From: Marmoricola endophyticus
Lineage (GTDB): Bacteria; Actinomycetota; Actinomycetes; Propionibacteriales; Nocardioidaceae
Assembly (NCBI RefSeq): GCF_014644415.1
Contig: NZ_BMKQ01000001.1
Coordinates: forward strand, 772,569 to 836,568
DNA: 64,000 bases
Reading direction: 5' to 3'
The notes under the pieces: model-generated
What the model saw: the letters and a program-made list of their open reading frames with translations, nothing else
Told to the model about the DNA's origin: nothing
Databases searched by the model: none
Shown here: piece after piece, positions 1 through 64,000 of the stretch
Numbering within the stretch: position 1 is the first letter of the stretch
Layout of the letters: each line of letters begins with the position of its first letter
Program-made: the position numbers and the translations under genes

Positions 1-119
1 GCCGCCTTGTCGGCGAAGTTGATGAGCATGAAGGTGAACAGCAGTGCGGTCACCACCCAGCGACGGGAGCCCTCGACCCGGACCGGGCGGGATCGTAGGT
101 CGTGCTGTGCCGCGGTCAT
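1..119 (-). CDS. MFS transporter, N-terminal fragment
   Basis: Only the first 39 codons lie in the window; the gene runs off the left edge. The ATG is at 119. The peptide has a charged N-terminus, then an RRW motif leading into a hydrophobic helix (VVTALLFTFMLINFADKA). That is the usual start of transmembrane helix 1 in major facilitator transporters of the anion:cation symporter / aromatic-acid type, where the helix ends in N-[FY]-AD. The substrate cannot be told from this fragment. It diverges from a PucR-family regulator with 124 bp between the starts, so it is probably that regulator's target. The family call is moderate and the specificity unknown. Confidence 0.6.
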   Translation of the reverse strand, partial: MTAAQHDLRSRPVRVEGSRRWVVTALLFTFMLINFADKA

Positions 120-191
120 GACGCGAGCTCCTCGATCGGTGCTCCGGGACGGTTGCTCGTGATGGGCATAGATCCACCCTCTGGCGGGATC

Positions 192-211
192 GACGTGACC
201 ACCATCACGTC
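192..211. promoter_or_regulatory. Perfect inverted repeat in the MFS/pucR intergenic region
   Basis: GACGTGA, six bases, then TCACGTC: perfect 7-bp arms. It is the strongest dyad in the 124 bp between the divergent starts and lies about 19 bp upstream of the putative -10 of the regulator. Such a dyad suits a dimeric regulator acting on both genes; that PucR binds here is inference. Confidence 0.5.
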
Positions 212-229
212 TTGACCCAACCATCGTCG

Positions 230-235
230 TAGGGT
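230..235 (+). promoter_or_regulatory. Putative -10 box (TAGGGT) of pucR, near-leaderless
   Basis: TAGGGT ends 8 nt before the ATG at 244, and no Shine-Dalgarno sequence is present. The same geometry (TANNNT, 6-8 nt, start codon) recurs before many genes in this window and fits leaderless transcription. Confidence 0.45.
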
Positions 236-243
236 GTTGTGAG

Positions 244-1497
244 ATGTCACAACAGGAGGCGCCCGACCTGAGCGCAGCACTGCGTCGTACGAGGTCCGCG
301 CTCCCCGCGAGGATCACGGCCGCAGTGGACACCTACGTCGCCGACTCCCCGCTCTACCGCAGCTCACCGACCGAGCGCCGTCACGACCTCGATGCGCTCT
401 ACCGACGCGTCACCCAGACCGGCCGGCAGGCGGGCTACCTGCTGCTGGACTGCCTGGAGGACCGGTCCGAGCTGTCAGAGAGCCAGCTCTCGCCGTTCGT
501 CCGCAGGGCCGAGGAGCGTGCCGACGAGGGCCTGCCGATCAGCGAGTTCCTGGACGCCCACCTTCGGATCATCGACGTCGTCCAGCAGACGCTGCTCGAG
601 CAGCTTCATCCCGTCGCACCCGGACTGGTCGCCGCCGCCCTGGCCCACCTGCGCAGCGAGGGCAGGCGGTTGGTGCGCGCGGTCGGCACCGCCTACCAGC
701 GCGAGTACGTCACGGTGCACGCCCGGGACGCGGAGACCGCCACCGACGTCGCCCTGGGGCTGGTGCACGGACGCCCGGTCGAGGAGACGGCCGAACGGGT
801 CGGGGTACGTCTCGCCGCGTCGTACGTGACCCTCGCCGTCGCGATCGGCGACACCCCGGCCGAGGTCCGCGCGGACGACCTGGGGCGACGCATCGGCACC
901 CGCCGCAAGCTGCGCCACGCGACCGAGCTGCTGCACGGCGGGCTCGGCGAGCACGTCCTGGTCGCCATGACCGACTCCCGCGGCCACGTCCTCCTGCCCG
1001 TGACCTCGCAGGGCCCCGCGCCCGGGGAGTTGGAGGAGACGCTCGACAGGCTCGCCGACGCCCTCGGAACGACGGTGATCGCCTCCTGGGAGGACGCCTG
1101 CGCCCGCACCGACCTCCCTGCGGCGTCCCGTCGCGCGGACCGTCTGCTCGACGTCGCCCTCCCGACCCGCGAGCACGGCCTCGTCCGCCGCAGCGACCAC
1201 CTGCTCGAGCTCCAGCTCACCGTGAGCACCGAGGCCTCCGGCCCGCTGCGGACCATGCTCGACAGCGTCGCGCGCGAGCACGGCCTTCTCGAGACGCTAC
1301 GGGTCTTCGTCGACCAGGACCTCAACCGGACGCGCACGGCCCGCACCCTCGGCGTGCACCCCAACACCGTCGACAACCGGCTGACCCGCGTCGAGGCGCT
1401 CACCGGTCTCGACGTGCGCACCTCACGCGGGCTCATGCTGGTCGGTGCCGCCCTGCTCACCAGAGACGCCGACGCGGGGAGAGCTCGGCGCGGCTGA
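244..1497 (+). CDS. PucR-family helix-turn-helix transcriptional regulator
   Basis: Cytoplasmic regulator of 417 aa. The N-terminal half (about 1-160) is helical and resembles the RsbRD-type N-terminal domain common in actinobacterial PucR/CdaR proteins. The middle (about 165-300) fits the degenerate GGDEF-like region of the family. The C-terminus, from LLETLRVFVDQDLNRTRTAR through LGVHPNTVDNRLTRVE, is the PucR-type HTH_30 DNA-binding domain. No effector can be predicted. It diverges from an MFS transporter gene, the usual arrangement for a regulator and its transport or catabolic target, and the shared intergenic region carries a perfect dyad at 192-211. The start was chosen for the -10-like TAGGGT just upstream. 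Confidence 0.85.
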   Translation: MSQQEAPDLSAALRRTRSALPARITAAVDTYVADSPLYRSSPTERRHDLDALYRRVTQTGRQAGYLLLDCLEDRSELSESQLSPFVRRAEERADEGLPISEFLDAHLRIIDVVQQTLLEQLHPVAPGLVAAALAHLRSEGRRLVRAVGTAYQREYVTVHARDAETATDVALGLVHGRPVEETAERVGVRLAASYVTLAVAIGDTPAEVRADDLGRRIGTRRKLRHATELLHGGLGEHVLVAMTDSRGHVLLPVTSQGPAPGELEETLDRLADALGTTVIASWEDACARTDLPAASRRADRLLDVALPTREHGLVRRSDHLLELQLTVSTEASGPLRTMLDSVAREHGLLETLRVFVDQDLNRTRTARTLGVHPNTVDNRLTRVEALTGLDVRTSRGLMLVGAALLTRDADAGRARRG

Positions 1498-1604
1498 GCG
1501 CGCTCGCGGAGCAGGGTGGCCGCGGGCCGGTACGGAGACCCACGCCGGCCGCCCGTCACGCAGCAGCCGAGGTGGAGCACCATCGACCCACGAGCCCCTC
1601 CCAC

Positions 1605-1620
1605 GACGAGTCCCCTCGTC
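1605..1620. terminator. Weak hairpin downstream of pucR
   Basis: GACGAG-TCCC-CTCGTC forms a 6-bp stem in the 197-bp gap between the convergent pucR and NYN genes. No T tract follows. The rest of the gap shows nothing recognisable. Confidence 0.3.
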
Positions 1621-1694
1621 CCGCGGGTGACCGCGACGGGACTCCCAGTCGCAAGCCCGTGACCGGACCCGACGACCGGCTCTAGCAGCCCCGC

Positions 1695-2066
1695 TCAGCC
1701 CAGCTCGGCCAGCAGCCAGGTCGGGGTGAGGACGGTGGCGCCGTAGCGCTCGACGCGGCCCATGAGGATCCGGTCAGCGGTGACGACGTAGACGCGGTGC
1801 CCGGCCTCGGAGGCATCCTGGGCGGCGGCGACGATCTCGTCGTCGCCGTTGCCCTTGGCGTGGCGGGTACGCACGTGGCCGTCGCGCCCCGGCCGTACGC
1901 CGCCCTTCGCTGCGCCCTCGAGGACGAGGACGACCTGTTCCTGGGGCACGTCCGCGACGAGCAGGCTCTCGTGCAGGCGCCGCGCGGCACCGGCGCGGTC
2001 CTTCCACCAGCCGTCCGGGCGGGCGCCGACGACGTTCGCGCCGTCGACGACGAGCACGGTGGTCAC
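1695..2066 (-). CDS. NYN (YacP-like) domain protein, putative RNase
   Basis: Single-domain protein of 123 aa. It opens with VLVVDGANVVGARPDGWW, the NYN/PIN-like pattern with the first acidic metal ligand in DGAN. Further on come KGNGDDEIV (two acidic residues) and VYVVTADRIL, which match the other conserved acidic positions of the fold. NYN proteins of this size are predicted Mg2+-dependent RNA nucleases related to YacP/Rae1; the RNA target is unknown. It follows the LapA-like membrane protein with a 5-nt gap, so the two are probably co-transcribed. Confidence 0.75.
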   Translation of the reverse strand: MTTVLVVDGANVVGARPDGWWKDRAGAARRLHESLLVADVPQEQVVLVLEGAAKGGVRPGRDGHVRTRHAKGNGDDEIVAAAQDASEAGHRVYVVTADRILMGRVERYGATVLTPTWLLAELG

Positions 2067-2071
2067 GGCCG

Positions 2072-2518
2072 CTACTTCGCGGGGCGTACGGCCTTGCGCT
2101 CGCGCTTGACCCGCCGGCGCAGCTGCAGGATGCGGGCCGAGCCGGCCGCCACGGCGACCACGAGCCCGGCCGCCGCGCTGATCATCATCGCGGCAGCGAG
2201 CGGGATGCTGCCGCTCCAGCCGAAGAAGTCGATCTGCACTTTGCGGGTGTTCTGCAGGACGAAGACCGCCAGCAGCACCAGCACGACGACGAGGACCACG
2301 ACCGTCGCCCAGAAGCCGCTGGCCTTGGAGCCGCGCAGCGGGTCGGTGGTCTGCGCGGGGGCCGACCCCTGCTTCGTCGGCGGCGCCGACGTGTCCGGGG
2401 CCGCCTTCGTGTCGGGGGCGGCCTTCGTGTCCGACGGCGGCTTCGGCGTCTCGGCCGGCCCGCCCGCCGGCTTCTCGGTGGGCGTCAGGCGTGACGGCGG
2501 CGGCTCGTTGCTGCTCAT
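2072..2518 (-). CDS. LapA-domain membrane protein
   Basis: Protein of 148 aa. The first ~70 residues are Pro/Ala/Thr/Lys-rich and probably disordered, with a short DTKAAP duplication. Two hydrophobic helices follow (about 74-95 and 108-128), the first running into the VFVLQNT motif and FFGWSG typical of the LapA domain (formerly DUF1049). The C-terminus is strongly basic. In E. coli LapA acts with LapB in lipopolysaccharide assembly; the actinobacterial role is unknown. The ATG at 2518 was preferred over an upstream in-frame start because TACGCT lies 6 nt before it, matching the leaderless pattern, and because the upstream extension is not family-like. Confidence 0.7.
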   Translation of the reverse strand: MSSNEPPPSRLTPTEKPAGGPAETPKPPSDTKAAPDTKAAPDTSAPPTKQGSAPAQTTDPLRGSKASGFWATVVVLVVVLVLLAVFVLQNTRKVQIDFFGWSGSIPLAAAMMISAAAGLVVAVAAGSARILQLRRRVKRERKAVRPAK

Positions 2519-2599
2519 GGGGCCAGCGTAGGGCTCGCGGCGCGTCCTGGCTGGACCCTCGCGGGTGCGCACGGCGCGGCGCAGGCCCGAAAAATTAAG

Positions 2600-2633
2600 A
2601 GAACCGCTGGCGTCTCGGGTCACCAGCGGTTCT
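2600..2633 (-). terminator. Rho-independent terminator of the K+ channel gene
   Basis: AGAACCGCTGG and CCAGCGGTTCT form a perfect 11-bp stem with a 12-nt loop. Read on the minus strand, the hairpin is followed by TCTTAATTTTTC, a T-rich tract that is rare in this G+C-rich DNA. It lies about 80 nt past the stop of the minus-strand channel gene. Confidence 0.8.
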
Positions 2634-2714
2634 GAGGAAGAGATTACGTGGGTGGGACAACCCCGTCCGGCGAATGCCGAAGTTCATCGACATCGACGCG
2701 GGTGGGCTAGACCA

Positions 2715-3791
2715 CTACTCGTCCTCGTCGGAGACGTCCTCCCCGTGGGTGCCCGGCCGGGGCGCCCAGGGCAGCTCCTGCGCGGGTCGTACGACGATCA
2801 GCCGGTCGCCGCGCGCCAGCAGGGCCACCGCGGGGTCGAAGTAGCGGAACACCTTGTCGTCACGGGCCACCGCGATCACCTGGTCGCGCAGCTGCTGCGG
2901 CTGCTTGCCGACCTCGGTGACCAGCAGCTCCCGCTCGGCCACCTCCAGCCCCTGGCCGTACGTCAGCAGGTCCTCCATCACCGAGCCGAGCGTCGGACTC
3001 ATCGAGGAGATCCCCAGCAACCGCCCGACGGCGTCGGAGGAGGTGATCACCGAGTCCGCGCCGCTCTGCTTGACCAGCTCGACGTTGTCCGACTCCCGGA
3101 CCGCGGCGACGATGTAGGCGTCGGGGTTGAGCTGGCGAACCGTCAGCGTCGAGAGCACGGTGGAGTCGTCCCGGCTGGTCGTGATGATCACCTGCTCGGC
3201 CCGGTCCACGCCCGCGCGACGCAGCACCTCGCGGCGCGTGGCGTCGCCGGCGATGACCGCCAGCCCGTCCGCGTTGGCGTCCTCGACCGCGTGGCTCGCC
3301 GGGTCGACGACCACGATCCGCTCGCGGTCGACGCCGTTGCCGGCCAGCAGGTCGACCGCACTGCGGCCCTTGGTGCCGTAGCCGATCACGACGACGTGCT
3401 CGTCCATCTTCTTCCTCCAACGGGCGATGCGGAACTGCTCGCGCCCCTGCGAGGCGAGCACCTCCAAGGTGGTGCCGATCAGGAGCACCAGGAAGGCGAT
3501 CCTCGCCGGGGTGATGACGAAGGCGTTCACGAGGCGCGCGCTCTGCGTCGCGGGGGCGATGTCGCCGTACCCGGTCGTGGAGAGCGTGACGGTCGTGTAG
3601 TAGATCGCGTCGGACAGGCCGATCGTGCCGCCGGGCTTGGCGCTGTCGCGGTACGCGTCGCGGTCGAGGTAGACCAGCAGCACCGTGCCGACGAGGATCG
3701 CGACCGCCAGCAGCAGCCGGCGCCCCAGCTGCCACCACGGTGATCTCGAGGCCGCTGGGAAGCGGACGAGCTTGGTCGTCGTGTCCCGCAC
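2715..3791 (-). CDS. K+ channel subunit with RCK (TrkA-N/TrkA-C) domains
   Basis: Membrane protein of 358 aa. A transmembrane helix at about 26-41 is followed by a pore loop with the potassium filter TTGYGD (72-77) and a second helix at about 90-110: a two-helix channel core. From about 132, VVVIGYGTKGRSAVDLL is the Rossmann NAD-binding start of an RCK/TrkA-N domain, and a TrkA-C-like segment (VIAVARDD to DRLIVV) closes the protein. It therefore belongs to the MthK/Kch type, a ligand-gated K+ channel. The start is GTG. It follows a small membrane-anchored protein gene by 7 nt, probably as an operon, and a strong terminator lies downstream. Confidence 0.88.
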   Translation of the reverse strand: MRDTTTKLVRFPAASRSPWWQLGRRLLLAVAILVGTVLLVYLDRDAYRDSAKPGGTIGLSDAIYYTTVTLSTTGYGDIAPATQSARLVNAFVITPARIAFLVLLIGTTLEVLASQGREQFRIARWRKKMDEHVVVIGYGTKGRSAVDLLAGNGVDRERIVVVDPASHAVEDANADGLAVIAGDATRREVLRRAGVDRAEQVIITTSRDDSTVLSTLTVRQLNPDAYIVAAVRESDNVELVKQSGADSVITSSDAVGRLLGISSMSPTLGSVMEDLLTYGQGLEVAERELLVTEVGKQPQQLRDQVIAVARDDKVFRYFDPAVALLARGDRLIVVRPAQELPWAPRPGTHGEDVSDEDE

Positions 3792-3798
3792 GAGGACG

Positions 3799-4158
3799 TC
3801 AGCCGATCAGGTCGCCGTAGATCACGACGGTGCTCGAGCCACTCCCCTGGTCACCCTCCTGACCGGAGACCTCCTGGGTCACGAAGCGGAACTCCTCGCC
3901 GGCCTTCGGGTCGTCCCGGGTCGCCGGGTTGCTGCGCCGCCACACCCCGCACAGCTCGCCGTCCTCGGCACCGCGCTGGTCCTCGACCGCCTCCCCGCGC
4001 AGGCACAGCCTGCTGTCGTCGCGCTGGTAGCTCACCACGGTCGCGGTCGTACGGTCAGGCGTGTCCGGCCCGGTCACCGCGCCGAGCAGGTAGCCCCCGA
4101 CCAGGCAGAGCGCTCCCCCGGCCAGCAGCACCGGGGTCGGCAGGGTCACGTTCGCCAC
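3799..4158 (-). CDS. Hypothetical membrane-anchored exported protein
   Basis: Protein of 119 aa with one N-terminal hydrophobic segment (about 5-28, LPTPVLLAGGALCLVGGYLL) followed by a soluble, probably extracytoplasmic part. That part holds two cysteines (in RLCLRG and GELCGV) that could form a disulfide. No family was recognised. The GTG start has CATGCT 6 nt upstream. The gene precedes the K+ channel gene by 7 nt and is likely co-transcribed with it; an accessory role to the channel is possible but unsupported. Confidence 0.6.
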   Translation of the reverse strand: MANVTLPTPVLLAGGALCLVGGYLLGAVTGPDTPDRTTATVVSYQRDDSRLCLRGEAVEDQRGAEDGELCGVWRRSNPATRDDPKAGEEFRFVTQEVSGQEGDQGSGSSTVVIYGDLIG

Positions 4159-4170
4159 GACGTCAGCATG

Positions 4171-4458
4171 TCACGCAGGCAGGCGCCGACCGGGCAGCGG
4201 GATCACCACCGCGTCGGCGCCCTCGGGACGCCGCGGCGTCAGGCACTCCTCGATGGTGGTGCGCCCGTCGGGCCAGGACCGCAGGCGTACCCAGTCCCCC
4301 GGCGCCGGCGCCGCGGCCGGGTCCCGCGCGACCCGGGTCAGCATCCGTCCGGAGTACGACGCCCGCCGCCGCCCCGCCGCCGTCAGCACCTCCGCGACAC
4401 CGGTGTCCAGGCGCAGCACGCAGCCGCGGTCCTCGGTGACGAGCCGTGCCGGCAGCAT
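4171..4458 (-). CDS. Small OB-fold protein resembling the RsgA N-terminal domain
   Basis: Protein of 95 aa. The pattern GCVLRLDTGVAEVLTA, then a basic stretch, then PGDWVRLRSWPDG and TTIEECLTPRR, closely follows the N-terminal OB-fold of the ribosome-assembly GTPase RsgA/YjeQ (GRV..VDRG..V.TADG ... GDWV ... I..VLPRRT). The GTPase and zinc domains are absent and no remnant lies downstream, where the next gene begins within 13 bp. It is either a stand-alone OB protein or a domain-loss derivative. The ATG at 4458 was chosen because TATCCT sits 6 nt upstream; extending the frame upstream would overlap yihY. Confidence 0.6.
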   Translation of the reverse strand: MLPARLVTEDRGCVLRLDTGVAEVLTAAGRRRASYSGRMLTRVARDPAAAPAPGDWVRLRSWPDGRTTIEECLTPRRPEGADAVVIPLPGRRLPA

Positions 4459-4498
4459 CCTGTGAGGATACGAGTCGCTGCCCGACCCGGTGGCAGAT

Positions 4499-5551
4499 TT
4501 ATCCGCGCTGCTCCGGCTCGTGGGGTACGGCGTCGGCCGGCCGCTCGCCGCCGGGGCGCCAGGTCCGTACGGACCGCTGCACCCGGCGCAGCAGCTGGAG
4601 CCGTGCGCCGGTGGTCTCCGGCTGGGGCCAGAGCCGGTCGAAGGTCGCGTTGATCGCGGCACCGATCAGCACCGCGATGGAGAGGATGTAGAGCCAGATC
4701 AGCACCGCGATCGGCGCGGCGAGCGGGCCGTAGATCGAGGTCGACTGCCCCGCCGTGCCGGCCAGCACGAGCCGCAGCAGGGCGGAGCCGAAGATCCACA
4801 CGCCCATCGAGAACACCGCACCGGGAAGGTTCAGCCGCCAGCGCGTCCGCACCGGGACCGAGACGTGGTAGAGCGTGGCCAGGAAGCAGATGCACAGCAC
4901 CAGCACGACCGGCCAGTACAGCGCGTTGAGGAAGACCAGCCGGTCGGGCAGGACGTCGCGGACCAGGGTCGGCCCGGCCAGCACCAGCGGGATGCTGACG
5001 ATGCCGGTGATCAGCCCGAGGACGTAGAGGAAGAACGACAGGGTGCGGGTGCGCACGATCCCGCGGACCCCGCCGAGGCCGTACATGATGGTGATGGTGT
5101 CGACGAAGACGTTCAACGCCCGCGACCCGGACCACAGCGCGAGGACGAAGCCGACGGAGACGACGTCGTACCTCCCGCCGGCGAGCACGTCGTTCAGCGT
5201 CGGACGGATGATCGTGTTCACGGTCTCCGGGGTCAGTGCCTGCCCGGCCAGCGAGAGCACCGCCTCGCGCACCTCGTCGACCCGGTTGGCCGAGAACCGC
5301 TCGACGACGTAGCCGATCGCGCCGGCCAGCGCGAAGATCAGCGGCGGCAGCGACAGAATCGCGAAGAACGCCGCCTCGGCGGCCAGCCCGGTCACCCGGT
5401 GGTGGACGCACGAGAGCGTCGTCTCCTTGGTCAGCCGCCACACCGCGCGCAGCAGGCGGGCGGGGCCGATCCGGCGCAGCTCCGCGGCGCGCGAGGCTGC
5501 GGCGGCGGGCTGCGGGGGCCCGCCGTCCGCGTCCGTCGCGCCCGTCGCCAT
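4499..5551 (-). CDS. YihY/BrkB-family inner-membrane protein
   Basis: Integral membrane protein of 350 aa. After a ~30-residue soluble N-terminus, the family signature AAEAAFFAILSLPPLIFALA (around 65) marks the first helix; five further hydrophobic helices follow and the C-terminus is basic and soluble. YihY/BrkB proteins are widespread. The old ribonuclease BN name is wrong for the family, and the molecular role is undecided (transport or envelope function). TACCGT lies 7 nt upstream of the ATG. The gene stands alone between the OB-fold gene and a crotonase gene. Confidence 0.85.
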   Translation of the reverse strand: MATGATDADGGPPQPAAAASRAAELRRIGPARLLRAVWRLTKETTLSCVHHRVTGLAAEAAFFAILSLPPLIFALAGAIGYVVERFSANRVDEVREAVLSLAGQALTPETVNTIIRPTLNDVLAGGRYDVVSVGFVLALWSGSRALNVFVDTITIMYGLGGVRGIVRTRTLSFFLYVLGLITGIVSIPLVLAGPTLVRDVLPDRLVFLNALYWPVVLVLCICFLATLYHVSVPVRTRWRLNLPGAVFSMGVWIFGSALLRLVLAGTAGQSTSIYGPLAAPIAVLIWLYILSIAVLIGAAINATFDRLWPQPETTGARLQLLRRVQRSVRTWRPGGERPADAVPHEPEQRG

Positions 5552-5584
5552 GGCGCCTACGGTACGGCCAGGAGCGGTGCCGGC

Positions 5585-6385
5585 TCAGGACCCGGCGTAC
5601 GTCCCCGGGCGCTTCTCCGCCATCGCCGCCATGGCCTCGTCGTGGTCGGCGGTGTGGTGCGAGAGCGCCTGCATCGTCGCGGAGAGCTCGAGCACCTGGG
5701 GCAGCGTGGCGCGCTGGGACTCGCGCAGCAGCCGCTTGGCCATCCGGGTCGCGTGCGGCGGGTTCTTGGCCACCCGGCCGGCGAGGTCCTGCGCGGCGGG
5801 CAGCAGCTCGTCGGGCTCGACGACGGAGGTGACCAGGCCCCAGTCGAGGGCCTGCTCGGCGAGCACGCGGTCCCCGGTGAGGGCCATCTCCGCGGCGCGC
5901 TGCGGGCCGACGGCCTGGGTGAGCAGCCACGCCCCGCCGTCGCCGGGGATGATCCCGAGCTGCACGAAGCTCTCGGCGAACCAGCCCCTGGTCGAGGCGA
6001 TCCGCAGGTCGCACATCAGCGCGAGGTCGCACCCGGCGCCGACGGCGGGGCCGTTCACGGCCGCCACCATCGGCACCTCGCACGCGGCCATCGCCAGCGG
6101 GATCCGCTGGATGCCGCTGCGGTAGCCGTTGCGCACCTGCCACGGGTTGCCGGCGAAGATGCCCTCCTTCGCCCGCATGTCGGCGACGTTGCCGCCCGCG
6201 GAGAACGCCGACCCGGCACCGGTCAGCACGACGCAGCGCACCTCGAGGTCGTCCTGCACCCGCCGGGTCTGCTCCTCGAACGCCTCGATCACGTCCAGCC
6301 CGGAGATCGGGTTGCGCTGGTCGGGCAGATCGATGGTCCAGGTCTCGACGTTGCCGTCGCGCTCGGTGCGGAGTACGTCGCTCAT
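5585..6385 (-). CDS. Enoyl-CoA hydratase/isomerase (crotonase) family protein
   Basis: Protein of 266 aa, normal for the crotonase fold. The CoA-binding and oxyanion-hole segment GAGSAFSAGGNVADM is near 57, and the second conserved element, NGPAVGAGCDLALMCDLRIA, near 115; its GG and GAG glycines would form the oxyanion hole. The region LGIIPGDGGAWLLTQAVG carries GDGG where hydratases usually have Glu, so the dehydrating activity is uncertain and an isomerase or hydrolase is possible. The C-terminal segment (TRMAKRLLRES) is typical. It stands alone, with a plausible ribosome site (GAGAGGACC) before the ATG. Confidence 0.85.
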   Translation of the reverse strand: MSDVLRTERDGNVETWTIDLPDQRNPISGLDVIEAFEEQTRRVQDDLEVRCVVLTGAGSAFSAGGNVADMRAKEGIFAGNPWQVRNGYRSGIQRIPLAMAACEVPMVAAVNGPAVGAGCDLALMCDLRIASTRGWFAESFVQLGIIPGDGGAWLLTQAVGPQRAAEMALTGDRVLAEQALDWGLVTSVVEPDELLPAAQDLAGRVAKNPPHATRMAKRLLRESQRATLPQVLELSATMQALSHHTADHDEAMAAMAEKRPGTYAGS

Positions 6386-6449
6386 GGTGGGGTCCTCTCG
6401 GGCGGTGGGCTGCTCTGGGAGCAGGCTGTCACGCCTCGTCGGCGCCCCC

Positions 6450-7802
6450 TCAGTGGCGTACGGCTGCGGCCGCCTCGTCGCTCGCCTCGTGGTCGTCGAC
6501 CATCGTCGCCTCGTCGAACGGCAGATCGCCGGCGAGCACCCGGTCCAGCCGGGCCTTGTCGACGCTGTGCGTCCACGAGCCGATGACGACGGTCGCGATC
6601 GAGTTGCCGGCGAAGTTGGTCAGCGCCCGGGCCTCGGACATGAACCGGTCGATGCCCACGATCAGGCCGACGCCCTGGACCAGGTCGGGCCGGTGCGCCT
6701 GCAGGCCTCCGGCCAGCGTCGCCAGGCCGGCGCCGCTCACTCCCGCGGCGCCCTTGCTGGCGATGATCATGAACACCAGCAGCGAGACCTGCTGGCCGAT
6801 GGAGAACGGCTTGTCCAGCGCCTCGGCGATGAACAGCGAGGCCATCGTGAGGTAGATCGCCGTCCCGTCGAGGTTGAAGGAGTAGCCGGTCGGTACGACC
6901 ACGCCGACGGTGGTCTTGTCGACGCCGGCGTGCTCCATCTTGGCGATCAGCCGCGGCAGCGCCGTCTCCGACGACGAGGTGGACAGGATCAGCAGGAACT
7001 CGCGGCCGAGGTACTTCATCAGGGCGAAGACGTTGACGCCCGCGACCACCTTGAGGATCGCGCCGAGCACGATGAACACGAACAGCACGCAGGTCAGGTA
7101 GAAAGCGCCCATCAGCAGCGCGAGGCCCTTGAGCGCGTCGACGCCGGTGGCCCCGACGACGGCGGCGATCGCACCGAAGGCGCCGACCGGCGCGACCCAC
7201 ATGACCATCGCCAGGACGCGGAAGACGAGCTTCTGGAAGTGCCCGATCACGGTGAGCACCGGCTTGCCCGCCGGTCCCATGCCGAGCAGCGCGAAGCCGA
7301 CCAGCAGCGCGACCAGGAGCGCCTGCAGCACCGAGCCCGAGGTCAGCGAGGCCAGCAGGGACGTCGGGATGATGCCCAGGATGAAGTCCGTGGTCGAGCC
7401 CTCGCCTGCGGAGGCCTGCTTCTCCCCCGCGGCGGCCGCGCTGTCCGTCAGGTGGATGACGTCGCCGGGCTGGATCAGGTTGCCCACCAGCAGGCCGATG
7501 AACAGCGCCACGGTGGAGAGCACCAGGAAGTAGACCAGCGCGAGGCCGCCCACCTTGCCGACCTGTGCCGCGCTGGCGACGCTGCCGACGCCGAGGACGA
7601 CGGTGCAGAAGATCACCGGCTGGATCATCATCTTGATCAGCCCGATGAAGATGTCGGCCAGCACCTGCAGCGACTGCGCGAAGTCGGGGAAGGCGAAGCC
7701 GACGATGATGCCGAGCACCACCGCGACGACCACCGCGATGTAGAGGAAGTGGGTGCGGTCCCGCTTCTGCCGGGGCTGGGACGGTGCGGCGCTCGTACTC
7801 AC
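6450..7802 (-). CDS. dctA: Dicarboxylate/amino acid:cation symporter, DctA type
   Basis: Membrane transporter of 450 aa of the DAACS (glutamate/dicarboxylate) family, expected to import C4-dicarboxylates with H+ or Na+. The diagnostic serine-rich hairpin motif SSSETALPRLIAKM, the motif NLDGTAIYLTMASLFIAEA and the C-terminal SKGAAGVSGAG are all present, together with about eight hydrophobic helices. The GTG at 7802 begins MSTSAAPSQPRQKRDRTHFL; a longer upstream frame is out-of-family. It diverges from a CitA/DcuS-like sensor kinase and CitB-like regulator, which strongly suggests that the two-component pair senses the dicarboxylate and controls this gene. Confidence 0.87.
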   Translation of the reverse strand: MSTSAAPSQPRQKRDRTHFLYIAVVVAVVLGIIVGFAFPDFAQSLQVLADIFIGLIKMMIQPVIFCTVVLGVGSVASAAQVGKVGGLALVYFLVLSTVALFIGLLVGNLIQPGDVIHLTDSAAAAGEKQASAGEGSTTDFILGIIPTSLLASLTSGSVLQALLVALLVGFALLGMGPAGKPVLTVIGHFQKLVFRVLAMVMWVAPVGAFGAIAAVVGATGVDALKGLALLMGAFYLTCVLFVFIVLGAILKVVAGVNVFALMKYLGREFLLILSTSSSETALPRLIAKMEHAGVDKTTVGVVVPTGYSFNLDGTAIYLTMASLFIAEALDKPFSIGQQVSLLVFMIIASKGAAGVSGAGLATLAGGLQAHRPDLVQGVGLIVGIDRFMSEARALTNFAGNSIATVVIGSWTHSVDKARLDRVLAGDLPFDEATMVDDHEASDEAAAAVRH

Positions 7803-7905
7803 GGGTCCTCCATCGAGTCGTTCTGGTCGCCTGGACTGGTGACGAGCGTCATCCTGCGCCACCGTGTGAGCACGGTCACTGTTCTGGTCGTTCTGTTCAC
7901 CCGCC
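7803..7905. promoter_or_regulatory. Divergent control region of dctA and the two-component operon
   Basis: The 103-bp gap contains an exact 10-bp direct repeat, GTTCTGGTCG, at 7820-7829 and 7881-7890, plus a short dyad GTGA-N6-TCAC at 7867-7880. These are candidate sites for the CitB-type regulator encoded downstream. No clear Shine-Dalgarno sequence precedes either gene. Confidence 0.4.
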
Positions 7906-9522
7906 GTGCGGCACGATGCACCCGTGGATCTCCTGCGCCGCGGCCGCCGTGCCGAGCCGTCGATCGCGCGACAGGTGCTGCTGACGCAGCTGCTCGTGGT
8001 CCTCGTGCTGGTCGGTGTCTCCGCGGCCCTCGCGGCGTACGACGCCCGTGCCGACGCGCGTGACCGCGCCTCGAAGGTCACGCTGACCGTCGCCCGCAGC
8101 GTCGCCGACGCCCCGGGCCTGCCCGCCACGCTCGCCGGGAGCGAGCCCTCCCGCACCCTGGAGCCGTACGTCGAGCGGCTGCGCCGGGCCACGGGCACCG
8201 ACTTCATCACCGTGATGACGCCGGACCGGGTCCGGCTGACCCACCCCGACCCGTCCCTGATCGGGCGAAGGTTCATCGGCGACGTCGGTGACGCGCTGGA
8301 CGGGCGCGCGTTCCGGCAGACGCACGCCGGCACGCTCGGCCCGTCCGTGCGCTGGGTGGTGCCGGTCGAGTCCCAGGGCCGGGTCGTCGGCCTCGTCGCG
8401 GTGGGGATCACCGTCTCCCGGATCGACTCCGGGCTGCGCTCGGACCTGCTGCTGATCGCCGTCGCCGCGGTGCCGGTGGTCGGGGTCGGGCTGCTCGGCA
8501 GCTGGTGGGTGACCCGGCGGCTGCGGCGGCGCACCCACGGTCTCGGCGAGCGCGAGATCACCCGGATGTACGAGTTCTACCGCGCGGTCCTCCACGCGGT
8601 CCGCGAAGGACTGGTGCTGCTCGACGACCGCGGCACCGTGCAGCTGGTCAACGACGAGGCGCGGACCCTGCTGGAGCTGCCGGCCGACGTCGTCGGCTCG
8701 GACGTACGACGCCTCGGTCTGCCGCCGGCGCTGGTCGCGGCCGCGCTCGGCCGGACGGCCGAGTCCGACGACCTCTACCTGGTCGGCGAGCACCTGCTCG
8801 TCGTCTCCTCGGCCCCCGCGCAGTGGGACGGCCGCGAGGTCGGCGTCGTCCTCACGCTGCGCGACCACACCGAGCTGCAGTCGGTCACCGGCGAGCTCGA
8901 CGTCGCCCGCGGGCTGACCCAGGCGCTGCGCGCACAGACCCACGAGGCCGCGAACCGGCTGCACACCGTGGTGTCGCTGGTCGAGATGGGTCGGGCCGAC
9001 GAGGCGGTCGATCTCGCCACGGAGGAGCTGCAGGTCGCGCAGGTGCTCACCGACCAGGTCGTCGGCGGGGTCGGCGACCCGGTGCTGGCGGCCGTGCTCC
9101 TCGGGAAGAGCGCCGAGGCCGCCGAGCGGGGCACGACCCTGAGCGTCGAGGGCGGCGCCTCGGTGGCCGACCTCTCGGCGCGCGACCTCGTCACCGTGCT
9201 GGGCAACCTGGTCGACAACGCGCTGGACGCGGTCGCGGAGCGCCCGGACGGCACCGACCGCAGGGTCCGGGTGCGGCTGACCCCCGACGCCGACGGGCTC
9301 GAGGTCGCGGTCGGCGACAGCGGTCCGGGGTTCACCGACGCCGAGGCGGCGCGGGCCCTGGAGCAGGGGTGGAGCACGAAGGCCGGGTCCGCCGTGGGCG
9401 GGCGGGGCGTCGGCCTCGCGCTCGTACGACGAACGGCGCGGCGCCACGGCGGCGACGTCCGCATCGGGCGCTCGGACCTCGGCGGCGCCGAGGTCGCGGT
9501 CCACCTGAGGCGGGGCGCATGA
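7906..9522 (+). CDS. CitA/DcuS-family sensor histidine kinase
   Basis: Membrane sensor of 538 aa. A transmembrane helix at about 22-44 leads to an extracytoplasmic PAS-like sensor (about 45-180). A second helix lies at about 185-205, followed by a cytoplasmic PAS domain (about 220-320). The dimerisation/phospho-acceptor box QTHEAANRLHTVVSLVEMG carries the histidine in the QTHE context typical of the DcuS/CitA subfamily. The ATPase domain has NLVDNALDA (N box) and glycine-rich GDSGPGF and GGRGVGLALV. It probably senses C4-dicarboxylates or citrate. A GTG at 7924 is an equally possible start. The stop overlaps the ATG of the response regulator (ATGA). Confidence 0.87.
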   Translation: MRHDAPVDLLRRGRRAEPSIARQVLLTQLLVVLVLVGVSAALAAYDARADARDRASKVTLTVARSVADAPGLPATLAGSEPSRTLEPYVERLRRATGTDFITVMTPDRVRLTHPDPSLIGRRFIGDVGDALDGRAFRQTHAGTLGPSVRWVVPVESQGRVVGLVAVGITVSRIDSGLRSDLLLIAVAAVPVVGVGLLGSWWVTRRLRRRTHGLGEREITRMYEFYRAVLHAVREGLVLLDDRGTVQLVNDEARTLLELPADVVGSDVRRLGLPPALVAAALGRTAESDDLYLVGEHLLVVSSAPAQWDGREVGVVLTLRDHTELQSVTGELDVARGLTQALRAQTHEAANRLHTVVSLVEMGRADEAVDLATEELQVAQVLTDQVVGGVGDPVLAAVLLGKSAEAAERGTTLSVEGGASVADLSARDLVTVLGNLVDNALDAVAERPDGTDRRVRVRLTPDADGLEVAVGDSGPGFTDAEAARALEQGWSTKAGSAVGGRGVGLALVRRTARRHGGDVRIGRSDLGGAEVAVHLRRGA

Positions 9523-10193
9523 GTGTCCGCGTGCTCGTGGTGGAGGACGAGGAGCTGGCCGCCGAGGCGCACGCGACGTACGTCCGACGCGTGCCCGGCT
9601 TCGAGCTGGCCGGCGTCGCCCGCTCGGCCGCCGACGCCGCACGCCTGCTGGCCGCACGCCCGGTCGACCTGGTGCTGCTGGACATGAACCTGCCCGACGG
9701 CCACGGCCTGGTGCTGCTGCGCCGGCTGCGCGCGGCGGGTCACGACGTCGACGTGATCGCGGTGACCTCTGCTCGCGAGGCGGAGGTGGTGCGCTCGGCG
9801 GTGGCCCAGGGAGTGGTGCTGTACCTCCTCAAGCCGTTCACGTTCGCCTCGTTCGCCGAGAAGCTGCGGCAGTACGCCGAGTACCGCGCGCGGCTCGGCG
9901 GCGAGGACGGCCAGGTCGCGCAGGACGAGGTGGACCGGGCCTTCGGTGCGCTGCGGCCCGCCGGCGGCCAGGTGACGCCGAAGGGGATGAGCCCGGAGAC
10001 GCTCGAGCAGGTCCTCGAGGCCGTACGCGCCGCCGAGCAGGCCGTCTCCGCCACCGAGGTCGCCGAGCGCACCGGGGTCTCGCGGGTCACCGCGAGGCGC
10101 TACCTCGAGCAGCTGACCGAGCGGGGCCTGCTGGCACGCGCCGCGAGGTACGGCGGCTCCGGCCGCCCCGAGCTGGAGTACCGGCGGGTGTGA
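9519..10193 (+). CDS. CitB/DcuR-family response regulator
   Basis: Protein of 224 aa. The receiver domain (about 1-125) has the acidic pair in VVEDEE, the phospho-acceptor aspartate in LVLLDMNLPDGHG and the conserved lysine in LLKPFTF. The C-terminus carries a helix-turn-helix (SATEVAERTGVSRVTARRYL) followed by a wing-like segment, as in the CitB group. Translation is coupled to the kinase through an ATGA overlap. The expected target is the divergent dctA gene. Confidence 0.88.
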   Translation: MSVRVLVVEDEELAAEAHATYVRRVPGFELAGVARSAADAARLLAARPVDLVLLDMNLPDGHGLVLLRRLRAAGHDVDVIAVTSAREAEVVRSAVAQGVVLYLLKPFTFASFAEKLRQYAEYRARLGGEDGQVAQDEVDRAFGALRPAGGQVTPKGMSPETLEQVLEAVRAAEQAVSATEVAERTGVSRVTARRYLEQLTERGLLARAARYGGSGRPELEYRRV

Positions 10194-10214
10194 CGGCGGA
10201 GGCCCGGCTCACCG

Positions 10215-10329
10215 GGTCTCGACGCGCTCGCTGACGCTCGCTGCTCGACCACCTCGCGGTGGTCGAGCCCGACCAGGCAAGGTGGTCGAGCCCGACCGAG
10301 CGCCAGCGAGGGAGGACGTCGAGACCACC
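10215..10329. repeat. Type A intergenic element, inverted pair
   Basis: A forward copy (10215-10253, GGTCTCGACGCGCTCG to CTCGACCACC) is followed by a short GGTGGTCGAGCCCGACC fragment (10258) and a full reverse copy (10281-10329, ending GACGTCGAGACCACC). Together they fill the gap between the convergent response-regulator and pgm genes and could fold into a large cruciform or RNA hairpin. A remnant, GGTCGAGACCC, lies near 10350. Confidence 0.8.
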
Positions 10330-10365
10330 CGTCCCCACGACCGGGAGGAGGTCGAGACCCTCGCG

Positions 10366-12009
10366 CTAGCCCTCCAGCGCCGCGGCCACGACCTCGCGCG
10401 CCTCCTCCTGCACGAGGTGCAGGTGGTCGGCGCCCCGGAAGGACTCGGCGTAGATCTTGTAGACGTCCTCGGTCCCCGAGGGACGCGCCGCGAACCACGC
10501 CGACTCCGTGGTCACCTTCAGCCCGCCCACGGCGGCGCCGTTGCCCGGCGCCTCGGTCAGCTTGGCGGTGATCGGCTCGCCGGCGAGCTCGGTCGCACCG
10601 ACGTCGTCGGGGCTCAGCGCCGCCAGCTTCGCCTTCTGCTCGCGGGTCGCGGCGGCGTCGATGCGGGCGTACGCCGGGTCGCCGTGCTCGGCGACGAGGC
10701 TGGCGTACAGCTGGCTCGGCGTCTGCTCGGTGACCGCGACGATCTCCGAGGCCAGCAGTGCGAGCAGGATGCCGTCCTTGTCGGTGGTCCAGGTGCTGCC
10801 GTCACGGCGCAGGAAGGACGCGCCGGCCGACTCCTCGCCCCCGAAGCCGAACGACCCGTCGAGCAGCCCGGGCACGAACCACTTGAAGCCGACCGGCACC
10901 TCCACCAGCGGCTTCCCGAGCGACTCGGCGACCCGGTCGATCATCGAGGAGGACACCAGCGTCTTGCCGATCCGCGCGGACTCCGGCCAGTCCGGGCGCG
11001 CGCCGCCGAACAGGTGACCGATGGCCACCGCGAGGTAGTGGTTGGGGTTCATCAGCCCGGCGTCGGGCGTGACGATCCCGTGCCGGTCGGAGTCGGCATC
11101 GTTGCCGGTGGCGATGTCGTACTCGTCCTTGCGGCCGATCAGCGACGCCATCGCGCTCGGCGAGGAGCAGTCCATCCGGATCTTGCCGTCCCAGTCCAGC
11201 GTCATGAACCGCCAGGTCGGGTCGACTGCCGGGTTGACCACGGTCAGGTCCAGGCGCAGCCGCTCGGCGATCTCGCCCCAGTAGCCGACGCTGGCACCAC
11301 CCAGCGGGTCCGCGCCGATGCGTACGCCGGCCGCGCGCACGGCGTCGATGTCGAGCACGTGCGGGAGCTCCTCGACGTACGCACCGAGGAAGTCGTAGCC
11401 GGTGCAGGCCGCGCGGGCGCGGGCGTGCGGAACGCGACGCACGCCCGAGAGCCCGTCGCGGATCAGCGCGTTGGCGCGGTCGGCGATCGTCCTCGTCGCC
11501 TCGGAGTCCGCGGGCCCGCCGTGCGGCGGGTTGTACTTGAACCCCCCGTCCGAGGGCGGGTTGTGCGAGGGGGTGACCACGATCCCGTCGGCGAGCCCCG
11601 CTCCCGCCGTCCGACCTCCGTTGGCCGCCAGGATCGCCAGCGACACCGCCGGCGTCGGGGTGAAGCCGTCGCGCTCGTCGACCAGCACCGTCACGTCGTT
11701 GGCGACCAGCACCTCGATCGCGGTCGCGGTCGCGGGCGCGCTGAGCGCGTGCGTGTCGGCGCCGAGGAACAGCGGCCCGTCGTACCCCTGCGCCTTGCGG
11801 TAGTCGCAGATCGCCTGCGTCGTGGCCAGGATGTGCGTCTCGTTGAAGGCGGTGCGCAGGCTGCTCCCCCGGTGCCCGGAGGTGCCGAAGACGACCTGCT
11901 GGTCGGGGTCCTCGGGGTCCGGGACGCCGGTGAAGTACGCCGTCACCAGCGCCGGGACGTCGACGAGGTCCTCGGATCGGGCCTGCGTACCCGCTCGGGA
12001 GTCGTTCAC
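10366..12009 (-). CDS. pgm: Phosphoglucomutase (alpha-D-glucose phosphate-specific)
   Basis: Protein of 547 aa, the normal length for this mutase. It interconverts glucose-1-phosphate and glucose-6-phosphate. [10 protein letters not shown] starts domain 1, the phosphoserine loop is [13 protein letters not shown], the metal-binding loop is [10 protein letters not shown], and the sugar- and phosphate-binding parts are [13 protein letters not shown] and [13 protein letters not shown]. The GTG start overlaps the glgC stop (GTGA), so glgC and pgm form one operon that links central metabolism to ADP-glucose. The type A repeat at 10215-10329 lies downstream. Confidence 0.95.
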
Positions 12010-13253
12010 CGCGGGACCTCCTGCTCCTTGGCCAGCACCGTCAGGCCGTCCTCGACCACGAACCCGCGAGCCCGGTCCTCCTCGGGGTCGACCCCGATCC
12101 TGGTGCCCGGCGGCAGCACGACCGACTTGTCGATGATCGCGTGGCGGACCACGGACCCCTCCCCCACGCGGACGCCGGGCAGCAGCACCGAGTCCGAGAC
12201 CTCGGCCCCCGGCTCGACCCGCACCATCGGCGAGAGGACCGAGGTGCTGACCTGCCCGCCGATGACGACCGCACCCGGGGAGAGGATCGAGTTGAAGACC
12301 TTGATCGGCTTGCCCAGGTCGCCCTCGACGATCTTCGCCGGCGGCTGCGGGCCGTAGGTGGTGTAGATCGGCCACTCGGAGTTGTAGAGGTTGAAGATCG
12401 GCAGCGGCGCGACGAGGTCCATGTGCGCGGCGAAGTACGAGCCCATCGTCCCGACGTCGCGCCAGTAGCCACGGTCGCGGTCCAGCGAGCCGGGCACGTC
12501 GTTGTCCTTGTAGTCGTAGACGCCGGCCTCGCCGCGGGCCACGAAGGCCGGGACGATGTCGCCGCCCATGTCGTGCGCGGAGTCCTCCTGCTCCGCGTCG
12601 CGGGTGACCGCCTCGCGCAGCGCGTCGGCGTCGAAGACGTAGTTGCCCATCGAGGCCAGCACCTCCCCCGGGCTGTCCGGGAGGCCCTGCGGGTCGGTCG
12701 GCTTCTCCAGGAACGCGCGGATCCGCGACGGGTCGGCCGGGTCGACGTCGATCACGCCGAACTGGTCGGCCAGCCCGATCGGCTGCCGGATCGCTGCGAC
12801 GGTCGCGGCGGCACCGGACTCGACGTGCGCGTCCACCATCTGCGCGAAGTCCATCCGGTAGACGTGGTCGGCACCGACCACGACGACGATGTCCGGCTTC
12901 TCGTCGTTGAGCAGGTTCAGCGACTGGTAGATCGCGTCCGCGCTGCCGAGGTACCACCGCTTGCCGACCCGCTGCTGGGCCGGCACCGGCGTGACGTGGT
13001 TGCCCAGCAGGGTGCTCATCCGCCACGTCGTCGTGATGTGCCGGTCCAGGCTGTGCGACTTGTACTGCGTCAGCACGACGACCTTGAGGTAGCCGGAGTT
13101 GACGACGTTGGACAGCGCGAAGTCGATCAGCCGGTAGATCCCGCCGAACGGCACCGCCGGCTTCGCCCGGTCCGCGGTCAGCGGCATCAACCGCTTGCCC
13201 TCGCCGCCGGCCAGCACGATCGCGAGGACGTTCTTGCGCGAGGAGGAGGCCAT
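12006..13253 (-). CDS. glgC: Glucose-1-phosphate adenylyltransferase
   Basis: Protein of 415 aa. It makes ADP-glucose from ATP and glucose-1-phosphate. The nucleotide-binding signature [20 protein letters not shown] is at 11-30, followed by [15 protein letters not shown]. The C-terminal half has the left-handed beta-helix hexapeptide pattern ([31 protein letters not shown]). In mycobacteria the same gene sits beside and divergent to glgM. TAGGTT lies 6 nt before the ATG, as in a leaderless promoter, facing an equivalent promoter for glgA. Confidence 0.95.
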
Positions 13254-13259
13254 GGGGCG

Positions 13260-13308
13260 AACCTATCCGTGACACGGGTCACCGGGCGAGGCTCCCCGCG
13301 GATAGGTT
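13260..13308. promoter_or_regulatory. Paired divergent leaderless promoters of glgC and glgA
   Basis: TAGGTT on the minus strand (13265-13260) ends 6 nt before the glgC ATG. TAGGTT on the plus strand (13303-13308) ends 7 nt before the glgA ATG at 13316. Identical -10 boxes in the same position on both sides suggest matched, leaderless expression of both genes. Confidence 0.55.
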
Positions 13309-13315
13309 GAGACGC

Positions 13316-14512
13316 ATGGACCGCCTTCGCGTCGACGTGCTGAGCAAGGAGTACCCGCCCGAGGTGTACGGCGGCGCCGGCGTCCACGTCGCCGAGCTGG
13401 TGCGCGCGCTGCGCGCCCGCGCCGACGTCGACGCGTGCGTCCACGCCTTCGGCGCCCCGCGCGCCGAGCCGGGCACGACGTCGTACCCGGACCTGGCGGA
13501 GCTGGCCGGCGCCAACCCCGCGATCCGCACCCTCGGCGTCGACCTGTCGATGGTGGCCGGGTGCGAGGGGACCGACGTCGTCCACTCGCACACCTGGTAC
13601 GCCAACATGGCCGGCCACCTCGCCTCGCTGCTGCACGACGTGCCGCACGTGGTCAGCGCGCACAGCCTCGAGCCGATGCGGCCGTGGAAGGCCGAGCAGC
13701 TCGGCGGCGGGTACGCCGTGTCCAGCTGGGCCGAGCGGACGGCGTACGAGGCGGCCGCCGGGATCATCGCGGTCAGCGCGGCGATGCGCGAGGACGTGCT
13801 GCGCAGCTACCCGTCCGTCGACCCCGCCAAGGTCACGGTCGTGCACAACGGCATCGACACCGACGACTGGGCCCCGGTGGCGAACCCGGACCGGGTGCGC
13901 GAGCTCGGCGTCGACCCGGACCGCCCGGCGGTGATCTTCGTCGGGCGGATCACCCGGCAGAAGGGGCTGCCGCTCTTCCTCCGCGCCGCCGCTCAGCTGC
14001 CGCCCGACGTGCAGCTCGTGCTCTGCGCCGGCGCTCCGGACACCCCCGAGATCGAGGCCGAGGTGCGCGGGCTGGTCGACGGGCTGGCCGCCTCGCGCGA
14101 CGGTGTGGTGTGGATCGGCGAGATGCTGCCGCGCCCCGACGTCGTGGCCCTGCTGACCGCGGCGACCGTGTTCGTCTGCCCGTCGATCTACGAGCCGTTG
14201 GGGATCGTCAACCTCGAGGCGATGGCCTGCGAGACCGCGGTCGTGGCCACCGCGACCGGCGGCATCCCCGAGGTGGTGGTCGACGGCGAGACCGGGTGGC
14301 TGGTGCCGATCGACCAGGCCCAGGACGGCACCGGCACCCCGCTGGACCCCGATGCGTACGTCGCCGATCTCGCCGCCGCGCTGACCGACGCCGTCAGCGA
14401 CCCGCAGCGCGCCGCGTCGTACGGCCGGGCCGGCCGCGCCCGCGCGCAGCAGCACTTCAGCTGGCCCGCCATCGCCGAGCGGACGCTGGAGGTCTACCGC
14501 TCCCTGCGGTGA
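13316..14512 (+). CDS. glgA: GT4 glycogen synthase / maltose-1-phosphate synthase
   Basis: Glycosyltransferase of 398 aa with a GT-B fold. The N-terminal Rossmann domain has LSKEYPPEVYGGAGVHVAEL, the donor site is VGRITRQKGLPLFL, and the C-terminal motif is YEPLGIVNLEAMACE, with the nucleotide-contacting glutamates. It matches the actinobacterial GlgA group, which in mycobacteria is GlgM and joins ADP-glucose to glucose-1-phosphate to give maltose-1-phosphate for the GlgE pathway. Which product is made cannot be decided here. The ATG at 13316 is preferred to a TTG 9 nt upstream, which would overlap the -10 spacer. Confidence 0.88.
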   Translation: MDRLRVDVLSKEYPPEVYGGAGVHVAELVRALRARADVDACVHAFGAPRAEPGTTSYPDLAELAGANPAIRTLGVDLSMVAGCEGTDVVHSHTWYANMAGHLASLLHDVPHVVSAHSLEPMRPWKAEQLGGGYAVSSWAERTAYEAAAGIIAVSAAMREDVLRSYPSVDPAKVTVVHNGIDTDDWAPVANPDRVRELGVDPDRPAVIFVGRITRQKGLPLFLRAAAQLPPDVQLVLCAGAPDTPEIEAEVRGLVDGLAASRDGVVWIGEMLPRPDVVALLTAATVFVCPSIYEPLGIVNLEAMACETAVVATATGGIPEVVVDGETGWLVPIDQAQDGTGTPLDPDAYVADLAAALTDAVSDPQRAASYGRAGRARAQQHFSWPAIAERTLEVYRSLR

Positions 14513-14544
14513 CGATCACCCACGGTTCGCGACCCACCAGGGGA

Positions 14545-14599
14545 GGTCTCGACGTCCTCCCTCGCTAGCGCTCGGTCGGGCTCGACCACCTACGGCTAG
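14545..14599 (+). repeat. Left 55-bp type A copy, identical to 15242-15296
   Basis: This 55-bp element (GGTCTCGACGTCCTCCCTCG to CACCTACGGCTAG) is base-for-base identical to 15242-15296. The two copies are in direct orientation and bracket the 35-bp array plus the GIY-YIG nuclease gene. Copies elsewhere in the window differ at several positions, so these two were duplicated or homogenised recently. Confidence 0.9.
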
Positions 14600-14847
14600 G
14601 TGGTCGAGCAGCGAGCGCCAGCGAGCGCGGATGGGTGGTCGAGCAGCGAGCGCCAGCGAGCGCGGATGGGTGGTCGAGCAGCGAGCGCCAGCGAGCGCAG
14701 ATGGGTGGTCCAGCAGCGAGCGCCAGCGAGCGCGGATGGGTGGTCGAGCAGCGAGCGCCAGCGAGCGCAGATGGGTGGTCCAGCAGCGAGCGCCAGCGAG
14801 CGCGGATGGGTGGTCGAGCAGCGAGCGCCAGCGAGCGCGTCGAGACC
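14599..14847 (+). repeat. Seven-copy 35-bp tandem array of the reverse type A element
   Basis: Units start at 14599, 14634, 14669, 14704, 14739, 14774 and 14809, each beginning GGTGGTC[G/C]AGCAGCGAGC. Units 4 and 6 carry GGTCCAG instead of GGTCGAG, and the unit before each ends GCAGATG instead of GCGGATG. Units 3-4 and 5-6 thus form a duplicated 70-bp pair. The last unit runs into the normal end CGTCGAGACC. Units abut without spacers. The array fills most of the 416-bp gap between glgA and the GIY-YIG gene; the remaining ~80 bp show nothing recognisable. Confidence 0.93.
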
Positions 14848-14928
14848 CGGTGAGACGAGAAGCAGCCTTCTCCACAGGCCGCGACCGACCTCTTCCGCAC
14901 CGCTGCGCGGCAGACGATCGTGAAGCGC

Positions 14929-15231
14929 ATGGCCTGGGTCTACATCGTCCGCTGCTCGGACGGCTCCTACTACGTCGGCAGCACCCTCGACCTCGATCGG
15001 CGCATGGCTCAGCACAACGCCGGTGAGGGCGCGGCGTACACCCGTACACGTCGACCGGTGGTCCTCGTGTGGTGCGAGCACCACGACGACGTGGCCAACG
15101 CGTTCGCCTCGGAGAACCAGATCCAGGGCTGGTCGCGAGCGAAACGCGAGGCCCTCATCGAAGGGAGGATGCGAGACCTACCAGGGCTCGCGTGGGGTTA
15201 CTCCGGCGAGCGGCGAGACGGGGCGACCTGA
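14929..15231 (+). CDS. GIY-YIG family endonuclease (UPF0213/YhbQ type)
   Basis: Single-domain protein of 100 aa. VYIVRCSDGSYYVGST (4-19) is the GIY-YIG core, with the two tyrosines and the glycine; RR near 24-25 and the metal-binding glutamate at 62 (ASENQIQGWSRAKREALI) complete the active site. Members cut DNA with one Mg2+; physiological roles of stand-alone proteins are mostly unknown. Here the gene lies between identical 55-bp type A repeats and next to a 35-bp tandem array, which suggests a link between nuclease and repeat, like REP-associated RAYT enzymes (inference). The ATG at 14929 was preferred to GTG 14920 because the family starts M-x-W-[VY]-Y. Confidence 0.9.
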   Translation: MAWVYIVRCSDGSYYVGSTLDLDRRMAQHNAGEGAAYTRTRRPVVLVWCEHHDDVANAFASENQIQGWSRAKREALIEGRMRDLPGLAWGYSGERRDGAT

Positions 15232-15241
15232 GCCGGGTCGT

Positions 15242-15359
15242 GGTCTCGACGTCCTCCCTCGCTAGCGCTCGGTCGGGCTCGACCACCTACGGCTAGCCGG
15301 TCGAGCAGCGATCGCCAGCGTGATGCCCTGAGCCTGTCGAAGGGAGCGACGTCGAGACC
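15242..15359 (+). repeat. Right-flank type A composite with a CCCTGAGCCTGTCGAAGGG module
   Basis: The first 55 bp (15242-15296) repeat the left flank exactly. They are followed by a reverse copy (GGTCGAGCAGCGATCGCC) interrupted by GCCCTGAGCCTGTCGAAGGG (about 15325-15343), a second palindromic module called type B here, and closed by GACGTCGAGACC. The composite starts 10 nt after the GIY-YIG stop codon. Confidence 0.85.
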
Positions 15360-15412
15360 CGGTGGGATGACAGCGACAGCGGACGTCGCCGGCACCTCTA
15401 GGCTCAGGCGCC

Positions 15413-16387
15413 GTGACGTCGTACCTGCTGCTGCTCGCGCCGTCGGCCAACCGGGTGTACGCCGAGCAGGCGCCGGCGCTGGCGGCGGCGGAGCTGCGGC
15501 TGCTGTGCCCGGAAGTCACCGCCGTGGCCCCGGTCCAGGTCGCCGGGGTCGACTACCTCGCTCTCGAGGCACCGGAGCAGCCGGCGCTGGGGACGATGTC
15601 GAGCCGTTTCGCGCTCTTCCGGCGCGAGGGTGACCTGCTGGCGCCGGTGCCGGTGCACGTCCCTGACGTGCTGGACGACGACCTGGTGAGCATCCCGAAA
15701 TACCCCGGCAAGACGAACGAGCAGCTCACCCGGCTGCTGCTCAACGTGACGCTCGCCGCGGTCGACCGCGCCCCCGGCCCGCGTCGTGTGCTCGACCCGA
15801 TGTGCGGACGCGGGACCACGCTGACCACGGCGCTCACCCTCGGCCACGACGCGACCGGCGTCGAGCAGGACGAGAAGGCGCTCGACGCAACGGCGGCGTT
15901 CCTCAAGACCTACCTGCGCCGCAAGCGGCTCAAGCACCGGGCCGACGTCACGCCGGTCCGCCGCGACGGCCGCAAGGTCGGCCGCCGCCTCGACGTCGAG
16001 GTCACCCCGGCAGAGCGCACGCAGACGCTCAGCATCCTCTCCGGCGACGGTCGCCGCTCCGCCGAGCTGCTCGGCAAGCGCAAGTTCGACGCGGTCGTCA
16101 CCGACGCGCCGTACGGCGTGGTGCACGGCGGCCACACCGGCGAGGGCCGCGAGCGCTCCCCCGAGGCTCTGCTCCGCGAGGCCCTGCCGGTCTGGGCCGG
16201 CCAGCTGGTCGGCGGCGGCGCGCTCGGCATCGCCTTCAACACCCTCACCCTGCCGCGCGCGACGCTCGCCGCCATCACACGCGATGCCGGGCTCGACGTC
16301 CGCGACGACGGCCCGTGGCTCGACCTCGCGCACCGGGTCGACGCCTCGATCCACCGCGACGTGCTGGTGGCGACGCGTCCGACGTAG
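15413..16387 (+). CDS. TRM11-like SAM-dependent methyltransferase
   Basis: Protein of 324 aa. The N-terminal ~100 residues are variable and could bind RNA. The Rossmann methyltransferase domain has motif I LDPMCGRGTT (127-136) and the catalytic motif TDAPYG (230-235), a DPPY variant used by N-methylating enzymes acting on exocyclic amines. The layout matches the UPF0020/TRM11 group of tRNA guanine-N2 or related RNA methylases; the substrate is inferred only. GTG start with TAGGCT 8 nt upstream and no Shine-Dalgarno sequence. Repeat elements lie on both sides. Confidence 0.75.
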   Translation: MTSYLLLLAPSANRVYAEQAPALAAAELRLLCPEVTAVAPVQVAGVDYLALEAPEQPALGTMSSRFALFRREGDLLAPVPVHVPDVLDDDLVSIPKYPGKTNEQLTRLLLNVTLAAVDRAPGPRRVLDPMCGRGTTLTTALTLGHDATGVEQDEKALDATAAFLKTYLRRKRLKHRADVTPVRRDGRKVGRRLDVEVTPAERTQTLSILSGDGRRSAELLGKRKFDAVVTDAPYGVVHGGHTGEGRERSPEALLREALPVWAGQLVGGGALGIAFNTLTLPRATLAAITRDAGLDVRDDGPWLDLAHRVDASIHRDVLVATRPT

Positions 16388-16468
16388 GCCGTCTCAGCCG
16401 ACGAAGCGAGCTCCTCGCCATCGGTCGAGCGACGTCGAGCCACGAGAGGTACGTGCGTCGGCGACGGA

Positions 16469-16642
16469 GGTCTCGACGTCCTCCTTCGCTGGCGCTCAGT
16501 CGGGCTCGACCACCTCGGTGCGTCGCTCGCCGGGTCTCGGCGTCCTCCTTCGCTGGCGCTCAGTCGGGCTCGACCACCTCGGCGCGTCGCTCGCCGGGTC
16601 TCGACGTCCTCCTTCGCTGGCGCTCAGTCGGGCTCGACCACC
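16469..16642 (+). repeat. Three tandem type A elements with 64-bp period
   Basis: Copies of a 46-bp element lie at 16469-16514, 16533-16578 and 16597-16642, separated by an almost identical 18-bp linker (TCGG[T/C]GCGTCGCTCGCCG). The last copy ends 4 bp before the glyA stop codon. The 259-bp gap between the convergent methylase and glyA genes holds nothing else recognisable. The same element recurs with one change at 31270. Confidence 0.92.
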
Positions 16643-16646
16643 GACC

Positions 16647-18101
16647 TCAGGCCAGGTCGAGTCCCGGGTAGAGCGGGTGCTTGTCCAGCAGCTCGTCGAT
16701 CCGCGCGTGCGTACGGTCGGCGACCCCGTCGGCGGTGACGTACGACGCCTTCGAGGGCCCGCCCGCCTTGGTCGTCCCGGGCTGGGTCTGGGAGAGCACG
16801 TCGACGATCATGTCGGCCACCTCGTCGAACTCGGTCCCCCCGAAGCCGCGCGTGGTCAGGGCGGGTGTACCGAGGCGGATACCCGAGGTGTACCAGGCGC
16901 CGTTCGGGTCGGCGGGTACCGAGTTGCGGTTGGTGACCACCCCGGCCTCGAGCAGCGCGGTCTCGGCCTGGCGCCCGGTCAGGCCGAAGCCGGAGACGTC
17001 GAGCAGCACCAGGTGGTTGTCGGTGCCGTCGGTGACCAGCTTCGCCCCTCGGGACATCAGGCCGTCGGCCAGCGACTTGGCGTTGTCGGCGATGGCCTGC
17101 GCGTAGGTGCGGAACCCGTCCTGGCGCGCCTCGGCCAGCGCCACGGCCTTCGCCGCCATCACGTGCGAGAGCGGCCCACCGAGCACCATCGGGCAGCCGC
17201 GGTCGACGCTGGAGGCGAACTCCTCCTGCGCGAGGACCAGGCCGCCGCGCGGACCGCGCAACGACTTGTGCGTCGTCGTGGTCACGACGTGGGCGTGCGG
17301 CACCGGGTCCTCGTCCCCGGTGAAGACCTTGCCCGCAACCAGACCGGCGAAGTGCGCCATGTCGACCATCAGCGTCGCGCCGACCTCGTCGGCGATCTCG
17401 CGCATCTTCGCGAAGTTCACGCGGCGCGGGTACGCCGAGTAGCCGGCGACCAGCACCAGCGGCTTGAACTCGCGCGCCTTGGCCGCGACCGCGTCGTAGT
17501 CGAGCAGGCCCGTCTCGGGGTCGGTGCCGTACTGCTGCTGGTGGAACATCTTCCCCGAGATGTTCGGGCGGAAGCCGTGCGTCAGGTGGCCGCCCGCATC
17601 GAGCGACATCCCGAGCAGCCGCTGGTCGCCCATCTCGCGGCGCAGGCCCTCCCAGTCCTCGTCGGTGAGCTCGTTGACGTTCTTCATGCCCTTCTCGGCC
17701 AGCGCGGGCGCCTCGATCCGGTGGGCGAGGATCGACCAGAAGGCGACGAGGTTCGCGTCGATGCCCGAGTGCGGCTGGGCGTAGGCGTACGGGGCGCCGA
17801 ACAGCTCGCGGGCGTGCTCGGCCGCGAGGGCCTCGACGGTGTCGACGTTCTGGCAGGCGGCGTAGAAGCGGTGCCCCACGGTGCCCTCGGCGTACTTGTC
17901 GCTGAACCAGGTGCCCATCGTCAGCAGCACGGCAGGTGAGGCGTAGTTCTCGCTGGCGATCAGCTTCAGCGAGGCGCGCTGGTCGGCCAGCTCCTGGCGG
18001 GTGGCCTCGGCGATCCGCGGCTCGACGGAGGCGATCACCTCCAGCGCGGCGTCGTACGCCGTCGAGGCGGCCTTGGCGTAGGGCAGCGGGGCATCGCTCA
18101 T
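16647..18101 (-). CDS. glyA: Serine hydroxymethyltransferase
   Basis: PLP enzyme of 484 aa; it interconverts serine and glycine with tetrahydrofolate. [31 protein letters not shown] and the PLP-lysine motif [16 protein letters not shown] are all present. It is longer than the ~420-aa E. coli enzyme because of inserted segments and an extended N-terminus, as in the longer actinobacterial paralogue group. TAGTCT lies 7 nt before the ATG, so the mRNA is probably leaderless. It diverges from the sulfate-assimilation operon; serine feeding cysteine synthesis makes that a sensible neighbour. Confidence 0.95.
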
Positions 18102-18156
18102 GGCGAGGAGACTAGTGGCCGACAGCCCCCGGTCGGGCCCCGCACCAAGTCGGGTG

Positions 18157-18195
18157 TCTCACATTACAGACGGCAATCTCACATCACGAGATCTC
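18157..18195 (+). promoter_or_regulatory. Repeat motifs upstream of the sulfur operon
   Basis: TCTCACAT occurs twice (18157-18164 and 18177-18184), exactly 20 bp apart (two helical turns). The palindrome GAGATCTC follows at 18188-18195. The stretch is AT-richer than its surroundings and precedes the leader ORF. It is a candidate operator for a sulfur or cysteine regulator; no known consensus was matched. Confidence 0.4.
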
Positions 18196-18233
18196 AGTTT
18201 GTGGGCGGCTGTCCACAGACCGAGACTCGACCC

Positions 18234-18320
18234 ATGCTCGCGCGTACGTCGACCCGACTGGTGGTTCGCCGCCACGTCGACCTCGGCCGTACCCGCAGCA
18301 TGATCTGTCGCTCCCGCTGA
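18234..18320 (+). CDS. Putative cysteine-type leader peptide of the sulfite reductase operon
   Basis: 28-codon ORF ending 107 nt before the sulfite reductase gene. The peptide is MLARTSTRLVVRRHVDLGRT followed by RSMICRSR. The RRHVDLGR core and a single Cys near the C-terminus match short 'putative leader peptides' annotated upstream of sulfur-assimilation genes in many actinobacteria (family recalled, not searched). The near-terminal Cys codon (TGT, codon 25) would let ribosome stalling report cysteinyl-tRNA supply and modulate downstream expression. GAGACT 6 nt before the ATG could be the -10 of a leaderless transcript. The 107-nt spacer shows no obvious strong terminator. Confidence 0.65.
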   Translation: MLARTSTRLVVRRHVDLGRTRSMICRSR

Positions 18321-18427
18321 CCGGCTCCCTCCCCAGCGAGCCGCAGCCGACGTCCCGAGGCCGACACCGTCGTCCGCCCGCGCCGTCGACCCGCGGCCCG
18401 CGACGACGAACAGGACTCACCTCTGTC

Positions 18428-20143
18428 ATGGTCTCCACCCAGACCGGCAAGAACGGCACGCCCATCCCCCGCACCAAGCGCGGTGAGGGTCAGTGGGCGC
18501 TCGGCTACACCGAGCCGCTGAACAAGAACGAGCAGTCCAAGCGCGACGACAACCCGCTCAACGTCCGCGACCGGATCCTGAACATCTACTCCAAGCGCGG
18601 CTTCGCCTCGATCGACCCCGCCGACCTGCGCGGACGCTTCCGGTGGATGGGGCTCTACACCCAGCGCGCCCCGGGCTTCGACGGCGGCAAGACCGCGATG
18701 CTCGAGGAGGAGGAGCTCGACGACGAGTTCTTCATGATGCGCGTGCGCTCCGACGGCGCACTGCTGACGCCGGCCAAGATCCGCGCCCTCGGCCAGGTCG
18801 GCGAGCGGTACGCCCGCGACACCGCCGACGTCACCGACCGCGAGAACATCCAGTACCACTGGATCCGGATCGAGGACGTGCCCGCGATCTGGGAGCTGCT
18901 CGACGAGTCCGGGCTGGACACGATGGAGGCGTGCGGCGACTCCCCGCGCGCGTTCCTCGGCTCGCCGGTCGCCGGGATCGCCGCCGACGAGATCATCGAC
19001 GGCACGTCCGCCCTGGAGGAGATCAAGCGGCGCTACGTCGGCGATCCGGAGTACTCCAACCTCCCGCGCAAGTTCAAGACCGCGCTGACCGGGCACCCCA
19101 GCCACGACACGACGCCGGAGACCAACGACGTCTCGTTCGTCGGCACCGTGCACCCCGAGCACGGCCCGGGCTTCGACCTGTGGGTCGGCGGCGGGCTGTC
19201 GACCAACCCGATGCTGGCGACGAAGCTCGGCGTGTGGATCCCCCTCGAGGACGTCCCCGACGTCTGGGAGGGCGTCATCAAGATCTTCCGCGACTACGGC
19301 TACCGCCGGCTGCGCTCGCGCGCCCGGCTGAAGTTCCTGGTCGCCGACTGGGGCCGCGACGTGTTCCGCGAGGTGCTGGAGAAGGAGTACCTCGAGCGCG
19401 AGCTGGTCTCCCTCGACTCCCCCGAGGCGCCCAAGCGCCAGGCCGACCACATCGGCGTCTTCGACCAGAACGACGGCCGCAAGTACGTCGGCGTCGCCCC
19501 GACGGTGGGCCGGATCTCCGGCTCGACGCTGACCGGGCTCGCCGACGTCGTCGAACGCTTCGGCGCCGACGGGATCCGGCTGACCGCCTACCAGAAGATC
19601 GTCGTGATCGGCGTGGACGCCGACAAGGTCGAGGACTTCACCGAGGCCGTCGAGGAGATCGGGCTGACCCCGCGCCCCTCGAACTGGCGGCAGAACACGA
19701 TGGCCTGCACCGGCATCGAGTACTGCAAGCTCGCCATCGTCGAGACCAAGCAGCGCGCCAAGGACCTGATCGGCGAGCTGGAGGAGCGGATCCCCGAGCT
19801 CGACGTGCCGATCACCGTCAACGTCAACGGCTGCCCGAACGCCTGCGCACGCACCCAGGTCGCCGACTTCGGCTTCAAGGGACAGCTGGTGATGGACGCC
19901 GACGGCAACCAGGTCGAGGGGTTCCAGGTGCACCTCGGCGGCGCCACCGGGCTCGACTCCAACTTCGGGCGCAAGCTGCGCGCGCACAAGGTGACCTCGG
20001 CGGACCTCGGTGACTACGTCACCAACGTGGTCACGTCGTTCCTGGAGGACCGCGAGGACGGCGAGGCCTTCGCCGACTGGGTGGTCCGCGCCGAGGACGA
20101 CCAGCTGCGCGGCGACCGCGCGCTCGAGAGCGCCGGCTCGTGA
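18428..20143 (+). CDS. sirA: Ferredoxin-dependent sulfite reductase (NirA/SirA type)
   Basis: Protein of 571 aa that reduces sulfite to sulfide with six electrons from ferredoxin, using coupled sirohaem and [4Fe-4S]. The cluster/sirohaem cysteines are ACTGIEYC (C427, C433) and NGCPNAC (C469, C473). Y77 (GLYTQR) and C169 (MEACGDSPR) are 92 residues apart, the same separation as the Tyr-Cys cross-link reported in M. tuberculosis NirA (recalled), so a cross-link is likely here too. It heads the operon sirA - zinc ribbon - cysH - chelatase, in the order seen in mycobacteria, and overlaps the next gene by GTGA. Confidence 0.93.
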   Translation: MVSTQTGKNGTPIPRTKRGEGQWALGYTEPLNKNEQSKRDDNPLNVRDRILNIYSKRGFASIDPADLRGRFRWMGLYTQRAPGFDGGKTAMLEEEELDDEFFMMRVRSDGALLTPAKIRALGQVGERYARDTADVTDRENIQYHWIRIEDVPAIWELLDESGLDTMEACGDSPRAFLGSPVAGIAADEIIDGTSALEEIKRRYVGDPEYSNLPRKFKTALTGHPSHDTTPETNDVSFVGTVHPEHGPGFDLWVGGGLSTNPMLATKLGVWIPLEDVPDVWEGVIKIFRDYGYRRLRSRARLKFLVADWGRDVFREVLEKEYLERELVSLDSPEAPKRQADHIGVFDQNDGRKYVGVAPTVGRISGSTLTGLADVVERFGADGIRLTAYQKIVVIGVDADKVEDFTEAVEEIGLTPRPSNWRQNTMACTGIEYCKLAIVETKQRAKDLIGELEERIPELDVPITVNVNGCPNACARTQVADFGFKGQLVMDADGNQVEGFQVHLGGATGLDSNFGRKLRAHKVTSADLGDYVTNVVTSFLEDREDGEAFADWVVRAEDDQLRGDRALESAGS

Positions 20144-20328
20144 GCGCCCGCGCCTTCCCCAACCTGTGCCCGTACTGCGGGGACGAGAACCTCTGGCCCC
20201 ACGAGCCCGGCGAGGGCGTCAAGGCGGCCGGGGCGTGGGAATGCCGCTCCTGCCTGCGGGCCTTTTCCCTGTCGATGCTCGGGCAGATCCCCCGTCCCGA
20301 GCCGACGAGCCCGAGGAGCACGACATGA
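20140..20328 (+). CDS. Small zinc-ribbon-like protein between sirA and cysH
   Basis: Protein of 62 aa with two CXXC knuckles (CPYC at 10-13, CRSC at 35-38) 25 residues apart, a likely zinc ribbon, and an aromatic-rich linker. Its start overlaps sirA (GTGA) and its stop overlaps cysH (ATGA), so it is translated with both and is a genuine gene. A role in handling the sulfate-reduction enzymes or their clusters is plausible but unproven. Confidence 0.8.
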   Translation: MSARAFPNLCPYCGDENLWPHEPGEGVKAAGAWECRSCLRAFSLSMLGQIPRPEPTSPRSTT

Positions 20329-21071
20329 CCGTCCCCACCACCGAGCGCGCGCGACTGGCCCGTGGCACCGAGACCCAGGGCCGCAGCGAGGACGAGCTGC
20401 GCGACCTGGTCAACGGCGTCGGCGCGGACCTCGAGCTCGCACCGGCCGAGGTGATCGTGGAGTGGGCCGTCGCGACCTTCGGCAAGCGGTTCTGCATCAC
20501 CGCCTCGATGGGCGACGCCGTGCTCTCCCACCTCGCCTCGAAGGTCGCCCCCGGCATCGACGTCGTCTTCCTCGACACCGGCTACCACTTCGCCGAGACC
20601 CTCGGCACCCGTGACGCCGTCGAGGCGACTCTCGACGTCAACATCGTCACCGCGGAGCCCGAGCTGAGCGTCGCCGAGCAGGACGCGCAGTACGGCAAGG
20701 ACCTGTTCAACCGCGACCCCGACCTGTGCTGCGCGATGCGCAAGGTGGAGCCGTTGCGCAAGACCCTCGCGGACTACGACTCCTGGGCCACCGGCCTGCG
20801 CCGGGCCGAGACCCACGACCGCGTGATCGCCCCCGTCGTCGGCTGGGACGAGAAGAAGAAGAAGGTCAAGGTCTCGCCGCTCGCGCGCTGGAGCGACGCC
20901 CAGGTCGAGCAGTACGTCATCGACAACGGGGTGCTGGTCAACCCGCTGCAGTACGACGGCTACCCCTCGATCGGCTGCTGGCCCTGCACCCGCCGGGTCG
21001 CCCCCGGCGAGGACCCCCGCAGCGGCCGCTGGGCCGGGACGAACAAGACCGAGTGCGGGATCAACCAGTGA
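20325..21071 (+). CDS. cysH: Adenylyl-sulfate (APS) reductase
   Basis: Protein of 248 aa. The PP-loop-like nucleotide fold includes ITASMGDAVLSHL. Two cysteine pairs, C135-C136 (DLCCAMRKVEPL) and C218-C221 (GCWPCTRR), are the [4Fe-4S] ligands that mark APS rather than PAPS reductases. C244 in the C-terminal ECGIN tail is the nucleophile that forms the S-sulfocysteine intermediate; the usual tail is ECGLH, so the final His is replaced. GAGGAG lies 7 nt before the ATG, which overlaps the zinc-ribbon stop. Sulfite made here feeds SirA. Confidence 0.94.
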   Translation: MTVPTTERARLARGTETQGRSEDELRDLVNGVGADLELAPAEVIVEWAVATFGKRFCITASMGDAVLSHLASKVAPGIDVVFLDTGYHFAETLGTRDAVEATLDVNIVTAEPELSVAEQDAQYGKDLFNRDPDLCCAMRKVEPLRKTLADYDSWATGLRRAETHDRVIAPVVGWDEKKKKVKVSPLARWSDAQVEQYVIDNGVLVNPLQYDGYPSIGCWPCTRRVAPGEDPRSGRWAGTNKTECGINQ

Positions 21072-21108
21072 TCCCCCGCCCCATCCACCGCACCCGAGGA
21101 GGCCGGCC

Positions 21109-21852
21109 ATGACCGCCCCCGCTCTCGTCGCGCTGGCCCACGGCAGCCGCGACCGCCGCCACAAGGCGACCATCACCCAGCTCGTCGCGCAGGTGCGCCG
21201 GCTGCGTCCGGACCTCCGGGTCGAGACCGCCTTCCTCGAGCTGAGCGAGCCCGGCTTCGGTGAGGTCGTCGACGGCCTGGTCGCCGTCGGCGTCGAGGAG
21301 GTCGTCGTCGTCCCCCTCCTGCTCAGCGAGGCCTACCACGCCAAGGTGGACGTCCCCGCCGCCGTGCGCGAGGCGATGGCCCGCCACGACGGCCTGCAGG
21401 TGCACGCCTCGAAGGTGCTCGGGCTGGAGCCCGCGTTCCTCGACGTGCTCGACCGTCGGCTGCGCGAGGCACTCAGCGACGCCCGCGTGCGCGAGCTGGA
21501 CGCGCTGGTGCTGGCCGCGGCCGGGTCCTCGGACCCGCTGGCCAACCAGGCCGTGGCCCGGCTCGCCCGGGTCTGGGGTCAGCACCACCACCTGCCGGTG
21601 ACCGCCGCGTTCGCGTCGTCGGCCCCGCCGGCGACCGGCGAGGCCGTCCGCGCCTTCCGCGCGGAGGGACGCCGACACGTCGCCGTCGCGTCGATGTTCC
21701 TCGCGCCCGGCTTCCTCCCCGACCGGGCCAAGGAGCTGGCGCTGGAGGCGGGTGCCGTCGCGGTCTCCGAGCCGCTCGGGTCCGACGAGGTGCTCGCGCA
21801 GGCGGTGCTGGCGCGGTACGCCGTGGGCGCCGTGGAGCTCGTACCCGTCTGA
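21109..21852 (+). CDS. Sirohydrochlorin chelatase (CbiX/SirB-like)
   Basis: Protein of 247 aa with two homologous halves of the class II chelatase fold. The first has LVALAHGSRDRRHK, with the metal-binding His of AHGSRD, and a second His in LLSEAYHAKVDVP. The second half has ALVLAAAGSSDP and SMFLAPGFLPDRA. It probably inserts Fe2+ into sirohydrochlorin to make sirohaem for SirA two genes upstream, as proposed for the mycobacterial homologue beside cysH. A GAGGAGG ribosome site lies 7 nt before the ATG. Last gene of the sulfur operon; repeats follow. Confidence 0.85.
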   Translation: MTAPALVALAHGSRDRRHKATITQLVAQVRRLRPDLRVETAFLELSEPGFGEVVDGLVAVGVEEVVVVPLLLSEAYHAKVDVPAAVREAMARHDGLQVHASKVLGLEPAFLDVLDRRLREALSDARVRELDALVLAAAGSSDPLANQAVARLARVWGQHHHLPVTAAFASSAPPATGEAVRAFRAEGRRHVAVASMFLAPGFLPDRAKELALEAGAVAVSEPLGSDEVLAQAVLARYAVGAVELVPV

Positions 21853-21876
21853 GGAGCCGGCGCCTGCCGCACGAGG

Positions 21877-22114
21877 GGTCTCGACGCCGCTCCCTCGCTG
21901 GCGCTCGGTCGCTGCTCGACCACCGGTGGTGACGGTGAGCGAGCAGCGTCAGAACCCCCTGACCCACGCTCGCCCCACGAGAGGTCTCGACGCCGCTCCC
22001 TCGCTGACGCTCGGTCGCTGCTCGACCACCGGTGGTGACGGTGAGCGAGCAGCGTCAGGTCTTTGTGACCCGCCGGTGGTCGAGCAGCGAGCGCCAGCGA
22101 GCGACGTCGAGACC
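21877..22114 (+). repeat. Type A direct repeat (76 bp x2) plus reverse copy
   Basis: 21877-21952 and 21983-22058 match except for one base in the CTGRCGCTCGG segment. Each contains the element from GGTCTCGACG to CTCGACCACC and then GGTGGTGACGGTGAGCGAGC. A reverse copy (22073-22114, ending GACGTCGAGACC) follows. This accounts for nearly all of the 311-bp gap between the chelatase gene and cynS. Confidence 0.9.
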
Positions 22115-22163
22115 CCCCGTCGCGTCACACCGTTGTCACAACGGCGACCTAGTGTCGTACGGC

Positions 22164-22604
22164 ATGACGACCAACGCCGACCTCCGTGACCGTGTCCTCG
22201 CCGCCAAGCAGGCGGCGGGGCTGAGCTGGGCGCAGATCGCCGAGGCCCTGGGCCGGCCCAAGGAGTGGTCGACCTCCGCGCTGCTCGGGATGCACCCGAT
22301 GCCTGCGGAGACGGCCGCGAAGGCCGGCTCGCTGCTCGACCTCTCCGCCGACGACGTGGCCCGGCTGCAGCGGATGCCGTACCGCACCCGTGAGCCCGAG
22401 CTGGCCACGGACCCGACGATCTACCGCTTCCACGAGGCGCTGCAGGTCTACGGGCCGGCGCTGAAGGAGCTGATCCACGAGGAGTTCGGCGACGGGATCA
22501 TGAGCGCCATCAACTTCCGGCTCAGCGTCGAGCGGCACCCGGACCCGGGCGGCGACCGTGTGGTCGTCACCTTCGACGGGAAGTTCCTCGACTACGCCTG
22601 GTGA
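22164..22604 (+). CDS. cynS: Cyanate hydratase (cyanase)
   Basis: Protein of 146 aa, standard length. It converts cyanate and bicarbonate to ammonia and CO2. An N-terminal POU-like helical domain (LSWAQIAEALGRPKEW) precedes the catalytic domain, where TIYRFHEALQVYGPALKELI supplies the Arg and Glu and FGDGIMSAINF the Ser of the active site. No carbonic anhydrase (cynT) or transporter (cynX) is adjacent, so it is a stand-alone detoxification or nitrogen-scavenging gene. TAGTGT lies 8 nt before the ATG. Its last 13 bp overlap the convergent methyltransferase gene. Confidence 0.95.
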   Translation: MTTNADLRDRVLAAKQAAGLSWAQIAEALGRPKEWSTSALLGMHPMPAETAAKAGSLLDLSADDVARLQRMPYRTREPELATDPTIYRFHEALQVYGPALKELIHEEFGDGIMSAINFRLSVERHPDPGGDRVVVTFDGKFLDYAW

Positions 22605-23362
22605 GGCTGCTCGGCGCGGACCGCCGTGTGCAGTCTCACCTCGCGCTGCACGAGGACCGGGTCGGGGAGCAGCGCCCGGATCCGCGCCAGGGCGGCGGCG
22701 CGCTCGTCCTCGGGGAGCACGATGAAGGCCGAGACCGTCGAGAGGTGGCCGAGGAGGTCGTCGGCGGAGAGCTCGTACTCCTCGGTGAGGTCGTGCTCGC
22801 GGACGTCGGTGAACAGCGGTGAGCCCCGCAGCTCGTCCGCCGGCCACGAGGTCGCGCCGTCGGCGGTCCGGGTGCGGGAGGTGTTCTCGTCGCCGAGGTC
22901 GCTGCGGCGTACGGCCATCACCCGCGCGTCGAGGTCCGCGTCGGCGATGCTGATCGGACCGCCCAGGCAGGCGAACACCCCTCCCGGGACGAGCAGCTGC
23001 GCAGCGCGCGTCCACCGGGTGTCCGGATCGGTCCAGTGGAAGGCGGCCGCGGCGTACACCAGGTCGACGGGCTCGGCGGAGAGCTGCTCGAACGTCGACT
23101 CCTCGACGCTGACCGGCAGACCCCACGTCGTGCGTCGCAGCACCGCGGCCATCGCCGGGTCGGGCTCGACGGCCAGGACCGCGATCCCCCGGCCGGCGAC
23201 CGCACGGGTGGCCTTGCCGGTACCGGCGCCGACCTCGATCGCCGAGCGGGGACCACGGGCGAGCAGCAGGTCGACGACGTCCTCGCCGTAGCCGGGACGG
23301 AACCGCTCGTACCGCTCCGCGACCGGGCCGAAGCTCAGACCGCGGGGTGAGGGCGTGGCCAC
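22592..23362 (-). CDS. Class I SAM-dependent methyltransferase
   Basis: Protein of 256 aa. SAM-binding motif I is IEVGAGTGKATRAVA (about 41-55), the acidic post-I residue is in AVEPDP, and AAAAFHWTDP plus LLVPGGVFACLG match motifs II-III of the methyltransferase_11 group. The N-terminal FGPVAERYERFRPGY is characteristic of a family of small-molecule methylases of unknown substrate. GTG start, with TAGGCT 6 nt upstream on the minus strand overlapping the promoter of the divergent photolyase gene. Confidence 0.82.
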   Translation of the reverse strand: MATPSPRGLSFGPVAERYERFRPGYGEDVVDLLLARGPRSAIEVGAGTGKATRAVAGRGIAVLAVEPDPAMAAVLRRTTWGLPVSVEESTFEQLSAEPVDLVYAAAAFHWTDPDTRWTRAAQLLVPGGVFACLGGPISIADADLDARVMAVRRSDLGDENTSRTRTADGATSWPADELRGSPLFTDVREHDLTEEYELSADDLLGHLSTVSAFIVLPEDERAAALARIRALLPDPVLVQREVRLHTAVRAEQPHQA

Positions 23363-23368
23363 AACCGG

Positions 23369-23378
23369 AGCCTAGGGT
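23369..23378. promoter_or_regulatory. Overlapping divergent -10 boxes on one CCTAGG palindrome
   Basis: TAGGCT on the minus strand (23374-23369) ends 6 nt before the methyltransferase GTG. TAGGGT on the plus strand (23373-23378) ends 7 nt before the photolyase GTG. The boxes share two bases, so RNA polymerase could not open both at once: a mutually exclusive leaderless promoter pair. Deduced from spacing alone. Confidence 0.5.
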
Positions 23379-23385
23379 CGAGCGG

Positions 23386-24867
23386 GTGAGTCGTCACGTG
23401 CGCCTGGTCTACCCCCACCAGCTCTTCGCGGCGCACCTGGAGGCGCCGCGGGGCACCCGCTTCGTGCTGGTGGAGGACGACCTGTTCTTCCGCCAGTACG
23501 CCTTCCACACCCAGAAGCTGGTGCTGCACCGGGCCTCGATGCGCCGCTTCGTCGACCGGCTGCGCGCGGCGTCGTACGACGTCGACGTGATCGAGACCGA
23601 CGGCCGCTCCCCCAGCGGCAAGCGGCTGGCGGAGGTGGTCGCGGACCTGCGCCCCGACCGGGTCAGCGTGTACGACGTGTGCGACGACTGGCTCTCGCAG
23701 GGGTGCTCGGCCTCGCTGTCCGACGCCGGCTACGAGCTGCGCGCCGAGGACGTGCTCGACTCGCCCAACTGGATCTGCACCCGCGCCGAGATCCGCGACT
23801 GGTTCGGCGAGCACCCGGCACGGATGCAGCACTTCTACTCCTGGCAGCGCCAGCGGCTCGACGTGCTCGTGGAAGGTACAGGGCAGCAGCCGGTCGGCGG
23901 GCAGTGGTCCTTCGACACCGAGAACCGCAAGAAGCTGCCGAAGGACCACCCGGTCCCCTCGCCGACCTGGCCCGACCGCGCGCCCGAGGTCACCGACGCG
24001 ATCGACTGGGTGCGCGAGCGCTTCCCCGGCAACCCCGGCGACGCGACGGCGTTCCACTGGCCGACCTCGCACGAGGAGGCGGAGTCGTCGTACGCGCAGT
24101 TCCTCGACGAGCGCTTCGCGCAGTTCGGGCCGTACGAGGACGCGATCGCCGCCGACCAGTCGTTCCTCTTCCACGCGGCGATCACGCCGGGGCTCAACAT
24201 CGGGCTGCTCGACCCGCGCGACGTGCTGGCCGGCGCGCTGGACGCCTCCGAGGACGTCGACCTGCCGTCGCTGGAGGGGTTCGTGCGCCAGGTGATCGGC
24301 TGGCGCGAGTACATGCGGGCGACGTACTTCCTCTACGGCCGCCGGATGCGGACGACCAACCACCTCGGCCACACCGCCGCGCTGGACGAGGGCTGGTGGA
24401 CCGCCGAGACCGGTCTGGCTCCCGTGGACCGCGTCGTCGAGCGGGTGCTCGAGCACGGCTACGCCCACCACATCGAGCGGCTGATGGTGCTCGGCAACGC
24501 GATGTGCCTGACGCGCACCGACCCCGACGCGGTCTACGAGTGGTTCATGGAGATGTTCGTCGACGCCTACGACTGGGTGATGGTGCCGAACGTGTACGCG
24601 ATGAGCCAGTTCGCCGCCGGCGAGGCGATCACGACGAAGCCGTACGTCTCGGGCTCGAACTACCTGCGCAAGATGTCGGACTTCGGCTCGGCCCTCGACG
24701 ACGGCGACTGGCAGGAGGCGTGGGACGGGCTGTACTGGACCTTCGTCCGCGACCACCGCGAGGTCTTCGAGGGCAACGGGCGCTCGCCGTTCATCGTGCG
24801 GCAGTACGACGCCATGGATGCCGCCACCAAGGCCGCGCACACCAAAGCGGCGGGTCGCTGGCTGTAG
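23386..24867 (+). CDS. Cryptochrome/photolyase family protein (FeS-BCP/PhrB-like) without cluster cysteines
   Basis: Flavoprotein of 493 aa of the prokaryotic (6-4) photolyase/CryB lineage. The N-terminal DUF523-like domain starts RLVYPHQLF. FAD-site and family motifs include YSWQRQRLDVL, HHIERLMVLGN (361-371) and DAYDWVMVPNVYAMSQFA (394-411). The branch normally binds [4Fe-4S] through four Cys; here the region after RKMSDF reads GSALDDGDWQEAWDGLYW, with no cysteines where CGSC...C is expected, and the first ligand site (ETGLAP, 341-346) also lacks Cys. The only remaining cysteines are C99, C107, C131 and C374. DNA repair or light sensing is plausible. GTG start by the leaderless rule. Confidence 0.82.
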   Translation: MSRHVRLVYPHQLFAAHLEAPRGTRFVLVEDDLFFRQYAFHTQKLVLHRASMRRFVDRLRAASYDVDVIETDGRSPSGKRLAEVVADLRPDRVSVYDVCDDWLSQGCSASLSDAGYELRAEDVLDSPNWICTRAEIRDWFGEHPARMQHFYSWQRQRLDVLVEGTGQQPVGGQWSFDTENRKKLPKDHPVPSPTWPDRAPEVTDAIDWVRERFPGNPGDATAFHWPTSHEEAESSYAQFLDERFAQFGPYEDAIAADQSFLFHAAITPGLNIGLLDPRDVLAGALDASEDVDLPSLEGFVRQVIGWREYMRATYFLYGRRMRTTNHLGHTAALDEGWWTAETGLAPVDRVVERVLEHGYAHHIERLMVLGNAMCLTRTDPDAVYEWFMEMFVDAYDWVMVPNVYAMSQFAAGEAITTKPYVSGSNYLRKMSDFGSALDDGDWQEAWDGLYWTFVRDHREVFEGNGRSPFIVRQYDAMDAATKAAHTKAAGRWL

Positions 24868-24882
24868 CGCCATACTCGGCAC

Positions 24883-25245
24883 GTGACGTACGACATCGCC
24901 GTCTGGGTGCCCAGTCGACCCGGGCGCCCCTCGGACCGCGAGGCCACCGCGGACTTCGAGCGACGCGTCGAGGCCAGCGAGGAGCGCTACCTGGCACGGC
25001 GGCCTCCGGCGCCGCAGCTGGCGCGTGTCGCTGACCTGCTGGAAGCACGGTTCGACGGGCCCGAGCCGCCGTGGGAAGAGCTGCGCGGTGAGCTCGACGG
25101 AGACTCCCTCTACGTGACGATCGGTGGTCTGGGCGGTCACGAGGGCCCTGAGGTCGAGCGCTACCTCTCCCAGATCGCCGCGGACGTCGGCGTCGTCGTC
25201 TACAGCCCGCTGGGCGAGTCGGTGGTCGCCGCACCGCTGACCTGA
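24883..25245 (+). CDS. Hypothetical protein, 120 aa
   Basis: Small acidic soluble protein beginning MTYDIAVWVP and ending in beta-rich segments (DSLYVTIGG, VGVVVYSPLG). The opening resembles a loose group of actinobacterial proteins sometimes grouped with polymorphic-toxin immunity proteins, but no family can be assigned. CATACT lies 6 nt before the GTG. It starts 15 nt after the photolyase stop, so it may also be read from that transcript. A strong hairpin terminator follows. Confidence 0.65.
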   Translation: MTYDIAVWVPSRPGRPSDREATADFERRVEASEERYLARRPPAPQLARVADLLEARFDGPEPPWEELRGELDGDSLYVTIGGLGGHEGPEVERYLSQIAADVGVVVYSPLGESVVAAPLT

Positions 25246-25263
25246 TCCTGCCCACGACGAACC

Positions 25264-25299
25264 AGCACTTCCCACGACGTACCCCTCGTGGGGAGTGCT
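25264..25299. terminator. Bidirectional hairpin terminator
   Basis: AGCACTTCCCACGA and TCGTGGGGAGTGCT form a 14-bp stem (one G-T wobble) with an 8-nt loop. It lies between the convergent 120-aa hypothetical gene and the DUF3037 gene. No long T tract follows, as is common in actinobacteria. Confidence 0.7.
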
Positions 25300-25342
25300 G
25301 TTCCACCGTGGGAGGCGGACGTCGTCGTCCGGTTTGTCGCGG

Positions 25343-25738
25343 TCATTCCTGCATACCGTGGGGAAGCCGCACCAGCCGCGCCAGCAGGTCGGCGAGGGTG
25401 GCGGCGGGGTCGGCGGTGAGGCCGCCGTGGACCGGGCCGGGCTGGAGGACGGTGGACCGCGGCGCCTTGAGGAAGCCGAACCGGGTGCCGAGGTCGTCGG
25501 CGGCGACGCCGCCGAGGGCCGCGTCGCCCCGGCACACGCCGGCGACGAACTCCAGGCCCGCGCAGACCGTGTCGACGTCGAGCGAGGGTGCGAACGACGC
25601 CAGCCGCTCGCGCGAGACGTCCCAGGCGACGTCGAGGAAGTCGGCGCGCTGGCAGTAGACGACCACCCCGACGTTGAGGAACTCCTCGCGCTCGACGCGC
25701 GGCACGCAGCGCAGGACGGCGTACTGGTACGGGTTCAC
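25343..25738 (-). CDS. DUF3037 domain protein, partner of HipA-like kinase
   Basis: Protein of 131 aa. It starts NPYQYAVLRCVPRVEREEFL followed by NVGVVVYC, the hallmark of DUF3037 (YAV.R..P...R.E..NVGV). Function unknown. The GTG start overlaps the stop of the HipA-like gene (GTGA), giving the three-gene operon ppk2 - hipA-like - DUF3037. HipA-like and DUF3037 genes are neighbours in many genomes, so a two-protein unit is likely. Confidence 0.85.
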   Translation of the reverse strand: MNPYQYAVLRCVPRVEREEFLNVGVVVYCQRADFLDVAWDVSRERLASFAPSLDVDTVCAGLEFVAGVCRGDAALGGVAADDLGTRFGFLKAPRSTVLQPGPVHGGLTADPAATLADLLARLVRLPHGMQE

Positions 25739-26505
25739 CGCGCGCTCCCCGGCAACCACGTGCGGCCTCCGTCGCGCCGTGCGCGCAGGAAGTCGACGTA
25801 CGCCGTGCGCAGCGCCGCGGCGTCCTCGGCCCCGGGCACCGGGACCAGCCACTCGTCGGGGACGTCCGCCACCGCGGTCTCCAGCACCTCGTCGGTGACG
25901 ACCCCCGCGAGCGCGTCGTCGAGCGCCGCGGCCGAGGCCGTCCAGCGCGACAGCACGTGCGCGGAGGCGTCCCACGGCTGCACGGCGAAACGCTCCGGCG
26001 AGGTGAGGCCGCCGGCCCACCCGTGGTGGAAGTACAGCGAGGCGCCGTGGTCGATCAGCCAGGGCCGGCCGTGCCAGACGAGGAGGTTCGGGTTGCGCCA
26101 GGAGCGGTCGACGTTCGCGACGAAGGCGTCCAGCCACAGCACCCGGCCGGCCCACTCGGGGTCCACGTCGACGGACGTGTCGAACCCGAACGACCCCGGC
26201 AGGAAGTCCACGCCGAGGTTGGCGCCCAGGCTCGCCGTGAGCAGGTCCTGGACCTCCTCGTCGGCCTCGTAGCGCGCGATCGCCTCCTCCAGCTCGACGA
26301 CCACCAGCCGCGGCGTGTCCAGCCCCAGCGCACGCGCCAGCCCGGCGACCACGACCTCGGCGACCAGCACGTTCAGCCCCTGGCCGGCGCCCCGGAACTT
26401 CGCGACGTACGTCCCCAGGTCGTCGGCCTCGACGATCCCCGGCAGCGAGCCGCCCTCGCGCAGCGGCGCGACGAACCGCGTGGCGCGGACGCTCTGCAGG
26501 CTCAT
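25735..26505 (-). CDS. HipA-like Ser/Thr kinase domain protein (HipA_2)
   Basis: Protein of 256 aa with a stripped-down HipA kinase fold. A Lys in GTYVAKFRG (K36) could bind ATP. NVDRSWRNPNLL gives the catalytic Asp (D133) and the Mg-binding Asn (N140), and WLIDHGASLYF (D152) stands for the DFG. The usual HipA N-terminal subdomain and a HipB antitoxin are missing. True HipA phosphorylates glutamyl-tRNA synthetase; the target here is unknown. Translation is coupled by 4-bp overlaps to ppk2 upstream and DUF3037 downstream, which suggests a dedicated three-protein module. Confidence 0.85.
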   Translation of the reverse strand: MSLQSVRATRFVAPLREGGSLPGIVEADDLGTYVAKFRGAGQGLNVLVAEVVVAGLARALGLDTPRLVVVELEEAIARYEADEEVQDLLTASLGANLGVDFLPGSFGFDTSVDVDPEWAGRVLWLDAFVANVDRSWRNPNLLVWHGRPWLIDHGASLYFHHGWAGGLTSPERFAVQPWDASAHVLSRWTASAAALDDALAGVVTDEVLETAVADVPDEWLVPVPGAEDAAALRTAYVDFLRARRDGGRTWLPGSAR

Positions 26506-27374
26506 CCGGGCGGCGTCTCGTCGAGGAGTCGCTGCCGCTGCTCGTCGACGTCGTAGTCGGGCTCGGGCCAGGACAGGTCCATGCCCCGCAGCGTCTCGAG
26601 CAGCAGCGAGCCGATCGCCCAGTTGCGGTACCACTTGCGGTCCGACGGGACCACGTACCACGGCGCCACGCCGGTGTGGCAGCGCTCCAGCGCGATCTCG
26701 TACGCCTCGCGGTACGCCGGCCAGAGCGCCCGCTCGTCGACGTCACCGGGATTGAACTTCCACTGCTTGGTGGGGTCGTCGAGCCGGGCCAGCAGCCGCT
26801 CGCGCTGCTTGTCGGCGCTGATGTGCAGCATGCACTTGAGGATCGTGACGCCCTCGGCAGCGAGCCCGGCCTCGAAGTCGTTGATCGCGTCGTAACGGCG
26901 CTCGATCTCCTCCGCGGGCGCCAGCGAGCGGACCCGTCCGATCAGCACGTCCTCGTAGTGCGAGCGGTCGAAGACGCCGACCTTGCCCGCGGGCGGCACC
27001 TCCTTCTCGATGCGCCAGAGGAAGTCGTGGGCGCGCTCCTCGTCGGTCGGCGCCTTGAAGCTGTGGATCCGCAGCCCGTTGGGGTCGAACAGCCCGGCGG
27101 TGTGCTTGAGGACACCGCCCTTGCCGGAGGTGTCCATCCCCTGCAGCACCAGCAGGATCCGCCGACCGTCCTCGACGTACCCGCCGGCGTAGAGCCGCTC
27201 CTGCAGGTCGAACAGCTCCTCCCCCATCGCGGGGAGCGCCTTCTTGCCGTCCTTCTTCTTGCCGTCGAAGCCCGGCTTGCCGTGCGGGTCGATCGCGCGG
27301 AGGTCGACCGGACCGCCGGGCAGGCGGAGCAGGTCGGAGATCGGACCGGAGGGTTGGACTGCAGCGGCGGCCAT
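26502..27374 (-). CDS. ppk2: Polyphosphate kinase 2
   Basis: Single-domain PPK2 of 290 aa, which transfers phosphate between polyphosphate and nucleotides. The Walker A motif is GMDTSGKGG (79-87), the Walker B region VGVFDRSHYEDVL (132-144), and the lid segment LDDPTKQWKFNPGDVDER. The N-terminal stretch contains KKKDGKK, which could bind polyphosphate. First gene of an operon with a HipA-like kinase and DUF3037. TATCCT lies 6 nt before the ATG, so the mRNA is probably leaderless; it diverges from the DUF969 operon. Confidence 0.93.
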   Translation of the reverse strand: MAAAAVQPSGPISDLLRLPGGPVDLRAIDPHGKPGFDGKKKDGKKALPAMGEELFDLQERLYAGGYVEDGRRILLVLQGMDTSGKGGVLKHTAGLFDPNGLRIHSFKAPTDEERAHDFLWRIEKEVPPAGKVGVFDRSHYEDVLIGRVRSLAPAEEIERRYDAINDFEAGLAAEGVTILKCMLHISADKQRERLLARLDDPTKQWKFNPGDVDERALWPAYREAYEIALERCHTGVAPWYVVPSDRKWYRNWAIGSLLLETLRGMDLSWPEPDYDVDEQRQRLLDETPPG

Positions 27375-27391
27375 GGGGTGAGGATAGGAGG

Positions 27392-28081
27392 ATGTGGGTC
27401 CTCCTCGCCGTCGCGGTCATCGTCGTGGGGTTCGCCCTGCGCCTCAACGCTCTCGTGGTGGTGACCGTCTCGGGCATCGTCGCCGGACTGGTCGCCGGGC
27501 TCGGACCGGTGGAGATCGTCGAGGCCTTCGGCTCCGGCTTCGCCGGGTCTCGCTCGGTGACGGTGTTCATCTTCGTGCTGCCGGTGATCGGGCTGGTCGA
27601 GCGCTTCGGCCTGCAGCACCAGGCCCGGCGGCTGATCGGGCGCCTGGCCCGGCTGACCACCGGGCGGCTGCTGGCGTCGTACCTGCTGATCCGGCAGGCC
27701 ACCGCCGCCCTCGGCCTGCTGGCCGTCGGCGGCCACGCCCAGGCGGTACGCCCGATCGTGGCGCCGATGTCGGAGGCCGCCGCCGAGCGGGCCCACGGGG
27801 AGCTGACGCAGACCATGCGCGAGCGGATCCGCTCGTACGCCGCCAGCGCCGACAATGTGGGCGCGTTCTTCGGTGAGGACATCTTCGTCGCGGTCGGCTC
27901 GATCCTGCTGATCACCGGCTTCGTCGACACGACGTACGGGCTGAAGCTCGACGCCCTCGACGTCGCCGTGTGGGCGATCCCGAGCGCCGTCTGCGCGTTC
28001 GTCATCCACGGCTGGCGGATGGTGCGGCTCGACCGGCGACTGACCGCGATGGCCACCGCCGACCTGGGGGCGGGCCGATGA
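27392..28081 (+). CDS. DUF969 family transporter subunit (5-oxoproline type)
   Basis: Membrane protein of 229 aa with about six hydrophobic helices; it matches DUF969 (VFIFVLPVIGLVERFGLQ, LLASYLLIRQ, GGHAQAVRP, FFGEDIFVAVGSILL). DUF969/DUF979 pairs are thought to import 5-oxoproline, based on clustering with 5-oxoprolinase genes (recalled, not shown here). Its stop overlaps the DUF979 start (ATGA). Only GGAGG directly abutting the ATG is present as a ribosome site. It diverges from ppk2 with 17 bp between the starts. Confidence 0.85.
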   Translation: MWVLLAVAVIVVGFALRLNALVVVTVSGIVAGLVAGLGPVEIVEAFGSGFAGSRSVTVFIFVLPVIGLVERFGLQHQARRLIGRLARLTTGRLLASYLLIRQATAALGLLAVGGHAQAVRPIVAPMSEAAAERAHGELTQTMRERIRSYAASADNVGAFFGEDIFVAVGSILLITGFVDTTYGLKLDALDVAVWAIPSAVCAFVIHGWRMVRLDRRLTAMATADLGAGR

Positions 28082-29052
28082 TCACCGCGGAGTTCGTCTA
28101 CTGGCTGGTGGCCGCGTTCTTCGCCGCCGTCGCCGTCGTCCGGCTCACCGACGCAGGCGACCCGAAGCGGTACGGCAGCGCCGCGTTCTGGGCGCTGCTG
28201 GCCTTCGCCTTCGTCTACGGGACGTACGTCGCCGCCGGCACCGCCAGCGCCTTCGTCGAGGGGCTCGCGGTGCTGGCCGTGGTCGTGCTCGTCGCGCTCG
28301 GCTTCCCGAGCCGCGGGAGCGACACCACGACCGACGACGAGGCCCGCGAGAGCCTCGCGCGGCGCTACGGCAACCGGCTCTTCGTCCCGGCGCTGGTGAT
28401 CCCGCTGGTCGCCGTGATCTTCGGGTCCGCCCTCAAGCTGGTCGACGTCGGCGGGCAGCCGCTGCTGGCGGAGGGCTCGGAGACCGTGATCGGGCTCGGT
28501 GTCGCCGCGGTGGTGGCCCTGGGCGTCGGCATGGCGATGTTCCGGGTGCCGAACCCGGTCACGCCGCTGCGCGAGGGCAGCCGGTTGCTGGGGCAGATCG
28601 GGTGGGCGGCGGTCCTGCCGCAGTTCCTCGCCACGCTCGGCCTGCTGTTCACCACGGCCGGTGTCGGCACCGCCGTCGGGCGGATCACCGACGCGGTCCT
28701 GCCCGACCACGTGCTGCTGCTCAGCGTGGTCGTCTACTGCCTGGGTATGGCGGTGTTCACGATCATCATGGGCAACGCGTTCGCCGCGTTCCCCGTGATG
28801 ACGGCCGCGGTCGGCTGGCCGGTCCTCGTGCAGGCGTACGACGGCAACCCCGCGGCCGTCTTCGCGATCGGCATGCTGGCGGGGTTCTGCGGCACGCTGG
28901 TCACGCCGATGGCCGCGAACTTCAACCTCGTCCCGGCGGCGCTGCTCGAGCTCAAGGACACCTACGGCCCGATCAAGGCGCAGCTGCCCTCGGCGGCGCT
29001 GCTGTGGGTGGCCAACGTCGTGATCATGTACGCCTTCGCCTTCCCCCACTGA
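28078..29052 (+). CDS. DUF979 family transporter subunit (5-oxoproline type)
   Basis: Membrane protein of 324 aa with about nine hydrophobic segments. Typical DUF979 parts include FVPALVIPLVAVIFGSALKL, IIMGNAFAAFPVMTAAVGWP and GFCGTLVTPMAANFNLVPAA. It probably forms one permease with the preceding DUF969 protein, coupled by an ATGA overlap. The DUF2891 gene follows after 11 nt with GAGGAG as its ribosome site. Confidence 0.85.
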   Translation: MITAEFVYWLVAAFFAAVAVVRLTDAGDPKRYGSAAFWALLAFAFVYGTYVAAGTASAFVEGLAVLAVVVLVALGFPSRGSDTTTDDEARESLARRYGNRLFVPALVIPLVAVIFGSALKLVDVGGQPLLAEGSETVIGLGVAAVVALGVGMAMFRVPNPVTPLREGSRLLGQIGWAAVLPQFLATLGLLFTTAGVGTAVGRITDAVLPDHVLLLSVVVYCLGMAVFTIIMGNAFAAFPVMTAAVGWPVLVQAYDGNPAAVFAIGMLAGFCGTLVTPMAANFNLVPAALLELKDTYGPIKAQLPSAALLWVANVVIMYAFAFPH

Positions 29053-29063
29053 GGAGCCCGTCG

Positions 29064-30028
29064 ATGACCGACACCCGCGAGCAGACCTGGGCACGCACCG
29101 TGCACACGGTGCTCACCACGCCCTACCCGTACGCGACCCAGCACGTCTCGCTGTCCGCCGACGACGTCGACGTCACGCCGTCGCGGCTGCACCCCGCGTT
29201 CCACGGCAGCTTCGACTGGCACTCGTCGGTGCACATGGTCTGGTCGGGCCTCACGCTGCTGGCCGAGGGCGTCGAGGACCCTGCCCTGGAGGCGCTGCTC
29301 GAGGAGCGCCTGACGGCGTCGCACGTGGCGGCGGAGGCGGCGTACCTGCGGCAGCGACCGAGCTTCGAGCGCCCCTACGGCTGGGCGTGGGCCGCACGGC
29401 TGACCGCGACCTGCGCCGTCACCGGCCGGTGGGCCGACGAGACCGCACCCCTGCTCGACGCGGTCGCGGACCTCGCCCGCGCCTGGCTGCCCACGCTGGG
29501 CACGCCGAACCGGTCCGGCGAGCACGCGAACCTCGCGTTCGCGCTCACGCTGCTGCACTCCTCCGCGCTGGACGTCGGGCGGGCTGACCTGGCCGACCTG
29601 GTCGAGGTGACCGCGCACCGGCTCTACGTCGACGACCGCGACGCGCCGGTGGCGTACGAGCCCGGCCCGTCGGACTTCCTCTCCCCGTCGCTGACCGAGG
29701 CCGCGCTGGTGCACCGCGTGCTGGACGTCGAGGACTGGCTGGGACGGTTCCTCCCCAGGCTGGGCCTGCCGGACGACCCCCTGCTCACCGTGCCGCAGGT
29801 GAGCGACCCGACCGACGGCAAGGGTGCCCACCTGATCGGGCTGGCGCTGAGCCGATCCTGGCAGCTGCGCACGCTGGCGGACGTACTCCCCGACGAGCGG
29901 AGCGCACGCGTCCTCGCCGCCGCCGACGAGCAGGAGGCGAGCGCGCTGGCCGCCGTCGACGAGGGCGACTTCATGGCGACGCACTGGCTGGTGTCGTTCG
30001 CGCTGCTCGCTGCTGGCGGGCTGGCGCG

Positions 30029-30032
<4 letters not shown>
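29064..30032 (+). CDS. DUF2891 family protein
   Basis: Soluble protein of 322 aa with an all-helical, toroid-like look. The DUF2891 features HPAFHGSFDWHSSVHMVW (two His near an Asp-Trp), the internal His in SGEHANLAFAL and the PSDFLSPSL motif suggest a metal- or carbohydrate-binding active site, but no activity is known. DUF2891 is recurrently coupled to DUF969/DUF979, so it may process the imported compound. It overlaps malQ by GTGA. Confidence 0.85.
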
Positions 30033-31243
<1,211 letters not shown>

Positions 31244-31269
31244 CCGGTCGTACACGGCGGGCGGGTCGT

Positions 31270-31386
31270 GGTCTCGACGTCCTCCTTCGCTGGCTCTCAG
31301 TCGGGCTCGACCACCCCGGAGGCGGTCGAGCAGGAGCGCCAGCGCGATGCCCTGAGCCTGTCTCAGGGCATCGCGTCGAAACCACC
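31270..31386. repeat. Type A element with a chimeric type B hairpin
   Basis: 31270-31315 is the 46-bp element of 16469 with one change (TGGCTCTCAG). A reverse arm (GGTCGAGCAGGAGCGCC) follows, then a perfect 14-bp hairpin: CGCGATGCCCTGAG (31343-31356), loop CCTGT, CTCAGGGCATCGCG (31362-31375). The type B module here is closed into a full palindrome. The element ends GTCGAAACCACC. It lies between malQ and ligC. Confidence 0.85.
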
Positions 31387-31418
31387 ACCGCGCCACGCCC
31401 CGGACCTAGGCTCGGGCC

Positions 31419-32516
31419 ATGGATCTGCCCGTCATGCCGCCGGTCAAACCGATGCTGGCCAAGCCGAGCCCGGGGATCCCCGATCCCGCGACGCACGACG
31501 GCGGACTGCTCTTCGAGCCGAAGTGGGACGGCTTCCGCTGCCTGGTCTTCCGCGACGGCGACGAGGTGGAGCTGGCCTCGCGCAACACCAAGCCGCTGAC
31601 CCGCTACTTCCCCGAGGTCGTCGAGGCCGTCAAGGACCAGCTGCCGGAGCGCTGCGTGCTCGACGGCGAGATCCTCGTGGCGCGCGACGGCCGCCTGGAG
31701 TTCGAGGTGCTGCAGGAGCGGATCCACCCGGCGGCCTCGCGGGTCGAGATGCTCTCCCGGGAGACGCCCGCGTCGTACGTCGCCTTCGACCTGCTCGCCC
31801 TCGGCGACACCTCGTACGTCGACCGCCCGCTCGCCGAGCGCCGCGCCGCCCTCGAGGAGGCGCTGGCGGGGCTGGACGGCCCGTGCCACCTGACTCGCGT
31901 CACCACCGACCCCGAGGAGGCGCAGACCTGGTTCGAGCAGTTCGAGGGCGCCGGGCTGGACGGCGTGGTCGCCAAGCCGCTGGCCTCGACGTACCAGCCC
32001 AACGCCCGCGCGATGCTCAAGGTCAAGCACAAGCGCACGGCGGACGTCGTGGTGGCCGGCTACCGGCTGCACAAGACCTCCACGCCCGAGCGCCCGCTCC
32101 TCGGCTCCCTGCTCCTCGGCCTGTACGACGATGCGGGCTCGCTGCAGCACATCGGGGTCTCGGCCAGCTTCACGGAGGCACGGCGAGCCGAGCTGGTCGA
32201 GGAGCTGCACCCGCTGGAGTGCCCGATCTCCGAGCACCCGTGGGGTGCGTGGCAGGAGTTCCTGACCGCCAACCCCGACCGGGTGCCCGGGACGCAGAGC
32301 CGCTGGAGCGCGGGCAAGGACCTCTCGTTCACCGCGCTGCGCCCCGAGCGTGTGCTGGAGGTCGGCTACGACCACATGGAGGGCCGTCGCTTCCGGCACA
32401 CCGCGCAGTTCAAGCGCTGGCGGCCCGACCGCGACCCGGAGTCGTGCGGGTACGACCAGCTCGAGGAGCCGGTGTCGTACGACCTGGGCGCGGTGCTCGG
32501 CGGGGGCCGGGGATAG
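31419..32516 (+). CDS. ligC: ATP-dependent DNA ligase, LigC type
   Basis: Protein of 365 aa. The adenylation domain has the motif I lysine in EPKWDGFRCLV (about 28-38), motif III in CVLDGEILVARDG, motif IV in GLDGVVAKPL and motif V in LKVKHKRTADVVV, followed by an OB domain. Size and sequence match mycobacterial LigC, which acts in repair with the Prim-PolC polymerase. A Prim-PolC homologue lies 4 kb away (36516-37592), so the pair remains loosely linked. TAGGCT lies 6 nt before the ATG. Confidence 0.9.
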   Translation: MDLPVMPPVKPMLAKPSPGIPDPATHDGGLLFEPKWDGFRCLVFRDGDEVELASRNTKPLTRYFPEVVEAVKDQLPERCVLDGEILVARDGRLEFEVLQERIHPAASRVEMLSRETPASYVAFDLLALGDTSYVDRPLAERRAALEEALAGLDGPCHLTRVTTDPEEAQTWFEQFEGAGLDGVVAKPLASTYQPNARAMLKVKHKRTADVVVAGYRLHKTSTPERPLLGSLLLGLYDDAGSLQHIGVSASFTEARRAELVEELHPLECPISEHPWGAWQEFLTANPDRVPGTQSRWSAGKDLSFTALRPERVLEVGYDHMEGRRFRHTAQFKRWRPDRDPESCGYDQLEEPVSYDLGAVLGGGRG

Positions 32517-32526
32517 GTTCGGTCCC

Positions 32527-33072
32527 GTGAGCACCTACGACGTCGTCCTGCTGATCGAGACCGGGCTCTCCGAGCTCGACGTGCGCCAGGTCCGCAGCCT
32601 GCACACCGAGCTGCCCGACCCCGTCGCGTATCACGTCCTGCTCCCCGTCGACGACGCCGCCGCGCGCGTGGAGGGCGCGGTCGGCGCCCTCGGGTCGCCG
32701 GCGGAGCCGGTGACGCCGAGCGCGGTCTACCGCCCCGAGGACGTCGCCGACCTCCAGCAGGGCGTCGAGGCCGAGGCGCGCCGGGTGCTGGACGAGACCG
32801 TCGCCGCGCTGAGGGGCGCCGACGGGGTCACCGCGGACGGCGACCTGGTGACCGTCGACCCGATCGACGCTCTGGCGACGAAGGCCAACGAGGTCGAGGC
32901 GGCCGAGGTCATCGTGCTCACCTCGCCGCACGTGGTGAAGGAGTTCTTCCACGTCGACTGGGCCTCGCGCGCCGAGCGTCGCCTCGACGTGCCCGTCCTG
33001 CACCTGCTCGAGCGGGAGACCTTCGACCAGCAGGCCGAGCGCTACGGCGACGAGGGCGTCACCGGCTACTGA
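32527..33072 (+). CDS. Universal-stress-like alpha/beta protein
   Basis: Protein of 181 aa. A Rossmann-like pattern (VVLLIETGLSE, YHVLLPVDD) and a later block DALATKANEVEAAEVIVLTS to RRLDVPVLHLLE resemble the second half of UspA-type HUP proteins, but the ATP-binding G-x2-G-x9-G-S/T motif is not clear. It is therefore a weak call. The GTG start has TAGGTT 7 nt upstream. Its stop shares one base with the next gene's ATG (TGATG), so the two are co-translated. Confidence 0.55.
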   Translation: MSTYDVVLLIETGLSELDVRQVRSLHTELPDPVAYHVLLPVDDAAARVEGAVGALGSPAEPVTPSAVYRPEDVADLQQGVEAEARRVLDETVAALRGADGVTADGDLVTVDPIDALATKANEVEAAEVIVLTSPHVVKEFFHVDWASRAERRLDVPVLHLLERETFDQQAERYGDEGVTGY

Positions 33073-34121
33073 TGGGCATCTTCCGCTCGCGCCCGAGAGG
33101 AACCGGGCGGCCCGTGCCGGGCGACCCGGACGACTTCTGGGCGTGGTGGAGCGAGCGCGGGCGTGCCCTGGTCACCACCGCCGTCGGTGGGGAGCAGCCC
33201 GGCCAGGCGTTCGACGCGCTCACCACCGCGGTCCACGCCCTCCACCCCGGACTCGCGTGGGAGGTGGGTCCGGGTGAGCTCTCGGCGTACGTCCTCGCCC
33301 TCTCCCCCGAAGGCGACCCCGAGCTGCGCGCCCCGGCGCGCCGGTGGCTCCTGGCCGCGCCGGAGCCGGACCCGACCTGGTCGTTCACCGATCACCGGCC
33401 GCCCGACCCCACCCCGGGCTCGGGGACGCTGAGCATCGACGGCGGACCCGAGCTCGATCTCGGCGACGTGCTGGTCAGCGCTCGTTCCTCGGGAAGCCGG
33501 TTCGACGTCGCGGTCTTCCACCCCGCCTTCACCGGCCTCGACGAGACCGTCCGCGAACGAGTGACCTACCTCGTGCTCGACGGTGCCCTCGGCGAGAACG
33601 ACGTCGAGCTGTGGCTCGGCACGATCGAGGCGACCGACGTGCGGCCGCCGGACGGCTTCGGACTCGCGGCGCTGCGGGCCGCCGTCGACGACCGGCGCTC
33701 GGCACACGTGGACGCCGACGGCCGCCCGACGTGGACGCTGCTGCGCGGCGAGACCGCCGACGGACCACTGATCGCCTCGGCCCAGACGCCGCTGCACCCC
33801 CTCACGGCAGCACAGCTGACGCGCTACGCCGCCGTCACCCTCCCGTACCGCGAGCGCTCGCCGGACGGCTTCCCGACCGGGGCGTCGCTGGACTCCCTGC
33901 GCGAGATCGAGGACGGGCTGACCGAGGCCCTCGGCACCTCGGGCGCCGTCGTCGCGCACCAGTCCTGCGCGGGCACGAGGCTCGTGCACCTCTACCTCGA
34001 CGACGCGACGAAGGCTCTCGAGGTCGTACGACGCACGGCGTCGACGTGGGGCGAGGGTCGAGCACGGGTGGAGAGCTCCCTGGACCCCGGCTGGGACCGG
34101 GTGCGGCACCTGCGCTCCTGA
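33072..34121 (+). CDS. DUF695-like protein
   Basis: Soluble protein of 349 aa. An N-terminal part (DDFWAWWSERGRALVTTAV, then ALHPGLAWEVGPG) and a C-terminal part (TGASLDSLREIEDGLTEAL, GTRLVHLYLDDA) suggest DUF695 with a degenerate second domain. No catalytic motif is visible. It overlaps the Usp-like gene by one base, so the two gene products probably function together. Function unknown; family assignment from memory of the pattern. Confidence 0.6.
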   Translation: MGIFRSRPRGTGRPVPGDPDDFWAWWSERGRALVTTAVGGEQPGQAFDALTTAVHALHPGLAWEVGPGELSAYVLALSPEGDPELRAPARRWLLAAPEPDPTWSFTDHRPPDPTPGSGTLSIDGGPELDLGDVLVSARSSGSRFDVAVFHPAFTGLDETVRERVTYLVLDGALGENDVELWLGTIEATDVRPPDGFGLAALRAAVDDRRSAHVDADGRPTWTLLRGETADGPLIASAQTPLHPLTAAQLTRYAAVTLPYRERSPDGFPTGASLDSLREIEDGLTEALGTSGAVVAHQSCAGTRLVHLYLDDATKALEVVRRTASTWGEGRARVESSLDPGWDRVRHLRS

Positions 34122-34148
34122 CCGGGAGCTCCCGCCACCCAGTCGCCG

Positions 34149-34703
34149 TCAGCGGCTGGCGAGCAGCCCGTCCGCGACGACCTCGAGCATGGGGCGTACG
34201 ACGCTGGCGGCCAGCTCGCCCTGGTCGGCCACGGTCGCCACTCCCCCGACGAGCCGACAGACCTCGAGCGGGTCGACGTCGGCCCGGAGCGCTCCGTCGG
34301 AGTCGAGGTCGGCCAGGAAGCGGGTCATCGCCGCGGAGAGCGCCTGGCACTTGGTGCGGATCGGGGACGCCTCGTCGCCCATCGCGCAGGTGAGCTTGGC
34401 CGGGCCGCCCTTGTGCAGGCTGATCAGGCTGACGTAGTCGGTGAACCAGCCGACGAGCACCTCACGGGGTGAGCCCTCGCGGGCCAGCGCCTTGCCGACG
34501 GTGTCGTCGACCCGGTCGACCCAGCTCTGCATGACCGCGTCGAGCAGGGTCTCGCGCGTCGGGAAGTGCCGGTAGAGCGTGCCCGCGCCGACCCCGGCCT
34601 GCTTCGCGACGAGGTCGAGAGAGGCGTCGTACCCGTGGTCCCGGAAGACTTCGCGCGCGGTCTCCACGATCTTGTCGCGGTTGCGCTGGGCGTCGGCACG
34701 CAT
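34149..34703 (-). CDS. TetR-family transcriptional repressor
   Basis: Protein of 184 aa. The N-terminal HTH (about 10-50: IVETAREVFRDHGYDASLDL, then KQAGVGAGTLYRHFPTRETL) is classical TetR. The C-terminal part (VSLISLHKGGPAKLTCAMGD to SAAMTRFLADL) fits the SbtR/TetR_C group with one buried Cys. It diverges from a DHA2 efflux gene, and the promoter of that gene holds the dyad CGGAGAC-T-GTCTCCG between its -35 and -10. The protein probably represses both. Confidence 0.92.
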   Translation of the reverse strand: MRADAQRNRDKIVETAREVFRDHGYDASLDLVAKQAGVGAGTLYRHFPTRETLLDAVMQSWVDRVDDTVGKALAREGSPREVLVGWFTDYVSLISLHKGGPAKLTCAMGDEASPIRTKCQALSAAMTRFLADLDSDGALRADVDPLEVCRLVGGVATVADQGELAASVVRPMLEVVADGLLASR

Positions 34704-34717
34704 GATCCACCTCACTC

Positions 34718-34774
34718 TTGCTAAACGGAGACTGTCTCCGGTACTGTTCTGGAGGAACCGGAGAACTCCTCCGG
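34718..34774 (+). promoter_or_regulatory. Efflux-gene promoter with TetR operator in the spacer
   Basis: TTGCTA (34718-34723), 18 bp, TACTGT (34742-34747) is the best sigma-70-type promoter in the window. The spacer holds the dyad CGGAGAC-T-GTCTCCG (34726-34740), ideally placed to block RNA polymerase. A second dyad, CCGGAG-N5-CTCCGG, lies at 34758-34774 just past the expected start of transcription. Both are good operator candidates for the divergent TetR. Confidence 0.7.
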
Positions 34775-34817
34775 ATCGAGAGTACCGCTCTCCTGTCGAG
34801 AAGAACAGGACCACGCC

Positions 34818-35018
34818 ATGCCTGCCACCTCACTCCACCTCCCCGGCCCCGTCTCGCGCCGGAACGCCGTCGTCGAGGACCTCGCCGCGGCCCGCGCGCT
34901 GCGCAGCGAGCCGATCACCGTCATCCGCCGGACCCCCCACCCGCCCATGCGAGGCGACGACCGCCCCGCCCGTCGTCTCTCCCGCGCCGTGTCGAGCCTC
35001 GGGCAGGGTGCCCGATGA
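34818..35018 (+). CDS. Small hypothetical protein coupled to the efflux gene
   Basis: ORF of 66 aa (MPATSLHLPGPVSRRNAVVE onward), Arg/Pro-rich and without a membrane segment. Its stop overlaps the MFS ATG (ATGA), and it is the first ORF after the regulated promoter, so it is probably translated. It could be a genuine small protein or a leader that couples ribosome entry to the transporter. No family was recognised and codon use is not decisive. Confidence 0.45.
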   Translation: MPATSLHLPGPVSRRNAVVEDLAAARALRSEPITVIRRTPHPPMRGDDRPARRLSRAVSSLGQGAR

Positions 35019-36442
35019 GCGGCTGGATCGACGCCCGGCGCGCCGGCATCGCCATCGCGCTCGTGCTCAGCGCCCAGCTGATGCTCGTGCTGGACACCAC
35101 CGTCGTGAACGTCGCGCTGCCCCGGATCGCCACCGACCTGGGCTTCGGCCCGGCGTCGCTGTCCTGGGTGCTCAACGCGTACGCCCTCGCCTTCGGCGGC
35201 CTGCTCGTCCTCGGCGGACGCATCGGCGACGCCATCGGACGCCGCCGCGCCTTCACCGTCGGGCTGTGGATCTTCGTCGCCGCCTCCGCACTCGCGGCGA
35301 TCGCCCAGACCCCCGCGGACCTGATCACGTTCCGTGCGCTCCAGGGGGTCGGCGCCGCGCTGGCCGCACCGAGCACGCTCGCCCTGCTCACCACGAGCGC
35401 CAGGGACGAGTCCGGACGGCTGCGTGCCCTGGCACTGTTCGGTGCCGTGTCCTCGGGCGGGCTCTCGCTCGGCCTGATCCTCGGCGGCGCGCTGACCGAT
35501 CTCGGGTCGTGGCGCTGGACCATGGTCATCAACGTGCCGATCGGTCTCGCCGTGCTGGCCCTGGTCCGTCGCTTCGTCACCGAGACCGAGCCGCAGCGCG
35601 GTCGCTTCGACGTCGTCGGCGCGATCACGGCCACCGGCGGAGCGATCGCGGTCGTGTGGTCCCTGATCGGCGCACCCGAGCACGGCTGGACCTCGGCACG
35701 CACGATCGGCGGCCTCGTCGTCGGCGCGCTGCTGCTGGCTGGGCTCGTGCTCACCGAGCGCCGGGTCGCCCACCCCCTCGTCGAGCCGACCCTGCTCCGC
35801 GACCGCAACCGCGTCGGCGCCCTCGTGGCGATGGCGCTGGTCGTCGGTGGTCAGCTCTCGATGTTCTACCTCGTCGTCCAGCTGGTGCAGGGTTCGCTGG
35901 GCTTCGGGCCGATGGCGTCCGGACTGGCCTTCCTCCCGCTGTCGCTGACGGTGCTCGTCATGTCGCGCTTCTCACCGCGCGTGGTCGCCCGCTTCGGGGC
36001 GGCGCGGCCGCTGATGGTCGGCGCCGCCGGGCTGGTGACGTCGTACCTCTGGCTGGCGGAGGTCGGCACGACGAGCTCGTACGCGGTCGGGATCTTCGGG
36101 CCCATGCTGCTCATCGGTCTGTCCATGTCGCTGTGCTTCATGCCGATCACCTCCCTCGTGCTCGGCGGCGTCGCTCCCGAGCACGCCGGCTCCGCCTCCG
36201 GGCTGCTGCAGACCACGCAGCAGCTGGGCAGCGCGGTCGGGATCGCGGTGATCGCGTCGGTGTACGCCGCCGGCGCCGTCCCCGGCCAGGTCGTCCCGGG
36301 CATGCGGGGAGGGTTCACCGCGGCGGCCGTGTTCGCCGCGCTCACGCTGCTGACCGCGACCGCGTTGCACGTACGCGCGGTGCGGTCCGCGCGCACCGTC
36401 GAGGCGCCGGACGCTCCCGCGGAGGTCCTCGAGGCCGCCTGA
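35015..36442 (+). CDS. DHA2 (EmrB/QacA) family MFS drug exporter
   Basis: Protein of 475 aa with 14 predicted transmembrane helices. MLVLDTTVVNVALPRIATDL in helix 1 is the DHA2 motif D1, and GGRIGDAIGRRRAF is the MFS motif A between helices 2 and 3. Helix 5 has VGAALAAPSTLALL, resembling the antiporter motif C region. Drug:H+ antiport is expected. Controlled by the divergent TetR gene through the operator at 34726-34740, so it is probably inducible. A 14-bp GC hairpin follows the stop. Confidence 0.9.
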   Translation: MSGWIDARRAGIAIALVLSAQLMLVLDTTVVNVALPRIATDLGFGPASLSWVLNAYALAFGGLLVLGGRIGDAIGRRRAFTVGLWIFVAASALAAIAQTPADLITFRALQGVGAALAAPSTLALLTTSARDESGRLRALALFGAVSSGGLSLGLILGGALTDLGSWRWTMVINVPIGLAVLALVRRFVTETEPQRGRFDVVGAITATGGAIAVVWSLIGAPEHGWTSARTIGGLVVGALLLAGLVLTERRVAHPLVEPTLLRDRNRVGALVAMALVVGGQLSMFYLVVQLVQGSLGFGPMASGLAFLPLSLTVLVMSRFSPRVVARFGAARPLMVGAAGLVTSYLWLAEVGTTSSYAVGIFGPMLLIGLSMSLCFMPITSLVLGGVAPEHAGSASGLLQTTQQLGSAVGIAVIASVYAAGAVPGQVVPGMRGGFTAAAVFAALTLLTATALHVRAVRSARTVEAPDAPAEVLEAA

Positions 36443-36463
36443 GCCGAGCGGCTCCGAGCAGCG

Positions 36464-36496
36464 CAGCACGCCCCGGGCACCGCGCCCGGGGCGTGC
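36464..36496. terminator. Strong bidirectional GC hairpin terminator
   Basis: AGCACGCCCCGGGC and GCCCGGGGCGTGCT form a perfect 14-bp stem with loop ACCGC, 21 bp after the efflux gene and 20 bp before the convergent Prim-PolC stop. No T tract (I-shaped). Confidence 0.8.
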
Positions 36497-36515
36497 TGTC
36501 GTCCCCAGGCCTCGC

Positions 36516-37592
36516 CTAGACGTCGAGGCGGTTCCCGGCCTCGTCCCAGTGCGCGGCGACCTTCTTCGACGGCTGGACCCGCGGAGGCTCGCCAGGCATC
36601 TTCGGGTAGTCCGGCGGGAAGTTCAGCTCGCCGCCGGGGAGCGTCTCCCACAGCTCCAGCAGCGGGTCGAGGGAGTACGCCACGTCCTCGATGCCCGCCC
36701 AGGGGTCACCGGCGGCGAGGCGTTCCGGGACGGTGAACAGGTTCAGCTCGCGCGGGTCCTCGAGGATCGCGAGATCGTCCCAGGTGAGCGGCGTGGAGAC
36801 CGGCGCACCCGGCAGCGGGCGCAGCGAGTACGCCGACGCGATCGTGCGGTCGCGGTTGTTCTGGTTGTAGTCCACGAAGATCCTCGTCCCCCGCTCCTCC
36901 TTCCACCACGCGACGGTGACCTGGTCGTCGCGACGGGCCAGCTCGCGCCCGAACCCGATCGCCGCGTGCCGCAGGTCGGTGAACTCCCAGCGCGGCTCGA
37001 TGCGGACGAACACGTGCACCCCCCGGTTGCCCGAGGTCTTGACGAAGCCGCGCATCCCCAGCTCCTCCAGCAGCTCGCGCGCGACCCCGGCCACCCGTAC
37101 GGCGTCGGCGAACGACGTCCCCGGTTGCGGGTCGAGGTCGATGCGCAGCTCGTCGGGGTGGTCCACGTCGTCGTCGCGGACCGGCCAGGGGTGGAAGACC
37201 AGGGTGCCCATCTGCGCGCACCACACCGGCACCGCGATCTCGTGCGGACAGATCTCCTCGGCGGTCCGCCCGGAGGGGAACGTCACCCGCACCGTCTCCA
37301 GGTAGTCGGGCGCTCCCTTGGGGACCCGCTTCTGGTAGAACCCGTCGGCCCCCCTGTCCTGCGGGCCGACCGCCAGTCGCATCCCCTCGCGCACCCCGGA
37401 GGGCCACCGCTCGAGCGCCGTGGGGCGCCCGCGCAGCGCGCGCATCAGGCCCTCGCCGACCGAGGCGACGTAGTCGCACACCATCAGCTTGGTGACCTCT
37501 GGCGTGCGCTCGGTCGCCTCGTAGATCACCCGGTCGGGGCTGGACACCCGGACGAGCCGCTCACCGGCCTGCACCTCCGCGGCCTTCGCCAT
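36516..37592 (-). CDS. LigD-like polymerase, Prim-PolC type
   Basis: Stand-alone primase-polymerase of 358 aa of the LigD POL/archaeo-eukaryotic primase family. The catalytic motif DELRIDLDP supplies the two metal-binding Asp; FVKTSGNRGVHVFVRI is the conserved SGxxGxH nucleotide-binding motif, and RGTRIFVDYNQNNRDRTIAS has the third Asp. The loop GFYQKRVPKGAPDYLET is shared with LigD POL. Mycobacterial Prim-PolC fills short gaps in excision repair with LigC; the ligC gene is 4 kb upstream. No Ku gene is in the window. TAGCCT lies 7 nt before the ATG. Confidence 0.9.
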   Translation of the reverse strand: MAKAAEVQAGERLVRVSSPDRVIYEATERTPEVTKLMVCDYVASVGEGLMRALRGRPTALERWPSGVREGMRLAVGPQDRGADGFYQKRVPKGAPDYLETVRVTFPSGRTAEEICPHEIAVPVWCAQMGTLVFHPWPVRDDDVDHPDELRIDLDPQPGTSFADAVRVAGVARELLEELGMRGFVKTSGNRGVHVFVRIEPRWEFTDLRHAAIGFGRELARRDDQVTVAWWKEERGTRIFVDYNQNNRDRTIASAYSLRPLPGAPVSTPLTWDDLAILEDPRELNLFTVPERLAAGDPWAGIEDVAYSLDPLLELWETLPGGELNFPPDYPKMPGEPPRVQPSKKVAAHWDEAGNRLDV

Positions 37593-37625
37593 GCGAACAA
37601 GGCTAAGGCCGCGGACACCTCGCCG

Positions 37626-37681
37626 GGTCTCGACGCGCTCCCTGCGACAGGCTCAGGACACCGCGCCGGCGCTCGACCACC
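37626..37681. repeat. Type A element with inserted type B core
   Basis: It begins GGTCTCGACGCGCTCCCTGC, passes through CGACAGGCTCAGGA (type B core, reverse sense) and ends GGCGCTCGACCACC one base before the lipoprotein stop codon. A chimera of both repeat modules. Confidence 0.75.
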
Positions 37682-37682
37682 G

Positions 37683-38162
37683 TCAGGCGGGGATGGCCGG
37701 GTCCTGCTGGTCGGGTCCCGGCGACAGGTCGTCCTGACCGGGAGCGCACAGCCCGAGGGTGACCGCCTTCCAGCGCTGGAACTCCAGCGAGCTCGCGGAT
37801 GCCTCCGGGTAGTCGTTGGCGGGCAGGGCGGCGTAGTAGCGCACCGCGCGCAGCAGCAGCCGCGCCTCGCGCGAGGAGTCCTTCCTGCGCGCCGCCTCCG
37901 CCAGCGGTACCGCCTCCTTGAACTCCACAACCGTGTCCTGCAGGTCGCCGGCGTTGAAGGCGTTGATGCCGGCCCGCACCTTGGCGCACACCGCGTCGCG
38001 GCCGCTGCCGGCCCCACCTGACGGGCGGTCCGACGGGCGCTCCGACGGTCGGGAGGACGGTGACGGCGTCGTCGAGCGCTCGGCGCCGGCGTCGCCACTG
38101 CCTGACGAGCACCCGGCGAGCAGCAGGGCGGCAGCGAGCAGCGGCGGGAGCAGGCGGGGCAC
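37683..38162 (-). CDS. Hypothetical lipoprotein
   Basis: Protein of 159 aa. The GTG at 38162 gives the signal VPRLLPPLLAAALLLAGC with lipobox LAGC. A Ser/Pro/Arg-rich linker follows (RPSERPSDRPSG), then a helical domain (about 60-140) containing INAFNAGDLQDTVVEFKEAV, TPR-like in look. Two cysteines remain after the lipid-anchored one. TAACCT lies 7 nt before the GTG, so the longer upstream frame without a good signal peptide was rejected. Extracytoplasmic, function unknown. Confidence 0.75.
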   Translation of the reverse strand: MPRLLPPLLAAALLLAGCSSGSGDAGAERSTTPSPSSRPSERPSDRPSGGAGSGRDAVCAKVRAGINAFNAGDLQDTVVEFKEAVPLAEAARRKDSSREARLLLRAVRYYAALPANDYPEASASSLEFQRWKAVTLGLCAPGQDDLSPGPDQQDPAIPA

Positions 38163-38254
38163 CTGCTCGAGGTTACCCAGGATCCGAGGAGTCGTGTGCT
38201 GGAGCGGCTGCCAGAGCGACCGCTGCAGCACATGACGTGCGTTAGCGTGCGGCC

Positions 38255-39532
38255 GTGACCGAGGAGCAGCTGCGCTTCGAGACGCTCGACCCGCACACCG
38301 ACGACGAGGAGTCGCAGGCGCTGCTGGCGGGGTACGCCGACTGCTTCGCCCAGGCCTTCTTCTCGGGCCGGATGAGTGAGAGCCAGCGCGCGGTCTGGCT
38401 CGACGGGTGCCGCGCCGACGACGCCCTGCTCCGCGCCGCGTACGACGACTCCGGCACGCTGCGCCCGGCTGGGGCGCCGGTGGCGACCTACTCCTCCTGG
38501 CGCGGGGAGATCAACGTCGGTGCGGGACGGACGCTGCCGCTGCACCTGGTCAGCGACGTCACCGTCGAGCCGACCCACCGCCGCCGCGGCCTCCTGCGAC
38601 GACTGATGACCGAGGACCTGTCCGAGGCCGCCGCCCGCGGCCTGCCGCTGGCGGCGCTGACCGCCAGCGAGGCCACGATCTACGGTCGGTACGGCTTCGC
38701 CGCGGCCACCCGCGAACGCCGCGTGCAGGTCGACACCGGGCCCCGGTTCGCGCTGCGTCGACCGGGGGTCGCCGGGACGATCGAGGTGCTCGACCCGACG
38801 ACCGCGTACGACGCGGTGCGCGCCGTCGACCAGGCGGTGCTCGCCCGTACGCGAGGCGCCGTGGCCAAGCCGAGCTTCTACGCCGCCGGGGACTCCGGCC
38901 GCCTCGACTGGGACACCGACGGTCCCGAGCGCCGCGCCCGGGTCGCGGTCCTCCTCGACGACGCGGGCTCCCCCAGCGGCTACGTCCGCTTCGTCCCGAA
39001 GGACCTCGACGACCGGCCGGGCGGGATGGCCCACGTCCAGCAGCTGGCGGCGACCGACGACGCGGGCTACCTGCAGCTGTGGGAGTTCGTCGCGCGCCTC
39101 GACCTCGTCCACCACGCCACCGCGACGATCCGGGTCGACGACCTGCTCGACGTCGCGCTGGCGGACCACCGCGTGGTGCGCACCGAGCGGGTCAGGGACC
39201 AGCTGTGGCTGCGCGTGCTCGACCCGGTCGCGGCGCTCGGCGCACGACCCTGGCGCGAGGACGGCGAGGTCGTGCTCGACGTCGAGGACCGACTGGACCT
39301 GGCCGCGGGCCGCCTCCGCGTGTGCACGCGGTCGGGTACGGCCACGGTGACGCCCGTGGCCGACGAGCCGGACGTCCGTCTCGACGTCGAGACGCTGGCG
39401 GCGGTCTACCTCGGCGACCGCACCGTCACCGAGCTCGCCGCGGCCGGTCGGATCACCGGTCCCGCGGTCGAACGGTTCGCCGCGATGGCCGACCACGCCG
39501 GCCCTGCGCCGTGGAACACCACGGACTTCTAG
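38255..39532 (+). CDS. eis: Eis-family GNAT N-acetyltransferase
   Basis: Protein of 425 aa, the Eis length. GNAT region one has the acetyl-CoA loop SDVTVEPTHRRRGLLRRLM (V-x-P-x-[HR]-R-x-x-G); the second family block LTASEATIYGRYGFAAATRE carries the catalytic Tyr. A fused second GNAT and an SCP2-like domain make up the rest, ending in the buried C-terminal Phe that is typical of Eis. Eis enzymes acetylate several amines of aminoglycosides and other polyamines. GTG start with TAGCGT 6 nt upstream. Confidence 0.85.
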   Translation: MTEEQLRFETLDPHTDDEESQALLAGYADCFAQAFFSGRMSESQRAVWLDGCRADDALLRAAYDDSGTLRPAGAPVATYSSWRGEINVGAGRTLPLHLVSDVTVEPTHRRRGLLRRLMTEDLSEAAARGLPLAALTASEATIYGRYGFAAATRERRVQVDTGPRFALRRPGVAGTIEVLDPTTAYDAVRAVDQAVLARTRGAVAKPSFYAAGDSGRLDWDTDGPERRARVAVLLDDAGSPSGYVRFVPKDLDDRPGGMAHVQQLAATDDAGYLQLWEFVARLDLVHHATATIRVDDLLDVALADHRVVRTERVRDQLWLRVLDPVAALGARPWREDGEVVLDVEDRLDLAAGRLRVCTRSGTATVTPVADEPDVRLDVETLAAVYLGDRTVTELAAAGRITGPAVERFAAMADHAGPAPWNTTDF

Positions 39533-39539
39533 CGGCGGC

Positions 39540-39974
39540 TCAGAGCGGAACGGTCTCCAGCACGGAGTTCGGCCGGAACGTCGGACGCCGGTCCAGCTCA
39601 CCGGGCTGGGGCCGGTCGTGGTCGAACCCGCCGGTCGTCACCATCACCCACGAGGCCGTGGCGTCGTCCTGTCCGAGCACGCCGTACGGGGCGTCCCCGG
39701 TCGTCGCGACCAGAGCCCGACCGCACTCCACGTGCACCGGCGGGAAGTGGAACGCCTCGCGGTTGGCCTCCGCGAGCGGGCCGACGAACGCGACGGGTCG
39801 CCCGAGGGAGTCCCCGCAGACCCCGCAGATGCGTGAGAGCGCGCACTGGGTGACGCGCTTCTTGTTCAGCAGCCGCACCGAGGCGCGGCCGTCGTCGTAC
39901 TCGCAGACGAACGGCACCGGGGCCCCGTTCTCGGGGTCCCGGGGCCGCTCGTCGATGCCCGTGGTGCCGATCAA
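39540..39974 (-). CDS. Hypothetical Cys/His-rich protein with TTG start
   Basis: Protein of 144 aa with no recognised family. It has ICGVCG followed by HFPPVHVECGRAL, a possible C2-H-H-C metal site, and a conserved-looking DDGRASVRLLNKKRVTQ. No GTG or ATG fits; a TTG at 39974 has TGAGGAG 7 nt upstream, and the TGA of that ribosome site is the desaturase stop. Translation is therefore coupled to the desaturase, 11 nt upstream. The coupling suggests a link to lipid desaturation. Confidence 0.55.
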   Translation of the reverse strand: MIGTTGIDERPRDPENGAPVPFVCEYDDGRASVRLLNKKRVTQCALSRICGVCGDSLGRPVAFVGPLAEANREAFHFPPVHVECGRALVATTGDAPYGVLGQDDATASWVMVTTGGFDHDRPQPGELDRRPTFRPNSVLETVPL

Positions 39975-39985
39975 GGAGCTGCTCC

Positions 39986-41203
39986 TCAGGCGGTCGCGCG
40001 GGCCGAGTAGCTGCCCGTCTCGAGCCGGCGCGAACCGAGCTGTGCGTCGGTCTTGCGGCCGCGCGGGACCTCCTGCTCGACGACCTCGCGGTCGTAGGAG
40101 CGGTTGGACTCCGTGAACCGGTTGGGCAGCGAGAGCTTCATGATCGTCCGCAGCGCTTGGCCGTACTGCTTGTGCAGCGGCCCGATCGTGTACGGCAGCT
40201 CGTACTTCGCGCACAGCTCCTTGACCCGCACCGAGATCTCGGCGTAGCGGTTCGAGGGCAGGTCCGGGTAGAGGTGGTGCTCGATCTGGTAGCCGAGGTT
40301 GCCGCTCATGATGTGCAGCAGCGGGCCGCCCTCGAAGTTGGCCGAGCCGAGCATCTGGCGCAGGTACCACTCGGCGCGCGACTCGTTCTCCACCTCCTCC
40401 TCGGTGAAGTGCAGCGCCCCGTCAGGGAAGTGGCCGCAGAAGATGATGACGTACGCCCACAGGTTGCGCATGACGTTGGCGTAGGCGTTGCCCGCCGCCG
40501 TGGTGGCGAAGGCGGGGCCGCTGAGCAGCGGGAAGAAGAGGTAGTCCTTCGCGGCCTGGCGACGTCCCTTGCGCCAGATCTGCTTGAGCTGCTTCTTCAT
40601 GACCTTCGGGTCCTTCTCCATCTTGCGGATGGCCTCGATGTCGAGGTCGTGAAGGGCCACACCCCACTGGAACAGCGCCGCGAGCATGGCGTTGTAGACC
40701 GGCTGCCCGAGGTTGAAGGGGTTCCACTTCTGCTCGCGCGCCATCCGCAGGATGCCGTAGCCGATGTCGTTGTCGTAGCCGAGCACGTTGGTGAACTGGT
40801 GGTGCACGTAGTTGTGCGAGTGCTTCCACTGCTCGGCGGGCTGGGCGGTGTCCCACTCCCAGTTGCTGGAGTGGACCTCGGGGTCGTTCATCCAGTCCCA
40901 CTGGCCGTGCATGACGTTGTGGCCGATCTCCATGTTCTCGAGGATCTTGGCCAGCCCGAGCATCGTCCCGCCCAGGATCGTGCCGGGGACGCGGGTCCTC
41001 CGGTTCCACGCCGAGGCCACCATCGTGGCGCGCCCCGCGGCCGCGAGCCGGCGCTGGATCTTGATCATGGTGTAGATGTACGCCGCGTCGTGGTCGCTGC
41101 GGCTCTCCTCCACCTGCGCACGGAGCTCGTCGAGCTCGCGCCCGAGCTGCTCGACCTCCTCGTCGGTGAGGTGGGTGTACTCCTGCACGTCGGCGATCGC
41201 CAT
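39986..41203 (-). CDS. Membrane fatty acid desaturase, DesA3-like
   Basis: Protein of 405 aa with the three histidine boxes of membrane di-iron desaturases: HNVMHGQWDW (box 1), HSHNYVHHQF (box 2) and QIEHHLYPDLP (box 3). Hydrophobic helices lie before box 1 and between boxes 2 and 3. It matches mycobacterial DesA3 (stearoyl-CoA delta-9 desaturase), whose electron donor Rv3230c corresponds to the gene upstream here; the two lie in one operon. Oleate-type fatty acid production is expected. AAGGAAAGG precedes the ATG. Confidence 0.92.
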   Translation of the reverse strand: MAIADVQEYTHLTDEEVEQLGRELDELRAQVEESRSDHDAAYIYTMIKIQRRLAAAGRATMVASAWNRRTRVPGTILGGTMLGLAKILENMEIGHNVMHGQWDWMNDPEVHSSNWEWDTAQPAEQWKHSHNYVHHQFTNVLGYDNDIGYGILRMAREQKWNPFNLGQPVYNAMLAALFQWGVALHDLDIEAIRKMEKDPKVMKKQLKQIWRKGRRQAAKDYLFFPLLSGPAFATTAAGNAYANVMRNLWAYVIIFCGHFPDGALHFTEEEVENESRAEWYLRQMLGSANFEGGPLLHIMSGNLGYQIEHHLYPDLPSNRYAEISVRVKELCAKYELPYTIGPLHKQYGQALRTIMKLSLPNRFTESNRSYDREVVEQEVPRGRKTDAQLGSRRLETGSYSARATA

Positions 41204-41227
41204 GGTGTGCCCTTTCCTTGGTTCCTC

Positions 41228-41265
41228 GGTCTCGTCGCGCTCGCAGAGCTCGCTGCTCGACCAGC
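41228..41265. repeat. Degenerate type A element inside the desaturase operon
   Basis: GGTCTCGTCGCGCTCGCAGA to GCTGCTCGACCAGC keeps the ends and length of the family with several changes. It sits in the 70-bp gap between the reductase and desaturase genes, so it is transcribed within an mRNA. Confidence 0.6.
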
Positions 41266-41273
41266 GGGTCGGT

Positions 41274-42380
41274 TCAGATGTTGAGCGTGCAGTCCCCCAC
41301 GGGGACGGTCACGCAGGTCTGGATGTTCTCGTTCGGCTGGTCGAACTCGTCGCCGTTGCGCAGGTCGCGGACCGTGCCGTCGATCATGGTCACGGTGCAG
41401 GTGTGGCAGATGCCGGTACGGCAGCCGTACGGCATGCCGATGCCCGCCTCCTCCCCGGCCTCGAGCACCGTGGTGGCGCCGTCGACCTCGGCGGTCTTGC
41501 CGGAGTTCTGGAACGTGATCGTGCCGCCCTCGCCACCGTCCCCGGTGAGGTTGAGCGAGAACCGCTCGAGGTGCAGCCGGTCCTCGAGGCCGGCCTGCTG
41601 CCAGAACTCCTCGGTGGCGTCGAGCATCGGGCCGGGGCCGCAGGCCCAGACCTCCCGCTCGCGCCAGTCACCGCACAGGTCGTCGAGGTGCTTGTCGAGC
41701 TCGAGCATCCCGTCGTCGTCGGTGGCGCGTGGATGCAGCGTCAACCCGTCGTTCTTGGCCGCCAGCTCCTCGATCTCCTCGCGGAAGATCATCCGGTCGT
41801 GGGTGGTCGAGGAGTACGACAGCACGACGTCGGGCATGGTGCCGCGCCGGTCCATCGTCCGCAGCATGGCCATCACCGGGGTGATGCCCGAGCCGCCGAC
41901 GAGGAACAGCAGCTTGGCGGGCGGCGGGTCGGGCAGCACGAAGTCACCCGACGGCAGCCCCAGACGGATGATCGTACCCGGCGGCACACCGTTGACGAGG
42001 TGGTCGGAGAGGAACCCCTCGGGCATCGCGCGCACGGTGATCGACACGGTGCGCCCCGACCGCTCCGGCGCGCTGCTCAGCGAGTACGAGCGCCAGTGGA
42101 ACTTGCCCTCGACCTGGATCCCGATGCCGATGTACTGCCCCGGCGCGTGGTCGAAGCTCCAGCCCCAGCCGGGGCGGATCACCACGGTCGCCGCGTCGTC
42201 GGTCTCGGGCTTGACCTCGACGATCTCGCCCCTCACCTCCCGTGCCGTCCAGCGCGGGTTGAGCATCGCGAGGTAGTCGTCGGGCAGCAATGGGGTGGTC
42301 AGCTGCCGACCGGCGAAACGGACCCCCTCCCAGAGCTTGTCCTTGGGCAGACGCGAGGTGACCCGGTCCATCAACGCCAC
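41274..42380 (-). CDS. Ferredoxin reductase/2Fe-2S ferredoxin fusion, desaturase electron donor
   Basis: Protein of 368 aa. The FAD domain has WRSYSLSSAP, the NAD(P)H domain GGSGITPVMAMLRTM and the tail CGPGPML. A plant-type ferredoxin domain at the C-terminus holds PYGCRTGICHTC (C-x4-C-x2-C) with the fourth Cys in NIQTCVTVP. It matches Rv3230c, which passes electrons from NADPH to DesA3. The GTG at 42380 was chosen over an in-frame GTG 21 nt upstream because AGGAGG lies 5 nt before it. A TTAC-N6-GTAA dyad lies just upstream. Confidence 0.92.
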   Translation of the reverse strand: MALMDRVTSRLPKDKLWEGVRFAGRQLTTPLLPDDYLAMLNPRWTAREVRGEIVEVKPETDDAATVVIRPGWGWSFDHAPGQYIGIGIQVEGKFHWRSYSLSSAPERSGRTVSITVRAMPEGFLSDHLVNGVPPGTIIRLGLPSGDFVLPDPPPAKLLFLVGGSGITPVMAMLRTMDRRGTMPDVVLSYSSTTHDRMIFREEIEELAAKNDGLTLHPRATDDDGMLELDKHLDDLCGDWREREVWACGPGPMLDATEEFWQQAGLEDRLHLERFSLNLTGDGGEGGTITFQNSGKTAEVDGATTVLEAGEEAGIGMPYGCRTGICHTCTVTMIDGTVRDLRNGDEFDQPNENIQTCVTVPVGDCTLNI

Positions 42381-42413
42381 GTCGACCTCCTGGGAGCACA
42401 CTCGGCACTTGGG

Positions 42414-42427
42414 TTACCGGGCAGTAA
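42414..42427 (-). promoter_or_regulatory. TTAC-N6-GTAA dyad upstream of the desaturase operon
   Basis: TTACCGGGCAGTAA lies about 34 bp upstream of the reductase start, in the only AT-rich patch of the 144-bp gap to glpK. It fits the position of an operator for a fatty-acid-responsive TetR-type repressor; no regulator gene is adjacent. Confidence 0.35.
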
Positions 42428-42524
42428 ACACCTGTCCCCCGCCGACGACAACACGTTCCGGCGAGGAGGGCCCGAGAGGGTGGACGCCGTTCCCGGTTGG
42501 ACTGCGACCGGCACTCCGGTGGGC

Positions 42525-44039
42525 TCAGACCTCGACCCAGTCCAGGGTCCGCTCGATGGCCTTGCGCCACCCGGCGTACCCCGCCTCGCGGGCCGCGTCG
42601 TCGGTCTGCGGCTCCCACCGCTTGTCCTCGGCCCAGTTCGCCACCAGCTCGTCGGTGCCGGACCAGAAGCCGACCGCGAGGCCGGCGGCGTACGCCGCTC
42701 CGAGCGCGGTCGTCTCGGCCACGACCGGCTTGCTCACCGAGACGCCGAGGACGTCGGCCTGGATCTGCATGCACAGCTCGTTGGCGGTGATGCCGCCGTC
42801 GACGCGCAGCGCCTCGAGCTCCAGCCCGGCGTCGGCGACCATCGCGTCGACGACGTCCTTGGACTGGTAGCAGACCGCCTCCAGGGCAGCCCGCGCGATG
42901 TGCGCGATCGTGTTGTAGCGCGAGAGACCCACGACGGCGCCCCGCGCGTCGGGACGCCAGTACGGCGCGAACAGCCCGGAGAACGCCGGGACGAAGTAGA
43001 CCCCGCCGTTGTCGTCGACCGAGGCCGCGAGGGTCTCGGACTCCGCGGCGGCCTTGATCACGCCGAGCTGGTCGCGCAGCCACTGGATCGCCGACCCGGT
43101 GACCGCGATCGATCCCTCCAGCGCGTACACCGCCGGCTGGTCGCCGAGCTTGTAGCCCAGCGTGGTGAGCAGGCCGTTCTCCGAGCGGACGATCTCGGTG
43201 CCGGTGTTGAGGACGAGGAAGTTGCCGGTCCCGTAGGTGTTCTTGCACAGCCCGGGCTCGAAGCACGCCTGCCCGAACAGCGCCGCGTGCTGGTCGCCGA
43301 GGTCGCCGGCCACCGGCACCGCACCGCCGAGCGGGCCGTCCGCGACGGTCTCGCCGTACACCTCGGAGGAGGAGCGGATCTCCGGCAGCATCGAGCGGGG
43401 GACGTCGAAGAGGGCGAGGAGCTCGTCGTCCCAGTCGAGGGTCTCCAGGTCCATCAGCATCGTGCGGCTGGCGTTGGTGACGTCGGTGACGTGCAGGCCG
43501 CCGTCGGTCCCCCCGGTGAGGTTCCAGATCAGCCACGCGTCGGTGTTGCCGAAGATGGCGTGCCCGGCCTCGGCGTCCTCGCGGACGCCGTCGACGTTCT
43601 CGAGGATCCACTTGAGCTTGCCGCCGGAGAAGTACGCCGCGGGCGGCAGCCCGGCGCGGTGCTTGATCAGCTCGTCGTGGCCGGCGTCGGTCAGCGCCTT
43701 GGCGATCTTGTCGGTGCGGGTGTCCTGCCAGACGATCGCGTGGCAGTACGGCTTGCCCGTGCGCTTGTCCCAGACCACCGTCGTCTCGCGCTGGTTGGTG
43801 ATCCCGATGGCGGCCAGGTCGTCGGCACCCAGACCGGCCTTGTCCAGGGCTCCCTTCAGCACCTCCTGGGTGCGCTGCCAGATCTCCTCCGCGTCGTGCT
43901 CGACCCAGCCCGCCTTCGGCAGGATCTGCTCGTGCTCGAGCTGGTGACGGGCCACCTCGGCGCCGTCGTGGTCGAAGATCATGAAGCGGGTGCTGGTGGT
44001 GCCCTGGTCGATGGCGCCGACGTACGTCTTCTCGGCCAT
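42525..44039 (-). CDS. glpK: Glycerol kinase
   Basis: Protein of 504 aa, FGGY family. [16 protein letters not shown] (8-23) is the first phosphate loop, [11 protein letters not shown]-type residues occur as [18 protein letters not shown], and [19 protein letters not shown] is FGGY signature 2. It phosphorylates glycerol to glycerol-3-phosphate. A GAGGAG site lies 4 nt before the ATG. The aquaglyceroporin gene precedes it by 42 nt in the same direction, so uptake and kinase form one operon. Confidence 0.95.
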
Positions 44040-44081
44040 GTGTGGCTCCTCGGGTTGCTCGAGTCGTGGTGGGCGGGTGGA

Positions 44082-44891
44082 TCAGGGGGTGCGCCCGACC
44101 GGCTCGGCGACGGTGACGTCCTCCGGGTCCGAGGGCAGGTGGATCTCGATGAGGTACTTGAACACTGCGCCACCGACCAGCCCGCCGACGAGCGGCGCGA
44201 CGATCGGCAGCCAGAAGTAGAGGGTGTCACCGCCGGCGACGTTCAACGCGTTGCCGTAGCCCGTCATCAGCGAGGCCAGGCGCGGGCCCAGGTCGCGGGC
44301 CGGGTTGATCGCGTAGCCGGCGTTGGTGCCCCAGGCCATGCCGATGGCGACGACGAGGAAGCCGACGAACAGCGGCCCGATGTTGGCCATCGGCGGGTTG
44401 TTCGTGGCCGTCGTCAGCGCCAGGATCACCGCGACGAGGATCGCGGTGCCGACCACCTGGTCGGCGAAGGCGGTGAGGATCGAGACGCCGGGCCCGGGCG
44501 AGGTCGAGAAGATCCCCTGCGTGTCACCGGTGTGGCTCGGGTCGACGTTGGCGATCTGGTCGGCGTACACGAACCGCACGATGATCGCGGCGACGAACGC
44601 GCCGAGCAGCTGCGCCAAGCAGTACGGCGCGACCCGCCGCCACTCGAAGCCGCGGAAGACCGCCAGCGCGAGCGTCACCGCCGGGTTGAGGTGCGCGCCG
44701 CTGAGCCGAGCCGAGATGTAGATGCCGAACGTGACCCCGAATCCCCACGCCCAGGCGATGGAGTCGTGGTCGCCGCCGACCTGCGCGTCACCGCCGGTCA
44801 CCACCTGCGCGACGACGCCGCAGCCGAAGAGGATCAGGACCATCGTCCCGAGGAACTCCGCGGACAGGTCTCCCCACTTGCTACCGGTCAC
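44082..44891 (-). CDS. glpF: Glycerol uptake facilitator (aquaglyceroporin)
   Basis: Protein of 269 aa with six transmembrane helices and two half-helices ending in NPA motifs: SGAHLNPAVTLA and AGYAINPARDLGPR. The Asp after the second NPAR and the longer loops are typical of glycerol-conducting GlpF rather than water-only aquaporins. The GTG at 44891 follows GGAGGAGG by 6 nt and was preferred over an in-frame start 63 nt upstream. Operon partner of glpK. Confidence 0.93.
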   Translation of the reverse strand: MTGSKWGDLSAEFLGTMVLILFGCGVVAQVVTGGDAQVGGDHDSIAWAWGFGVTFGIYISARLSGAHLNPAVTLALAVFRGFEWRRVAPYCLAQLLGAFVAAIIVRFVYADQIANVDPSHTGDTQGIFSTSPGPGVSILTAFADQVVGTAILVAVILALTTATNNPPMANIGPLFVGFLVVAIGMAWGTNAGYAINPARDLGPRLASLMTGYGNALNVAGGDTLYFWLPIVAPLVGGLVGGAVFKYLIEIHLPSDPEDVTVAEPVGRTP

Positions 44892-44957
44892 AGCCGGCCT
44901 CCTCCCCCACGGGCGACGCTGCCCGTACCGGTAGAGGACCGTAACCCACGTCACGCC

Positions 44958-45000
44958 ACGGCGGCGAGAGGACCCTCGGGCAGGAGCCCCTCACCGCCGT
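44958..45000 (-). terminator. Hairpin downstream of the MDR oxidoreductase gene
   Basis: ACGGCGGCGAGAGG and CCCCTCACCGCCGT pair over 14 positions, two of them wobbles, with a 15-nt loop. It starts 5 nt past the oxidoreductase stop and lies upstream of glpF. No T tract. Confidence 0.55.
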
Positions 45001-45005
45001 CGGCC

Positions 45006-46028
45006 TCAGGACACCTTGACCAGCAGCTTGCCCGTGTTGGCGCCGCGCAGCATCCCGGCGAAGGCCTCGGGCGCGTTCTCGAGGCCCTCGACGACGTCCT
45101 CGCGGTAGCGCACCTTGCCCTGCGCGACCCACTGGCCCATCTCGGCGAGGAAGTCCGCGTAGTGGTCCTTGACGAACTCGGTCTGGATGAACCCGCGCAC
45201 GGTCAGGCTCTTGGTGAGGATCTGACCGAGGAAGCCGGGCAGCGTGTCGGGTCCCTCCGGGGCGGCGGTGGCGTTGTAGTTCGCCACCAGCCCGCAGACG
45301 GGAACCCGGGCGTACAGGTTGAGGTGGCGTCGTACGGCGTCGAGCACCGGACCGGCCACGTTCTCGAAGTAGACGTCGATGCCGTCGGGCACGGCTGAGG
45401 CCAGCTGCTCGCGGAAGTCGTCGGCCCGGTGGTCCAGGCCGACGTCGAAGCCCATCTCCTCGGTCAGCGCGCGGGCCTTGTCCGGCCCACCGGCGATCCC
45501 GACGGCGCGTGCGCCCTTCAGCTTGGCGATCTGGCCGACCGCGGAGCCCACCGGTCCCATCGCCGCGGCCACCACGACGGTCTCGCCCGGCTGCGGCCGA
45601 CCGATCTGGAGCAGGCCGGCGTACGCCGTGAAGCCGGGCATCCCGAGCACGCCGAGCGCGGTGGATGCCGGGTTGGCGCCGGTGTCGAGCTTGCGCACGG
45701 CCCTGCCGGGCTCGACGGCGTGGGTCTGCCAGCCGGAGTACGACAGCACCTGGTCGCCCTCTGCGAGGTCCGGGTGCCGGCTCGCCAGGACCGTGCCGAC
45801 CGTGCCACCCATCACCACGTCGCCGACGGCGAGCGGCTCGGCGTACGACTCGGCCTCGGAGAGGCGACCGCGCATGTACGGGTCGAGCGAGAGGTGGTCG
45901 ATCTGCAGCAGGACCTCTCCGTCTGCCGGCTCGGGGAGGTCTACGGTCGTGGTCTCGAAGGTGTCGGCGGTCGGCTCCCCGACGGGGCGCTCGCGCAGAC
46001 GGATCTGGGTGGAGGTGGTCGTGCTCAT
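45006..46028 (-). CDS. NADP-dependent MDR oxidoreductase (CurA/LTB4DH-like)
   Basis: Protein of 340 aa, zinc-independent medium-chain reductase. LSLDPYMRGRLSE near 50 is the family signature, and the nucleotide-binding loop is VVVAAAMGPVGSAVGQIAKL with GIAGGPDKA after it. The C-terminus has VRGFIQTEF, as in CurA and leukotriene B4 dehydrogenases, which reduce enone double bonds with NADPH. The ATG at 46028 starts MSTTTSTQIRLRERP; upstream extension would overlap msrB regulatory DNA. It diverges from msrB with 61 bp between the starts. Confidence 0.88.
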   Translation of the reverse strand: MSTTTSTQIRLRERPVGEPTADTFETTTVDLPEPADGEVLLQIDHLSLDPYMRGRLSEAESYAEPLAVGDVVMGGTVGTVLASRHPDLAEGDQVLSYSGWQTHAVEPGRAVRKLDTGANPASTALGVLGMPGFTAYAGLLQIGRPQPGETVVVAAAMGPVGSAVGQIAKLKGARAVGIAGGPDKARALTEEMGFDVGLDHRADDFREQLASAVPDGIDVYFENVAGPVLDAVRRHLNLYARVPVCGLVANYNATAAPEGPDTLPGFLGQILTKSLTVRGFIQTEFVKDHYADFLAEMGQWVAQGKVRYREDVVEGLENAPEAFAGMLRGANTGKLLVKVS

Positions 46029-46089
46029 GACCTCACTGTGGCAGCGGCTGGTCAGGAATGTGACCGGGGGTCGGGTGGTTGACCCCGAC

Positions 46090-46512
46090 ATGACCACCGA
46101 GCAGAACGAGCAGTCCTACGCCGTGTCCAAGTCCGACGCCGAGTGGCGCGAGCAGCTCACCCCGGAGGAGTACGACGTCCTCCGCAAGGCGGGCACGGAG
46201 CGGGCCTTCGTCGGCGAGTACACCGACACCGAGACCGAGGGCGTCTACTCCTGCAAGGCCTGCGGCGCCGAGCTGTTCCGCTCCGAGACCAAGTTCCACT
46301 CCGGCTGCGGCTGGCCGTCGTTCTACGCGCCGGAGGACGCCGCGGTGATCGAGCGCGAGGACAACTCCCTCGGCATGAAGCGCGTCGAGGTGCTCTGCCA
46401 GAGCTGCGGCTCGCACCTCGGCCACGTCTTCCCGGACGGGTTCGGCACCCCCACCGGCCAGCGCTACTGCATCAACTCGGTCTCGATGACGCTGAAGCCC
46501 ACCGAGAAGTAG
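46090..46512 (+). CDS. msrB: Peptide-methionine (R)-S-oxide reductase
   Basis: Protein of 140 aa. Two CXXC pairs (SCKACG and LCQSCG) bind structural zinc, and RYCINSVSM holds the catalytic Cys. FHSGCGWPSFY carries a further Cys that may resolve the sulfenic acid. It repairs R-methionine sulfoxide in proteins using thioredoxin. The neighbour is a divergent NADPH oxidoreductase; a redox-stress link is possible. Confidence 0.95.
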   Translation: MTTEQNEQSYAVSKSDAEWREQLTPEEYDVLRKAGTERAFVGEYTDTETEGVYSCKACGAELFRSETKFHSGCGWPSFYAPEDAAVIEREDNSLGMKRVEVLCQSCGSHLGHVFPDGFGTPTGQRYCINSVSMTLKPTEK

Positions 46513-46536
46513 GGCAATCGACGGGCGAGGCGCGCC

Positions 46537-47001
46537 TCAGCGGGCTTGGCGCCAGAGCGCGATCGCCTCGTCGACCTGCCCGGTGCGCGGCAGGTCCGCG
46601 ACCTCGTCGAGGGTGAACCAGCGGGCCTCGTCGGTGGTCCCGTCGACCTCGGCGGCCAGTGCGCCGCCGACGATCGAGACGGCGTAGAAGACGCGGACCG
46701 CCTTCATCGGCCGGTCGGTGTCGCGCATGCGCCGTGCGGCGGAGAACGTCGCGGTGCCGATACCGAGCAGACGGTCCACGACAACCACGTAGCCGGTCTC
46801 CTCGCGGACCTCCCTGACCACGCCCTCCTCGACCGACTCGGCCAGCTCGACCCCACCGCCCGGCAGGGTCCAGCGCGGCCGGTCGGGCTCGTTCCACAGC
46901 GCGAGCAGCACCTGTCGGTCCTCGCCCTCGCCGCGGCTGACGATCGCGTACGCCGCGAGCCGGGTGTCGTACTCGGTGTAGTCGGGCAGCGCGGCGCTCA
47001 C
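46537..47001 (-). CDS. NUDIX hydrolase
   Basis: Protein of 154 aa. The NUDIX box is [20 protein letters not shown] followed by ETG (G-x5-E-x7-REVREETG), intact in all metal-binding glutamates. The substrate is some nucleoside-diphosphate derivative and cannot be told. The GTG start overlaps the chdC stop (GTGA), so it is the last gene of the haem operon; a housecleaning role is the simplest view. Confidence 0.9.
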
Positions 47002-47696
47002 GGCAGCACGGCCAGCAGGTCCGCGGGCGCGATCCGGCGCCCGGTGTAGAAGGGCACCTCCTCGCGCACGTGGCGCCGCGCCTCGGAGCCGCGCAGGTGC
47101 CGCATCAGGTCGACGATGCGGTAGAGCTCGTCGGCCTCGAAGGCGAGGATCCACTCGTAGTCGCCCAGGGCGAACGAGGCGACCGTGTTGGCCCGCACGT
47201 CCTTGTAGTCGCGCGCCATCATCCCGTGCTCGGCGAGCATGGCGCGACGCTGCTCGTCCTCGAGGAGGTACCACTCGTACGAGCGCACGAACGGGTAGAC
47301 GCAGATGTGCGCCTTCGGCTCCTCGTCGGCGAGGAAGGCCGGCACGTGCGACTTGTTGAACTCGGCCGGACGGTGCAGGGCGACCTGGGACCAGACCGGC
47401 TCGAGGCGGCGGCCGAAGGTCGTGCGCCGCAGGCCGTGGTACGCCTCCTGCAGCTGCTCGGAGGTCTCGGCGTGCCACCACACCATGACGTCGGCGTCGG
47501 CGCGCAGGCCGGAGACGTCGTACAGACCGCGCACCACCACGCCCTCGGCGTCGAGTCCGTCGAGGAACCCGGTCAGCTCGGCGGTCTCGGCTGCCCGGTC
47601 GGCGTCCCCGACCAGGTCCCGCAGCCGGAACACCGACCACATCGCGTAGCGGATGTCCTCGTTGATCTCCCGTGCCCGACGTCCTGCCTCACTCAT
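46998..47696 (-). CDS. chdC: Coproheme decarboxylase (HemQ/ChdC)
   Basis: Protein of 232 aa of the chlorite-dismutase fold. It turns coprohaem into haem b with peroxide. [31 protein letters not shown] and [20 protein letters not shown] are typical; the Tyr of [11 protein letters not shown] fits the radical tyrosine and LAEHGMM the haem-ligand His. The distal Arg of true chlorite dismutases is not evident, so the haem role is preferred. Overlaps by ATGA with cgoX and by GTGA with the NUDIX gene. Confidence 0.93.
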
Positions 47697-49111
47697 GGCG
47701 CCATTGTGTCGCGCGCCTGCAGCGCGGCCAGCACCGCCTCGGCGGCGGCCTCCGCGGACCCGATGACCGCCGGCACGCCGACACCGTCGTACGACGCCCC
47801 GCACACGGCCAGCGCGGGGACGCGCGCCACGGCGCGGCGGATCCGGGCGACGCGGTCGAGGTGCCCGACGGCGTACTGCGGCAGGCCGCCGCCCCAGCGC
47901 TGCACGTGCGAGTCGACCGGCTGCGAGGCCAGGCCGACGGCGGCGGCGAGGTCGGCGCGCGCGAGGGCGACCAGCTCCTCGTCGGTGCGCTGCAGGACCT
48001 GCTCCTCGCGGTGGCGCCCCATCGAGCAGCGCAGCACGAGGACCCCGGCACCGGCCTCGCGCACCCAGGCCCACTTGGCGAACGAGAACGTGGCGCCCTT
48101 GACCGCCCTTCCCTCGACCGGCGGCACCAGGAACCCCGAGCCGGCGGCGACGCCGTCCGACACCTCGTCCGCACGGAAGGCGAGGGTGACCACGGCCATC
48201 GACGCGGTCTCGATGCCCGTGAGCTCGGCCGCGGCCAGGGGTACGGGACCGTCGAGCAGCCGCGCCGCAGGGGCGGCCGGGAGCGCGAGCACGACGGCGT
48301 CGACGTCGAGCACCTCGGGCTCGGGCACCGGACCGGCGACCAGGCGCCACCCTGCCGGCCTCCGCTCCAGCCCACGCACGGTGACGCCGGTCCGTACGCG
48401 TGCCCCGCTCGCCGCCAGGACCGCCCCGGGCAACCGCCCCACGCCGCCGACGAGACCTGCGAAGACCGGCGGACCGGGTGCGGCGCCGGGCGCCGGCATC
48501 GCCGCCGCGACGGCCTGGCCGAGGGTGCGGGTGCCGTCCAGCTTCGCGACCAGCCCGGCGACGGCGGCGCGGGCGGAGAGGCGGTGGGCGTGGCCGGCGT
48601 ACACCCCGCCGAGCATCGGCTCGACCAGCCGCTGCACGACCTCCTCCCCCATCCGGTCGGCGACCAGGTCGCCGACGCTGACATCGCCCTCGAGCACGAC
48701 GGGCGGAGCGGTCGCGTCCTCGCGGGCGCGGGCCAGTCCCTCCTCGGAGAGCAGCCCGGCCAGCACCTCGACGTCGGGCGGCACACCCATCAGGCTGCGC
48801 GGGAGGGGCGCCAGCGTGCCGCGCGACCACAGCCGGGCCGAGACGGGCTCGGGGTGCACCACGTCCTCGGCGAGCCCCACCTCCTGCGCGAGCGAGACGG
48901 CCTCCGGCCGCCGGGCGAGGAAGGCCTCCGCCCCGGTGTCGGTGCTCACGCCGGCGACCTCGGCGGTCGCGAGCTTGCCGCCGGTCCGCAATGCCGCCTC
49001 GAGGACCACGACGTCGGCGTCCGGCCGCTCGGCGGTGACCCGGTGCGCCACCGCTGCGCCCGCGATCCCGCCGCCGACGACGGCGACGCGCGGTCGCGGG
49101 GCCGCCGTCAC
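47693..49111 (-). CDS. cgoX: Coproporphyrinogen III oxidase (CgoX/HemY family)
   Basis: FAD protein of 472 aa. The dinucleotide fold is [17 protein letters not shown] (GxGxxG variant), with [15 protein letters not shown] after it; the substrate part includes [14 protein letters not shown] and the C-terminal FAD contact [20 protein letters not shown]. HemY-type enzymes that occur with HemQ/ChdC oxidise coproporphyrinogen rather than protoporphyrinogen, so cgoX is the better name. Coupled to hemE (GTGA) and chdC (ATGA). Confidence 0.92.
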
Positions 49112-50181
49112 GACTCCGGCGTCCAGGCGTGCACGAAGTCCGTCAGGCGCGCCAGCTGGTCGGGGTCGGTGTCGGGCAGCACGCCGTGGCCGAGGTTGAA
49201 GACGTGCCCGGGCGCCGTCCGTCCCGCCCGCAGCACCTCGGCCGCCTTGGCCGTCATGACCTCCGTCGGCGCGAACACCAGCGCGGGGTCGAGGTTGCCC
49301 TGCACCGCCCGGCCGCCGACGCGACGTACGCCGTCGGCGAGCGGGACCCGCCAGTCGACGCCGACGACGTCGGCACCGGCCTCGCCCATCAGGCCGAGCA
49401 GCTCGCCGGTTCCCACACCGAAGTGCGTGCGGGGCACGCCGAGCGCACCGACGCGGTCGAGCACCTGCGCGGAGTACGGCATCACGAGCGTCGCGTAGTC
49501 GGTCGGGTCGAGGTAGCCCGCCCAGGAGTCGAACAGCTGCACGGCGCTCGCGCCGGCACCGACCTGCACCTCGAGGTACGTCGCCGCCTGGTCGGCGATC
49601 TTGCGCATCAGCGCGTCCCAGACCTCGGGCACGCCGTGCATGAGCGCCTTGGTGCGTGCGTGCTCCTTCGAGGGGCCGCCCTCGACGAGGTACGACGCCA
49701 CCGTGAACGGTGCCCCGGCGAACCCGATCAGCGGGGTCGCCCCCAGCTCGGCCACCAGCGTGCGTACGGACTCGGCGACGAAGTCGACGTGCCCGGGCTC
49801 GAGGTCGGGGATCGCCTCGACGTCGGCGAGCGTACGCACCGGCCGCTCCACGACGGGTCCGACGCCGGGCCTGATGTCGACGTCGAGCCCGACCGCCTTG
49901 AGCGGGAGCACGATGTCGGAGAAGAAGATCGCCGCGTCGACCCCGTAGCGCCGCACCGGCTGCAGGGTGATCTCCACGACCAGCTCCGGGCGCATGCACG
50001 ACTCGAGCATCGTGGTCCCCTCGCGCAGCGCGCGGTACTCGGGCAGCGAGCGACCCGCCTGCCGCATGAACCAGACCGGCGGGTGCGGGACCTCCTCGCC
50101 GCGCGTGGCGAGGAGGTACGACGACTGCGCCAGGCCGGGGTGCGGGGCAGGAGGGGCAGGCGTCCCGGGGGTGGTCGTCAC
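49108..50181 (-). CDS. hemE: Uroporphyrinogen decarboxylase
   Basis: Protein of 357 aa. The signature [16 protein letters not shown] (UroD pattern 1) contacts the substrate carboxylates, [16 protein letters not shown] contains the catalytic Asp and [17 protein letters not shown] is pattern 2. It forms coproporphyrinogen III, the substrate of CgoX encoded next. First gene of hemE-cgoX-chdC-NUDIX. An AGTATT sequence near the GTG start could be the -10 of a short-leader promoter. Confidence 0.95.
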
Positions 50182-50252
50182 CGCTCAATACTCGCAGGTC
50201 ACGGCGGCGCGTCGGGAGGTCACCCACCGCGGTACCGACCTACTGTGACCCC

Positions 50253-50879
50253 ATGCCCGCACGCCAGGAGACGCGGCTCGACGAGCCGGAGCCGCCCCAG
50301 GAGTTCCGTGCCGCCGTCGCGGGACTGCGAGCGGCACGGTTCCGTCCGCAGGTGCTGGTGGAGGAGATGCCGGCGCCGCAGCGCATCGCGCCGTACTCCT
50401 GCGCGCTGGCCGCCGACGTCTCCCTCGACGACGTGGAGGTCGGCGGCGGACGCCTGGTGCTGCTGCACGACCCGGACGGGCAGGACGCGTGGGAGGGCAC
50501 CTTCCGCTGCGTGGCCTACGCGCGCGCCGAGGTCGACCCCGAGCAGGTGCGCGACGAGGCGCTGGCGGAGGTCGGCTGGTCCTGGCTGCTCGAGGCGCTC
50601 GAGGCCCGCGGCGCTGCGATGGCGGCCCCGTCGGGGACGGTGACCTCCGTGGCCTCCGAGAGCTTCGGCGGCCTGGCCCCGGAGGGCCCGACGGCCCAGC
50701 TGGAGATCCGGGCGTCCTGGTCCCCCGTCGCCACCGACGGCGAGGCCCTCACGAGCGGTGACATCGCCGCGCACGCCGAGGCGTGGGGCGACCTGCTCTG
50801 CGCGGCAGCCGGCATGGAGCCGCTGCCTGAAGGCGTCGCCACCCTGCCCACACGCCGGGGTCAGCGCGGCCGAGGCTGA
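50253..50879 (+). CDS. DUF3000 family protein
   Basis: Protein of 208 aa that matches the actinobacterial DUF3000 pattern: PPQEFRAAVAGLRAARFRPQ, then RIAPYSCALAADV and GWSWLLEALEARGA. The family is found mostly beside ribonuclease D genes, as here, where the two overlap by one base (TGATG). No enzymatic motif is visible; an RNA-related role is inferred only from this linkage. TACTGT lies 6 nt before the ATG (leaderless pattern). Confidence 0.85.
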   Translation: MPARQETRLDEPEPPQEFRAAVAGLRAARFRPQVLVEEMPAPQRIAPYSCALAADVSLDDVEVGGGRLVLLHDPDGQDAWEGTFRCVAYARAEVDPEQVRDEALAEVGWSWLLEALEARGAAMAAPSGTVTSVASESFGGLAPEGPTAQLEIRASWSPVATDGEALTSGDIAAHAEAWGDLLCAAAGMEPLPEGVATLPTRRGQRGRG

Positions 50880-52186
50880 TGCCGGACCCGACGCACGCGA
50901 CCCCGGACGCTCCGGACGAGACCCCTGACACCGCGGAGGAGCCACAGCTCCCGCTCCTCGAGCTCGCCGACGGCCTCCCCGCGCCGGTCGAGAGCGTGGC
51001 GGCCCTCGCCGAGGCGGTCGCCGACCTGACGGCGGGCACCGGCCCGATCGCCGTCGACGCCGAGCGTGCGTCCGGCTACCGCTGGTCGGCGCGCGCCTAC
51101 CTCGTCCAGCTGCGTCGCGCGGGATCGACGACCTGGCTGGTCGACCCCATCGCCTTCGAGACCGCCGAGCTCGCCCCGCTCCAGCAGGTGATGGGCGAGG
51201 CCGAGTGGGTCCTGCACGCCGCCAGCCAGGACCTGCCCTGCCTGCGCGAGATCGGCCTGGAACCCCCGTCGCTGTTCGACACCGAGCTGGCCGCGAGGCT
51301 GCTGGGCTATCCCCGCGTCGGTCTGGCCGCCCTGGTCGAGGCCCTGTGCGAGCGGCGGATGCGCAAGGAGCACTCCGCGGCGGACTGGTCGACCAGGCCG
51401 CTGCCCGAGTCCTGGCTGGAGTACGCCGCGCTCGACGTCGAGGTGCTCGTCGAGATCCGCCACCGGCTGGCCGCCGAGCTCGAGGAGGCCGGCAAGGCGC
51501 AGTGGGCGCAGGAGGAGTTCGCGCACACCCTGGCGCACCGTCCGGTCCCGCGGACCGACCCGTGGCGTCGTACCTCCGGGATGCACAAGGTCCGCGGCCG
51601 ACGCTCGATCGCCGCCGTCCGTGAGCTGTGGGAGGAGCGCAACGCGATCGCCCAGGAGCGCGACGTCACCCCGGGCCGGATCATCCCCGACGCCTCGATC
51701 GTGGCCGCCGCGACGGCGATGCCCGCCGACCGCGGGAGCCTCCGCGCGCTGCGCGGCTTCCACGGCCGAGGGGCGGACCGCTACGCCAACCGCTGGGTCG
51801 CGGCCCTCCAGCGGGCCCGTGACCTGCCCGAGTCCGACCTGCCCCCGACCTCGCTGCGCTCCGACGGTCCGCCGCCGCCGCGTGCCTGGTCGGACCGCGA
51901 CCCCGAGGCGGCGGCTCGGCTGGCGACCGCCCGTCCGGCGATCGCCGCGCTGGGCGAGGACCTCTCCGTACCGGTGGAGAACCTGATGACCCCCGACGTC
52001 GTACGACGGACCCTGTGGCAGCCCCCGTCGGCCGGTACCGAGGCCGACCTCGACGCCGCGCTGGCCGAGCAGCTGGCCGCACGGGACGCGCGTCCCTGGC
52101 AGATCGCCCTGGTCGGACCGATCCTCCGCGAGGCGATCCTGCGCCCGGCGCCTCCCGAGCCCGAGGAACCGACCACCACGGAGTAG
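50879..52186 (+). CDS. rnd: Ribonuclease D-like 3'-5' exonuclease with HRDC domain
   Basis: Protein of 435 aa. The DEDDy exonuclease domain (about 40-220) has IAVDAERASG (first D and E), LHAASQDLPCL (second D) and WLEYAALDVEVL (Y and last D), complete for two-metal catalysis. An HRDC-like domain (about 240-320, HKVRGRRSIAAVRELWEERN) and a longer C-terminal part follow. RNase D trims tRNA 3' ends. Co-translated with DUF3000. Confidence 0.92.
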   Translation: MPDPTHATPDAPDETPDTAEEPQLPLLELADGLPAPVESVAALAEAVADLTAGTGPIAVDAERASGYRWSARAYLVQLRRAGSTTWLVDPIAFETAELAPLQQVMGEAEWVLHAASQDLPCLREIGLEPPSLFDTELAARLLGYPRVGLAALVEALCERRMRKEHSAADWSTRPLPESWLEYAALDVEVLVEIRHRLAAELEEAGKAQWAQEEFAHTLAHRPVPRTDPWRRTSGMHKVRGRRSIAAVRELWEERNAIAQERDVTPGRIIPDASIVAAATAMPADRGSLRALRGFHGRGADRYANRWVAALQRARDLPESDLPPTSLRSDGPPPPRAWSDRDPEAAARLATARPAIAALGEDLSVPVENLMTPDVVRRTLWQPPSAGTEADLDAALAEQLAARDARPWQIALVGPILREAILRPAPPEPEEPTTTE

Positions 52187-52195
52187 GGCCCGGCC

Positions 52196-52361
52196 CTAGG
52201 GCGTGTCTCTCAATTCTGGTCGTGTCGAGCGTCGTCCAGCGCGTGCGCTGGCAAGGCGCCGGAACGCACGCATACCGGGCGTCTGTGCAGTGACGGCAAC
52301 GCCGCCAGCGCGCGTGATGGGCGGCGCGCAGCAGGCCACTTAATTGAGAGACATGCCCTAG
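52196..52361. mobile_element. 166-bp MITE with 20-bp terminal inverted repeats
   Basis: The left end CTAGGGCGTGTCTCTCAATT (52196-52215) and the right end (52342-52361), read in reverse complement, CTAGGGCATGTCTCTCAATT, differ by one base. CTAG at both outer ends looks like the target sequence. The 126-bp interior has no ORF and is rich in short palindromes. Ends of the type GGGCGTGTCTC occur on actinobacterial IS elements of the IS5/IS4 group (recalled), so this is probably a non-autonomous derivative. The TAG stop of the minus-strand lipoprotein gene lies in the right CTAG. Confidence 0.85.
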
Positions 52362-53785
52362 TTGCCCGTCGGCGAGATGCTCGGGGTGTCCTTCGCACTC
52401 GGGCTCGGCGTGGGCGTGAGGCTCGCGGGGGCGAGCACGCGCTGCGCGGCCTGGTCGACGGCGAGCAGCCGCTGCTGCAGCTGGTCCTCGTCCAGCGGCC
52501 CGGAGACCGACTCGTTGAACAGCGGCCGCAGCACCCGGTCGGCCGCGGCGAGCGCCGTCGGGAACTCCTGCGTGCTGGGCAGCTCCTGGATGTAGCGCAC
52601 CGAGTTGGAGAACACGGTGTCGCCGCCGAGCGGGTCGAGGTCGGACTGGGTGAACTCGTCGGAGTTCAGGGCCGTGAGGTTGGCGGGGACGACGTACCCC
52701 GTCGCCGCGACCCGGGTCGATGCGTCGTCACCGACGAGGTAGGCGAGCAGGTCGCCGACGGCCGTGGCCTTCTGCTTGTCCTCGGTCGCTCCGCGCGACA
52801 CGCAGAAGCCGGTCACGGTCCCCGTCGTCGCGGTGGACCCCACCCGCGGGATCGGCATGACGCCGAAGCTGAGGCCCTTGGTGGCCCGCAGCTGCGGGAC
52901 GAGGTCCCGCTGGCCCGCGATCATCGCCAGCTCGCCGTCCTTGAAGCGCTGGACCGCCGACTTCTCCGCCAGCTGCGCGGAGGTGACGGTCTGGCTCGGG
53001 TTCCGGAGCACCGGGAGGACCCGCTTCATGACGCTCAGCCCCGAGCCCTCGGAGAGCTCGAGCCGCGTGGGGTCGTCGGCGTCGTCGACCACCGTGCTCC
53101 CCCCGCTGAACAGGAAGGGGGCCAGGCTCTCCACCCGCGGCGGCAGCGCGAACCCGCGCACGTCGCCGCCCCGTGCCGAGGCCTGCTGGATCGCGGTGAC
53201 GAAGTCGTTGAAGCGCCAGCCGCTGTCGGAGTTCGGGGCCGGGTCACCCGGCGGGCGCAGCGCGGAGAGTCGTACCAGCCCTGCGTTGTAGTAGACGACC
53301 GTCGGCGAGACCTCCGCCGGCATGCACTGCAGCGCGTTGTCGCGGCTGAAGTCCTCGACACCGATGCGCTGGTAGTTGTCACCGAGGTCGATGTTGCGCT
53401 CGGTGAGCATCTCCGAGACCGGCTGGGTCCGGTCGTTCGCGAGGAGCTGGTCCAGGTCGTCGTGGTCGGCGAGGAAGATGTCGGGCGCGCCCTCGTCCCG
53501 GTCGGCCGCGGCGAGCGCCTGCTCCCGGGAGGCGTACGGCTTGACGCTCACCGAGACCTCGGGGTGCTCGGCGCTGAAGGCCGCCGCCGCCCGGGTGTAG
53601 GCGGAGTTGACGGCGTCCGGCCCGTAGACCGCGAGCGTGACCTGCGCCGGTCCCGCCGGCGCCGAGGACGCCGGGGCGGGCGTCTGCCCGTCGGGCGTGC
53701 AGGCGGCCGCTCCGATGCAGACCAGTCCGGCCGTCGCCGTCGCCACCGCGACCCTCATGCCGGCCTGCCACCGCCGCGTACGCAT
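52358..53785 (-). CDS. Extracellular solute-binding lipoprotein, orphan
   Basis: Protein of 475 aa with an N-terminal signal (VAVATATAGLVCIGAAAC, putative lipid-modified Cys 29). The mature part is a sugar-type ABC solute-binding protein: APDIFLADHDDLDQLL, SPTVVYYNAGLVRL, FKDGELAMIAGQRDLVPQL and a Pro/Ser/Thr-rich tail (TPTPSPSAKDTPSISPT). No permease or ATPase gene is adjacent, so it may use permeases encoded elsewhere or act as a sensor. A GGGAGGGG site precedes the ATG. The stop codon abuts the MITE. Confidence 0.85.
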   Translation of the reverse strand: MRTRRWQAGMRVAVATATAGLVCIGAAACTPDGQTPAPASSAPAGPAQVTLAVYGPDAVNSAYTRAAAAFSAEHPEVSVSVKPYASREQALAAADRDEGAPDIFLADHDDLDQLLANDRTQPVSEMLTERNIDLGDNYQRIGVEDFSRDNALQCMPAEVSPTVVYYNAGLVRLSALRPPGDPAPNSDSGWRFNDFVTAIQQASARGGDVRGFALPPRVESLAPFLFSGGSTVVDDADDPTRLELSEGSGLSVMKRVLPVLRNPSQTVTSAQLAEKSAVQRFKDGELAMIAGQRDLVPQLRATKGLSFGVMPIPRVGSTATTGTVTGFCVSRGATEDKQKATAVGDLLAYLVGDDASTRVAATGYVVPANLTALNSDEFTQSDLDPLGGDTVFSNSVRYIQELPSTQEFPTALAAADRVLRPLFNESVSGPLDEDQLQQRLLAVDQAAQRVLAPASLTPTPSPSAKDTPSISPTGN

Positions 53786-53869
53786 TGCTGCCCCTCCCGT
53801 TGTCCCGATGCCGCGGCCACGATATCGGGCTGCCCCAGTGCCTCCGGCGCGGTCCTAGGCTGGCGGGCG

Positions 53870-54466
53870 ATGTCCTCCACCGATCCCGGCCCTGGCCGCT
53901 TCCACCGCCCGACGCTCCCCGGCGCCGCACACTTCGACGCGATCGAGGGTGGGCCGGACCCCGCCGACCTGCGCACGGCCGCCGAGCAGGCGGCGACGGC
54001 ACTGGTCCGAGGGGTGCACGGCAGCGGCGAGGACCCCGGTCTCGCGGACCGCGTCGTGCACCTCGCCGAGACCGAGGGCCTCGACGCCCTGGCCGAGCTG
54101 TGGTCGACCTCACCGTCCGACAGCGTGGCGGGGGCACTGTGGCGACTCTTCGCGCTGCGGACCTGGGTGTACGCCGACCCGGTCGGCGCCGCCCGCGAGT
54201 TCGCCGCCGGCCGGGCCCACCGCCCGGTCGCCGAGGTCGTCGCCGGCGTGCCCGACCCGCCCGGTCCCGACGAGGTACGTCTGCTGCTCGACGAGGTGCT
54301 CGGTGGTGTCGTACGCGGCGACTTCGCCGACGTGCTGTTCCGGGCGGCGGCGTTCGCACGGGTGACCGCGGGCGGCCGTGAGGGAGACGACGGCGCACGG
54401 CTCGCGGCGACGGCCGACGAGCTGGAGCGGGCCGGACACCTGGAGCTGGAGGGACGCCTCGGGTAG
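53870..54466 (+). CDS. Hypothetical helical protein, 198 aa
   Basis: Soluble, Ala/Glu/Asp-rich, largely helical (AAEQAATALVRGVHGSGED, DALAELWSTSPSDSVAGALW, RLFALRTWVYADPVGAAREF). No cofactor or catalytic motif and no family recognised, although similar proteins are common in actinobacteria near this gene order. TAGGCT lies 8 nt before the ATG, and no Shine-Dalgarno sequence is present. Confidence 0.7.
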   Translation: MSSTDPGPGRFHRPTLPGAAHFDAIEGGPDPADLRTAAEQAATALVRGVHGSGEDPGLADRVVHLAETEGLDALAELWSTSPSDSVAGALWRLFALRTWVYADPVGAAREFAAGRAHRPVAEVVAGVPDPPGPDEVRLLLDEVLGGVVRGDFADVLFRAAAFARVTAGGREGDDGARLAATADELERAGHLELEGRLG

Positions 54467-54489
54467 TCGCGCGGTCCTTGCCCGGCTTG

Positions 54490-54597
54490 TAAAATCGAGA
54501 GTGCGCCGGGCGGTGGCAGCCCCGGGTCCCAACATGAAGCCGCTACGAGCGGCCACGCGCCGTGAGGCGCTCCCCGCCCGGCGCCCTCCTTCTAGTC
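54490..54597 (+). ncRNA. Candidate structured small RNA (or complex terminator) beside hrpA
   Basis: TAAAAT (54490-54495), an unusually good -10 for this DNA, is followed by a closing stem GCGCCGGGCGG (54503-54513) with CCGCCCGGCGC (54574-54584). Inside are hairpins GCCGCT-ACG-AGCGGC (54539-54553) and GCGCC-GTGA-GGCGC (54557-54570, a GNRA-type tetraloop), and CCTCCTTCT follows. GCCCGGC at 54480-54486 can pair instead with 54505-54511, giving an alternative fold. No -35 is obvious. On the minus strand the same DNA could terminate hrpA. Not matched to a known RNA family. Confidence 0.4.
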
Positions 54598-57500
54598 CAG
54601 CGCCTTGCGGATCCGCGCGTCCGAGACCGGCTGGGCGGTGCCGAGGCGCTGGGCCCACAGGCTGACGCGGTACTCCTGCAGCAGCCAGCGCACCTCGCGG
54701 AGCGCCCGTCCGGGCGGGGTGCCGGGCGGGAGCGCGTCGACCCGGTGCTGCCAGGCCTCCTGGAGCGGGACGACCTGATCCATCAGCTGCCGGTCCCGGT
54801 CGACGTCCCCGGCGAGCCGGTCGAGACGCTCGCGCAGCGCGGTGAGGTAGCGCGGGTAGCTCTGCAGCGCCGTGGTCCCGGCACCTGCGACGAAGCCCTC
54901 GTGCACGAGATCGGCGAGCTGGGCGGCCATGTCGTTGCGGGCCGGCAGCATCGGCAGCTCCACCCGCCCGCTCAGCGCCTTGTCGGTCTCGCGCCAGCGG
55001 ACCAGCAGGTCGCGGACGCGGGCCACCACCTCGTCACTGCGCTGCCCGACCTCGGCGGCGGCGCGACGGCGCAGCTCCTCGTACGCCGCCTCGGTGCGGA
55101 CCGGCTCCTGCGCGTCGACGAGGTCGCCGAGCGCGGCGAGGACGCAGTCGTCGACGAGCGCGGCGACCGAGGGGTACGGCGACCCCGCGAGCCCCAGCTT
55201 GCCCGCGTTGTCGAGGCCGTCGACGATGCGCCGGGCGGGGCTCGGCACCTGCAGCGCGAGCAGACGTCGTACGCCCAGACGGTGCCGTGCCTCCTGCTCC
55301 TCCGCTGTGCCGGCCACGACCAGTCCGACGCTGTCACCCTCGTCGTCGAGCGCGGGGAAGCCCTGCACCTCGTGACCCGCGCGGACCTGGGTGAAGGACT
55401 CCTCGATCGTGTCGAAGACCCAGGCGGTCTCGCCGGTGCGCGCGAGACCGGAGGCCTCGGCGGCCTGGGCGACGGCGGCGTCGAAGCTCGGACGCAGCGG
55501 GGCGGCCAGCGCCACCAGGTCGCGGCCCTGCGCGACGACCGACCCGTCGGCGTCGAGGACGCGGAAGCGGACGCGCAGGTGCGCGGGGACCTTGTCCCAG
55601 TCCCACGCCTCGGGTGGGACGTGGACGCCGGTCCTCGCCCGCAGGTGCCGGCTCAGCGCCTCGGTGAGCGGCTCCTCGCCGACCGGCACGGTGGCCAGGA
55701 ACTCTCGTGCGACGTCCGGGGCGGGCACGAAGTGGACGCGCAGCGGCTTGGGCAGGCTGCGCAGCAGCGCGACGACGAGCTCGTGCCGCAGGCCCGGGAC
55801 CTGCCAGGTGAACGGCGCGGGGCCGACCTGGTTGAGCGTCGCGACGGGGACGTCGACGGTCACCCCGTCGTGATCGGCACCCGGCTCGAAGGCGTACCCG
55901 ACCTGCAGGTCGAGCGCCCCCTCCTGCCAGGTGTCGGGGTAGGCGCCCGCATCCACCTCGGCGCCGTCGTGGACGAGCATCGCGGGGTCGAAGGTGAGCA
56001 GGTCGGGGTGCTCGCGGCGCTCGGCCTTCCACCAGGTGTCGAAGTGGGCGCCGGACACCACCTCGGCGCCGACGCGGGCGTCGTAGAAGTCGAAGAGGGT
56101 CTGCTCGTCGACCACGATCCCCCGACGCCGGGCACGGTGCTCGAGCTCCTCCGCCTCCTCGAGGAGACGCCGGTTGTCCACGAGGAACCGCTGCCGGCTG
56201 TGCCACTCCCCCTGCACGAGCGCGTGACGGATGAACATCTCGCGCGCGAGCTCCGGGTCGTGCTTGCCGAGACCGACCAGGCGGTCGGCGACGAGGGGCA
56301 CCCCGTACAGCGTCACGCGCTCACGGGCCATCACCTGGGCGCGCCTGGCCGACCAGTGCGGCTCGGCGTACGTCCGCTTCACCAGGTGCGCGCCGAGGCG
56401 CTCGGCCCACTCGGGCTGGATCGCCGCGTTCTGGCGGGCGAACAGGCGCGAGGTCTCGACCAGCTCGGCGGACATCACGAGGTCGGGCTGCTTCTTGGCC
56501 AGCCCGGAGCCGGGGAAGATCGCGAAGCGGGTGCCGCGGGCACCGAGGTACTCGGTGAGCGGCCGCCGCCCGCGCTGGGCCTGCTTCTTGTCCTGCACCT
56601 CCTTGAGCCCGATCTGGGAGAGCAGTCCGGACAGCAGAGCCTGGTGGAGACGGTCGCCGTCGATCTCCCGGTCGTCCTCCCACGCGGGGCGCCCCGGCTT
56701 CATCCCGATGCCCTTGGCGATCTGGCGCAGCTGGGACTCCAGCTCCTGCCACTCGCGGACGCGGAGGTGGTTGAGGTGCTCCTCGCGGCACATCCGGCGG
56801 AAGGCGCTGGACCCCTTCTCCCCCTGCTGCTCGCGCAGGTAGCGCCAGAGGTTCAGCCAGCCCAGGAAGTCGCTGGTCGGGTCGCGGAAGCGTGCGTGCA
56901 GCTGGTCGGCACGCGCTTGCGCGTCGACGGGCCGCTCGCGCGGGTCCTGGATGGACAGCGCGGCGGTCACCACGAGCACCTCGCGCAGGCAGCCCAGCCG
57001 GTCGGCCTCGAGGATCATCCGGCCCAGTCGCGGGTCGACCGGGAGCCGCGCCAGCCGGCGGCCGGTGCCGGTCAGCCGGCCACCCCTGCGGGACCTGCCG
57101 GTACGCAGCGCCCCGAGCTCCTCGAGGAGCTGCACGCCGGCGCGCACGTTGCGCGCGTCGGGCGGGTCGACGAAGCCGAACCGCTCGACGTCGCCGAGCC
57201 CGAGGGAGGTCATCTGGAGGATGACGCTGGCCAGGTTGGTGCGCAGGATCTCGGGGTCGGTGAACGCGGGCCGGCCCTCGAAGTCCTCCTCCGAGTACAG
57301 CCGGATGCAGATCCCGTCCGCCACGCGCCCGCAGCGACCGGCTCGCTGGGCGGCGCTCGCCTGGCTGACCGGCTCGATCGGCAGGCGCTGCACCTTGGTG
57401 CGCAGGGAGTAGCGCGAGATGCGCGCCAGGCCGGTGTCGACGACGTACCGGATGCCGGGGACGGTCAGCGAGGTCTCTGCGACGTTGGTCGCGAGGACGA

Positions 57501-58392
57501 CGCGCCGGCGCCCGCCGGTGCTGAACACCTTGTGCTGCTCGGCCGCGGAGAGCCGGGAGAACAGCTGGAGCACCTCGAAGCCGCCGCCGCGCGAGCGCGG
57601 CTCCGTGGCGAGGCTGCCGAGCACGTCGGCGGTGTCGCGGATCTCGCGCTCGCCGGGCAGGAAGACGAGCACGTCACCGTCCCCCTCGCGGCCCAGCTCG
57701 CGTACGGCGTCGACGATCGCCTCGGTCTGGTCGCGGACGACGGTCTCGCCCTCCTCGTCCGCCTCGTCCTCCTGGACCAGCGGCCGGTAGCGGACCTCGA
57801 CCGGGTACGTCCGCCCCGACACCTCGATCACCGGGGCCGGCTCGCCGTCGGTGCCGGCGAAGTGCCGCGCGAAGCGGTCGGTCTCGATGGTGGCGGAGGT
57901 GATGACGACCTTGAGGTCCGGGCGGCGCGGGAGGAGCTGCGCGAGGTAGCCCAGGATGAAGTCGATGTTGAGGCTGCGCTCGTGCGCCTCGTCGATGATG
58001 ATCGTGTCGTACTTGCGCAGCTCCCTGTCGTGCTGCAGCTCCGCCAGCAGGATGCCGTCGGTCATCAGCTTGACCCGGCTGGCCGCGGACGTGCGATCGG
58101 TGAACCGGACCTGGTAGCCGACCTCCTCGCCCAGCTCGGTGCCCAGCTCCGAGGCGATCCGCTCGGCCACGCTGCGCGCCGCGATCCGCCGCGGCTGGGT
58201 GTGCCCGATCAGCTTCCCGTCGCTCCCGCGGCCCAGCTCCAGGCAGATCTTCGGCAGCTGGGTGGTCTTCCCCGAGCCGGTCTCCCCCGCCACGACGACC
58301 ACCTGGTGGTCCCGGATCGCGGCGGCGATGTCGTCGCGGCGCTCGGAGACCGGGAGGTCGGGCGGGAAGGTGATCTGCACAGCGCGATCCAT
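54592..58392 (-). CDS. hrpA: ATP-dependent RNA helicase HrpA
   Basis: DEAH-box helicase of 1266 aa. VVVAGETGSGKTTQL (Walker A) is at about 33, TQPRRIAARSVA motif Ia, IIIDEAHERSLNIDF the DEAH box and SATIETDRF motif III. The second RecA domain has ATNVAETSLTVPGIRYVVDT and SQASAAQRAGRCGR (motif VI). The long C-terminal part with helicase-associated, OB and DUF3418 regions is diagnostic of HrpA, which in E. coli resolves stalled ribosomes. The ATG is followed by DRAVQITFPPDLPVSERRDD. Type A repeats lie upstream. Confidence 0.95.
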   Translation of the reverse strand: MDRAVQITFPPDLPVSERRDDIAAAIRDHQVVVVAGETGSGKTTQLPKICLELGRGSDGKLIGHTQPRRIAARSVAERIASELGTELGEEVGYQVRFTDRTSAASRVKLMTDGILLAELQHDRELRKYDTIIIDEAHERSLNIDFILGYLAQLLPRRPDLKVVITSATIETDRFARHFAGTDGEPAPVIEVSGRTYPVEVRYRPLVQEDEADEEGETVVRDQTEAIVDAVRELGREGDGDVLVFLPGEREIRDTADVLGSLATEPRSRGGGFEVLQLFSRLSAAEQHKVFSTGGRRRVVLATNVAETSLTVPGIRYVVDTGLARISRYSLRTKVQRLPIEPVSQASAAQRAGRCGRVADGICIRLYSEEDFEGRPAFTDPEILRTNLASVILQMTSLGLGDVERFGFVDPPDARNVRAGVQLLEELGALRTGRSRRGGRLTGTGRRLARLPVDPRLGRMILEADRLGCLREVLVVTAALSIQDPRERPVDAQARADQLHARFRDPTSDFLGWLNLWRYLREQQGEKGSSAFRRMCREEHLNHLRVREWQELESQLRQIAKGIGMKPGRPAWEDDREIDGDRLHQALLSGLLSQIGLKEVQDKKQAQRGRRPLTEYLGARGTRFAIFPGSGLAKKQPDLVMSAELVETSRLFARQNAAIQPEWAERLGAHLVKRTYAEPHWSARRAQVMARERVTLYGVPLVADRLVGLGKHDPELAREMFIRHALVQGEWHSRQRFLVDNRRLLEEAEELEHRARRRGIVVDEQTLFDFYDARVGAEVVSGAHFDTWWKAERREHPDLLTFDPAMLVHDGAEVDAGAYPDTWQEGALDLQVGYAFEPGADHDGVTVDVPVATLNQVGPAPFTWQVPGLRHELVVALLRSLPKPLRVHFVPAPDVAREFLATVPVGEEPLTEALSRHLRARTGVHVPPEAWDWDKVPAHLRVRFRVLDADGSVVAQGRDLVALAAPLRPSFDAAVAQAAEASGLARTGETAWVFDTIEESFTQVRAGHEVQGFPALDDEGDSVGLVVAGTAEEQEARHRLGVRRLLALQVPSPARRIVDGLDNAGKLGLAGSPYPSVAALVDDCVLAALGDLVDAQEPVRTEAAYEELRRRAAAEVGQRSDEVVARVRDLLVRWRETDKALSGRVELPMLPARNDMAAQLADLVHEGFVAGAGTTALQSYPRYLTALRERLDRLAGDVDRDRQLMDQVVPLQEAWQHRVDALPPGTPPGRALREVRWLLQEYRVSLWAQRLGTAQPVSDARIRKALD

Positions 58393-58413
58393 TCTGCCGC
58401 ACGCCGTCGGGGT

Positions 58414-58619
58414 GGTTTCGACGCGCTCGCTGGCGCTCGCTGCTCAACCACCTGCTCATGGCGAACCAGCCCACGGTGGTCGAGCCCAACGCGACCCAGG
58501 TGGTCGAGCCCGACCCAGCCCAGGTGGTCGAGCCCGACCCAGCCCAGGTGGTCGAGCCCAACGCGACCTAGGTGGTCGAGCCCGAAGCGAGCGCAGCGAG
58601 CGAGGACGTCGAGACCACC
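58414..58619. repeat. Type A element plus five 24-bp tandem units
   Basis: A forward element (58414-58452, GGTTTCGACGCGCTCGCTGG to GCTCAACCACC) is followed by GGTGGTCGAGCCC-type units at 58475, 58499, 58523, 58547 and 58571. Units 1 and 4 read AACGCGACC and units 2 and 3 GACCCAGCC after the common start, an A-B-B-A order. The fifth unit runs into a full reverse element ending GACGTCGAGACCACC. The array fills the divergent gap between hrpA and the aldo/keto reductase gene. Confidence 0.92.
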
Positions 58620-58671
58620 ACCACGGACCCACCGACCGCATGCACAGCCCTCGTACGGGTATCGCCCCCTC

Positions 58672-59538
58672 ATGCAGACACGCAGCATCGGCACCACCTC
58701 CGTCGGCGCGATCGGGCTCGGCCTGATGACCTTCGACCAGGACGGCGCGGCTCCGCGCGAGCAGCTCAAGGCGACGATCACCGCCGCCCTCGACGCGGGG
58801 GTGACGCTCTTCGACACCGCCGACGCCTACGGCCACGGCGACCTGGGCCCGGACGCGATGGGCGCCAACGAGCGCCTGATCGCCGGGCTGCTCGACGAGC
58901 TCGGCGTGCGCGACCAGGTCCTGCTGGCCACCAAGGGCGGGCACGTGCGGACCGACGACGGCGGGTGGGACACCGACTCCTCGCCGGAGCACCTGCGCGA
59001 GGCGGTCGTGGGCAGCCTGCAGCGGCTCGGCGTCGACCGGATCGCGCTGTGGCAGCACCACCGCCCGGACCCGGACGTGCCGTACGCCGAGGTGATCGGC
59101 ACGCTCAAGGAGATCCACGACTCGGGCCGGGTCGCCCGGATCGGGCTGTCCAACGCGGACCCGGACCAGATCCGGGCGGCGCACGACGTGCTCGGCAGCG
59201 CGCTGGTCAGCGTGCAGAACCAGTTCTCCCCCGCCTTCCGCTCCAGCGCACCGGAGATCGAGGTGTGCGAGGAGCTGGGGCTGGCGTTCCTGCCGTGGAG
59301 CCCGCTCGGTGGCCTGAGCAGCGCGAAGGGTCTGGGGTCCGACAACCCCGCGTTCGCCGAGGTCGCCTCCTCCCGCGGGGTCAGCCCGCAGCAAGTCGCC
59401 CTGGCCTGGGAGCTCGCCCAGTCGCCGTGCGTCATCCCCATCCCCGGCGCCAAGCGGCCGCAGTCGGTCAGCGACTCCGCCGCCGCCGCTGACCTGAAGC
59501 TGAGCGCCGACGAATTGGCGCGCCTCGACGCGTCCTGA
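58672..59538 (+). CDS. Aldo/keto reductase
   Basis: TIM-barrel protein of 288 aa. The catalytic tetrad positions are visible in FDTADAYGHG (Asp, Tyr), LLATKGG (Lys) and ALWQHHRPDP (His). NADPH-binding parts include RIGLSNADPDQIRAA, VQNQFSPAFRS and CVIPIPGAKRPQSVSD. It resembles the YdhF/IolS-like general AKR groups; the substrate is unknown. TATCGC lies 6 nt before the ATG. Long antisense frames over hrpA that run into this gene are not real extensions. Confidence 0.9.
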   Translation: MQTRSIGTTSVGAIGLGLMTFDQDGAAPREQLKATITAALDAGVTLFDTADAYGHGDLGPDAMGANERLIAGLLDELGVRDQVLLATKGGHVRTDDGGWDTDSSPEHLREAVVGSLQRLGVDRIALWQHHRPDPDVPYAEVIGTLKEIHDSGRVARIGLSNADPDQIRAAHDVLGSALVSVQNQFSPAFRSSAPEIEVCEELGLAFLPWSPLGGLSSAKGLGSDNPAFAEVASSRGVSPQQVALAWELAQSPCVIPIPGAKRPQSVSDSAAAADLKLSADELARLDAS

Positions 59539-59663
59539 GCACGCGCGGGACGTCATGCGAGCTGGTCGCCCCAGCGCCCAATTCGTATGACGTTGACGGC
59601 TCTCGTCTCACGAGGGACGGCACCACCGACCTCACGGGCTCGACCAACACGCGCAGCGGCTGA

Positions 59664-60062
59664 TCAACCGTTCGCGTACAAGCAGAGCACGTGCCCGTCC
59701 GGATCGAGCAGCACGCGGACGTCGTCCTGCGGCTGGTGCTCGTGAAGTCTCGCTCCGAGGTCGAGCGCCGACTGCGTGGCCGTCGCGACGTCGGTGACCT
59801 CGACGTCGAGGTGGAGCTGCATCTGCTGCTCACCCGGGCTGCTGGGCCAGGTCGGCGGCTCGTACGCCTCGTCGAGCTGGAAGGCGAGGTTCGCAGGCAA
59901 CGGTCGTCCGTCCCCGTCGTGCATCTGCATCGTGACCCACGTCGGCTCGTCGGTGGCGATCCCCCACCCCAGCAGCCGCTCGTAGAACCGAGCGAGTCCG
60001 CGGGGGTCCGGACTCTGCAGCACCACACCGAGCCAGCCGGTGAAGCCCGGCACGCCGGCCAT
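59664..60062 (-). CDS. Glyoxalase/VOC family protein
   Basis: Protein of 132 aa with two beta-alpha-beta-beta-beta modules. LGVVLQSPDPRGLARFYERL opens the first and MQLHLDVEVTDVATATQSAL the second; DPDGHVLCLYA is the typical ending. Metal ligands such as the His in QLHLDVEV and the Glu-equivalent position are only partly preserved, so activity is uncertain (antibiotic binding, dioxygenase-like or isomerase). Translationally coupled to serA (ATGA), which is its only clear context. Confidence 0.85.
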   Translation of the reverse strand: MAGVPGFTGWLGVVLQSPDPRGLARFYERLLGWGIATDEPTWVTMQMHDGDGRPLPANLAFQLDEAYEPPTWPSSPGEQQMQLHLDVEVTDVATATQSALDLGARLHEHQPQDDVRVLLDPDGHVLCLYANG

Positions 60063-61264
60063 CAGCCGGCGTAGGTCCGCAGCCAGATGGTCTGCGACAT
60101 CGCGCGCAGCTTCTCCACCACGGCGTCGTCGACGTTGCCGGCGACATCGGTGACCGCGTACCCCTGCTCCCCCTGGGTCGCCAGGTTCTGCGAGACGACG
60201 TTGACGTTCTCCTCCAGCAGCACGCGGTTGATCTCCGCGAGCACGCCGGGGACGTTGACGTGCAGGTGCGCGATCCGGAAGTGGCTCTCCAGCGGCGCCG
60301 GCTGGAGCTCGGGGAGGGTGACGGAGTTCGCGGTGCTGCCCTCCTGGAGGTACGACGACAGCTTGCCGGCCACGAACCGGCCGATCTCCTCCTGCGCCTC
60401 CTGGGTCGAGCCGCCCACGTGCGGGGTGAGGATCACGTTGGGCAGGCCGCGCAGCACCGACTCGAACGGCTCGCCCTGCGCCTTCGGCTCGACGGGGAAC
60501 ACGTCCAGGGCGGCGCCGGCGAGGTGGCCGGACTCGATGTGCTCGCGCAGCGCCTGGTCGTCGACGACCATGCCGCGCGAGGCGTTGATGAACATCGAGC
60601 GCGGCTTCATCTGGCGGAACTGCTCGTCACCGAACAGGCCGGCGTTGCCCGGTCGGCCGTCGACGTGGAGGGTGACGACGTCCGCGCGGCCCAGCAGCTC
60701 CTCGAGGCTGTTCACCCGCTCGGCGTTGCCGTGCGCGAGCCGGTCGTTGGTGTCGAAGTAGATGACCCGCAGTCCCACCGCCTCGGCGACCACGGACAGC
60801 TGCGAGCCGATGTTGCCGTACCCGACGATCCCGAGCACCCGACCGCGGATCTCGTGGCTGCCCTTGGCCGACTTGTCCCAGACGCCCGCGTGCATGTTCT
60901 CGGTCTTCTCCGGGAGCCGCCGAGCCAGCGAGATGATCTCGCCGATGACCAGCTCGACCACGCTGCGGGTGTTGGAGTACGGCGCGTTGAACGCACCGAT
61001 CCCGCGCTTCGTCGTCGCCGGCAGGTCGATCTGGTTCGTACCGATGCAGAAGGCGCCCACCGCGAGGAGGTCCGGGGTGTGGTCGAGGACCTTCTGGGTG
61101 AGGTTGGTGTTCGACCGGATGCCGAGGACGTCGAAGCCCTGGACCGCCTCGATGAGGGCGTCCTCGCCCAGCGCGTGGGAGACGGTCTCGACGTCGATCC
61201 CGTAGCGGGCGAACGTCTCGGTCGCGGAGGGGTGGATGTTCTCGAGCAGCAGCGCCTTGGTCAC
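60062..61264 (-). CDS. serA: D-3-phosphoglycerate dehydrogenase with ACT domain
   Basis: Protein of 400 aa of the E. coli SerA type: first enzyme of serine synthesis. The NAD loop is LGIVGYGNIGSQLSVVAEA, catalytic Arg/Glu/His lie in FINASRGMVVDD, FPVEPK and LTPHVGGSTQEAQEEI. The C-terminal ACT domain (about 325-400, FRIAHLHVNVPGVLAEINRV) should mediate feedback by serine. The GTG at 61264 gives VTKALLLENIHP, with TATCGT 6 nt upstream; an upstream extension in frame is not family-like. Confidence 0.94.
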   Translation of the reverse strand: MTKALLLENIHPSATETFARYGIDVETVSHALGEDALIEAVQGFDVLGIRSNTNLTQKVLDHTPDLLAVGAFCIGTNQIDLPATTKRGIGAFNAPYSNTRSVVELVIGEIISLARRLPEKTENMHAGVWDKSAKGSHEIRGRVLGIVGYGNIGSQLSVVAEAVGLRVIYFDTNDRLAHGNAERVNSLEELLGRADVVTLHVDGRPGNAGLFGDEQFRQMKPRSMFINASRGMVVDDQALREHIESGHLAGAALDVFPVEPKAQGEPFESVLRGLPNVILTPHVGGSTQEAQEEIGRFVAGKLSSYLQEGSTANSVTLPELQPAPLESHFRIAHLHVNVPGVLAEINRVLLEENVNVVSQNLATQGEQGYAVTDVAGNVDDAVVEKLRAMSQTIWLRTYAG

Positions 61265-61307
61265 GGCTCCACGATAGTGAGCCGACGCCCGCTCCTCACG
61301 TACGGTC

Positions 61308-61673
61308 TCACGTGGTGCGGTCCGAGCGGCGGCTCGTGCCGCTCGGCGGCGTGGACTGGCCGTTGTTGCCGGGTACGCCGGCACTCGGCGCCCCCGGCGT
61401 GCCGCCACCCGGCCCGCCCTGGCCCTGGCCCTGCTGGCCCTGTCCGTTGCGCTGACCGGTCATGCCGGGCATGCCGTTCATGCCGGGAGGGCCGCCGTGG
61501 CGGCCGAAGCCGCCGGGCCCGCCGCGCCCGGAGTCGGCGCCGTTCGACGCGACGGCCAGGGCCGCGCCTGCGCCACCGCCGACGATGACGGCGGCGAGCG
61601 AGGCCGCGATGGTGACCCGCAGGGCCCAGACCTTCTCGCGCCAGGTCCGGGAGGAGGTGGTGTTCTCGTCCAT
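61308..61673 (-). CDS. Small membrane-anchored Gly/Gln/Pro-rich protein
   Basis: Protein of 121 aa. A short basic N-terminus (SSRTWREKVWALR) and one transmembrane helix (about 20-43) are followed by a low-complexity tail rich in Gly, Met, Pro and Gln (GGPPGMNGMPGM, GQGQQGQGQGG), probably extracytoplasmic. No family. It diverges from the TcrXY-like operon, and its upstream DNA holds two CACAG boxes 11 bp apart like those before tcrX, so it is a probable target of that regulator. Close to serA (43 nt) but with its own control region. Confidence 0.65.
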   Translation of the reverse strand: MDENTTSSRTWREKVWALRVTIAASLAAVIVGGGAGAALAVASNGADSGRGGPGGFGRHGGPPGMNGMPGMTGQRNGQGQQGQGQGGPGGGTPGAPSAGVPGNNGQSTPPSGTSRRSDRTT

Positions 61674-61696
61674 GCCGCACACCGTGGGTCGCGCAC

Positions 61697-61712
61697 CTGT
61701 GGGCAGGCTGTG
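61697..61712 (-). promoter_or_regulatory. CACAG-N6-CACAG box before the small membrane protein gene
   Basis: On the minus strand CACAGCCTGCCCACAG places two CACAG half-sites exactly 11 bp apart, 24-39 bp upstream of the ATG at 61673. The same half-site and period occur before tcrX (62045-62097). CACGGT 7 nt before the ATG could be the -10. Confidence 0.6.
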
Positions 61713-61765
61713 CGGTCCCTCTGGGGCGGCTGCGACTGTGGCCGAGGTCGGTGCGCGCCTCGCCG

Positions 61766-61987
61766 GGTCTCGACGCGCTCAGTCGCTGGCGCTCCCTCGC
61801 TGCTCGACCACCTCCGTGGGCCCTCCCACGCTCACGGCGGAGAGGTGGTCGAGCCCGAACCGAGCGCAGCGAGGGAGGCGATGTCCTGAGCAGCGACGAA
61901 GGAGCGCGTCGAAGGGACCTCGAGACCACCTGTCGGAAGGTGGTCGAGCCCGAACCGAGCGCAGCGAGGGAGGACGTCGAGACCACC
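61766..61987. repeat. Type A cluster: one forward and two reverse copies
   Basis: Forward copy 61766-61812, reverse copy 61844-61930 enlarged by an insert with CGATGTCCTGAGC and GCGTCGAAGGGACC (degenerate type B) and reverse copy 61938-61987. It fills the middle of the 431-bp gap between the small membrane protein and tcrX. The remainder holds the CACAG boxes and a CACCGCACC 9-bp microrepeat near 62000-62027. Confidence 0.85.
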
Positions 61988-62044
61988 GCCACCCGCGCAC
62001 CCACCGCACCCACCGCACCCACCGCACCCTCGGTCGGCGTACCT

Positions 62045-62097
62045 CACAGGAACCGCACAGGAGCGGCACAGCACGAACGCACACAGGTGGGTCACAG
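62045..62097 (+). promoter_or_regulatory. Five CACAG half-sites, mostly 11 bp apart, before tcrX
   Basis: CACAG begins at 62045, 62056, 62067, 62082 and 62093 (steps 11, 11, 15, 11). Same-face direct repeats of 11 bp are the classical binding pattern of OmpR/PhoB-family regulators, and TCACAG-type repeats are what mycobacterial PhoP binds (recalled). The last box overlaps a possible -10 (CACAGT) 6 nt before the GTG. Autoregulation is strongly suggested. Confidence 0.7.
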
Positions 62098-62104
62098 TGG
62101 TGCC

Positions 62105-62833
62105 GTGCCTGCGACGAACCTGCCTCCGCTCACCCGGCCCGACGGGTCTCCGCTGCGCGTGCTCGTGGTCGACGACGAGCCGAACATCGCCGAGCTGCTG
62201 CGGATGGCGCTGCGGTACGAGGGCTGGGACGTCGACGTCGCCGGGACCGGCGGCAAGGCGGTCGCGGCGGCGAAGGCGCAGCGGCCGGACGCCGTCGTGC
62301 TCGACGTGATGCTCCCCGACACCGACGGGATGAGCGTCCTGCACAAGCTGCGCGAGCAGCGCGACGACGTCCCCGTCCTCTTCCTCACCGCACGCGACTC
62401 GGTCGAGGACCGGATCGCGGGCCTGACGGCGGGCGGGGACGACTACGTCACCAAGCCGTTCAGCCTCGAGGAGGTCGTCGCCCGGCTGCGCGGGCTGATG
62501 CGGCGCACCGGCGCGCTCGTCGAGAACGAGGACAACCTGCTCACCGTCGGCGACCTCACGCTCGACGAGGACTCCCACGAGGTACGACGCGCCGGGACCG
62601 AGGTCACGCTCACCGCGACGGAGTTCGAGCTGCTGCGCTACCTGATGCGCAACCCGAAGCGGGTGCTGAGCAAGGCCCAGATCCTCGACCGGGTCTGGTC
62701 GTACGACTTCGGCGGGCAGGCCAACATCGTCGAGCTCTACATCTCGTACCTGCGCAAGAAGGTCGACGCCGGCCACGCGCCGATGATCCACACGATGCGC
62801 GGGGCCGGGTACGTCCTCAAGCCCGCGGAGTGA
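62105..62833 (+). CDS. tcrX: OmpR-family response regulator, TcrX-like
   Basis: Protein of 242 aa. The receiver has VLVVDDEPNIAELLRMALRY, phospho-acceptor D67 (VVLDVMLPDTDG), and the conserved Thr and Lys in LFLTARD and VTKPFSLEEVVARLR. The winged-helix domain has TATEFELLRYLMRNPKRVLS then KAQILDRVWSYDFGGQANIV and YISYLRKKVD. Close resemblance to M. tuberculosis TcrX and, less, PhoP is from memory. The GTG at 62105 lies in line with 11-bp CACAG boxes upstream, which suggests autoregulation. The kinase gene follows by 2 nt. Confidence 0.9.
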   Translation: MPATNLPPLTRPDGSPLRVLVVDDEPNIAELLRMALRYEGWDVDVAGTGGKAVAAAKAQRPDAVVLDVMLPDTDGMSVLHKLREQRDDVPVLFLTARDSVEDRIAGLTAGGDDYVTKPFSLEEVVARLRGLMRRTGALVENEDNLLTVGDLTLDEDSHEVRRAGTEVTLTATEFELLRYLMRNPKRVLSKAQILDRVWSYDFGGQANIVELYISYLRKKVDAGHAPMIHTMRGAGYVLKPAE

Positions 62834-62835
62834 GC

Positions 62836-64000
62836 ATGCGGGCGCACCTGAGGGACCGACTCCCCCGCACCCTCGCGGCCCGGCTGACGATGACGGTGGT
62901 CGGCCTGGTGGCGGTGGTACTGGTGCTGGTCGCCCTGGTCACGTCGCTGGTGATGAGCCGCTACCTCACCTCGCGGCTGGACCAGCAGCTGGTCGACGTC
63001 GCCCAGCGGGCGGCGCGAGGCGGGCCCAGCACGGGGAGCGGGGGCGATCCCGGTCGGGGCTTCGGCGGCGAGCCGCCCGACGGCTTCCGACGGCCGTTCA
63101 GCCCCGGCACCCTGCTCGCCGTCATCGACGACGGCTCCGCCTCGGGCTCGAGCGACAGTCGTTCGGGCGTCGTGCCCGAGTCGGGCGGGCCGCTCGACTC
63201 GGTCTCCCGCGCGTCGATGCAGCGCCTCGCGGACGTCTCCCCCGGCCGCCCGACGACGGTCTCGCTGGACGGGCGCGGCGACTACCGCGTCCTCGTCCTG
63301 CTCACCGACGGCGGGAGCAGCGACGGGGCTCTCGTGGCGATCGGGCTCCCCGAGGATGAGCTGGACTCCTCCACGCACCGGCTGCTGCTGCTCTCGCTGC
63401 TGCTGGCGCTGGCGGGGACGCTCCTGGCGGCGGGCACCGCGACGTACCTCGTACGCCGCCAGCTGCGGCCGCTGCAGCAGGTCGCCGCCACGGCGTACGA
63501 CGTCACCGGCCTGCCGCTGGACTCCGGCGACGCGGTGATCGAGACCCGCGTCGACGCCCGCCTGACCGACGAGACGACCGAGGTCGGCCAGGTCGGCAGC
63601 GCCCTGAACACCCTGCTCGACCACGTCGAGGATGCGCTCTCGGAACGGCACCGCAGCGAGCAGCGGGTACGCCAGTTCGTCGCCGACGCCTCGCACGAGC
63701 TGCGCACGCCGCTGGCCACCATCCACGGCTACGCCGAGCTGAGCCGTCGTACGCCCGACGACGCCGCGGCCCTCGACACCGCCATGCGCAAGGTCGGCAC
63801 CGAGGCCACGCGGATGTCCGCCCTCGTCGAGGACCTGCTGCTGCTCGCCCGTCTCGACTCCGGGCGGCCGCTGGAGAGCGCCGAGGTGGACCTGACCCAC
63901 CTGCTGCTGGAGACGGTCGTCGACGCCCGCGTGGTGGCGCCGGACCACGACTGGCGCCTGGAGCTGCCCGACGAGCCGCTGACCGTGGCCGGCGACGAGC
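62836..64000 (+). CDS. tcrY: Sensor histidine kinase, TcrY-like (runs off the window)
   Basis: 388 codons lie in the window and the end is missing. A helix at about 17-40 and another at 183-206 enclose an extracytoplasmic loop of ~140 residues that is rich in Gly, Ser and Asp and lacks a known sensor fold. A HAMP linker (RRQLRPLQQVAATAYDVTGL) follows, then the phospho-acceptor box ASHELRTPLATIHGYAELS with H287. The ATPase domain begins near the edge. Partner of the TcrX-like regulator, 2 nt upstream. Confidence 0.92.
   Translation, partial: MRAHLRDRLPRTLAARLTMTVVGLVAVVLVLVALVTSLVMSRYLTSRLDQQLVDVAQRAARGGPSTGSGGDPGRGFGGEPPDGFRRPFSPGTLLAVIDDGSASGSSDSRSGVVPESGGPLDSVSRASMQRLADVSPGRPTTVSLDGRGDYRVLVLLTDGGSSDGALVAIGLPEDELDSSTHRLLLLSLLLALAGTLLAAGTATYLVRRQLRPLQQVAATAYDVTGLPLDSGDAVIETRVDARLTDETTEVGQVGSALNTLLDHVEDALSERHRSEQRVRQFVADASHELRTPLATIHGYAELSRRTPDDAAALDTAMRKVGTEATRMSALVEDLLLLARLDSGRPLESAEVDLTHLLLETVVDARVVAPDHDWRLELPDEPLTVAGDE

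Follow-up and report, generated by a model that had tools for sequence, protein, structure and literature searches.

Small GIY-YIG nuclease genes nested between inverted hairpin repeats: a candidate REP-like nuclease-repeat system in bacteria

Introduction

In the stretch of DNA analysed here and in many other bacteria, a short gene for a GIY-YIG nuclease stands between inverted copies of a hairpin repeat, an association whose existence and lineage specificity we regard as practically certain. Taken as a whole, the evidence makes it likely that gene and repeats form a nuclease-repeat system that resembles the RAYT/REP ‘REPtron’ and is built on a GIY-YIG enzyme. Small GIY-YIG nucleases are probably a second class of repeat-spreading enzymes, parallel but non-homologous to the RAYTs, for at least two superfamilies of hairpins: the GAG...CGA hairpins found in Actinomycetota, Chloroflexota and others, and, in Proteobacteria, the CGTC-tagged REPs that have long lacked a partner enzyme, dRS3 of Neisseria among them.

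The intergenic DNA of many bacteria is full of short palindromic repeats. For REPs with a GTAG head the partner enzyme is known; for the GAG...CGA hairpins no partner enzyme was found in open-licence papers. Nested as it is between inverted copies of such genome-scattered repeats, the small GIY-YIG nuclease is a candidate for the missing enzyme that acts on, and probably spreads, several ‘orphan’ families, the CGTC and the GAG...CGA repeats among them. The question of who spreads REPs becomes directly testable with a hairpin of 22 nt and a protein of 100 aa, and a likely role emerges for the many uncharacterised proteins that are annotated as ‘GIY-YIG nuclease family protein’. No report linking bacterial GIY-YIG genes to REP-like repeats was found in open-licence papers.

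The GIY-YIG gene and its repeats in the window

The window, the whole 64,000-nt stretch that was analysed (G000:C1:772569-836568 of a 3.66-Mb genome), carries the GIY-YIG gene at 14929-15231 on the + strand, with an ATG at 14929, a stop at 15231 and an alternative GTG start at 14920. Its 100-aa UPF0213-like product matches PF01541 (E=6e-20), and residues Y5, Y15, G17, R25, H29 and E62 are invariant in an alignment of 20 relatives; the conserved Tyr, Tyr, Arg, His/Tyr and Glu by which the GIY-YIG superfamily is recognised are all present. The nearest solved structures are those of UPF0213 proteins (E=1e-13), SLX1 is weakly related by sequence, and the named relatives of the protein in GTDB species genomes come most often from Nocardioides. 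As judged from these residues and matches, the protein is a UPF0213-like member of the GIY-YIG superfamily and a predicted nuclease.

The layout of the locus, as drawn by the first-pass annotation, was borne out in each of its parts: a gene between two identical 55-bp repeats, a tandem array on its 5′ side and a composite repeat copy on its 3′ side. The upstream 55-bp copy (14545-14599, - strand), whose unit at 14545-14588 reads GGTCTCGACG...CTCGACCA, is identical to the downstream copy (15242-15296, - strand), and the match between them continues to 79 bp at 96% identity. The array (14599-14847, + strand) consists of seven opposite-strand half units (GGTGGTCGAGC...) with a 35-bp period, comprises 6.9 copies of 35 bp with 96% matches over 14599-14839, and ends in a complete unit at 14811-14847 whose GTCGAGACC end points towards the gene. 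The GGTCTCGAC end of the downstream copy likewise faces the gene, so that this copy is inverted relative to the unit at 14811-14847. The composite 3′ element (15242-15359, unstranded) is an inverted pair of units that beats 200 of 200 shuffles in folding (z=-4.95), and embedded in it is a second type of hairpin, CCCT-GAGCCTGTCGA-AGGG (15326-15344, + strand), the 17-nt core of which has 17 copies in the genome.

Between this element and the next repeat cluster stands a methyltransferase-like gene (15413-16387, + strand; PF01170, E=1.3e-5) that is matched in none of the 23 other genomes of the genus at E<=1e-30 and is possibly a passenger of the repeat-bounded block. The third cluster (16469-16642, - strand; 2.7 copies of 64 bp) closes a 2.1-kb block between glgA, which ends at 14512, and glyA, whose stop lies near 16647. 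Elsewhere in the window, positions 58448-58609 hold GGTGGTCGAGCCC half units in a tandem array (24 bp x 5), and positions 21866-22058 a 106-bp tandem duplication that includes one repeat unit.

The repeat is dispersed throughout the genome. A 22-nt pattern with 18 fixed bases, allowing at most two mismatches, has 104 matches in the 3.66 Mb (reversed-pattern control, 0), and a looser unit pattern, TGGTYGAG-N2-30-TCGARACC, has 210 against 0 in its control. Most units belong to an inverted pair, with a gap that is typically 4-15 bp (30 partly overlapping loci of this genome), and one inverted doublet folds far better than its shuffles (z=-8.8). Two of the five GIY-YIG-domain genes of this genome are short, the other three domains being parts of open frames longer than 600 aa; the second short gene (G000:C1:712529-712813) is 65% identical to that in the window and has a diverged form of the window repeat on either side.

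Bracketing of GIY-YIG genes in other bacteria

A protein search of 58 genomes returned 26 matches with a patchy distribution over 19 genomes. Wherever both flanks could be read, the GIY-YIG genes of these relatives were bracketed, with a different repeat in each species among the flanks listed; the repeats include GGTTTCGACAAGCTCAACCAGC, CGTCTCGGCAAGCTCGACGACC and GGGCCCTTCGACAAGCTCAGGGACC as well as long-stem forms such as GGTTTCGAGACGGTTGCTGCGCAACCTCCTCAACCACC. In G019 and in G028 there are two GIY-YIG paralogues, and the repeat differs from one paralogue to the other. At G035:C1:1392027-1392732, two genes with the same predicted protein lie 445 bp apart, each between repeats, and this locus is a tandem duplication of the whole gene-plus-repeats unit.

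The wider set comprised the best 80 loci from GTDB species genomes, mostly from Actinomycetota, with a few from Chloroflexota and one from Bacteroidota. When the two 350-bp flanks of a gene were compared, their best inverted match scored at least 14 for 64 of 79 genes, as against 14 of 948 random placements at the same loci. When a sequence-agnostic hairpin, N4-GAG-(3-40)-CGA-N4′, was scored, it occurred on both sides of the gene at 69 of 80 loci (86%) and in 40 of 960 control windows (4%), so the excess of flanking repeats for which the first-pass annotation had proposed to look is present at the GIY-YIG genes of relatives; at least one side carried the hairpin at 79 of the 80. Among all choices of dinucleotides at the GA/GA positions, GA/GA (with its own complement) gave 430 hits and the next choice 70. 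The nearest upstream unit runs from GAG to CGA in a ratio of 64:13 and the nearest downstream unit in the opposite sense (52:19), which places the GIY-YIG gene between inverted repeats. Other ORFs at the same loci have hairpins on both sides in 3.5% of 710 cases, as counted from crude gene calls; only this control rate is used from the ORF-based comparison, since its GIY-YIG rate of 24% is an underestimate, the ORF calls in GC-rich DNA running past the GIY-YIG gene itself. Overall, bracketing is seen in four phyla, by repeats of unrelated sequence.

Among proteobacterial genes, two from Methylobacterium are flanked by the GAG...CGA hairpin with a TCCT stem and one from Sphingomonas by the same hairpin with GGCT/CCCT stems. 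A second GIY-YIG subfamily, searched for with a Shinella query, has CGTC-tagged REPs on both sides at 10 of 15 loci, compared with 6 of 690 control placements; these ten come from Sphingobium, Novosphingobium, Shinella (two), Sinorhizobium meliloti, Rhizobium, Neorhizobium, Neisseria, Azospirillum and Aeromonas, and the repeat in Neisseria is dRS3. The proteobacterial bracketing repeats have the same form as the known CGTC-tagged REPs (a CGTC head, a stem of 8-9 bp, a loop of 4-5 nt and a CCA tail), whereas the window's own repeat lacks this form and belongs to a different family. A 2013 survey of CGTC-tagged REPs, dRS3 of Neisseria among them, found no associated transposase gene (PMC3733652), whereas here such REPs bracket GIY-YIG genes. 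Bracketing was not seen for Bacillus yazA or for the genes of Cupriavidus, Variovorax, Acidiphilium, Sphingomonas paeninsulae, Rhizobium tumorigenes and Planktothrix.

Repeat abundance and gene presence

Abundance was taken as the sum of matches to three unit patterns in each of the 58 genomes. The median was 100 in genomes with the gene (n=19) and 4 in those without it (n=39; p=1e-9), and the difference persisted within the family only (p=4e-7) and within the genus only (p=2e-4), all p-values treating related genomes as independent. Equal repeat frequency in genomes that lack the gene, which the first-pass annotation had named as an outcome that would count against its proposal, was therefore not observed. 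Two predictions drawn from the flanks of the gene ahead of the counts held: the CCCT type is most abundant in G020 (36) and G037 (130), every other genome having at most 17, and the CGTC-stem type in G004 (70) and G019 (150), the next count being 18. Counts are low in G010 and G015, where the flanking repeats fall outside the three patterns. Four genomes (G011, G013, G017 and G050) have 16-41 unit matches and no short GIY-YIG gene, holding only GIY-YIG domains in long open frames; gene loss or assembly gaps could account for this, and it is possible that their repeats outlived their enzyme. Dispersed units were present in all of 24 further genomes taken from the GTDB scan, with 7 to 225 in each.

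A RAYT as the driver of these repeats was rejected, because no Y1/RAYT transposase (PF01797) was found in the window's genome or in 23 congeners. A replication-strand bias of the repeats, an idea that came from an apparent orientation switch in G020 and a strand-grouped listing for G019, was dropped after the full G019 list and sampled GC skew showed no bias in that genome. The G020 copies of CCTGAGCYTGTCGAAGG are nearly all on the + strand until 3.38 Mb and on the - strand from 3.397 Mb, a switch that is possibly an effect of replication direction, in a genome with too few independent clusters and sites to decide it.

Covariation in the hairpin stem

Covariation was assessed in 25 distinct examples of the core GAGCYTGYCGA that were picked blind to their stems. 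Pairing reaches 96% at every one of the four stem positions next to the core, compared with 53-72% for shuffled partners (none of 5000 shuffles reaches 96%), and pairing ends at the fifth base. These shuffles ignore relatedness, yet two-sided changes occur at all four stem positions, and the stems found include GGTC, GGTT, GATC, GATT, TGTT, CGTC and CCCT, among others. An earlier, looser core, GAG-N5-CGA, gave a clear signal at two stem positions only, which is explained by dilution with chance matches. The pattern suggests a folded form with a 4-bp stem, two facing GA steps, a G-C pair and a loop. The fold chosen by an energy model for the bare 22-mer is not this covarying one, and equal covariation would be expected of a duplex palindrome that a dimer binds.

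Filled and empty sites

Sorting the 80 loci by shared neighbours gives 61 groups, and only 10 of 3160 pairs of loci share neighbours on both sides. In the congener G022, glgA is directly followed by glyA, at the place where the window has its 2.1-kb block with repeats at start and end; glgA was used for this empty-site search, the neighbouring methyltransferase gene having given no match in any of the 23 congeners. Azospirillum lipoferum 4B has the GIY-YIG gene, with REP doublets on both sides, between sufB and sufC, and in three sister Azospirillum species the sufB-sufC gap is only 88-130 bp and has no REP. In Sphingobium, two plasmids without the gene have a single CGTC palindrome in its place, and a third plasmid has none. 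This one-palindrome allele resembles the joined outer halves of the two REPs, so the junction fits insertion into a repeat and deletion between 8-bp direct repeats alike. No clear target duplication was present at the two filled/empty junctions compared. Together, these comparisons show that the gene comes and goes along with its repeats.

Comparison with known systems

Use of the GIY-YIG catalytic domain in the spread of selfish DNA is familiar from homing endonucleases of the I-TevI type and from Penelope-like retroelements. The window protein has this catalytic domain too, but its system includes no intron, separate DNA-binding domain or reverse transcriptase and is instead tied to high-copy short hairpin repeats. 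Homing endonucleases reside in introns or inteins, or stand free by their target site, and cut alleles that lack their gene; the single palindrome at the empty Sphingobium site fits such behaviour, and deletion fits it too. A classical insertion sequence has a transposase between terminal inverted repeats and makes a target-site duplication, whereas here the inverted repeats are present, the enzyme is not of a transposase type and no clear duplication was seen at two sites. The UPF0213 or YhbQ-YazA-like proteins share fold and catalytic residues with the window protein; Bacillus yazA lies in an ordinary gene cluster without repeats, and no link between these proteins and dispersed repeats was found in the open-licence literature.

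The closest parallel is with RAYT genes, which are reported to be always flanked by two inverted REPs and to coevolve with them, the abundance of REPs following the RAYT and 3′ gene ends being captured between REPs (PMC2817692). Both systems have one enzyme gene with a palindromic repeat on either side, the two in inverted orientation, high-copy cognate repeats whose abundance follows the presence of the enzyme, paralogue-specific repeats and inverted doublets. A 3′ gene fragment between REPs is a further likeness, seen here in Sinorhizobium meliloti (L227), where CGTC REPs enclose such a piece of a GIY-YIG gene upstream of and next to the intact gene. The enzymes differ in that a GIY-YIG nuclease takes the place of the Y1/HUH tyrosine transposase (IS200/IS605-like, TnpA-REP), so this is not a RAYT system, and the repeats differ in having GAG...CGA cores where RAYT REPs have a GTAG head. 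By analogy, then, the GIY-YIG/repeat system appears to work like RAYT/REP on an unrelated enzyme.

Proposed mechanism and alternative explanations

The small GIY-YIG protein would recognise the folded repeat, as an extruded cruciform or a single strand, and would nick or cut it; host repair or recombination would copy repeats to new sites, usually as inverted doublets, and homogenise them, and at times the gene would travel with the repeats on either side of it. The hydrolysis of DNA by GIY-YIG enzymes involves neither rejoining nor strand transfer, so any such spread would be homing-like, by break plus repair, in place of the strand transfer of a transposase. Stem covariation and the filled and empty sites favour action on the repeats plus mobility, and we hold it very likely that the small GIY-YIG enzyme acts on its repeats; that these spread through host repair has about an even chance of being correct. 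Sequence alone cannot tell cutting, copying and homogenising apart.

The REP-type repeat/nuclease system that the first-pass annotation had proposed draws its support from the bracketing at 69 of 80 loci and the abundance medians of 100 and 4. Since intergenic repeats are numerous, any gene may have one close by, and flanking could in principle reflect chance or composition, with repeats that merely fill gaps; bracketing on both sides at 86% of loci, against 4% of random windows and 3.5% of other ORFs, and its recurrence in four phyla with unrelated repeats leave this explanation next to no probability. It is also highly improbable that the repeats owe their spread to some other enzyme, with the GIY-YIG gene as a passenger that prefers them as insertion sites: one Sphingobium allele does have a single palindrome where another has REP-gene-REP, but the genus has no Y1/RAYT, and repeat abundance tracks the GIY-YIG gene and matches the type that flanks it.

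Two further alternatives deserve more weight, and both remain unlikely. A structure-specific housekeeping nuclease might sit near repeats to resolve cruciforms or repair the breaks that repeats cause, without spreading them, as the kinship with UPF0213 and, weakly, SLX1 and the ordinary gene cluster around Bacillus yazA would allow; such a role leaves unexplained the placement between inverted copies, the patchy distribution over many sites and the different repeat of each paralogue. Rather less probable is a simple mobile element, IS-like and bounded by the repeats, of which the dispersed copies would be passive miniature derivatives, a view that differs from the REPtron-like reading mainly in mechanism. 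The gene does lie between inverted repeats, patchily and at many sites, and the doublets look like miniature elements; yet there is usually one gene copy to tens or hundreds of repeats, the flanks are often arrays or doublets instead of single clean ends, and the two compared junctions gave no clear target duplication.

Other palindromes also occur beside GIY-YIG genes. At two loci of Microbacteriaceae (L120 and L133), both flanks of the gene share GTTTCACGTGAAAC, which resembles the parS chromosome-partition site. In Sinorhizobium sp. C101 (L231) and Spirosoma (L165), the genes lie near GCTGGATTCCTGTGACAAGCACAGGAATGAGG and TTTGTCATCCCGAGGAACGAGGGATCTTC, respectively, palindromes that hint at further classes of repeats.
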